This document shows, piece after piece, positions 1 through 29,388 of a DNA stretch of 29,388 nucleotides (position 1 is its first letter; every line of letters begins with the position of its first letter). The notes below the pieces were generated by a model. The model did no database searches. It was not told the DNA's origin and saw nothing but the letters and a program-made list of their open reading frames with translations. This DNA is from a virus. The DNA is taken from IMG/VR virus record IMGVR_UViG_3300030329_001387, positions 1-29,388 of that record; one strand, 5' to 3'. Position numbers and translations under genes: made by a program.

Positions 1-5
1 GTTCA

Positions 6-1922
6 ATGGCAATTAGAACTGTTGGAAGTAATAACCATGTACTTACTGCAGATAGCAGTGAAGCTACTGGTATGAAATGGGCAGCAGCAGCATCAGGTGC
101 AGTAACTGCACTAAACAATGCTACAGCAAACGAATTAGTTACAGTTGGTTCTACAACAACAGAACTAGATGCAGAAGCTAACCTTACATTTGATGGGTCA
201 GGAGACCTTGAGATAGGTGCTGGTTCATCTGGTGACCCAAGAATTACATTTGATATAAATGGCACAGATGAATGGACTATAGGTGTTGATGACAACGATA
301 GTGATATTTTTAAGATAGATACCGGTGGAACGGTTGGGGCTTCAACACAACTCTCGATTACTTCTGGTGGTGATGTAGTAATAGGAGGTGGTTTAACAAC
401 AGGAAGTACAACAGCTTTAAACTCAAGTGGTTTAGTTCAAGTTGCAGCACAGACTAGCATTACATCACTTGGAACTCTTACTGAATTAGATGTTGACCAA
501 ATTAATTTAAACGCAAGCACACTAACAATAACCGACAGTAGTGATACTGGAGATAAAGTTACAATTGCAACAACAACTCATGGTGCAACAACAGTTACTA
601 CTACAGACGATGATGCTACTGCAGCACATCTTACTTTTGATGTAGACGGTAATATAGTGTTTGATGCACATACTGGTGTTTACACTTTTAGAGATGGTAC
701 TTCTGATGCTGATATTCTTTCAATAACAGAGGGTAACTCTGGTGATGTAACTATCAAAACAATTACTAATGCTAAAGACCTTATATTTACAGACAACGGT
801 GATGCTGAAGGATTTAGAATTTTAGATGCTGCAGCAGGTGTTAAAGTTGCAGGCACATTAGATTTAGGTCACGCATCAGACACTACAATTGCTAGAGCAA
901 GTGCAGGTCAAATAACTGTTGAAGGCACTGCAGTTTTACTTGCAGGTGCACAAACAGGGATTACCACAATATTAAATACTGGCACTAAAGTAGGTAGAGA
1001 TTCACATAACTTAGTTGACTTTACTACTGACGATACAATTGTATTGCGACTGAACAACAATGATGTTTTAAGTTTTACTGAATCATCTGAAGATGTAATT
1101 ATAAAACCACTTCAAGACACAAAAGATATAGTATTCCAACAGTACGATGGAAATGAAGTAGCAAGAGTAGAGGACAATGGAACATTTAATATAGTAACTG
1201 ACAAGTTAGCAATTAATGGAACAGCAGTTACATCAACTGCTGCAGAACTAAACTTACTAGATGGTGTATCTGGATTGGTACAAGCTGACTTTACTAAGTT
1301 AGCAGCAATAGATGCTACAGATACAGAAATAAATACAGTTGCAGATGGTAACACTACAGTAGGAACAACTGCGATTGCAGATGATGATGGTATTGTTACT
1401 AACGATGGTGGCACAATGCGACAAACTAAAGTCCAGACACTTGCTACTTACATGGAAGGTGAGATAGATAACCTTACTGCTATGGACACGACAGTATATA
1501 CAGGTGCAGGTGCATTATCAAACGATACACACAAAGGGGTTGTAATAGAGTTTCTTGCAGGAGAATCTCTTGCAGTAGGTGATTGGGTATATATGAGTAC
1601 AGTTGATGGTAGGGTAAGTAAAGCAGATTCAAACGATACAGGGGATGATGGACATTATCCTGCAATAGGTGTTGCAGTATCAGCACAAGGTTCAGCAGGA
1701 AGTGCTGTGCAAATACTTACGCATGGTGTATATAACGACTCTGATGGGTTTGGTGATAGTGATTTAACAGAAGGTAAACAACTATTTTTATCAGAAACAG
1801 CAGGAACAGTTACAGCAACAGCACCTAGTGATGATGGCGATATTATACAAGTATGTGGGATAGCAATCGGTCCAAGAGATGTGTTTGTAAATCCTAGCTT
1901 AGACATTATAGAAAGAGATTAA
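6..1922 (+). CDS. Repetitive tail fibre-like protein (5' end may lie outside the window)
   Basis: A 638-residue protein rich in Thr, Ala, Asp and Gly with no catalytic motif. Its central part repeats beta-strand units of the type LTFDxxG, DxxSIT and DVTIK, which is the look of elongated trimeric fibre shafts in marine phages. The last 130 residues are less repetitive and could be the tip. The opening MAIRTVGSNN is only five bases from the window edge and no ribosome binding site is visible, so the true start could be upstream. The stop overlaps the next ATG (TAATG). Inferred role: host attachment. Confident as a virion fibre-type protein, not in the exact function. Confidence 0.75.
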   Translation: MAIRTVGSNNHVLTADSSEATGMKWAAAASGAVTALNNATANELVTVGSTTTELDAEANLTFDGSGDLEIGAGSSGDPRITFDINGTDEWTIGVDDNDSDIFKIDTGGTVGASTQLSITSGGDVVIGGGLTTGSTTALNSSGLVQVAAQTSITSLGTLTELDVDQINLNASTLTITDSSDTGDKVTIATTTHGATTVTTTDDDATAAHLTFDVDGNIVFDAHTGVYTFRDGTSDADILSITEGNSGDVTIKTITNAKDLIFTDNGDAEGFRILDAAAGVKVAGTLDLGHASDTTIARASAGQITVEGTAVLLAGAQTGITTILNTGTKVGRDSHNLVDFTTDDTIVLRLNNNDVLSFTESSEDVIIKPLQDTKDIVFQQYDGNEVARVEDNGTFNIVTDKLAINGTAVTSTAAELNLLDGVSGLVQADFTKLAAIDATDTEINTVADGNTTVGTTAIADDDGIVTNDGGTMRQTKVQTLATYMEGEIDNLTAMDTTVYTGAGALSNDTHKGVVIEFLAGESLAVGDWVYMSTVDGRVSKADSNDTGDDGHYPAIGVAVSAQGSAGSAVQILTHGVYNDSDGFGDSDLTEGKQLFLSETAGTVTATAPSDDGDIIQVCGIAIGPRDVFVNPSLDIIERD

Positions 1923-2944
1923 TGGCAAATGAAGTAAAAAAAGTTAATAACATAGCCATAACAGATATTAAAAATATTAATGGGCAAACTGATGCAGACA
2001 TTAAAAAAATAAACACTAAAGAGTTTACAGGTTTATCTGCTGGTACTTGGTCAGCAAGTGGTGATTCACTTAATACTGCTAGAAGTAATTTTTTTTCAGC
2101 ACAAGGTTCAACAAGGGATGCTATGGCAATTATTGGTGGTAATGGTACAGGTGGTTTATCAGATAGAGAAAATAGTGAGGAAGAATACGATGGTGTAAAC
2201 GACACAATAGGTACTGGACAAACTGTCGGTATATCAGGAATTATGTGTGGGGCTGGTGGAGCAACAAGTGCTGTTGTAGGTGGGGGAACAAGTAGTGGTT
2301 CTTTTGTATCAGGTAATAGTGCTTTTGAATTTGGTAGTGGTAGTTGGTCATCTATAGCTTCTCCCGGCAAAGTTTATTTTCAAGGTAGTTCAAGTGCTGG
2401 AACTTCGGCAGGTAGTGTTGCTTTTGTAGGTGGTACATCATCTGGTGATTGCGATATGAACGCTGATTACCACATGTCGTGGGACCAATCTTCTTGGACA
2501 GAAGAAACAAATTTTATAGGTGCTGTTTATGGTCCTGCTTATGCCTTTGGTGGAGGTTCTGCTCATGATTCATATAGAATAACTTGTGGCTTTTACTCAA
2601 CTCATCCAACAAGCTGTAGCAGAGGAAGTCTAAATAAAAACTATACTTATGAAGGAACAACTTGGAGTCTAAGTAGTGATAATGCACCAGCAGCAGGTAA
2701 TGGTGGTGTGGGTGGTGGAACTTTAAATGACCATTACCACACTATAAAAAATTATAGTGGTAGTTCAACTATGCAATTATATGACGGAGGTGCTTGGTCA
2801 ACTGGTGGTACTCATAGTTATCCAAATGGTTCAAGTAATCAAAATACTCAAGTATCAAGCGTAAATACTGCACAATTTGGTGGGCGTGAAGGTGGTAGTG
2901 GATATGGTAACGCAACAAACAGAATTAGTCTTTACGATAGATAA
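1922..2944 (+). CDS. Kelch-like / beta-propeller tail protein
   Basis: A 340-residue Gly/Ser/Asn-rich protein. After a short N-terminal segment (about 1-35), units recur that resemble kelch repeats: an AxxxGG-type strand (IIGGNGTGG, VGGGTSSGS, VGGTSSGD, FGGGSA, FGGREG) followed by a Trp-containing strand such as GSWSS or TTWSLS. This is the pattern of propeller proteins that phages use as receptor-binding tips. Start and stop codons overlap both neighbours, so it is translated with the fibre gene upstream. Receptor binding is inferred from fold type and position only. Confidence 0.65.
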   Translation: MANEVKKVNNIAITDIKNINGQTDADIKKINTKEFTGLSAGTWSASGDSLNTARSNFFSAQGSTRDAMAIIGGNGTGGLSDRENSEEEYDGVNDTIGTGQTVGISGIMCGAGGATSAVVGGGTSSGSFVSGNSAFEFGSGSWSSIASPGKVYFQGSSSAGTSAGSVAFVGGTSSGDCDMNADYHMSWDQSSWTEETNFIGAVYGPAYAFGGGSAHDSYRITCGFYSTHPTSCSRGSLNKNYTYEGTTWSLSSDNAPAAGNGGVGGGTLNDHYHTIKNYSGSSTMQLYDGGAWSTGGTHSYPNGSSNQNTQVSSVNTAQFGGREGGSGYGNATNRISLYDR

Positions 2945-3246
2945 TGGCAAAATATTACACAATAACAAATAATTTTACATTTACTACTGGGCAATACAAT
3001 GGCATGAAACCTAATATACTTACGCCTACTTTAGTTAAATTACAAAAGGGTAATAGTTTAAACAGGTGGCTTGCAAACAACACTGGCTATACAGAAAAAA
3101 CAGAAGCAGAAGCTAAAGCATTGTGGAAAACTTATGTGGAAGACGAACATGATGACGACAATAGACCGACTGAATACGGCACAGAAAAATCAAGCATGAT
3201 AGCATTAACAGATATAGACACATATTGGAGTATAGTAAATGAATGA
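2944..3246 (+). CDS. Small protein of the tail gene cluster, unknown function
   Basis: A 100-residue acidic protein with no signal peptide or membrane segment. It begins MAKYYTITNN and has a Glu/Ala-rich helical segment near residues 52-70. It is translationally coupled to the kelch-like gene (TAATG) and overlaps the next start by eight bases. Its position between a propeller-like tail protein and a coiled-coil protein suggests a fibre assembly or virion accessory role, similar to small tail-fibre chaperones. No motif proves this. Confidence 0.6.
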   Translation: MAKYYTITNNFTFTTGQYNGMKPNILTPTLVKLQKGNSLNRWLANNTGYTEKTEAEAKALWKTYVEDEHDDDNRPTEYGTEKSSMIALTDIDTYWSIVNE

Positions 3247-3859
3247 ATTTCCAGTTTTATCAGATGAACAAAATAAAGAACTAGCAGAACTAAAACAAGA
3301 GTTAACTGAAACAGTAGAAAAAAACCAAATTTATAGAACAGAAGCTGAAATGAGATACTCTGTTTTACAAGATGGTAAACAACCTACAAATGCCACTAAA
3401 TATTGGCAATGCGTAAGGGAACAAGCAGGTATGTACGAACAGTTAACCCAAGATTCTTTTGCTTACAGAAACCTTATTATTGATATAGAAGAAGCAAAAG
3501 AACAATATGAAAAAGAAACTAATACATACCAAAAACGAAGGTTAGAAATAAAAATTGATGAACTTGAATTTGGTTTGAGTGGTTTACTACGATTAGCAAA
3601 AGACAGGTACAGAGAAATTAAATTGTGGTCAAAACTTAAAAAAGAGTTTGATGATGGTAGTTTTGACAATACTGATGTATATAATTTTGAAACAGGCAAA
3701 GAAGCTATGGAAATTAGATTACAGAAACGAGCAGTAACACTTACGCAAGGTAGTAATCAAGCAGAAGTTTTAAATGTTCTTGGTCCTTTAGCAACAATCA
3801 ACGAAGATTATAAACACTTATTGGACCCTAAAGAATTTAAAGAACTTAATAAAAAATAG
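3239..3859 (+). CDS. Coiled-coil protein in the tail cluster, unknown function
   Basis: 206 residues, highly charged and almost wholly helical. Residues 8-35 and 75-135 are long Glu/Lys/Leu heptad-like stretches typical of coiled coils. No enzymatic motif, signal peptide or membrane segment is visible. The start ATG lies inside the end of the previous gene, so expression is coupled. Candidates are a fibre assembly chaperone or a structural coiled-coil protein. I cannot decide between them. Confidence 0.6.
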   Translation: MNEFPVLSDEQNKELAELKQELTETVEKNQIYRTEAEMRYSVLQDGKQPTNATKYWQCVREQAGMYEQLTQDSFAYRNLIIDIEEAKEQYEKETNTYQKRRLEIKIDELEFGLSGLLRLAKDRYREIKLWSKLKKEFDDGSFDNTDVYNFETGKEAMEIRLQKRAVTLTQGSNQAEVLNVLGPLATINEDYKHLLDPKEFKELNKK

Positions 3860-3879
3860 TATAATGGAGAATCATTGTA

Positions 3880-5154
3880 ATGGCAGCGATACAATCAAAA
3901 AATAGAGCAGAACTAAGACAGTCAATAGGCTACCAGCTTGGTGCTTGTACTGTGGGTACTGCTACTGCAGATGGAGATACAACTACTTTTAAAGACACAG
4001 TAAATCTTTTTGGTGGAGACGATGAGTACAATGGTTCATGGCTTGTAGTTACAGATGCTACAGACAACACTGTAAACATAAGAAGAATAACTGACTATGC
4101 TTCTAGCACTAGCACAATCACAGTATCACCTGCACTCAGTTTCAACGTTGCCACTGGAGATGCTTACGAAATATATGACAACGATTTACCACCTGCAAGA
4201 ATACACGATTTTATAAACAGGGCTATATCTGGGATTACACGAAAAGGTGCTCCACAGACTACTGACTTTAGTTTACATTCATCATCTGAAGTATATGCTT
4301 ACTCATTACCATCAGATTTGATTGGACTTCAGAAGGTAGAATACAGAAAGAAATACTTTGGTGAATCACTACTTACTTGTGATTCTGTATTTGATGAAGT
4401 AACAAGTGGTGTGTCAAGCGTTGTAGTAGATGAAGAAGACCACAGAGAAGGTCAAGCTGCAAACAAAATGGTGATTCCTGCTTCTACTGGCACAAATGCA
4501 ATATTAATATCTGACTCAATAACATCTACAAACATATCAGGTTATACTCATTTAGAATTTTTTATAAAAACAAACGTTGCTCTTACAGCAGGTCAATTTG
4601 CAGTTAGACTATCTGCAGTAGCAAACAACGCTACAAGTGGTGTCTTTGAAGACGTAGCAGTGCCTGCAACATCAGCAGACACATGGACTCATCACAGAAT
4701 AGCTTTGAGTAGTGCAGAGAACCTTACGGCTATAATATCTGTTGGTTTGATTCAAGTAGCAGACATTGGTGCAGCAACTGTATCAATAGATGATATTAAG
4801 GTATCAAGAGATTACGGTGCAGCATACGAAGAAATACATAGAAACTTTTACACAATAGACAGAGCAAACAGAAGATTAGTGTTTGATGAGAATGCTAGGG
4901 CAGTTGTAAAAAACTCTTTGCTCAAACTTACAGGAGTAAAAAAACCTACACTGCTTACATCTGACACAACAAGTTGTGATGTAGAGCCAGAGTTTATAAT
5001 CCAAAAGGCATCATCAATGGCGTTGCTTGCTAGGTCTGACAGGTCTGCTGAAAGAAGAGAAGCAGCACAATTAGATAGTGAAAGAATGAATTTACAGGCA
5101 GAGCAAACGTTAGCAAGGAGTCAAACTCCACAGAGGTGTGTTTGGATTGATTGA
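3880..5154 (+). CDS. Virion connector/adaptor-like structural protein with an inserted beta domain
   Basis: A 424-residue protein. The N-terminal half contains the segment LPPARIHDFINRAISGIT (about 105-122), a helix-rich part of the kind seen in phage head-tail adaptor proteins. Residues about 180-310 form a beta-rich insert resembling carbohydrate-binding jelly-roll domains (THLEFFIKTN, TWTHHRIALS). A C-terminal helical tail follows. GGAG precedes the ATG by ten bases, an unusually wide spacing. The stop TGA overlaps the next ATG. A role in the neck or tail is inferred from position and composition, not from a recognised family. Confidence 0.55.
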   Translation: MAAIQSKNRAELRQSIGYQLGACTVGTATADGDTTTFKDTVNLFGGDDEYNGSWLVVTDATDNTVNIRRITDYASSTSTITVSPALSFNVATGDAYEIYDNDLPPARIHDFINRAISGITRKGAPQTTDFSLHSSSEVYAYSLPSDLIGLQKVEYRKKYFGESLLTCDSVFDEVTSGVSSVVVDEEDHREGQAANKMVIPASTGTNAILISDSITSTNISGYTHLEFFIKTNVALTAGQFAVRLSAVANNATSGVFEDVAVPATSADTWTHHRIALSSAENLTAIISVGLIQVADIGAATVSIDDIKVSRDYGAAYEEIHRNFYTIDRANRRLVFDENARAVVKNSLLKLTGVKKPTLLTSDTTSCDVEPEFIIQKASSMALLARSDRSAERREAAQLDSERMNLQAEQTLARSQTPQRCVWID

Positions 5155-7040
5155 TGGCAACAAGAGTAGTAGATGAAAATGAAATAATATTAAATGGTGT
5201 TTACTACCGTGTGTCTAATCCTGTAAGAAGATTTATCACAAGTCAGTTTCCCGGGAAGATTACTCTTGGTGATTACAACCTAGAGTCAAACCCTATTACA
5301 TCTACGTTTGTATCTAGTGACCACAGAGGTGGTATAGGTATAGAACGTATGGACCCATCAAAGGACTTAGATAGAGTGTGGTGGTCTGATGGGCAACTAA
5401 GACATAAAGACCACTTTGTTTTACCGAAGCTAGCAGTTGCTAGTGGTAGTGACCCTGACACAGAACTTACACAATTCTTAACCTTCAAAGGGGTGCTGTA
5501 TGCAGCAGGAGGAGGATTCCTGCATACATACAACACAAACGACACTTGGACAACATTAACTGTATCAACAACAATGCCAATGAATAATTCAACAGATGCT
5601 GGAGTTGGAATGGTAAATGATGTACCAACAGCAGTTTTTGCTAATGAAGAAGGTGTTTACTTTAGCACAACAGGAGAAAGTTGGTCTGCAAATTCTACGC
5701 AAAGCACACCATTTATAGCTTTTTTCAAAGACCAAATATATGCAATAGATAGTGGTGGACAACTTAAACGGTCATCTGATTTATCAGGCAGTTGGACAAA
5801 CGATGCAAAACTAAAACTTGATGATGATGCAGTAGTAGGCTTGATTGTTGCAAGAAATGCAAGTCAAGAAAGAGTTTTATACGCAGTGACTCAACAAGGT
5901 TTGTATGTACATGATGATGCTAATACAAGGTTTGTTGAAACAGATTTTAAAGTACCAAAGAATCCAAGGAATGGTGTTGGAACAGCAACATGGAGAGGTA
6001 GTATTTACTACCCATCAAAAATGGGTCTATATAAAATAAATGTAGGAAGAGATGCAACAGTGGTTACAACTGTTGGTCTTGATAAAGATGACGGTGTCCC
6101 ACAAGTTTACAGAGGGGAAATCGTAAAAGTTATCCCAACTCTCAATGAATTGTTGTTGGTTGTAAATGCACAAGAAGCAGATACAACTCCTGCAACAACT
6201 AAGATACACGCTACTGCAGGTAGCAGGTCAAGAATGAATACACATATAGGTGGAGGTCTTACTGGTTTTTCTTACGTTGCAGCGTTTGATGATAGAGGCT
6301 ATGAGATAAAACATATTACAGGTTCTAGTTCAGCAGGTATTACAGGTGCATTTGTTGGCACAGACCAAGACAAATACAGGCTGTGGGTTAACTATGATAA
6401 CAATGCTTACTTTGTAAATTTATCTACAGATGTAATTAATCCAAGTCAGATTGTTGACCAAACTTATGCAGCTTCAGCAGAACTTGAAACACCATACTTT
6501 GATGCAAACGTTATTGGTCAAGACAAGGTAGCACTAGCATTGAGAGTAGAAACAGAAAATCCTACTGCAAATGAAACTGTTACAGTGTCATACGCCACAA
6601 ACTACAATGATTCGTTTACAGCTTTATCACCAATAACAAGCACTGGCGAGACAGAATTTAAACTACCATCTAGTGCAAATCCAGTTGGGATAGAGTTTAG
6701 AAGTATAAAATTTAAGGTGGCACTAGCAAGAGGCAGCACAAACACAAACAGTCCTGACATGATAAAACTTGCTTTACTATTTAAAAAAACACTACCAGTG
6801 CAGTTTGGTTTTGATGTTGTTCTTGATTTAACTAATGACCACAAAGGTAAAACAATAAGAGATATGCAAGCTGCAGTAGATACTGCAATAGCAAATAAAA
6901 CTCTTATGGAACTTACTTACCGTGATGATTCCGGTGGCACTAGGAATTACTTTGTCACCGTGCTGAGTGCACAGGCTCTGGAGGAAACTGGGCTAAATGA
7001 GAGGGCACGTTTTAGATTAACGTTAAGTGAGGCTGTGTAG
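5154..7040 (+). CDS. Large beta-rich virion protein, probable tail or neck component
   Basis: 628 residues when started at the ATG giving MATRVVDENE; a TTG codon just before it is less likely. Residues about 90-330 show repeated short beta units with Trp and Tyr (GVLYAAGG, GVYFSTTGESW, GGQLKRSSD, GLYVHDDANT), suggesting a propeller-like domain. The remainder is beta-rich with a conserved-looking C-terminal part. The start overlaps the stop of the upstream gene, and the stop overlaps the GTG start of the next, placing it inside the virion operon. I do not recognise a named family. Confidence 0.6.
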   Translation: MATRVVDENEIILNGVYYRVSNPVRRFITSQFPGKITLGDYNLESNPITSTFVSSDHRGGIGIERMDPSKDLDRVWWSDGQLRHKDHFVLPKLAVASGSDPDTELTQFLTFKGVLYAAGGGFLHTYNTNDTWTTLTVSTTMPMNNSTDAGVGMVNDVPTAVFANEEGVYFSTTGESWSANSTQSTPFIAFFKDQIYAIDSGGQLKRSSDLSGSWTNDAKLKLDDDAVVGLIVARNASQERVLYAVTQQGLYVHDDANTRFVETDFKVPKNPRNGVGTATWRGSIYYPSKMGLYKINVGRDATVVTTVGLDKDDGVPQVYRGEIVKVIPTLNELLLVVNAQEADTTPATTKIHATAGSRSRMNTHIGGGLTGFSYVAAFDDRGYEIKHITGSSSAGITGAFVGTDQDKYRLWVNYDNNAYFVNLSTDVINPSQIVDQTYAASAELETPYFDANVIGQDKVALALRVETENPTANETVTVSYATNYNDSFTALSPITSTGETEFKLPSSANPVGIEFRSIKFKVALARGSTNTNSPDMIKLALLFKKTLPVQFGFDVVLDLTNDHKGKTIRDMQAAVDTAIANKTLMELTYRDDSGGTRNYFVTVLSAQALEETGLNERARFRLTLSEAV

Positions 7041-7462
7041 TGGTAACCCAGAGGCAGAGGAGAACAAGCAGTGGTAGGGTCCTAGAGCCTGTACCTCAGT
7101 GGTGGACATTGGCAGGAGGAAGCCAACCAGAATACTATGTATATAAAGCATTGCTTAGAACTGGTAGAAAACTAAATGTAGACTTTACTTACCAATCAAA
7201 ACAATTTGGTGGAAGACTTGAAAGAGGTGGTGCTGTAACAGATTTTTTAATCGTATCTCCACCAATGGGTATAAACGTTCAGAGCAAATATTATCACGCA
7301 AGAACGACTAATCAACGAGCACATGATAGACTACAGAGAGAGCAATATGAGCAAAGAGGTATTAAAATAGCTTTTATTGACGAGGATGAGGCGTTTGAGA
7401 ACGCTGACTATTATGTTAGAAGGGCGTTAAGTGGTTACACTAGCACGCCGTTAGGAGACTAA
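7040..7462 (+). CDS. Nuclease-fold-like protein encoded among virion genes
   Basis: 140 residues, starting at GTG that shares its G with the previous TAG stop. Residues 63-86 contain AVTDFLI, a Pro-Pro-Met-Gly turn, then INVQSKYYH. Asp followed by a strand ending Q-x-K matches the core of the restriction-endonuclease-like fold (D...[D/E/Q]xK). A C-terminal strand IKIAFIDEDEA also fits that fold. Family knowledge: such small nucleases can act in DNA end processing or packaging. Activity is inference, because Gln replaces the usual acidic residue and the protein could be inactive or misassigned. Confidence 0.5.
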   Translation: MVTQRQRRTSSGRVLEPVPQWWTLAGGSQPEYYVYKALLRTGRKLNVDFTYQSKQFGGRLERGGAVTDFLIVSPPMGINVQSKYYHARTTNQRAHDRLQREQYEQRGIKIAFIDEDEAFENADYYVRRALSGYTSTPLGD

Positions 7463-7464
7463 AC

Positions 7465-8589
7465 ATGGGAATAGAAATTACAGGATTTGCATACGATTCT
7501 GCAGGCGATGCTTTAGCGAGCAAAGCCGTAAAATTGTATGATAGAAATACAACTTCAAATGCCAGAGCATCTAAAACAACAGACTCAAATGGTAAATTTT
7601 TCTTTGATAATTCTGATGTAACTGTCAGCAGTGTTTATCAAATGGATGTAGAAATAACAGACACCGATAACTCAACAAAAGTTAGGTACAAGTATGATGA
7701 TGAAATAATGCTTCAAAGAGTAGATGTAAAAGACTTTGTGTTGAGGTCAGGTTCATCTAATCAATTTGTTCAGACTATAGTTCCAGATACATTGACAGCA
7801 GACAGAACTATTACTGTACCTGACAAGACTGGTATTATGGCATTAACAAATTCAGCAAACCAATTGTTTTTAAATGAAACAGCATCGTCTTCTTTGAATA
7901 CCAGTGCTGGTTTGTGTATAAATGGTGGCTCAAACACTACTAACTTTGTTGAATTTAAAGCATCAACAGTTGCTCATGGCTTAACAGGTAGAGCAGAAAC
8001 TGATTCTTTTGGTGCATTAGGTATACAAGAAGCAAATGGTGGTTTGAGAGTAACGGGTATTACTGACACTCAAGAAAGCGACAGCCAAGACCCTGCAATT
8101 CAAATAAGTGGATTTCAAAAAAATAATGTTGACACTGATTCAACTGCCAATGCAGGTGCACCAATTGTTCTTGAGGGTGTAGAGCACAATGGTTCAAATA
8201 CTACTGATGCTCTAACTGCAGACCAAAATATAGTTGTCTTTAAGAAAAATGTTGGTAATGATAACACTACTCACATATTCAAAGGTGACGGTGATATATT
8301 CGTTGACGGCTCAACTACAATTACAGCCTTTGACGATTACGATGACGTAGCTTTACTTACTGCATGGAACGGTGCTGTGACACAAGATAATAGATATAAA
8401 GTAGAGTTTAAATCTTGGGTTGATGAACACAAAGATACTCTTGAAAGTTTAGGAATAATTGCACCAAACTCTGACGGCACATTTCACTACTCAATCAAAA
8501 ACTTAAACACTTTGATGGTAGGTGCTATTAGACAACTAGGTGCAAAAGTAAATAAACTAGAAGAACAACTAGCTTTGAAGGGAGCATAA
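7465..8589 (+). CDS. Tail fibre-like protein with N-terminal Ig-like domain
   Basis: 374 residues. Residues 1-90 resemble a carboxypeptidase-regulatory or Ig-like beta sandwich (GFAYDSAGDALASKAVKLYD, then TDSNGKFFF). Residues 105-130 contain DRTITVPDKTGIMAL, a motif common at the head of phage fibre shafts. The C-terminus is helical and ends in a short coiled coil (GAIRQLGAKVNKLEEQL), typical of trimerising fibre tips. TTAGGAG lies ahead of the ATG. This is a second fibre-type gene in the window, separated from the first by connector genes. Confidence 0.65.
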   Translation: MGIEITGFAYDSAGDALASKAVKLYDRNTTSNARASKTTDSNGKFFFDNSDVTVSSVYQMDVEITDTDNSTKVRYKYDDEIMLQRVDVKDFVLRSGSSNQFVQTIVPDTLTADRTITVPDKTGIMALTNSANQLFLNETASSSLNTSAGLCINGGSNTTNFVEFKASTVAHGLTGRAETDSFGALGIQEANGGLRVTGITDTQESDSQDPAIQISGFQKNNVDTDSTANAGAPIVLEGVEHNGSNTTDALTADQNIVVFKKNVGNDNTTHIFKGDGDIFVDGSTTITAFDDYDDVALLTAWNGAVTQDNRYKVEFKSWVDEHKDTLESLGIIAPNSDGTFHYSIKNLNTLMVGAIRQLGAKVNKLEEQLALKGA

Positions 8590-8775
8590 ATGGCAGATTT
8601 AACAGTATCAGTAACTGATGCACAGTTAACTAGAATTAAAAAAGCGTTAACTGAAAATGGTGTGGAGCCTGATAATGCAGGCGTTGTGACGTGGTTAAAC
8701 AATCAACTAAACAACAGTGTTAGATTATACGAGGAAGCTGTAGCAGTTGACTCGGTATCTGGCTTAGGACTATAA
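8590..8775 (+). CDS. Small helical protein, unknown function
   Basis: 61 residues, MADLTVSVTD onward, soluble and mostly helical. It starts one base after the stop of the fibre-like gene, preceded by GGAG at the end of that gene. Small proteins of this kind often follow fibre genes in marine phages. No motif indicates a function. Confidence 0.6.
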   Translation: MADLTVSVTDAQLTRIKKALTENGVEPDNAGVVTWLNNQLNNSVRLYEEAVAVDSVSGLGL

Positions 8776-8781
8776 AGAACT

Positions 8782-8949
8782 ATGGATAACGAAATCAAAA
8801 TTAGGGCTGAGGATGTGCAGAGTGCAATATCAAAAAATCCAGCAATAGACTGGGCTTTAAAAGAGGAAGCGTTATTAAGACAAATTAAAGAATTAAAAGA
8901 AAAACTTTCTCAATATGAGAAAGACGAACAGGAGGACAAAGATGCCTAA
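8782..8949 (+). CDS. Small coiled-coil protein, unknown function
   Basis: 55 residues. The N-terminal half is mixed, and residues 26-50 form a Glu/Lys/Leu helix (EEALLRQIKELKEKLSQYEK) with heptad spacing, so it probably oligomerises. The stop overlaps the start of the next small gene by eight bases, and an AGGAGG lies within its last codons to serve that gene. It marks the beginning of the basic protein cluster. The ATG is the first in frame; only weak SD-like sequence precedes it. Confidence 0.55.
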   Translation: MDNEIKIRAEDVQSAISKNPAIDWALKEEALLRQIKELKEKLSQYEKDEQEDKDA

Positions 8950-9034
8950 ACATTACGGTGGTGGAAACATGGGTGGAACGATGAAGAAAAAGAAGAACGG
9001 TAAAAAGAAAAATGGCACCAAGAAAAAAAAGTAA
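8942..9034 (+). CDS. 30-residue lysine-rich basic peptide
   Basis: Opens MPKHYGGGNM, and its second half is almost pure Lys/Asn/Gly/Thr. The start has AGGAGG six bases upstream, the clearest ribosome site in this block, which supports real translation of such a short gene. It overlaps the next gene by 23 bases in a different frame. Nucleic-acid binding by charge is likely. Whether it is packaged in the virion or acts in the cell cannot be told. Confidence 0.6.
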   Translation: MPKHYGGGNMGGTMKKKKNGKKKNGTKKKK

Positions 9035-9206
9035 AACAGCGAAAGGCGTTTCACTAAGTGGTTTGACTGCTAAACAGCAGACAACCATGGTTAAACACGC
9101 TAAACATCATACTGCAAAGCATATTAGAGATATGAAAAAACGTATGATGAAAGGTGTGTCATTTACAGCAGCCCACAAACAATCACAGAAAGCAGTAGGA
9201 AGATGA
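9012..9206 (+). CDS. Basic protein with histidine-rich helix, unknown function
   Basis: 64 residues. A Lys/Arg-rich N-terminus (MAPRKKSKTA) is followed by SLSGLTAKQQTTM and a helix rich in His and Lys (KHAKHHTAKH). From memory, related short proteins are found beside other basic proteins in several marine phages. Strong positive charge suggests DNA or RNA binding. It overlaps both neighbours, in keeping with a tightly coupled set of small genes. Confidence 0.6.
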   Translation: MAPRKKSKTAKGVSLSGLTAKQQTTMVKHAKHHTAKHIRDMKKRMMKGVSFTAAHKQSQKAVGR

Positions 9207-9415
9207 AATTTATTCTTAAATTTTTACCACAACCCTACAAGAATATAGTTACATTCTTTTTGTCTACACTTGAAAATGTAAACGAGAAAGAAGAACTAGA
9301 AAGAATAGGTAAACTATTTGCAGACATTCTTGAAGATGGTCACGTTACACCACAAGAGTGGTTATCTCTTGCAGGTAAAAACGGACTTGGTATACTAAAA
9401 GGTAATGGCAAGTAG
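9203..9415 (+). CDS. Small protein in the basic cluster, unknown function
   Basis: 70 residues, less basic than its neighbours. An N-terminal hydrophobic/amphipathic stretch (MKFILKFLPQ through residue 22) precedes an acidic helix and the segment DGHVTPQEW. The N-terminus might associate with membrane, but it is too short and polar for a confident transmembrane call. GTAGGAAG precedes the ATG. It overlaps the genes on both sides. Confidence 0.6.
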   Translation: MKFILKFLPQPYKNIVTFFLSTLENVNEKEELERIGKLFADILEDGHVTPQEWLSLAGKNGLGILKGNGK

Positions 9416-9635
9416 AACTAAAAAAAAGAAAACTAAAAAGAAGGCAACCACAGGTAAACGTAAGTTTAAAAAGGTCCCTAAGACCAAAGGTGGTGTGCCT
9501 AAGAAGTACGTCAAGGGTGCTAAGAATCCAAAGGCTAGAGAAGCCGAGATAAAGAGAACTAGAAAACTTTATCGTGAAGGTAAACTTACACCTGCTATGA
9601 TGGACAGAATAAGTAAACAGAGGAGCAGAGGATAA
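9405..9635 (+). CDS. Highly basic protein with lysine tail and helical core
   Basis: 76 residues. Residues 1-25 are a histone-tail-like run of Lys, Thr and Arg. The remainder contains GGVPKKYVKGAKNPKAREAE and a helix ending in REGKLTPAMMDRISKQRS. Similar PKKYV-type small proteins occur, from memory, in marine phages and some large algal viruses. Probable nucleic-acid binding. The ATG overlaps the end of the preceding gene and the stop shares a base with the next start. Confidence 0.6.
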   Translation: MASRTKKKKTKKKATTGKRKFKKVPKTKGGVPKKYVKGAKNPKAREAEIKRTRKLYREGKLTPAMMDRISKQRSRG

Positions 9636-9961
9636 TGTCAGCAGGAAGATATAAAAGTATCCCCGGAGCAAGCAGGTATTCTAAGTCTACCTTAGACAAG
9701 GTATATAAGAGAGGACTTGGTGCTTACTACTCATCTGGTAGTAGACCAAAGACAAGTGCTCATGCTTGGGCTATGGGAAGAGTAAAGTCTTTCGTAAGTG
9801 GTAAAGGTGGTGCAAGAAAGGCAGATAAAGATTTACTTAGAGGTGGTAGCAAAAAAACTACTGCAAAGAAGACTACTGCAAAAAAGACTACTAAGAAGAA
9901 AACCACCAAGAAAAAAACAACTCGTAGAAAGCGAGTAAAGACTATGGGTATGGGTAGTTAA
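9635..9961 (+). CDS. DUF5824-like protein with a histone H1-like basic tail
   Basis: 108 residues. The first 68 contain YSKSTLDKVYKRGLGAYYSS followed by SAHAWAMGRVKSFVSGKGGA, which I recognise as resembling the DUF5824 domain found in phages and large viruses. From about residue 70 the chain is a repetitive Lys/Thr/Ala tail (KKTTAKKTTAKKTT and variants), like the C-terminal domain of histone H1. Binding to the phage genome is inferred from charge. The repeats are short direct DNA repeats and could vary in number between relatives. Confidence 0.65.
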   Translation: MSAGRYKSIPGASRYSKSTLDKVYKRGLGAYYSSGSRPKTSAHAWAMGRVKSFVSGKGGARKADKDLLRGGSKKTTAKKTTAKKTTKKKTTKKKTTRRKRVKTMGMGS

Positions 9962-10276
9962 ATGGCTCATGAGAGTAGAAAAAAATCTATGCTTAAAAAG
10001 TATGGTCTTAAGGGTGTAAACAAAGCTAAAAGAACACCAAGCCATCCTACAAAGTCACACGTTGTTCTTGCACAAGAAGGTCATAAACTAAAACTAATTA
10101 GGTTTGGACAGCAAGGTAAACGTGTAGGCACACTGAAAGGCACAGCAGGTAAACCAAAGAAAGGTGAGTCTGCTAGAATGAAAGCCAAAAGAAAATCATT
10201 TAAAGCAAGGCACGCCAAGAATATTGCTAGAGGTAAAATGTCAGCAGCTTGGTGGGCAGATAAGGTGAAGTGGTAA
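9962..10276 (+). CDS. Conserved basic marine-phage protein, unknown function
   Basis: 104 residues with a distinctive order: KRTPSHPTKSHVVLAQEG, then KLIRFGQQG, then KKGESARMKAKRKSFKARH and a C-terminal KMSAAWWADKVKW. From memory this pattern recurs in cyanophages and other marine phages as a conserved hypothetical. It is strongly basic with two Trp near the end, so a nucleic-acid-binding role is plausible. It starts directly after the previous stop and shares a base with the next ATG. Confidence 0.65.
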   Translation: MAHESRKKSMLKKYGLKGVNKAKRTPSHPTKSHVVLAQEGHKLKLIRFGQQGKRVGTLKGTAGKPKKGESARMKAKRKSFKARHAKNIARGKMSAAWWADKVKW

Positions 10277-10416
10277 TGCCAAAGCCAAAAGGTAAAAAGA
10301 AATACAGTCCAAAGCAAAAGAAACTTGCACGAGTCGCACCACCACGAGACAAGATTACAGGTGCAGACTTTAAGAAGCTGAAGAGAAGAAAGAAAACTAC
10401 TAAAAAACGTGGATAA
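10276..10416 (+). CDS. 46-residue basic protein
   Basis: MPKPKGKKKY onward, with a middle motif ARVAPPRDKITGADFKKL and a Lys/Arg-rich end. It is the last of the basic proteins and starts on the final A of the preceding stop region. The conserved-looking core argues against it being random Lys-rich sequence. Function unknown; nucleic-acid binding likely. Confidence 0.55.
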   Translation: MPKPKGKKKYSPKQKKLARVAPPRDKITGADFKKLKRRKKTTKKRG

Positions 10417-10492
10417 ATCAACAGTTGCAATACTTGCATACTGTCTATGCCTAATGCTTATGGTTATCGTTGGAGAATGTAATAGTGTATAA
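10409..10492 (+). CDS. Possible 27-residue membrane peptide (GTG start)
   Basis: Reads MDKSTVAILAYCLCLMLMVI and ends VGECNSV. It has one hydrophobic span of about 17 residues after a charged N-terminus. The GTG overlaps the end of the basic gene, and the peptide ends 21 bases before the next gene. Such mini membrane proteins accompany lysis genes in some phages, but nothing here proves that. It might be non-coding. Confidence 0.35.
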   Translation: MDKSTVAILAYCLCLMLMVIVGECNSV

Positions 10493-10513
10493 TCAAGGTA
10501 GTGTGGAGGCATT

Positions 10514-11599
10514 ATGTGGAAAAGAATTAAGAAAATAATTAAATCAATACTAAATATCCCTTTTACTGTAGTTAAAGGTGCAGCAAACTTTTTTTATCAA
10601 ATACTGCGTGCATTTAAAAGAATGATAGTAAGTATTCTAAAGTCTCCAATTTTACTTTCAATACAAGCCTACAAGAAAGGTCTTATTATTAGAGACTATG
10701 TCATGGCTAAAATAGATTACTTAGACCAAGAGAGCAAGAAGTGGCACAGGTTCTTTCAAGTTCTGGCAAGCCCATATAATCTGCTTTTAAAGCTGGGATT
10801 TAATCCGGCTATGGCTAGTGGGCTGCTTATCGCAGGAGGTACTGTTACAACTGGGGTAGTAGCCACAGAGATTATTCAAGAAAGAAGTTTTGCAAATGGT
10901 GATGCAGGTATTTATGCAGCCCCATCAGAATTTCCTAGCGAGGAACTTGAAAAACAATTAGCTTGGAGGAAAGATAACCCTGATGACAATACGCTTAGAA
11001 TCGTGCTTGGAACCACGCCAGTAGAAGAAATATCTATAACTGATGTAAGCGTAAACTCTTATGCAAATAGCAGTTTGCCTAGTGGTAAAGCTGAGGCTAT
11101 TTTAATCGAAGGTAAGAATGGTATGAATTCTCGGCTTGAAATCGGTGAGTTCTTGTGGGATAGAAATACTTGCAAAAGTTTGACTGTTTCGGATTCAAAC
11201 ATCTATAAAATCATAGTAAAGAATAATATTTCAGATGGTCAGTCTATTGCACAGACTGCTGGTACTCAAAGAGATTTAAGAATATCAGGTGGGAATGCAA
11301 TGGCTAGAGAATTAACTACTTCAGCAGGCACTTATGACCGAATTTGGCTTGATACTGGTAGTTTAACTAGCACCAATGCAAAGATAAATAAACTTACTTT
11401 ATCAAACATAGTCAGCAAAGGTGGCAGTTGCGTGATTAGACAGGCTGATATTGGTCTTTTAACCATACAGTATTCAGTAACGGGTCATGACCAAAACTTC
11501 AGCACCAAAGAATTCACTATTGCAAGCAGTACCAAGGCAAGCATATGGGAGGTCTCCAATAACCTCGAGGTCTTGTTGTTAGAGCCAGCAACACAGTAG
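10514..11599 (+). CDS. Virion protein with amphipathic N-terminus and beta-helix-like C-terminal part
   Basis: 361 residues with GGAGG four bases before the ATG. Residues 1-65 are repeated amphipathic helices rich in Lys and Ile (KRIKKIIKSIL, RAFKRMIVSILKSP). Residues about 100-122 are a hydrophobic Gly/Thr/Val segment that could span a membrane. From residue 150 to the end the sequence is a series of short beta strands with Asn, Ser and Thr turns, like a right-handed beta helix. It may be a membrane-active internal virion or spike protein. Last large gene of the late block. Confidence 0.55.
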   Translation: MWKRIKKIIKSILNIPFTVVKGAANFFYQILRAFKRMIVSILKSPILLSIQAYKKGLIIRDYVMAKIDYLDQESKKWHRFFQVLASPYNLLLKLGFNPAMASGLLIAGGTVTTGVVATEIIQERSFANGDAGIYAAPSEFPSEELEKQLAWRKDNPDDNTLRIVLGTTPVEEISITDVSVNSYANSSLPSGKAEAILIEGKNGMNSRLEIGEFLWDRNTCKSLTVSDSNIYKIIVKNNISDGQSIAQTAGTQRDLRISGGNAMARELTTSAGTYDRIWLDTGSLTSTNAKINKLTLSNIVSKGGSCVIRQADIGLLTIQYSVTGHDQNFSTKEFTIASSTKASIWEVSNNLEVLLLEPATQ

Positions 11600-11745
11600 T
11601 GAAAGACTGCGTTCACGTCTACATATTACCTGAGCCTAGTAAACAACTTGGTTCTGAATACAAAGCAAAGTGTAGTAAGTGTGGTAAACAACAGTTACAC
11701 AGAAATTACCACAGTTCTAACCATATCTGGAAAAGACGAGGCTAA
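11599..11745 (+). CDS. 48-residue zinc-finger-like protein (GTG start)
   Basis: Begins at a GTG sharing its G with the preceding stop. It contains KCSKCGKQQLHRNYH: a CxxC pair at residues 25/28 and His at 35 and 39, suggesting a small zinc-binding knuckle, followed by a basic end (WKRRG). It is convergent with the minus-strand nuclease gene and their ends overlap by four bases. Function unknown; nucleic-acid binding is possible. Confidence 0.5.
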   Translation: MKDCVHVYILPEPSKQLGSEYKAKCSKCGKQQLHRNYHSSNHIWKRRG

Positions 11746-12125
11746 AGATTTAATTGAATCGTAGAATCAAGACTTGCCTTGATACGCATCTCTTCTTTTC
11801 TGATGTCTTTTGTGATGTTTAGGAAAGTTTCTAATTCCATGGTGACTAAATGCTTTGCAACCTTATCATTGACTTTATGTGTCTGACATACGATAGGTAT
11901 CTTATTGGTAGCAATACCAGCTTTTCTAGCTTGCTCCACAGCTTTTAGTGTTCTTGCACTTACAACCTTGCCTGCTTTTACTTCAGCAGCAAACTTAATA
12001 GTTTCTACATCCGGCACATCACCAGAGTGTCTACCAGTTACAGGGTTACGTTGTGCTTTGACTTTATCTCCACCAAGAAATTCAGCCCACTTTCTCTCCC
12101 AGTTTTTCCATACGCTATTGTTCAT
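11742..12125 (-). CDS. PD-(D/E)xK nuclease, Holliday junction resolvase-like
   Basis: 127 residues with AAGGAGG before the ATG. The order of motifs fits a PD-(D/E)xK nuclease: Glu10 in an N-terminal helix (KNWERKWAEFLGG), Asp36 and Asp39 in GDVPDVE, then the AEVKAGK strand with Glu48 and Lys50, and Gln65 in the next helix (VEQARKAG). This resembles the resolvase and VRR-Nuc-type enzymes that phages use to cut branched DNA during recombination and before packaging. It is the last gene of the leftward block, downstream of the other nucleases. The family assignment is firm; the exact substrate is inferred. Confidence 0.7.
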   Translation of the reverse strand: MNNSVWKNWERKWAEFLGGDKVKAQRNPVTGRHSGDVPDVETIKFAAEVKAGKVVSARTLKAVEQARKAGIATNKIPIVCQTHKVNDKVAKHLVTMELETFLNITKDIRKEEMRIKASLDSTIQLNL

Positions 12126-12209
12126 AGTTCCTCCTTGGACAAATAGAATTTTTTTTAAGAATGTCTAATTAATATTACGGACAGTTTGGTTTGCATGAAT
12201 TTAGAATGT
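12126..12209. other. Intergenic gap with AGAATGT repeats
   Basis: 84 bases between minus-strand genes, AT-rich with a run of eight T. AGAATGT occurs at 12158-12164, 12203-12209 and just beyond at 12219-12225. The first two are followed by YTAATT. The reverse complement ACATTCT also occurs in the gap before the large terminase. I see no hairpin plus CGTNTTAGTA box here. Confidence 0.4.
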
Positions 12210-12494
12210 TTAATTCTCAGAATGTATCACAACATTGTCCATAAATACAGGGGTAAGTGGACCAACGTATGAACCGTTCACATTGAACTCAAAGTATTCA
12301 CTGGCTTCATCGTGAGTCATACCATCTCTATCTACTAATACTTGTAAACACCTCTGTTTGTCGTATACAGCGATTGTTTTGTTGAATTGGTACCCAACGC
12401 CTATGAAAGCCTCATCAAACCCGTCAGCGAGCATTATTTCAATGTCAGGGTTATCTCTCAAAAGAGTTTGATTTAGTGTTAGTGGTCTATCCAT
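12210..12494 (-). CDS. Conserved phage hypothetical protein
   Basis: 94 residues. The core IEIMLADGFDEAFIGVGYQF followed by DRDGMTHDEASEYFEFNV and GPLTPVFM is, from memory, a widespread phage hypothetical pattern. No catalytic residues are assigned. The ATG overlaps the stop of the small membrane protein gene upstream. It belongs to the replication/recombination transcription unit by position. Confidence 0.7.
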   Translation of the reverse strand: MDRPLTLNQTLLRDNPDIEIMLADGFDEAFIGVGYQFNKTIAVYDKQRCLQVLVDRDGMTHDEASEYFEFNVNGSYVGPLTPVFMDNVVIHSEN

Positions 12495-12645
12495 CTGGGG
12501 ATTCTAAAACTTTCATACCTAGGGCTATAATTCCTCCTGTACATCCCGTGGCTATCTCTGTATAGCCTTGCCACACACCAACAGCACTTAATATACCTAA
12601 GACGATAATCGCTAAAAAAATCTGGGGTCTAAGTTTGCCCATCAT
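12487..12645 (-). CDS. Small single-span membrane protein, conserved in phages
   Basis: 52 residues. MMGKLRPQIF leads into a hydrophobic stretch LAIIVLGILSAVGVW, then GYTEIATGCTGGIIALGMKV, which could form a second weaker hydrophobic helix. A TAGGAG lies just upstream and overlaps the end of the preceding nuclease gene (ATGATG around the TGA). Its 3' end overlaps the next gene by eight bases. Similar short membrane proteins are common in phages. A holin role is possible but unsupported. Confidence 0.65.
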   Translation of the reverse strand: MMGKLRPQIFLAIIVLGILSAVGVWQGYTEIATGCTGGIIALGMKVLESPDG

Positions 12646-13061
12646 TTTAAACTCCTACACTTGTTTACCATTGCTAAGAATACTTCTTTGACCTCTAATA
12701 ATACACCATAACTTCTTTTACCGTTAGTATCGGTGTCACCCATGGGTACTCTTTCTTTGTTCCATGTAAGTTCTTGAAGTATCTGTGTTGGTATTATCAT
12801 GGCACCAAACTTGTTGCCTTTACTATCAGCAAAGACATGGACTTGGTAGTCTGCTTCAGTAACATTTAGTCCGGTACTTTTACTTCTACGTTCATCGTAT
12901 AGTTCCACAGCAATTTTCTTTGTGCGAGACCATATATCACGTTCAGTCTTTATCTCAACTAAGCGTCCAAAAAGTTGAGAAAACCAATGTTCCGACTCCT
13001 GACCAAACTCCAAGTCATGCCTAAAATCATAGTTTTGTTTAGAGTTACTTTCCAAACTCAC
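12642..13061 (-). CDS. PD-(D/E)xK-type nuclease-like protein (GTG start)
   Basis: 139 residues starting at GTG with GGAG five bases upstream. Residues 11-20 (YDFRHDLEFG), then VEIKTE (Glu36, Lys38), IAVELYDERRSKSTGL (Glu53) and VTEADYQVHVF reproduce the pattern of a family of phage PD-(D/E)xK proteins where Asp, ExK and a second Glu form the metal site. It overlaps genes on both sides. The nuclease call rests on the motif pattern only; activity and substrate are unknown. Confidence 0.55.
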   Translation of the reverse strand: MSLESNSKQNYDFRHDLEFGQESEHWFSQLFGRLVEIKTERDIWSRTKKIAVELYDERRSKSTGLNVTEADYQVHVFADSKGNKFGAMIIPTQILQELTWNKERVPMGDTDTNGKRSYGVLLEVKEVFLAMVNKCRSLK

Positions 13062-13797
13062 ATATCTCCCAGAATGAACACCACTTCTGTGTGCAAGCCC
13101 AACTACCTTCTGGTGCAGGCATAAACACTTGATTGTTTATTCCAGACTTAACGTGTTCAATACGTTTGTTAACTCTGTCTTTGTGGTCTTGTGTCACCTC
13201 GGCGTGATGGTAGAAAGTTTTTGGTGTGGTTATGTCTTGGACGACAGCCATTCCAACCTTGTCTACGTTAGCCATATCTGCATACTTTACAAGTTGCACA
13301 TCCCTAGTCAGGTCAGGTGTCACGTTTCGTTTCTTGACTTTGTTGTCGACAATAACGCCATCGACAGTGATAAAGTCAGCAAAGCCTTTGAACTTTTCAC
13401 CATCGTTATCAACTTGCACAAGTTCTACTTGCACTTCTTTAGCCTTGAACTTATCACCAAAGTCTTTGTGGTAAGTTGCAGCAAGTTTAGATGTTCTATC
13501 CTTGCTCTTGTCTTTTGTGATGTCATCCTTCTCCCAATCAAACGTGTCGCTGTCCTGTTCTTTTTGATGAACATCAACAGCAAAGTCTACGAATTGACTT
13601 TGAGTTAGACCATTGTTTGTCTGTGCCTGCAGAGAGAAATGTTCGTTGGCAGCATTGTCAACGCTTGTCCCTCTGAGTACAGCACTACCCATCTTCTCAG
13701 GGATACCTTCGACATACCTGTAGTAGTATTGCATACCACAAGTCATGTACTTTCGTATCTGAGATACAGATAGATAGCTTCTAATTGTACCTTTCAT
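13045..13797 (-). CDS. RecB/Cas4-like PD-(D/E)xK exonuclease with candidate Fe-S cysteines
   Basis: 250 residues, AGGAGG before the ATG. SVSQIRKYMTC opens the chain (Cys20). The nuclease core shows GFADF with Asp141, VDNKVKK with Asp151 and Lys153, and QLVKY (Gln168, Tyr172), the RecB-family motif IV. Near the C-terminus Cys235, Cys240 and Cys246 lie in CTQKWCSFWEIC. One N-terminal Cys plus three C-terminal Cys is the arrangement that binds a 4Fe-4S cluster in AddB, Dna2 and Cas4. Likely trims DNA ends for recombination or replication. No CRISPR components are nearby, so a Cas4 role is not suggested. Confidence 0.8.
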   Translation of the reverse strand: MKGTIRSYLSVSQIRKYMTCGMQYYYRYVEGIPEKMGSAVLRGTSVDNAANEHFSLQAQTNNGLTQSQFVDFAVDVHQKEQDSDTFDWEKDDITKDKSKDRTSKLAATYHKDFGDKFKAKEVQVELVQVDNDGEKFKGFADFITVDGVIVDNKVKKRNVTPDLTRDVQLVKYADMANVDKVGMAVVQDITTPKTFYHHAEVTQDHKDRVNKRIEHVKSGINNQVFMPAPEGSWACTQKWCSFWEICEFGK

Positions 13798-13809
13798 GTA
13801 ACCTCCTAA

Positions 13810-14103
13810 TCACACTATGTTTAATTTATTTACTTGTTCTACACAGTAATCACAAGTCATTGGCTGTTCCCACTGGCACTTGCCTTTGGGACCCCATATA
13901 CAACCTTTCATTCCGTGTAAATTTCTCAACCATTCTTCCATGTGTTCAAGCATTGTCATTTTTTCCCAGAATTTTTCCCAACGTTCTTCATCCTCGACAA
14001 TTTCATCTTGAAAATATAATTTCTTGAACTCATCTGTGCACCATGCAAGACCAGCTTTTAACTGACCCATTGATTTCTCTTTGTCTGTAAAGTCTACTCC
14101 CAT
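13810..14103 (-). CDS. Cysteine-containing small protein next to the helicase loader
   Basis: 97 residues. The middle is an acidic Trp-rich helix (EERWEKFWEKMTMLEHMEEW). The C-terminal third has Cys in GCIWGPKGKCQWEQPMTCDY and another shortly after, enough for a small zinc site. Its ATG overlaps the last codons of the helicase-loader gene, so the two are translated together and a role in replication is likely by association. Family not recognised. Confidence 0.6.
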   Translation of the reverse strand: MGVDFTDKEKSMGQLKAGLAWCTDEFKKLYFQDEIVEDEERWEKFWEKMTMLEHMEEWLRNLHGMKGCIWGPKGKCQWEQPMTCDYCVEQVNKLNIV

Positions 14104-15116
14104 GGTAGTTCATCCCTCTCTTCTTGTCTCATGCTCTCAGTCTCACCAAGAACTACAAGCGTACTCACCATCACATCTTTAAATCTATCCACCACAGCAA
14201 AGTCAAACACTTGCTCCAGTTCATCCAAAGAAAAGTTAGATGTAATCATGGTCCTCATTCTTCTTGAGTACCTGTAATCTAATATCTCATAAAACAGAGA
14301 CCTTACATAGTCAGTTGAGTATTCCCTGCCCAAGTCATCAATAATTAGATGCTTAACATTCTTTAGATGGTTTACATACTCATCATACTTATCGGTGTCC
14401 ATGTAGGACTTTACCTTTGATGCGAGTTCTGCTGATGTCATGTAGACAACCATTTCTTTTCTACCAATTATCCAAGATACAGATGCTTTGGCAAGATGAG
14501 TCTTACCCACACCAACATTACCAAGCATAACCATCCAAGGACTTTTATGTCCACTTGCCCAGTCAAATGCAGATTCTTTTGCAATCTTGCATTCATCGTT
14601 TCTGAGTTCATAGTTGTTGAATCTTTGGAAAGTGGTCTCTCCTAGACCAGACACACCCCAAAGATACTTGCTGTAGTCAGCTTTATTTAACTTACATATA
14701 CAAGCAAAGAGCCTGCCAAAGTTTGGGTCACCAACAGGAAAAGTTCCTGACAGCCAACCAGTCCCACCACAGACACACACTGATGGTGTCTTGAAAGGTT
14801 TGCCTGCATTAGCTTTTGCTCTTTCGTTATAGTCTTGAGTGTTCTTGACGTGTCTTTCTGTAACAAGAATTTCAACTTTAGTTCTCACACTCTTTGGTAA
14901 TCTCTTCCAAGGTATAGCAGGATACCCTGCCTCAACTGCTTCATTCGGTGTTAGATTTCCCGGAATGCAGGTCTCTATCAATTCCTCAGTAAATGCTTTG
15001 ACTTCTTCTGGCGAGGTCATTGAGTTTGGAATCTTTAAACTTGTTCCCCGAACTATCGCTGAGTCTTCTTCCTCTTTGAGTTTTTTGACCAGTTGGTCGT
15101 ATTTCATTTCTTTCAT
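14094..15116 (-). CDS. DnaC/IstB-like helicase loader ATPase
   Basis: 340 residues. The AAA+ core is clear: Walker A GNVGVGKTH at 199-207, Walker B LIIDDLG at 257-263, sensor-1 ITSN at 291-294 and a candidate arginine finger Arg311 in VVDRF. The N-terminal half carries two CxC pairs (114/116 and 139/141), which could bind zinc as in primosomal helicase loaders. Function by family: loads the replicative helicase onto the origin, so this phage probably uses a host or distant phage helicase. The start overlaps the upstream winged-helix gene by 131 bases; a ribosome site AAAGG lies nine bases before the ATG. A later start is possible. Confidence 0.85.
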   Translation of the reverse strand: MKEMKYDQLVKKLKEEEDSAIVRGTSLKIPNSMTSPEEVKAFTEELIETCIPGNLTPNEAVEAGYPAIPWKRLPKSVRTKVEILVTERHVKNTQDYNERAKANAGKPFKTPSVCVCGGTGWLSGTFPVGDPNFGRLFACICKLNKADYSKYLWGVSGLGETTFQRFNNYELRNDECKIAKESAFDWASGHKSPWMVMLGNVGVGKTHLAKASVSWIIGRKEMVVYMTSAELASKVKSYMDTDKYDEYVNHLKNVKHLIIDDLGREYSTDYVRSLFYEILDYRYSRRMRTMITSNFSLDELEQVFDFAVVDRFKDVMVSTLVVLGETESMRQEERDELPWE

Positions 15117-15564
15117 ATTCTTTTGCCTTTCTTAGCCATGTCCTCAACCTCAAGTATGGGACAAATGTTTTTGGTTTAGTAGCCACCTCCCAGTAAGAAC
15201 AAAACTCCTCAACAATATATTCTATGTTCTTATCTTTAAATTCGTCTTTGACAAATTGTATCTGTCTCTCTGATAGATACTTAGTATCTTTAGTAACTAG
15301 TAACTTGTTACAGAAACTATTGAATCTGTCTATCCATGTCTCTTCTGTCACCCTTTTGTCACCCTTTTTGTCACCCTTTATTTCATACACTTGAATGTTA
15401 CCTCTTCCTGTTTTATTGCTTATTCTATCAACTAACCCATCAGCCATCATCACCTTTAACTTTCTTTGTACTGACCTCTTTGAGACACCGACTGCATCTG
15501 AAATACCTGCAATAGATATTTCAGACTTGTCTTTAAGTATTGTTATAATTTTCTTTTCAATCAC
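14986..15564 (-). CDS. Winged-helix replication-type protein (GTG start)
   Basis: 192 residues starting at a GTG that overlaps the TGA of the upstream gene. Residues 1-60 form a winged helix-turn-helix (ISIAGISDAVGVSKRSVQRK, then a wing ending in QVYEIKG). After a charged linker, residues 95-150 are helical (FVKDEFKDKNIEYIVEEF, PYLRLRTWLRKAKEYE), reminiscent of DnaD/DnaT-type or phage replication initiator modules. Directly before the helicase loader, so probably origin binding or primosome assembly. The last 43 codons overlap the loader gene in another frame. Confidence 0.65.
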   Translation of the reverse strand: MIEKKIITILKDKSEISIAGISDAVGVSKRSVQRKLKVMMADGLVDRISNKTGRGNIQVYEIKGDKKGDKRVTEETWIDRFNSFCNKLLVTKDTKYLSERQIQFVKDEFKDKNIEYIVEEFCSYWEVATKPKTFVPYLRLRTWLRKAKEYERNEIRPTGQKTQRGRRLSDSSGNKFKDSKLNDLARRSQSIY

Positions 15565-15788
15565 GACAATACTTCTTTTGATTCTTGTAAAGCTGCATCT
15601 GCTTCATCTGTATCAACTTCATCAACTTCAATGACTTCAATGAAATCAGATGTGCTTCTGTGCTGTGCATTGTCATCAATATCGTCATGCGACATATTTC
15701 TAACCATAGATTCAGCTTCTTCCTTAGAGTCTGCATCAACTTCAATAGTTGCATAACTCATCTGGCTTATGTTTACGTTGTATTTCAC
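15561..15788 (-). CDS. Small very acidic protein
   Basis: 75 residues, GTG start with AGGAG about six bases upstream. The N-terminus MKYNVNISQMSYATIEVDAD reads like a beta hairpin. The rest is Asp/Glu-rich (IEVIEVDEVDTDEADAA). Acidic phage proteins are sometimes DNA mimics or inhibitors, but the sequence gives no specific evidence. It sits between a structured intergenic RNA element and the winged-helix gene, and its stop overlaps the next start. Confidence 0.6.
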   Translation of the reverse strand: MKYNVNISQMSYATIEVDADSKEEAESMVRNMSHDDIDDNAQHRSTSDFIEVIEVDEVDTDEADAALQESKEVLS

Positions 15789-15806
15789 GTTTTTCTCCTT
15801 TCTAAC

Positions 15807-15834
15807 GAGGGGCTGGGAAATTCCCCAACCCCTC
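15807..15834 (-). terminator. GC-rich hairpin upstream of the acidic-protein gene
   Basis: Arms 15807-15817 and 15824-15834 pair over 11 positions, including one U-G pair that forms only in the minus-strand transcript. It is followed by CGTTAG and then the SD, a layout like the hairpin plus CGTNTTAGTA modules further upstream but with a degenerate box. No U-run follows, so termination is uncertain. Confidence 0.5.
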
Positions 15835-15848
15835 AGTTATTTAGTAAA

Positions 15849-15923
15849 CGGACACAGGAATAAGGGATGTTATCATCTCTACCGGAGAGAACCTTATCGT
15901 TTTCTTGGAGGAACCTGTGTCCG
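15849..15923 (-). ncRNA. 75-base branched RNA element between early genes
   Basis: Outer helix of ten perfect pairs: 15849-15858 with 15914-15923 (CGGACACAGG and CCTGTGTCCG). Inside, ATAAGG pairs with CCTTAT. Two small hairpins follow in the transcript, TCTCT-CCGGT-AGAGA and GATG-ATAA-CATC. The fold is a nested multi-branched element. A single-stranded TCCTCC lies just inside the outer helix and is complementary to SD sequences. Nearly fills the gap after the HTH gene. A regulatory leader or processing element is my inference. Confidence 0.5.
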
Positions 15924-15929
15924 ATTAAA

Positions 15930-16142
15930 TTAATTAATTGGTTGTAGGTTTTCGATAGAGCCGGCATCTTCAAGTCTACTCATGAAGTCATCGATAGACT
16001 CCTTAGTAATCTTGATGTGAGTACCGACCTTGATTGACTTTATCTTGTTTTCTTTTATCAAGTCGTAAAGTCTGTTTCTACCTATACCCATTAGTTCTTT
16101 AGCCTCGAGGACTGTGTAAAGCATTTTATCCATTGTCTTCAC
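15930..16142 (-). CDS. Excisionase-type helix-turn-helix (HTH_17) DNA-binding protein
   Basis: 70 residues from a GTG that overlaps the upstream gene; ATG codons at residues 4 and 7 are alternatives. YTVLEAKELMGIGRNRLYDL through KVGTHIKITKESIDDFM is the HTH_17 pattern of MerR-like/excisionase proteins. GGAG lies about seven bases ahead of the GTG. Family role: binding and bending specific DNA, as an excisionase or a regulator. No integrase is visible here, so a regulator of the early region is more likely. Confidence 0.75.
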   Translation of the reverse strand: MKTMDKMLYTVLEAKELMGIGRNRLYDLIKENKIKSIKVGTHIKITKESIDDFMSRLEDAGSIENLQPIN

Positions 16143-16674
16143 TCAATTCTCCAAGTAGTTCCTCAGCACCTAATACTGCTTTCCTAACTACTCTGGCTGC
16201 AGTTTCACTCTTCATGAAACCTGCTGATACTAATCCCTCACAGTGAGGTGCTAGTTCAATCAGGGCTTTCACAGCAACCTGTCTTTCAATAGACCTGTTT
16301 CTGCCATCCACACTGCCACCTGATGAGGCAACAGGCACGGATACTTTTTCAGTAGATTCTACTGCTTCTGCACCGTCAACTGGTTCCCATGACTGAATGT
16401 CATAGTAAAGTGTTCCTGTTCCACTTTGATTTATGGAAAGAACAGCAATACCTTTGGCTCCTACTGACAGTGCGTGAGGTGGATTCCAGAACCCATTGAC
16501 CTCTTCAAGAATTACTTGATTGAAGTCTCTGTCTCTAACAGGATATTTACCCTGCATTTTTACAGTTACTTCAACTGGTAAGTAAGTTGCCCGTTGTCCT
16601 TTCATCTCAGATACTGACAATTCAATACTGTCATTCTCGTGAGCATAAGGGTTGGACAAATTTTCAGTTGTCAT
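16126..16674 (-). CDS. Hypothetical early protein
   Basis: 182 residues with AGGAG five bases before the ATG. The first half is beta-rich (RATYLPVEVTVKMQGKYP, AKGIAVLSIN). A Ser/Val/Gly linker (residues about 105-122) joins it to a helical C-terminus (QVAVKALIELAPHC, AARVVRKAVLGAEELLGEL). The arrangement recalls single-strand binding or accessory replication proteins, but I do not recognise the family. Preceded by the CGTNTTAGTA box at 16701. Confidence 0.6.
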   Translation of the reverse strand: MTTENLSNPYAHENDSIELSVSEMKGQRATYLPVEVTVKMQGKYPVRDRDFNQVILEEVNGFWNPPHALSVGAKGIAVLSINQSGTGTLYYDIQSWEPVDGAEAVESTEKVSVPVASSGGSVDGRNRSIERQVAVKALIELAPHCEGLVSAGFMKSETAARVVRKAVLGAEELLGELSEDNG

Positions 16675-16700
16675 ATTAACTCCTTTAACTGATTATTATT

Positions 16701-16710
16701 TACTAAAACG
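16701..16710 (-). promoter_or_regulatory. Early leader box, copy 1 (no hairpin)
   Basis: Reads CGTTTTAGTA on the minus strand, 26 bases before the ATG of the 182-residue protein. Unlike the other 13 copies it has an AT-rich stretch upstream and not a GC-rich hairpin. Confidence 0.65.
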
Positions 16711-16725
16711 TTTTTTACTATACTC

Positions 16726-16950
16726 TTATTTACCATTCACTGCAACATCAAAATTATTTGTCTTGAGAATGCCGATGATTGGTATGTAGAAATCAGGGTT
16801 CACAATGATTGGTGAGTTGTGAATATCACTGGGGTCCTTGTATGCCCACTGTTTTTTATCAATGTTCTTGGCTATAAAACTTCTTGCTTCTGGGTCTTGT
16901 GATACCAGAGTTACAATCTCTTGTGTTTTATAAATAAATACTTGTTTCAT
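16726..16950 (-). CDS. Small hypothetical early protein
   Basis: 74 residues, MKQVFIYKTQ onward, with IGILKTNNFDVAVNGK at the end. Soluble and mixed alpha/beta; no motif recognised. Only a weak AGGA precedes the ATG. Upstream lies a hairpin followed by a U-run at 16994-16958, so it may be read through from the previous gene or have its own signal. Confidence 0.55.
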   Translation of the reverse strand: MKQVFIYKTQEIVTLVSQDPEARSFIAKNIDKKQWAYKDPSDIHNSPIIVNPDFYIPIIGILKTNNFDVAVNGK

Positions 16951-16970
16951 AATTGATTCCTAAAAAGACA

Positions 16971-16994
16971 CGGTGACCCTGTTACAGGTCACCG
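16971..16994 (-). terminator. Intrinsic terminator-like hairpin with U-run
   Basis: Arms 16971-16978 and 16987-16994 pair perfectly over eight bases with an eight-base loop. TGTCTTTTT follows on the minus strand, the best U-run of any hairpin in this region. It replaces the usual CGTNTTAGTA box at this junction. A TAA in frame with a short open stretch lies in the loop. Confidence 0.6.
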
Positions 16995-17058
16995 TTTTGC
17001 AAAAGTTCTAATAATGCAATGTCTTGGTTGAGGTTGACTAGAAAGTCACAAATTCATA

Positions 17059-17238
17059 TTATTCTTTGAACTCGTCTACGTCAATACCAAACTCAGCAGC
17101 TTTCTCAATGAGGTCTTCTTCACCCCATCCTTCTAGCCCTTGAGTCACGAGCATTTCTGTATCCTCGTAACTATCAAAACCTTTATCACGAATTGCACTC
17201 GTGATTGCTTCTGCTAGTAGTCCGATGTCTATTGCCAT
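17059..17238 (-). CDS. 59-residue acidic protein
   Basis: MAIDIGLLAE to VDEFKE, with AGGAGG four bases before the ATG and box copy 2 at 22 bases. Helical and acidic, no known motif. Good ribosome site and placement in the array support a real gene. Confidence 0.65.
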   Translation of the reverse strand: MAIDIGLLAEAITSAIRDKGFDSYEDTEMLVTQGLEGWGEEDLIEKAAEFGIDVDEFKE

Positions 17239-17260
17239 ATATCCTCCTACGACTTGTTGT

Positions 17261-17294
17261 TACTAAAACGATTAGGAGGGCGTTGCCCCCCTAA
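17261..17294 (-). promoter_or_regulatory. Hairpin plus early leader box, copy 2
   Basis: Box CGTTTTAGTA at 17270-17261. Directly upstream in the transcript, a hairpin with arms 17272-17281 and 17285-17294, ten pairs including one G-U that exists only in the minus-strand RNA. 22 bases from the box to the ATG of the 59-residue protein. Confidence 0.75.
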
Positions 17295-17302
17295 AAGTAA
17301 AA

Positions 17303-17464
17303 CTATTTACGTTTAAACATATTAAACGCTTTTTCAACAGCAGCTTGCATTGAGTCAGCAATTATTTTTTCTGCATTCTCTTTGCCATGCTTTTCTTCTA
17401 ACTTAGAAATTAGCTTTGCTCTTTCCATAGCTTTTAATCTTTTTAAGTCATTAGCCCTTGACAT
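17303..17464 (-). CDS. 53-residue helical basic protein
   Basis: MSRANDLKRL to NMFKRK, an amphipathic helical protein rich in Lys, Ala and Glu. The ATG at 17464 has AGGAG seven bases away; an in-frame ATG at 17470 is too close to the SD. It overlaps the end of the upstream gene by 14 bases. Function unknown. Confidence 0.6.
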   Translation of the reverse strand: MSRANDLKRLKAMERAKLISKLEEKHGKENAEKIIADSMQAAVEKAFNMFKRK

Positions 17465-17666
17465 TTTCATTCTCCTTTCTTTCTTCTTGTGCTAAATATT
17501 CAGCCAATATTAGGGTTCCTTCTCCTAACATTTGAGCCGTGATAGGTATGTCAAAAAGGTCAAGTGTTGTTCCACAAAGACATTTTTGTTTACCTCTTTT
17601 ATTTAACTCTACTATAAGTTCTGATTGTACTTTGAGGATTTCTAAAACCTCTTTTTTTTCAATCAT
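17451..17666 (-). CDS. 71-residue protein with a CxC motif
   Basis: MIEKKEVLEILKVQSELIVE followed by LNKRGKQKCLCG and a helical end. AGGAGG is four bases from the ATG; a TTG just before it is unlikely. One CLCG motif might bind metal. Box copy 3 lies 17 bases upstream, the shortest such leader in the array. Confidence 0.6.
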   Translation of the reverse strand: MIEKKEVLEILKVQSELIVELNKRGKQKCLCGTTLDLFDIPITAQMLGEGTLILAEYLAQEERKENENVKG

Positions 17667-17683
17667 CAAACCTCCTTTGTTGT

Positions 17684-17733
17684 TACTAATACGTTCTATT
17701 CCCTATTCCCACCCTAGGAACGGGAATGGGAAT
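17684..17733 (-). promoter_or_regulatory. Hairpin plus early leader box, copy 3
   Basis: Box CGTATTAGTA at 17693-17684. The adjoining hairpin is built of two ATTCCC/GGGAAT helices (17698-17703 with 17728-17733, and 17705-17710 with 17722-17727) separated by a one-base bulge. Confidence 0.7.
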
Positions 17734-17765
17734 GGAACATAGAAGAGGGCATAGTTGATAGTTAT

Positions 17766-18968
17766 TTAGTTAAGTCTAAAACCACACTGTGGGCATGACT
17801 GCACCACATTTGGTTCAGATTCTGGTTGTGGTTGTGGTGGCACAAAGTTTGGATAAGCAACGTTAGTTGATTGAGCAATATTACTATCAGTTAATCTTTT
17901 TAGAGTTGCTTGGTCGTAAGTGCCACGTTGAACAATGTTGTTACCATCCATTTGTGCCTGTATGTTTGCACTTGCGTTAGATGACCACAACATTGAGTTA
18001 GGTCTTACCGAAGTGTGTATCTTGGAAAGAGCATTTACATCCTTGATGTAAGACATACTTTCTTTCTCAAAATTAGCACCTTGGTCTTCCTCATCAACAA
18101 GCATCACACCATCTAATGCAGATGCCTCGTTGACTAGACCAATCAATTTCATGATGTAGTTTCTAGCCACCAAGTCTCTGCTCATGGACAAAGGTATCTT
18201 CTGATGAACATTCAAAGAATACTTGAATTGAGTATCTTCAAGAGTCATCACTGGAATACCTAGTTCATAAAGCCATGGTGTTTCTGCTTCAAAGATTTCC
18301 ACCTTTGTTTTCCTTTGTAGGTTTTTCATTGCGTTGATGCCATCAATCTCTTGCAAGACTGGAGTTGGCATTGTTACTTCAACACCGTGTTTTGACTGAG
18401 GTCTTGGAATAATCTCACCATTGACGACATAACTTATGCCTTCTGGTGGTATTACATTACTCAGCATTTCCACAGCAGTTTCAAAGTCTCCCTTCACCAT
18501 AGGTAATACAGCCTCAACCGTTGTGCCTTGGTGGTAGTTAGGGTCTTTGTGTTTAATAATATTCCTTACACCATCTTTGAAACTAACGGTGTAATTCCTA
18601 GTCTTAATCACAGCTTCCTTTGAAACAGCAATGAGTTGTTTCTCACCTGCATTGAACCTACCTGCAACAGTAGGGTCGTTTCTCTTTTCAGTAGTCCTGA
18701 AGAGAGTATAGATGTCGGTTGGGTCTTTGAAACCACCACCGTCATCTTGCACCTTAAGTTGTGCAGGTCTGTTGCCATCCTTTGTAAGTTCTACAATACA
18801 AGAGGTCGGCGTAACAGCACCTTCAACGTAGCCCAAGAATTCATCGAACACATTGGTCACTAGTTCAACTGCGTGTCTCCATGCAGGGACAGAACCAAAT
18901 AGTTCTTTGAGTCCTTTGATGTCTACTTCAAATGCAGATTTAATACTACTTACAACTTTCTTAGTCAT
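17766..18968 (-). CDS. GHKL (HSP90/gyrase/MutL-type) ATPase
   Basis: 400 residues with AAGGAGG before the ATG. Bergerat-fold motifs are plain: N-box around Asn39 (VTNVFDEFLG), G1 box VQDDGGGF at 73-80 and G2 box GRFNAGEKQL at 103-112. The middle (150-300) resembles the transducer domain of MutL/HSP90-type proteins. The last nine residues hold a single CPQC pair (Cys392, Cys395), half of a zinc ribbon. T4 rIIA carries a related ATPase domain, so a role in exclusion or host takeover is possible. No endonuclease or topoisomerase domain is visible. Confidence 0.75.
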   Translation of the reverse strand: MTKKVVSSIKSAFEVDIKGLKELFGSVPAWRHAVELVTNVFDEFLGYVEGAVTPTSCIVELTKDGNRPAQLKVQDDGGGFKDPTDIYTLFRTTEKRNDPTVAGRFNAGEKQLIAVSKEAVIKTRNYTVSFKDGVRNIIKHKDPNYHQGTTVEAVLPMVKGDFETAVEMLSNVIPPEGISYVVNGEIIPRPQSKHGVEVTMPTPVLQEIDGINAMKNLQRKTKVEIFEAETPWLYELGIPVMTLEDTQFKYSLNVHQKIPLSMSRDLVARNYIMKLIGLVNEASALDGVMLVDEEDQGANFEKESMSYIKDVNALSKIHTSVRPNSMLWSSNASANIQAQMDGNNIVQRGTYDQATLKRLTDSNIAQSTNVAYPNFVPPQPQPESEPNVVQSCPQCGFRLN

Positions 18969-18992
18969 AATTTCCTCCTTAATTATGCCCTC

Positions 18993-19029
18993 TACTAAAA
19001 CGATATCGAGGAGGCGTTTAAGCCTCCTC
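18993..19029 (-). promoter_or_regulatory. Hairpin plus early leader box, copy 4
   Basis: Box CGTTTTAGTA at 19002-18993, 24 bases before the ATPase ATG. Hairpin arms 19008-19015 and 19022-19029, eight pairs. The TAA of the 56-residue gene lies in the loop. Confidence 0.75.
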
Positions 19030-19188
19030 TACTGTAGTTACCACCCATTGATAATCAACTGGCATATTTCCACCACCAATTTTGTCAATTTCAGTTCTTG
19101 CCTCATCCCAAATATCTTTGCTTTCCAGTTCAAAAGTATCTTCATACTGTTCAGTGATAGTCCACTTGACTGTGTATTTCTTACCCAT
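19018..19188 (-). CDS. 56-residue hypothetical early protein
   Basis: MGKKYTVKWT onward, beta-rich N-terminus then a helix (SKDIWDEARTEIDKI) and a final strand QWVVTTVEEA. Its ATG overlaps the stop of the upstream gene, which provides an SD (GAGGTGA). The last codons form part of the downstream hairpin. Looks like a small alpha/beta domain. Function unknown. Confidence 0.65.
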   Translation of the reverse strand: MGKKYTVKWTITEQYEDTFELESKDIWDEARTEIDKIGGGNMPVDYQWVVTTVEEA

Positions 19189-19475
19189 TACTTCACCTCC
19201 TCTATGTCAAGTTCAGCAAAGTCTCCTGCACCTGACTTGATGAATTTAAGTTTTACCTCAAGACCCTCATAGTCTTTTACATCAAGAGTTTCATCTTTCT
19301 TGATTTCAATCCATGCACACTTAGTCATGTCAGTCTCCTGACCTTGAGCCAAATCATCACCATCTCCCCAATAAAATACTTCTTCTAGTATTCCTTTAGG
19401 TAATGGAATGTTTGAAACAATCTCATAATGTCTAGTCTGTGATTGGTACTCTTCAAGTTTGTATTTCTTAGTCAT
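19188..19475 (-). CDS. Hypothetical acidic early protein
   Basis: 95 residues when started at the second of two adjacent ATGs, which has AGGAGG at a six-base distance; the first ATG is only three bases from it. Beta-rich with conserved-looking segments KYKLEEYQSQTRHYEIVSN and CAWIEIKKDE. No known domain. Translationally coupled to the gene on each side. Confidence 0.65.
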   Translation of the reverse strand: MTKKYKLEEYQSQTRHYEIVSNIPLPKGILEEVFYWGDGDDLAQGQETDMTKCAWIEIKKDETLDVKDYEGLEVKLKFIKSGAGDFAELDIEEVK

Positions 19476-19626
19476 CATTACCCTCCTTTAGTTGCTTGTT
19501 GAGTTCATCTATTTTTTTCTGAACCCATACAACACCACGAGTATTGATAAGACTGTGAAGATTGAAAACATCAACCTCTTCTGAGATTTGTGCCATCTCT
19601 TCCAATTTTCTTTTAACATTTGCCAC
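19468..19626 (-). CDS. 52-residue helical protein (GTG start)
   Basis: V/MANVKRKLEE to KQLKEGNDD, starting at GTG with AGGAGG four bases upstream and box copy 5 at 26 bases. Mostly one or two helices with a Trp. It overlaps the next gene by eight bases. The ribosome site and box position are the main support for the GTG start. Confidence 0.6.
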   Translation of the reverse strand: MANVKRKLEEMAQISEEVDVFNLHSLINTRGVVWVQKKIDELNKQLKEGNDD

Positions 19627-19652
19627 TTTACCTCCTTGCAAACATTGTTTAT

Positions 19653-19686
19653 TACTAAGACGATAGAGGGGAGTTACCCCCTCTAT
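19653..19686 (-). promoter_or_regulatory. Hairpin plus early leader box, copy 5
   Basis: Box CGTCTTAGTA at 19662-19653. Hairpin arms 19663-19671 and 19678-19686, nine pairs. The TAG stop of the upstream gene lies inside the 5' arm. Confidence 0.75.
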
Positions 19687-19964
19687 GAATTCCTGCTTTG
19701 AACTTTTAGTTCACCATTATCACCCAATGGTACTTCAAAGAATGAAGATGGTTGTGCAGAAACTATAGCCAATGCAAAAGCCTGTCTTTCATCATCAAGC
19801 ATACTGTGATGCCAGTCTAAAGCTGTGTCGATTGCTTTGCCTATAACTTTACGAAAGTTAGGGTCAAGACCTGCCCAATTTTGGTTAGCCTCTAATTCAA
19901 GAGTCACTGCTATTCTTGTCAGGATAAATCCCAACATAAACAAATCATCTTTTTTTACATTCAT
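19683..19964 (-). CDS. Hypothetical early protein
   Basis: 93 residues, MNVKKDDLFM onward, AGGAGG before the ATG and box copy 6 at 26 bases. Mostly helical (LGFILTRIAVTLELEA, GKAIDTALDWHHSML). No motif recognised. Its stop lies in the hairpin of copy 5. Confidence 0.65.
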   Translation of the reverse strand: MNVKKDDLFMLGFILTRIAVTLELEANQNWAGLDPNFRKVIGKAIDTALDWHHSMLDDERQAFALAIVSAQPSSFFEVPLGDNGELKVQSRNS

Positions 19965-19990
19965 ACTTTACCTCCTATATGAATTATTAT

Positions 19991-20028
19991 TACTAAGACG
20001 AGACTCACAGGAGGGGCTTGTCTGTGAG
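19991..20028 (-). promoter_or_regulatory. Hairpin plus early leader box, copy 6
   Basis: Box CGTCTTAGTA at 20000-19991. Hairpin arms 20004-20010 and 20022-20028, seven pairs with a larger loop. The leader after the box (AATAATTCATATAGGAGGT) closely matches those of copies 8 and 9. Confidence 0.75.
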
Positions 20029-20037
20029 CCAAGGTTG

Positions 20038-21108
20038 TTAGGCTAGAGCAGGCTCTAGCACTGTGTTTGACAGATTTGCAACATCCCAACCGAACCTCTC
20101 AAACTCAGTAGCCCTGTCATAGTCTTCTAAGTCTTGAGATGTCCTTGTTACAGCGTTTGTAAGTCCCCATTTAGTTGTGTCACCACCTTTGATTAAGTGG
20201 TTTAATACTGAGTCTTTCTCATCATCTGTAAACTTAAACTGTTTCTGTATTATTTCAACAGCATCGATAGGCTTTGCTATCTCAGTTTCTGTAGTTTTCC
20301 TGAGTTTTCCCAACACATTATTGAACCCTTCACTTGACAATACATTTCTCACTACATCTTGCACCTGACCAACCAAAGCATCGCTTGTTTTGTTCAGTGT
20401 GTCTCTGCTGAGTAAGTCTGTGATGTCATGCGAAGAACCAATGTGTCTTCTTTTGAAAGATGTTTCTGCAATCATACCGTTCATGCAAACTAATCTCTCG
20501 ATGAATGCTTGAACATTTACAGAACCAAATCCAACTTCTGAATTACTTACAATTACACCACCTCTGACAACATCACCCTTCTCAATCTCACCTGTAAGTT
20601 TGTCAGTTACAGCTTTGATGTAGAGTTTTTTCTCAGTAACATTGGATGAGATAATTTCTAGTTTCTCATCAAACATTACAGGCAACACAGCCTCGGCGAC
20701 ATCTTCATTATCAAAAGTCAGATACTTGTTGGACAAGTCAGCCCTCATCAAATCCCAGACAGTTGAACCGTCTGATTGATAAGTTCTAATCATTCTTTTG
20801 TTTTGAGTTTGTCCTAGCCAGTTGTTAACATTTTCTGCTAACAATACTGGGTTGTTGTTCATTACTCTTTCGTAGTAAGCGTAAGGAATTTGCAACCTTG
20901 TTGCTAGTTGTCTGTGTGCAGTGGGTGTAATCTCCATTTGCTTTGAGTCATCAATACTCATCAAGACTGGTGCATTAGTTGTTACATCGTCTTGTTCAAC
21001 TGGAAGTAATTGCATACTTCTGCTGTCCACGACCATGTCAACTTTTTTCTCTGCTTGGTCTGTAATTTTCTGTGCTAACTCATTTATGTTTAATCCTAAT
21101 TTTGGCAT
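20038..21108 (-). CDS. DUF932 protein
   Basis: 356 residues with AAGGAGG before the ATG. The DUF932 hallmarks occur in order: ITPTAHRQLATRLQIPYAYY (60-79), NVNNWL, the LSNKYLTFDNEDVAEAVLP segment (125-143), GVIVSNSEVGFGSVNV (184-199) and RLVCMNGMI (205-213). The family is common in phages and plasmids and its biochemical role is not established. Family assignment is secure; function is unknown. It has its own leader box (copy 7) and the preceding gene ends in a hairpin. Confidence 0.88.
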   Translation of the reverse strand: MPKLGLNINELAQKITDQAEKKVDMVVDSRSMQLLPVEQDDVTTNAPVLMSIDDSKQMEITPTAHRQLATRLQIPYAYYERVMNNNPVLLAENVNNWLGQTQNKRMIRTYQSDGSTVWDLMRADLSNKYLTFDNEDVAEAVLPVMFDEKLEIISSNVTEKKLYIKAVTDKLTGEIEKGDVVRGGVIVSNSEVGFGSVNVQAFIERLVCMNGMIAETSFKRRHIGSSHDITDLLSRDTLNKTSDALVGQVQDVVRNVLSSEGFNNVLGKLRKTTETEIAKPIDAVEIIQKQFKFTDDEKDSVLNHLIKGGDTTKWGLTNAVTRTSQDLEDYDRATEFERFGWDVANLSNTVLEPALA

Positions 21109-21142
21109 CTATGCCTCCTTTTGATGCCCCTCAATTTTTTAT

Positions 21143-21182
21143 TACTAAAACGATAGACTAGGTGGAGGACTCAACCTCCACC
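21143..21182 (-). promoter_or_regulatory. Hairpin plus early leader box, copy 7
   Basis: Box CGTTTTAGTA at 21152-21143, 34 bases before the DUF932 ATG. Hairpin arms 21161-21168 and 21175-21182, eight pairs. The whole hairpin is coding: it specifies the last seven residues of the 99-residue protein and the TAG follows directly. Confidence 0.75.
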
Positions 21183-21457
21183 TTCTGTAAGTTTTTGAGT
21201 CGTTTCTTAGCACCTTTTTGCACAAGTTTAGTCCACTCAATGAGTCTTTCTAAAGCCTCAATGTCATCTGTAAAATACATTTTCAATTGTGTATAATACT
21301 TTGATGAAGTCAACATTATACTTGTAGGGTTTTCAACTCTCAACTCAAATACATTCCAGTCCTTGTCAATATTGTGAAATATATTTTTGTCCCTAGACCC
21401 AAATAAATCACCTCTGCTTTCAAGCAAAATGTTGTTTTCTTTTTCTTTTGTACTCAT
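21158..21457 (-). CDS. Hypothetical early protein
   Basis: 99 residues, MSTKEKENNI onward, AGGAGG before the ATG and box copy 8 at 32 bases. Beta strands NVFELRVENPTSIMLTSSKY and a basic helix WTKLVQKGAKKRLKNL suggest a small alpha/beta protein. No known family. Its C-terminal residues are encoded by hairpin 7. Confidence 0.65.
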   Translation of the reverse strand: MSTKEKENNILLESRGDLFGSRDKNIFHNIDKDWNVFELRVENPTSIMLTSSKYYTQLKMYFTDDIEALERLIEWTKLVQKGAKKRLKNLQKVEVESST

Positions 21458-21489
21458 ATTATTACCTCCTATATGAATAATTTATTTAT

Positions 21490-21527
21490 TACTAAAACGC
21501 TGTTGAGCAGGAGATTTACTCCTGCTC
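21490..21527 (-). promoter_or_regulatory. Hairpin plus early leader box, copy 8
   Basis: Box CGTTTTAGTA at 21499-21490. Hairpin arms 21505-21513 and 21519-21527, nine perfect pairs with the TAA of the upstream gene in the five-base loop. Confidence 0.8.
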
Positions 21528-21680
21528 CTCAATGTTCACAATATCTTTGTCGGTTAATTCAATATTGTACTCCTCTGAAAAATTATCTTTTACATTTTGG
21601 ATAAATTCTTCTTTGGTTTCTCCATAACCACTTTCTGCAAATGATAACTTTATTTCACAGAACCATTCTTTCTCATCCAT
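21516..21680 (-). CDS. 54-residue acidic protein
   Basis: MDEKEWFCEI to NIEEQE. AGGAGG precedes the ATG, and box copy 9 lies 33 bases upstream. A beta strand, a helix (KEEFIQNVKDNFSEEY) and a final strand. Function unknown. The leader is nearly identical to that of the 99-residue gene, suggesting duplication of the leader. Confidence 0.65.
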   Translation of the reverse strand: MDEKEWFCEIKLSFAESGYGETKEEFIQNVKDNFSEEYNIELTDKDIVNIEEQE

Positions 21681-21713
21681 ATTAATACCTCCTTATATGA
21701 ATAATTTATTTAT

Positions 21714-21750
21714 TACTAAAACGAAACCGAGCAGGGGTTTAGCCCTGCTC
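21714..21750 (-). promoter_or_regulatory. Hairpin plus early leader box, copy 9
   Basis: Box CGTTTTAGTA at 21723-21714. Hairpin arms 21729-21736 and 21743-21750, eight pairs with the TAA of the upstream gene in the loop. Its arm sequence GAGCAGG is shared with copy 8; copy 10 shares GCAGG and adjoining bases. Confidence 0.8.
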
Positions 21751-22116
21751 TGGATTGTTTACTTCTTTGATTGTGTCAATGTCTGGGGTGTCTGGTTTCT
21801 CAGTCTTCATTGAAACTGTAGAGATTTCATCAATCCCTGACATTGGATTTATAAACCCAAAGATTTTTATGTCACCTTTGAATTTGTATATTTCAACCAT
21901 GTCATTATAAATGCCATTAGCCCATCTTTCTTGCATTGTATTGCCCTGCTCATCTGTCCAAGTGTCTTGGTCTTTATTGTAGTTCCAAGCCATTTTGTCA
22001 GTGTCAGTGACAAATCCATCGTCATCAAAAATAAATAGCATATCTTCAATGCCACCGTTTTCAATGCCACTTGCTATAGCCTCACCGAGTCTTTGGTTTC
22101 TAATTGCTTTATTCAT
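21739..22116 (-). CDS. Hypothetical early protein
   Basis: 125 residues, MNKAIRNQRL onward, GAGGAGG before the ATG and box copy 10 at 28 bases. Trp/Tyr/Asp-rich middle (DKMAWNYNKDQDTWTDEQGN), acidic overall. No family recognised. Ends Glu-Gln-Gly, these codons being the 5' arm of hairpin 9. Confidence 0.65.
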   Translation of the reverse strand: MNKAIRNQRLGEAIASGIENGGIEDMLFIFDDDGFVTDTDKMAWNYNKDQDTWTDEQGNTMQERWANGIYNDMVEIYKFKGDIKIFGFINPMSGIDEISTVSMKTEKPDTPDIDTIKEVNNPEQG

Positions 22117-22144
22117 AATATCCTCCTCTATGAATAATTGTTTT

Positions 22145-22173
22145 TACTAAGACGGCAGGGTCATCAACCCTGC
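22145..22173 (-). promoter_or_regulatory. Hairpin plus early leader box, copy 10
   Basis: Box CGTCTTAGTA at 22154-22145. Hairpin arms 22155-22161 and 22167-22173, seven pairs. Two consecutive TGA stops of the 27-residue gene lie in and beside the loop. Confidence 0.75.
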
Positions 22174-22247
22174 TCTTTTAAGATTGTGAAAATAGAATTA
22201 TCACTGACAACTATATTTCCTGTATCATTAATAGACACTTCAATCAT
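22164..22247 (-). CDS. 27-residue microprotein
   Basis: MIEVSINDTGNIVVSDNSIF and seven more residues ending EQG, followed by two TGA codons. AAGGAGG precedes the ATG, and it is bracketed by box copies 10 and 11 just like the longer genes. That framing is the main reason to call it. Predicted beta hairpin. Function unknown. Confidence 0.55.
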   Translation of the reverse strand: MIEVSINDTGNIVVSDNSIFTILKEQG

Positions 22248-22274
22248 TTTAACCTCCTTGATTAAAGTTAGAGT

Positions 22275-22313
22275 TACTAAAACGAGGTTGAGAGGGGCAT
22301 CCCTGCCCCTCTC
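22275..22313 (-). promoter_or_regulatory. Hairpin plus early leader box, copy 11
   Basis: Box CGTTTTAGTA at 22284-22275, 27 bases before the microprotein ATG. Hairpin arms 22290-22299 and 22304-22313, ten perfect pairs with a four-base loop. Confidence 0.8.
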
Positions 22314-22318
22314 ACTAT

Positions 22319-22678
22319 CTAAAGATAAAGTGGTGGTGGGTATCCTAAACCTCCTGCTTTAGCTTTACCCCACAATAAAAGTCTTATGTAGTGAAATGCT
22401 TTTTCATCTTTGCCACCGATATGCCACATATCAATATCTTCTTTATCTAAACCATCAACTGGGTCGTAATTCTTTCCGGTTTTATAGTTGTAAATTGTTG
22501 CAACTGTTTTGTCAGGAAATTCAAATGCCCATTCGCATAGTATTTTTGCATCTGCACTCTCACCCAAATGTTCTTTCCCAAACACTGAAACAAGTTTTTC
22601 ATAGGATATTTTTACATGCCCAATAAAACTTGTTCCATTGACTTCAAAAGTTGGCTTGATTGTGATTTCTGTTTCCAT
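22319..22678 (-). CDS. Hypothetical early protein
   Basis: 119 residues from the ATG at 22678 (METEITIKPT), which has GGAGG eight bases upstream; an ATG further upstream would run through this SD. Beta-rich N-terminus (FEVNGTSFIGHVKISYE), then KILCEWAFEFPDKTVATIYN, a possible small alpha/beta domain. Family not recognised. Confidence 0.65.
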   Translation of the reverse strand: METEITIKPTFEVNGTSFIGHVKISYEKLVSVFGKEHLGESADAKILCEWAFEFPDKTVATIYNYKTGKNYDPVDGLDKEDIDMWHIGGKDEKAFHYIRLLLWGKAKAGGLGYPPPLYL

Positions 22679-22709
22679 GATTAAATCCTCCTTCATCATG
22701 ATTATTTTT

Positions 22710-22746
22710 TACTAATACGATTTATTGGGGGGCATTTCAGCCCCCC
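22710..22746 (-). promoter_or_regulatory. Hairpin plus early leader box, copy 12
   Basis: Box CGTATTAGTA at 22719-22710, 31 bases before the ATG. Hairpin arms 22727-22733 and 22740-22746, seven pairs, six of them G-C in one run. Confidence 0.75.
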
Positions 22747-22752
22747 ATATTG

Positions 22753-23115
22753 TTAGGGTTGTATCTGTTTATCATATTGCTGAATAACTCTTCTTGCCTC
22801 ATTCTTAGCTGTTTCAATAAACAGTCTTTTTATTTCTGCCCTGAATTGTCGCCTTGTCTTTGGTATTTCATTGACCTTCATACCGATACAACTTTTAACC
22901 ATTTCTAAAGTTGGGTATTCAGGTTTCTCTTCTGAACCAAGAAACATAAATGCCATTTTAGTTTCAATAAGAATTTTATTTCTCAAGTAAACCTCATGGT
23001 AATTATCTTTGGTAATTTCTTGGTAACCTCCGAACATTGCATTAAAACCAAGTAATTTTTCTAAGTCTGAAATTCCTTGTTTTTCTTTGTTTGGGCTTTC
23101 AATTATTAATGACAT
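22753..23115 (-). CDS. Hypothetical early protein
   Basis: 120 residues from the ATG giving MSLIIESPNK, which has AGGAGG four bases upstream. A longer reading through the leader box would ignore that SD and start without one. C-terminal basic helix (RRQFRAEIKRLFIETAKNEA). Family not recognised. Confidence 0.65.
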   Translation of the reverse strand: MSLIIESPNKEKQGISDLEKLLGFNAMFGGYQEITKDNYHEVYLRNKILIETKMAFMFLGSEEKPEYPTLEMVKSCIGMKVNEIPKTRRQFRAEIKRLFIETAKNEARRVIQQYDKQIQP

Positions 23116-23141
23116 AAATCCTCCTTCTGTCATTGGTTTAT

Positions 23142-23187
23142 TACTAAAACGGTAACGGTTGGAGGCTTGCGAAACCCCAACCGTTAC
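23142..23187 (-). promoter_or_regulatory. Hairpin plus early leader box, copy 13
   Basis: Box CGTTTTAGTA at 23151-23142, 26 bases before the ATG. Hairpin arms 23152-23162 and 23177-23187, eleven perfect pairs, directly abutting the box. Confidence 0.8.
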
Positions 23188-23194
23188 AATCAAA

Positions 23195-23389
23195 CTAAAC
23201 TTTGCTAGTCTGAACTAAATTGCAAAACATACACTTAGTCGTTGCAGTTTTGTAATTTTCAACTTTCCCATTCTCATACTTTTTTGAGAAACTATTTATG
23301 TCGCCAATAATTTCACTGACTGGGTGAGAACAATTGTATTGTCCCCAAGTGAATTGTTTTGGGTGGTCTTTAACTATAAATGCTACCAT
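23195..23389 (-). CDS. 64-residue zinc-binding-type protein, first gene of the early array
   Basis: MVAFIVKDHP onward with AATGGAGG before the ATG. Cys20 and His22 in NCSHP plus the pair Cys53/Cys56 in KCMFCN could hold one zinc. It is the gene nearest the leftward promoter and directly follows the structured leader, so it should be among the first early proteins made. Function unknown. Confidence 0.65.
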   Translation of the reverse strand: MVAFIVKDHPKQFTWGQYNCSHPVSEIIGDINSFSKKYENGKVENYKTATTKCMFCNLVQTSKV

Positions 23390-23416
23390 TTATTCCTCCA
23401 TTGTTAATTTATTTAT

Positions 23417-23457
23417 TACTAAGACGAAACCAAGCGACAATTTGGAGGGTCGCTTGG
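23417..23457 (-). promoter_or_regulatory. Hairpin plus early leader box, copy 14, at the end of the structured leader
   Basis: Box CGTCTTAGTA at 23426-23417, 27 bases before the first early gene. Hairpin arms 23430-23438 and 23449-23457, nine perfect pairs. Four bases of the 5' arm (23454-23457) can instead pair with 23676-23679 as part of a long-range helix. Confidence 0.75.
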
Positions 23458-24160
23458 CTTTGTCGTGGGTTCTTTCGTTTCGGTTTATTAAACTTTGAAT
23501 TTAATCCAAGGCTTGCGACTTGGAACCATACACCTCCCACAGTTTCGGCTTCATTCCTGACTTTCACAGTTGTTCACTTAGTAATTTGTTTCAATAACCT
23601 AGACTTGAAAACATAATCAAATAATTACCCTTGGATAAATATCTTTTCTGTAACAAGTAACCACTACACGACCAGCCAACCTCAACGATTAAATAATAAT
23701 GTAGCTTTGTATTTTACTTTTAGTTATTTACTTAAGAGAGCTTTTCTCATTCAACTCAATTTGTAGATGTTGCGTATTGCTTGTAATAAAAATCCTTCGG
23801 ACTATCTCAGCAGGGCAATGCCACGCCCTCCATAACCGAAATGCTGTGTATTCAACTAATGACCCAAGGGTCAACAGTCTTTTATTCTGTGACCAGTTCA
23901 CAGCACCCAAGTTTGAACATACCTGCAGGGACTACAATAGCCCCCCTCTTGGAAATTCAGTGCCTCAACAACTCGGAAACGTTTGCATTTATCTACAGTC
24001 TAGGAAGTTCATTTGAGTTCACCGAATTACTCGGCTTCTATGACTTCCCCCCCCTGCCGTTTCATGTTGCCCCCACTTGTCAGGGTTCAAGCCTGACTCC
24101 TAAGCCTTCCATGTTTGCTCAGTCCCTGAGGGTCTAACAACCTACCAACAACAACCACTC
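23427..24160 (-). ncRNA. Candidate large structured noncoding RNA (about 735 bases)
   Basis: No credible gene: short open frames on both strands lack ribosome sites and do not look like proteins. Local hairpins: 24079-24084/24092-24097, 24003-24008/24043-24048 (continued by 24010-24012/24040-24042), 23928-23934/23938-23944, 23887-23892/23898-23903, 23860-23864/23869-23873, 23812-23816/23825-23829, 23791-23795/23799-23803, 23589-23594/23605-23610, 23505-23510/23519-23524. Longer-range helices: 23991-23997/23762-23768, 23913-23918/23850-23855, and a three-part helix 23454-23459/23674-23679, 23462-23467/23667-23672, 23468-23471/23659-23662. Several pairings contain G-U on the minus strand that would be A-C on the plus strand. 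Size and phage setting recall GOLLD and ROOL RNAs; membership is unproven. Confidence 0.6.
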
Positions 24161-24165
24161 CGTTA

Positions 24166-24195
24166 ATAGTAACACCATATAAATTAATATGTCAA
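24166..24195 (-). promoter_or_regulatory. Strong sigma70 promoter for the leftward early region
   Basis: On the minus strand, a perfect -35 TTGACA at 24195-24190, an 18-base spacer and an extended -10 TGTTACTAT (hexamer TACTAT at 24171-24166). Transcription would begin near 24159 and run through the structured leader into the early genes. It is the only near-consensus host-type promoter I found in the window. Confidence 0.7.
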
Positions 24196-24263
24196 CAACT
24201 AATTTAAAACGGGATAATGTGGCACTTTCATTTAAATATAATTTCAACCTGATAAAATAGTAA

Positions 24264-24782
24264 ATGACTATGAGCAGAAAAATACAGTTAGATAATAAAA
24301 AGATAGAGTTAATCAAGCAGGATATAGAACGGCTTGGATTACACCCTACAAGTGCCATAATAAGACGCTGTGGGGTTTCTGAGTCTGTTGCTATGGGTTG
24401 GCTCCGTTTTGGTGAAAAAGTCCGTGTAACATTAGATACTGAAACTGATACAGATACTATAGATACTGTAACAGTAACAGATACTAAGAATCTGAACCCT
24501 AGTGACAGATACAAGCAACTGACACTGAAATTACATGATACAGTAACTGAGGCTGTAACTGAGTTTGAAGCGTTACAGTTAACGGAATTAACGACTGCAG
24601 AGAATGAAGCTGTTAAAAGTAAAAATAGCCAGTGGCTTCTGTCTAAAAAATATCCTGACAGATACGGTGACAATAAGAACCAAACCACAATTGACGACCA
24701 AGCCAATGCACTAATCCAAGCATTAATTAACATAAATGTGCCAATCTCCGAAGATAAAAAGCCAATAGAGGACACGGCGTAA
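24264..24782 (+). CDS. Small terminase-like DNA-binding protein
   Basis: 172 residues. A helix-turn-helix is likely at about 14-48 (IKQDIERLGLHPTSAIIRRC then GVSESVAMGWLRFGEKV). A Thr/Asp-rich linker (about 55-76, coded by short GATACT-like repeats) and a helical oligomerisation-type C-terminus follow. The order small terminase, large terminase, portal is standard, so DNA recognition for packaging is the likely role. No SD is visible before either ATG (24264 or 24270). Its TAA sits at a hairpin. Family assigned mainly by context. Confidence 0.6.
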   Translation: MTMSRKIQLDNKKIELIKQDIERLGLHPTSAIIRRCGVSESVAMGWLRFGEKVRVTLDTETDTDTIDTVTVTDTKNLNPSDRYKQLTLKLHDTVTEAVTEFEALQLTELTTAENEAVKSKNSQWLLSKKYPDRYGDNKNQTTIDDQANALIQALININVPISEDKKPIEDTA

Positions 24783-24800
24783 CGCTGTATAAAACGCCGT
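24774..24800 (+). terminator. Hairpin at the small terminase stop codon
   Basis: ACGGCGT (24774-24780) pairs with ACGCCGT (24794-24800), seven pairs, and the stop codon begins in the 5' arm. No U-run follows. Possibly limits read-through into the gap. Confidence 0.45.
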
Positions 24801-25177
24801 AACACATTCTAAACTCAGATAGGACAAAATTCCAAACAGTTGGGAATCATTCCAAACTAAAGAGGGACATTCTCAAAAGCATTCTAAATAACAAAATGGG
24901 AACGAATGGGAACGTAAGGCACAATGAGGCATGATACCCCCCAAGCCCCAAAAGCCCGTCTATGAGCCTCTGAGAGCCTCTGAGAGGTGCGTATGATTCG
25001 GATTCGGAAAAAAAAATGCGTGTGGTGGGGTGGATGGGTGGTGGTGGTTGCTGGGTGGTCTGGCTGTCATCGGTATCATCGTGTCGGTGTCAATGTGTCG
25101 GCTGCAAGGGGGGTGGTTCTTGTGGTCGCTTGCTGGTCTGTGTCTGTGGTACTACCTCCTGTAAATTTTATGCTAAA
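24801..25177 (+). repeat. Repeat-rich noncoding gap before the large terminase (candidate packaging site)
   Basis: Five CATTCT/CATTCC-like units, most followed by AAA, at 24805, 24828, 24848, 24868 and 24880. A tandem AATGGGAACG pair lies at 24895-24914, a tandem GAGCCTCTGA pair at 24964-24983, and a tandem GATTCG pair at 24995-25006. From 25014 to 25140 the plus strand is strongly G/T-rich with few A or C. Reading frames through it give Gly/Cys/Trp-rich nonsense. Repeats between the terminase genes are where pac or cos recognition sites are often found; assignment is inference. Confidence 0.5.
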
Positions 25178-25186
25178 ATGTGTCTC

Positions 25187-26596
25187 ATGATACATGAACA
25201 ACGTGATGCCCTATTCGGAGCCATAGGTTACAAGCCTACGGCTGCACAGCTTGAGATACTCAATGATGATGCTAGATTCAAACTGGTTGCCGGTGGCGTG
25301 AGAGCAGGTAAGTCCAATCTTGGTGCTATGTATATGTTTGAAAAGATAATGTCCAAGATTGTAGAAGACCCTGATGCTGCTTCGGGCAGTGTCTATTGGC
25401 TAGTTGCTGCAGATTACGAAAGAACTAGGGGTGAGTTTGACTATCTTGGAGATGCCTTCAACAGGCTAGGTATAATTAAACGTGCCACACGTCAGGTTGA
25501 CCCCGGATACATCGAGGTGTCCGTTGGTTCTAAGAACCTAAAACCGTTGATAATCAAGACTAAGTCTGCGACTGACTACAGAAAACTTGCGATGGAAGCC
25601 CCGATGGGCATCGTTGCTTGTGAGGCTTCGCAGTTAGACCAAGAAAGTTACTGGCGATTGATGGAAAGAGTGGCAGAAAAGCGTGGTTGGGTATTCCTAG
25701 AAGGTACTTTTGAGGGTAGTCTAGGATGGTACCCCCAACAATTTACGTCATGGCAATCACCGGGTATCCAAAATTTAGAGAGTGCAAAAAGTTTTTCACT
25801 ACCTACATGGACTAATACGCATATATTTCCGTTGGGAGAGCACGACCCTGAAATAGAAAAGATGAGAACTGAACATTCCGAGGAGTGGTTTAATGAACGT
25901 GTCGCCGGAATCCCGAGTCCTCCGAGTGGATTGGTGCATCCGTCATTCAATGTAAACGTTCATGTAAGAGAAGTTGTGTATGACCCAGACGAAATTGTGT
26001 ATCTTGCAGTTGACCCGGGTTATTCTAGGATGACCGAAAGTGCGTATGCCGTTGAGGTGTGCCACATAATCGATGGGCAAGTGCAGGTATTTGACGAAAT
26101 TTACGAGAGAGAATTGATTGCTTCCGACATTATTGAGGTAGCAAAGAAAAGATTTTGGTGGCAGAACACGGATAAGTTTGGCGTGATTGACGTTGCAGGA
26201 AATGCACACGCTGGAGCCATGCCATCAAACACTGAAATATGGTTTAAAGAAGCGAATATAATTATGCAAAGCCAGCCCGTAAAGATTATTGACGGTATTG
26301 AGAGAATGAACAGCATGCTTAAGCCAGACCCGATAGACTTAGAGCCCGGATTAGTCATTGACCCTACTTGCAAAGGACTGATTTCTGAACTTGGAGGAGG
26401 ACCAAATCCGTTTGACGGACAGGTCAGAGTTTACAGTTGGCAGATGAACCGAGAGGGTGGGGTAGTTGGAAATGTTCCAAGAGACAAGTATAATCATGCT
26501 GTAAAGGCATTAACTTATCTGATGGTAAATCAGTTTGGATATGCCGGTAATGAAAACTATTCAAGGGAGATTATCCCAGTGACGAGATTTAGATAA
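25187..26596 (+). CDS. terL: Large terminase subunit (ATPase and nuclease)
   Basis: 469 residues from the ATG giving MIHEQRDALF; ATG at 25178 is an alternative. Walker A GGVRAGKS lies at 36-43, and the acidic Walker B-type strand IVACEA at 142-147 with Glu146. FLEGTFE near 180 is the coupling region. The C-terminal nuclease half starts with YLAVDPGYS and continues with the strand FGVIDVAGN, typical of the RNase H-like terminase domain. It drives DNA into the prohead and cuts it. No SD precedes the start; TGCTAAAAT just upstream could be an extended -10 giving a nearly leaderless message. The stop overlaps the portal ATG. Confidence 0.85.
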   Translation: MIHEQRDALFGAIGYKPTAAQLEILNDDARFKLVAGGVRAGKSNLGAMYMFEKIMSKIVEDPDAASGSVYWLVAADYERTRGEFDYLGDAFNRLGIIKRATRQVDPGYIEVSVGSKNLKPLIIKTKSATDYRKLAMEAPMGIVACEASQLDQESYWRLMERVAEKRGWVFLEGTFEGSLGWYPQQFTSWQSPGIQNLESAKSFSLPTWTNTHIFPLGEHDPEIEKMRTEHSEEWFNERVAGIPSPPSGLVHPSFNVNVHVREVVYDPDEIVYLAVDPGYSRMTESAYAVEVCHIIDGQVQVFDEIYERELIASDIIEVAKKRFWWQNTDKFGVIDVAGNAHAGAMPSNTEIWFKEANIIMQSQPVKIIDGIERMNSMLKPDPIDLEPGLVIDPTCKGLISELGGGPNPFDGQVRVYSWQMNREGGVVGNVPRDKYNHAVKALTYLMVNQFGYAGNENYSREIIPVTRFR

Positions 26597-28524
26597 TGGC
26601 TAGAAAGACACAAGACGAAATAGTTGCTGATGTTTTAAATAAAATAGAAACACTATTTGACCAAGACCAACCTTTACATGACAGAATGGACATGGATTAC
26701 TCCTCATGGAGATTAACTCACTTTGTGCCAGACGAAGAAGAAGGTGTCGACCCAGAAGATGCTTACACAACTAACTCAATGAGAACATTAGCAGACAAGA
26801 TAGAAAGTTTTATTTCTGGTTCTGAACAAGTTGTAAGAGTACACAATGATGCTGCAGACGAACAGAAGCGTGCTGCAAACGATAACTTAGAAAGATTAGT
26901 TATTGGAATGCACAGGCAAATAAACAAAAGAATGCAGAGAAAAGGTGAGCCTTTGCTTATACCTCAGCTTGCTTGGTACTCTACGGTACGAGGTGGTAGG
27001 ATAGCAACAAGGTCACTGCTTAGAAAAAAACCAAACGGTGAAACTTTTGCAGAGATAAAACCACTAGACCCAAGACATTTAGTTGTTCAGTTCGGAGAAG
27101 AAGAACCAGTTTTTGCAGCTTACAGAATGACTCAAACAAGGTCAGAGATAAGAGACACCTACAAGAATTTTAAATTTTACGATGTAACGCTTGACGATGG
27201 TCACGAAGTAGAGTTTGTTTACGACTGTTACGAAAGACAGATTGTAAACGGTGAAGTTAAATACATGAATTATGTAATTATTGATGACCATTATGCCAAA
27301 AAACCTGCAGACACTTTTGCAATGATGTTTCCAATATGTACTGTTCCTGTTGGGAGTGTACCGATTCTTGCTACATCTGACACAGGAATGCGACAGATTG
27401 ATAGCATGGCAGACATCGAAGACCCAATTAAAGACTTCTCAGAATCAATTTTTGCTCCTAACAGGGACATAATTAAGTTTAAAAACAGAGTTTTCTCATA
27501 CAGAATGGCACTTGCTGCACGAGCAGTAGACCAAGCCTACAAGGTTTCATCGTTAGACGGAACTAAGGCATTAGAAGACAACCCGTCAAAGAAGGGGTCA
27601 CAAATAAATGTGTCAACTCAAAACCAAGAAGACGTGCAGCCACTACCGTTGTCACAATCACCAAGAGATGCAGACGTATTACTTGGTGCAATCAATGACG
27701 ATGAGGTAGACGGTGGATTACCACCACAGGCTTTTGGAATATTGCAAGCACCAATATCTGGTTTTGCAATGAGACAGCTTGGAACTAACATTGAACAAAA
27801 AGTAATTCCAAGACTTACAGCAGTTCAAAACTTACTTGAAATGTCTTTTGAACATTTGATTATGATGTACGAAACTAAATCGTACAAAGCGTTGAATGTA
27901 TCTGGTAAAACATACGCTAAAATGCCTTTTGATGGACCAATAACACCAGATGACATAAAAAATCACGGTGATTTAACATTTACTTTACTGACTGCATTAC
28001 CTGAAGATGATATGCAAAGATATTCTATTGCACAGATGGCAACACAACCTACAGCAACTGGAGAGTCGCTTGTGTCAATGGATTTTGCAAGAGACAAGAT
28101 TCTTAAAATGCAAGATGCAGATTTAGAAAGACAAAGAATATACGAACAGATTGCAAGAACATCGACACCGATTATGCAGTTAGTTCAGCTTTACACTGCA
28201 GCAATGAAGAGTGGTGATGAGCAAATGGCTCAACATTATTTGCAAGAAATTAAACTTGCTGAAGAACAAAAACAGATGCAGGAACTTGCACAACGTATGA
28301 CATTTATGCAACAATATGGACAGATGCAGCAACCAATGGCACCCCCTCAGCAGGGAGCCCCTACATCAACTGGAGTAAGACCAGAGGTCATGCCTAATGC
28401 AGCCATGGGAGGCATACCGAATACTCCATCACCTAACCAAGGCATGAACACGGCAGCACCCAGACCCGGAGCCCAAAGTGAAAGAACTCAATTACTTAGA
28501 AGTATAGGATTAGAAGAAGAATGA
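26596..28524 (+). CDS. Portal (head-tail connector) protein
   Basis: 642 residues. The N-terminal region LHDRMDMDYSSW onward, the helix-rich core with DPRHLVVQFGEEEPVFAAYR, and the long Gln/Met-rich C-terminal helices (QEIKLAEEQKQMQELAQRM) ending in a Pro/Gln tail fit podovirus-type portals. It sits directly after the large terminase with overlapping stop/start, as expected. The portal forms the ring at one head vertex through which DNA passes. The call rests on position and overall pattern, since portals have no catalytic residues. Confidence 0.75.
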   Translation: MARKTQDEIVADVLNKIETLFDQDQPLHDRMDMDYSSWRLTHFVPDEEEGVDPEDAYTTNSMRTLADKIESFISGSEQVVRVHNDAADEQKRAANDNLERLVIGMHRQINKRMQRKGEPLLIPQLAWYSTVRGGRIATRSLLRKKPNGETFAEIKPLDPRHLVVQFGEEEPVFAAYRMTQTRSEIRDTYKNFKFYDVTLDDGHEVEFVYDCYERQIVNGEVKYMNYVIIDDHYAKKPADTFAMMFPICTVPVGSVPILATSDTGMRQIDSMADIEDPIKDFSESIFAPNRDIIKFKNRVFSYRMALAARAVDQAYKVSSLDGTKALEDNPSKKGSQINVSTQNQEDVQPLPLSQSPRDADVLLGAINDDEVDGGLPPQAFGILQAPISGFAMRQLGTNIEQKVIPRLTAVQNLLEMSFEHLIMMYETKSYKALNVSGKTYAKMPFDGPITPDDIKNHGDLTFTLLTALPEDDMQRYSIAQMATQPTATGESLVSMDFARDKILKMQDADLERQRIYEQIARTSTPIMQLVQLYTAAMKSGDEQMAQHYLQEIKLAEEQKQMQELAQRMTFMQQYGQMQQPMAPPQQGAPTSTGVRPEVMPNAAMGGIPNTPSPNQGMNTAAPRPGAQSERTQLLRSIGLEEE

Positions 28525-29306
28525 GATTTTACCCGATAACAATAAGAACCCCTCAAGGGACAACTCAAACCTTTTTTGTTCGTGCTGGTTCTGAAGCTGA
28601 AGCAAGGGCTGAAGCTGAAAGATTGTATGGTGGACAACTAGGTACTGGAGAAAACCAAACTCAAATTGTAACGATTGGAGAACCACAAAATGAAATACCA
28701 ACTGGAACACCCGGTAGAGGTGCAGTTGGAATCATGGAACCCGGTGGTGATGTTACAAGATTAGGTGCAGATATTGGTGGAATACCTGAAGAAGGCATCC
28801 GTGGTGAAAGTGGAATGTTTCAAAGAGCATTTAATGAGTTGTTTCCAAATGTGCCTACAGCATTTAACAGAACAATAAGAGGACAATTTTTTAATCCCCT
28901 TCAGGCAGTTGGTGATGTAGCATCAGCATTAGGAAGAAATTTTGCTGGCTCAGTTGGAGCACTTCGTAACGTTGGACCAGAAAACGTTTATAGCACAGCA
29001 AGAAATTTATTTTCTGAATTAATACCTTTATCAAGAAATCCAGAATTACCTGCTGATGCAGCTTTAAGAAATTTAGTTAATCCAGAAGTATTTGTAGATG
29101 ATAAAGGTAGATTTGGATTAGGTGCTGGTGCACAACAAGCATTCAATCTTGCAAGAGCAGGTGCAGCAGATAGGCTTGGTAGATTTACTGCTGGAAGACT
29201 TGTTCCGGGTGATTTTTCTCAAATACAAGACGAATTTGCTGGTTCTGATTTACTACCACAACAAGGTGGATATTTACAATTCTTACAAAATAGATTTGGA
29301 CTTTAG
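28521..29306 (+). CDS. Virion-associated protein following the portal, unknown function
   Basis: 261 residues. Residues 1-40 (YPITIRTPQGTTQTFFVRAG then AEARAEAERLYGG) form a small beta-alpha unit. The rest is Gly/Asn/Arg-rich and helical, with AFNELFPNVPTAFNRTIRGQ in the middle. Overlaps the portal stop by four bases. Position between portal and the next structural gene suggests an internal head or scaffold-type protein. Not recognised. Confidence 0.55.
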   Translation: MRFYPITIRTPQGTTQTFFVRAGSEAEARAEAERLYGGQLGTGENQTQIVTIGEPQNEIPTGTPGRGAVGIMEPGGDVTRLGADIGGIPEEGIRGESGMFQRAFNELFPNVPTAFNRTIRGQFFNPLQAVGDVASALGRNFAGSVGALRNVGPENVYSTARNLFSELIPLSRNPELPADAALRNLVNPEVFVDDKGRFGLGAGAQQAFNLARAGAADRLGRFTAGRLVPGDFSQIQDEFAGSDLLPQQGGYLQFLQNRFGL

Positions 29307-29316
29307 GAGGCTGTAA

Positions 29317-29388
29317 ATGGTAATGGGACAAAACCCATTTAGTGATTTCTTTGAGACAGATGTTTTTGGAAGACAAGCTGCTTTTGGT
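29317..29388 (+). CDS. Start of a further structural gene, cut by the window edge
   Basis: TAGGAGG lies six bases before an ATG that opens MVMGQNPFSDFFETDVFGRQ and runs off the end without a stop. Only 24 codons are visible, too few to name it. Confidence 0.6.
   Translation, partial: MVMGQNPFSDFFETDVFGRQAAFG

Follow-up and report, generated by a model that had tools for sequence, protein, structure and literature searches.

Between the early genes and the packaging genes of a tailed phage, a stretch of about 735 nt on the minus strand (23427–24160; start inferred from the promoter, end from a hairpin) is predicted to encode a structured noncoding RNA. The element keeps its position, its promoter sequence and its strand among relatives, its helices covary, and its domains are modular. 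Judged from sequence, we consider it rather likely that the element defines a new family among the large structured phage RNAs, is a stand-alone gene and acts in trans. The original prediction had placed a large structured minus-strand RNA at the head of the early genes, and covariation in 12 distinct sequences bears this out.

A conserved noncoding element at the early/packaging junction

The window analyzed here, i.e., the whole stretch of DNA, is the IMG/VR virus record IMGVR_UViG_3300030329_001387 (29,388 bases). The presence of TerL, a DnaC-like loader, a PD-(D/E)XK exonuclease and a DUF932 protein identifies it as a tailed phage, with a TerL less than 60% identical to that of every named phage; a TerL scan found no relatives in the bacterial genomes scanned. 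Late genes occupy the plus strand as far as ~11.6 kb, the early genes are read leftward on the minus strand from 23389 to 11742, and terS (24264–24782) followed by terL (about 25190–26596) run rightward, with the RNA stretch lying between the first early gene and terS. No tRNA genes are present in the window. The gap between terS and terL (24783–25189) holds a further ~400 noncoding bases, which are G-rich with GGTGGT runs and have a strongly conserved end; this gap shows no conserved fold (z −0.3) and is possibly the packaging site.

The same element is found at the same junction, between the leftward early genes and terS, in 14 IMG/VR contigs of one marine phage clade. Fourteen contigs cover the junction fully and three partially, yielding 12 distinct full-length sequences including the window, and every clade contig that spans the junction carries the element. 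Scans of viral contigs with TerL, TerS and two RNA patterns all return this one small clade and no such RNA outside it; the confinement of all homologues to a single phage clade weighs against the trans-acting reading. BLAST of the element against phages and plasmids gave no match, and in bacterial genomes a conserved 19-nt pattern has six matches that look like chance, none of them with a homologous 3′ domain. When L026 was left out of the covariance model for the 3′ domain, the model still hit that sequence, weakly (E 0.47) but exactly at the syntenic place. No ORF in the element is kept across homologues: in line with the original view that the stretch holds no credible gene, its ORFs are lost in the relatives, and the coding explanation was rejected on this ground.

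On the minus strand, a TTGACA −35 box (24190–24195) is followed after 18 nt by a TACTAT −10 box (24166–24171), the promoter that had been proposed ahead of the RNA. The −35 box is present in all homologues (as TTGACT in L012 and L043), the −10 box becomes a perfect TATAAT in L026, and 17–19 nt separate TTGACA from the TATAAT-like box across the homologues. In sequence, this is a conserved sigma-70-type promoter. The transcripts predicted in relatives measure about 690–840 nt, and in the window the stretch closes, as foreseen, at a hairpin (23457–23430).

Covarying helices of a minus-strand RNA

Single-sequence fold energy is modestly better than chance, and is weak evidence taken alone. Folding of 23400–24180 gives a z of −3.2 on the minus strand and −0.9 on the plus strand, while the predicted transcript alone gives minus-strand values of −0.8 to −3.9 in the 12 homologues, below the plus strand in 10 of them. 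The decision therefore rests on covariation. Because the homologues share ancestry and some helices were selected visually in the alignment, the shuffle counts given below are not probabilities; the argument is carried by controls in which the pairing partner was slid and by the number of independent replacements.

The 3′ domain is closed by the covarying helix H4 (23465–23540, minus strand), GUGGG/CCCAC in the window, which is rebuilt as AUUGAU/AUCAAU in L041, GUUGAU/AUCAAC in L025 and L019, and GCUAUU/AAUAGC in L026. Hairpin H5 (23505–23524, minus strand) carries a GCAA tetraloop whose closing pair is C-G, G-C or U-A. Across the 26 pairs of this domain, 93.1% of cells are paired, compared with at most 43% when the partner is slid, and 10 pairs are changed on both sides; the covariation score is 0.298 against 0.136 in shuffles, with none of 500 shuffles as high, and the alignment folds with a z of −4.5 (−5.7 without L026). 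Further upstream in the RNA, helix H3 (GCUACAU/GUGUAGU; 23663–23705, minus strand) closes a large loop in which the conserved GUUGAGRUUG (23686–23674) lies, and is rebuilt from other bases in L014, L019 and L041. The block AAGUCAGGAAUG (23552–23563, minus strand) is identical in all 12 sequences, and no conserved pairing partner was found for it. The minimum free energy fold also pairs CCUGAC over a long range with the AAGUCAGG block, a helix that was discarded as it is lost in subgroups B and C and in L026.

In the middle domain, 95.6% of the cells of 19 pairs are paired and seven pairs are changed on both sides, again with none of 500 shuffles as high. Helix Pd (GGGGCUA/UAGUCCC; 23928–23944, minus strand), which the original prediction had listed, shows compensatory changes to GAAGCUA/UAGUUUC in L009 and AUGGCU/AGUCAU in L019 and keeps its G-U pair in all sequences. 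The covarying helix Pa (23841–23906, minus strand), formed by GUGCUGUG (23906–23899) and CACAGCAU (23848–23841), encloses hairpin Pb (23860–23874, minus strand), which covaries and has a CUUG loop, and hairpin Pc (AGGGC/GCCCU; 23812–23829, minus strand) covaries to AAGGG/CCCUU in L019. GUUCAA (23918–23913) may pair with UUGAAU (23855–23850, minus strand) and, as these strands cross the covarying Pa, would form a pseudoknot; this previously listed helix is kept nearly unchanged, with one mismatch in L019, and its near-invariance leaves it unproven. Not all of the hairpins first listed are conserved: the one at 23791–23803 was rejected since L019 cannot form it. The proposed three-segment helix of 16 pairs around a domain of about 220 bases could not be matched to any helix conserved beyond the closest relatives. 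At 23797–23809 lies UGAGAUAGUCCGA, which is kept in L019 and resembles the S element of group I introns. A group I intron, considered for the resemblance of AGAUAGUCC to that element, was dropped, as no Rfam intron model matches.

The 5′ domain is closed by P1 (24065–24139, minus strand), in which UGUU (24139–24136) pairs with AACA (24068–24065) and CCCUC (24132–24128) with GGGGG (24074–24070). Compensatory changes convert the former into UGAU/AUCA or UGGU/ACCA, so that the variable pair is U-A, A-U or G-C across three subgroups, and the latter into CCUUC/GGAGG. This domain holds further compensatory changes beyond those of the 3′ and middle domains.

In the helices of the 3′ and central domains, G-U occupies 14 cells and A-C two, which fits a minus-strand RNA, the orientation claimed at the outset. 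The same bias points to RNA when a transcribed replication origin or DNA-level element is considered, i.e., a structured RNA primer or a fold on single-stranded DNA. Although the element lies at the divergent early/packaging junction near the point where cumulative GC skew is lowest, gene direction accounts for the skew flip equally well, and to our knowledge a structured primer RNA such as ColE1 RNAII has not been described for such phages; we regard an origin as highly improbable.

Exchange of domains and of the downstream gene

Closely related sequences differ by whole blocks of the element. L012 and L043 are 97–100% identical along most of it and 32–52% identical in the 5′ domain, whereas the window and L014 are 93–95% identical in most of the 5′ domain, mostly 92–95% in the 3′ domain, and 18–42% in the middle. 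These local drops between otherwise near-identical relatives argue that whole structured domains are exchanged within a constant frame. Swaps of this kind between close relatives resemble immunity-type exchange, which speaks for a rival reading in which the RNA regulates phage genes by antisense pairing like the P4 or P1 immunity RNAs. However, the genome offers no long complementarity to the element, with only shared words of chance size (13–14 nt), and an antisense regulator, to which we assign a very small probability, was rejected for this reason.

The first downstream gene is also exchanged: at least four unrelated kinds occur across the homologues while the RNA is retained. The main rival to a stand-alone, trans-acting RNA holds that the element is a very long structured 5′ leader that controls the early operon in cis, through attenuation, antitermination or a CCUCC loop in the 3′ hairpin H6 that masks the first Shine-Dalgarno site. 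The first early gene does follow the element directly, on the same strand, and no strong separate promoter was found for that gene (best match 9/12), so the RNA would be at least part of the primary leader. Yet a constant downstream gene, the mark of a single-gene cis-regulatory leader, is not seen here, the unrelated downstream genes argue against a leader dedicated to one gene, and known cis-regulators make do with less than these several elaborate domains.

H6 itself (23430–23457, minus strand) bears on both readings. All 12 sequences carry CCUCC in its loop, with a GGAGG-type site downstream; this holds even in L019 and L026, where the stem is wholly replaced, which makes pairing with a Shine-Dalgarno site possible, in cis or in trans. 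Directly after H6 stands CGTCTTAGTAATAAA (23412–23426, minus strand), the first in a series of motif copies. These copies of CGTNTTAGTA(A), about 14 in all, are distributed over 16710–23426 on the minus strand ahead of early genes, and none occurs on the plus strand; all but one have a GC-rich hairpin just upstream, and a GGAG-type site lies just downstream. Motif and hairpin together may terminate transcription, direct processing or bind a regulator. Since only a weak U-tract follows H6 and other early genes are preceded by the same combination of hairpin and motif, H6 may not end a separate RNA; at the same time, its being a generic early-gene element speaks against a dedicated leader. Weighing these points, we consider the cis-acting leader unlikely, and a stand-alone RNA remains our preferred reading.

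Relationship to known large RNAs

GOLLD (RF02032) is phage-borne and often above 800 nt, has marine examples, lies usually but not universally near tRNA genes, and features a homo-oligomeric RNA nanocage. ROOL (RF03087), also phage-borne, measures about 660 nt and contains many helices and pseudoknots, and the pRNA of phi29 is a structured phage RNA of about 170 nt linked to packaging. The present element is far larger than the pRNA, runs away from terS and has no Rfam match: cmscan with all 4,227 Rfam families returned nothing at gathering thresholds and nothing meaningful at permissive E-values, GOLLD and ROOL included. In ten of these records, no hit to the GOLLD or ROOL model scored above 10 bits, the ROOL search being one without a positive control. 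The earlier suggestion that the RNA may be a new class thus stands.

With ROOL the element shares the phage setting, a similar size and many helices, but it matches no ROOL model and has no tRNA neighborhood. Like GOLLD it is phage-borne and of comparable size, and it combines a conserved 3′ region with a variable 5′ region, as described for GOLLD (PMC12286853); this likeness is an analogy only, as the element has no sequence or structure match to GOLLD and sits, without a tRNA neighborhood, between early genes and terS. Were the element a far-diverged GOLLD or ROOL, its size, its phage setting and the GOLLD-like distribution of conservation would be accounted for, but given the negative searches (no cmscan match at permissive E-values, targeted models at 10 bits or less) and a window without tRNA genes, we judge such descent very improbable. 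In phage ICP1, the most abundant transcript is a noncoding RNA of roughly 800 nt (PMC7567579), similarly large, ORF-less and not tied to a tRNA cluster; that RNA differs in adjoining the lysis cluster and in having its expression shown, and its sequence was compared here by phage BLAST only, with a negative result. Being long and noncoding with helices that covary across homologues, as large structured phage noncoding RNAs are, the element appears to be a relative in kind, not in descent, of GOLLD and ROOL.

Other structured elements at the same junction

Phages whose TerL is about 50% identical to that of the window have roughly 500–1,180 noncoding bases at the same junction, with no sequence similarity to the RNA. 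Three such junction groups have conserved folds of their own on the minus strand (z −3.6 to −10), which suggests that the early/terS junction is a hot spot for structured RNAs.

Upstream of terS in L129, L128, L107, L104, L098 and L116 lies a different conserved structured element (e.g., L129:1425–1969, minus strand), consisting of a long hairpin, a TATAAT and then an RNA of ~105 nt closed by CCGGGGAG/CUCCCCGG; its alignment has a z of −10, and no Rfam match was found in the loci searched. L118 and L110 share ~300 conserved noncoding bases upstream of terS on the minus strand, with a predicted fold of z −3.6 from two sequences only, and L110:4086–4141 (minus strand) resembles a type III hammerhead ribozyme with a complete core (31 bits, below the gathering score). 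In L095, L103 and L094, the region upstream of terS carries ACTGTACAT-type repeat arrays that look like operator or iteron sites.

A model for the RNA

In our model, a host-type RNA polymerase would start the RNA early in infection, on the minus strand of the divergent early/packaging junction. In the folded transcript, P1 would close the 5′ domain; Pd, Pa, Pb, Pc and the likely pseudoknot would lie in the central domain; the H3 domain would display GUUGAGRUUG; and H4 would close the 3′ domain. Termination or cleavage at H6 would release it, with some transcripts reading on into the early genes, and the free RNA may then work in trans, either as an architectural RNA or as an RNA-protein particle, comparable to the abundant giant RNAs of other phages. 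Separate accumulation, trans action and particle formation are what we infer. Stated in full, the element would be an undescribed class of giant phage RNA with a constant frame (promoter and 5′ end, GUUGAGRUUG helix, AAGUCAGGAAUG and 3′ domain) and exchangeable 5′ and central domains, serving as a scaffold or cage in trans, while other lineages of the wider family carry different structured RNAs at the same spot; we hold this fuller version with about even confidence.

Only a handful of giant structured RNAs are known from bacteria and phages, and what GOLLD and ROOL do is still an open question. With its natural swaps of domains between nearly identical phages, an independent family of this size would provide ready-made comparative experiments on the roles of such RNAs, and suggests that more such RNA families exist outside Rfam in marine phages.
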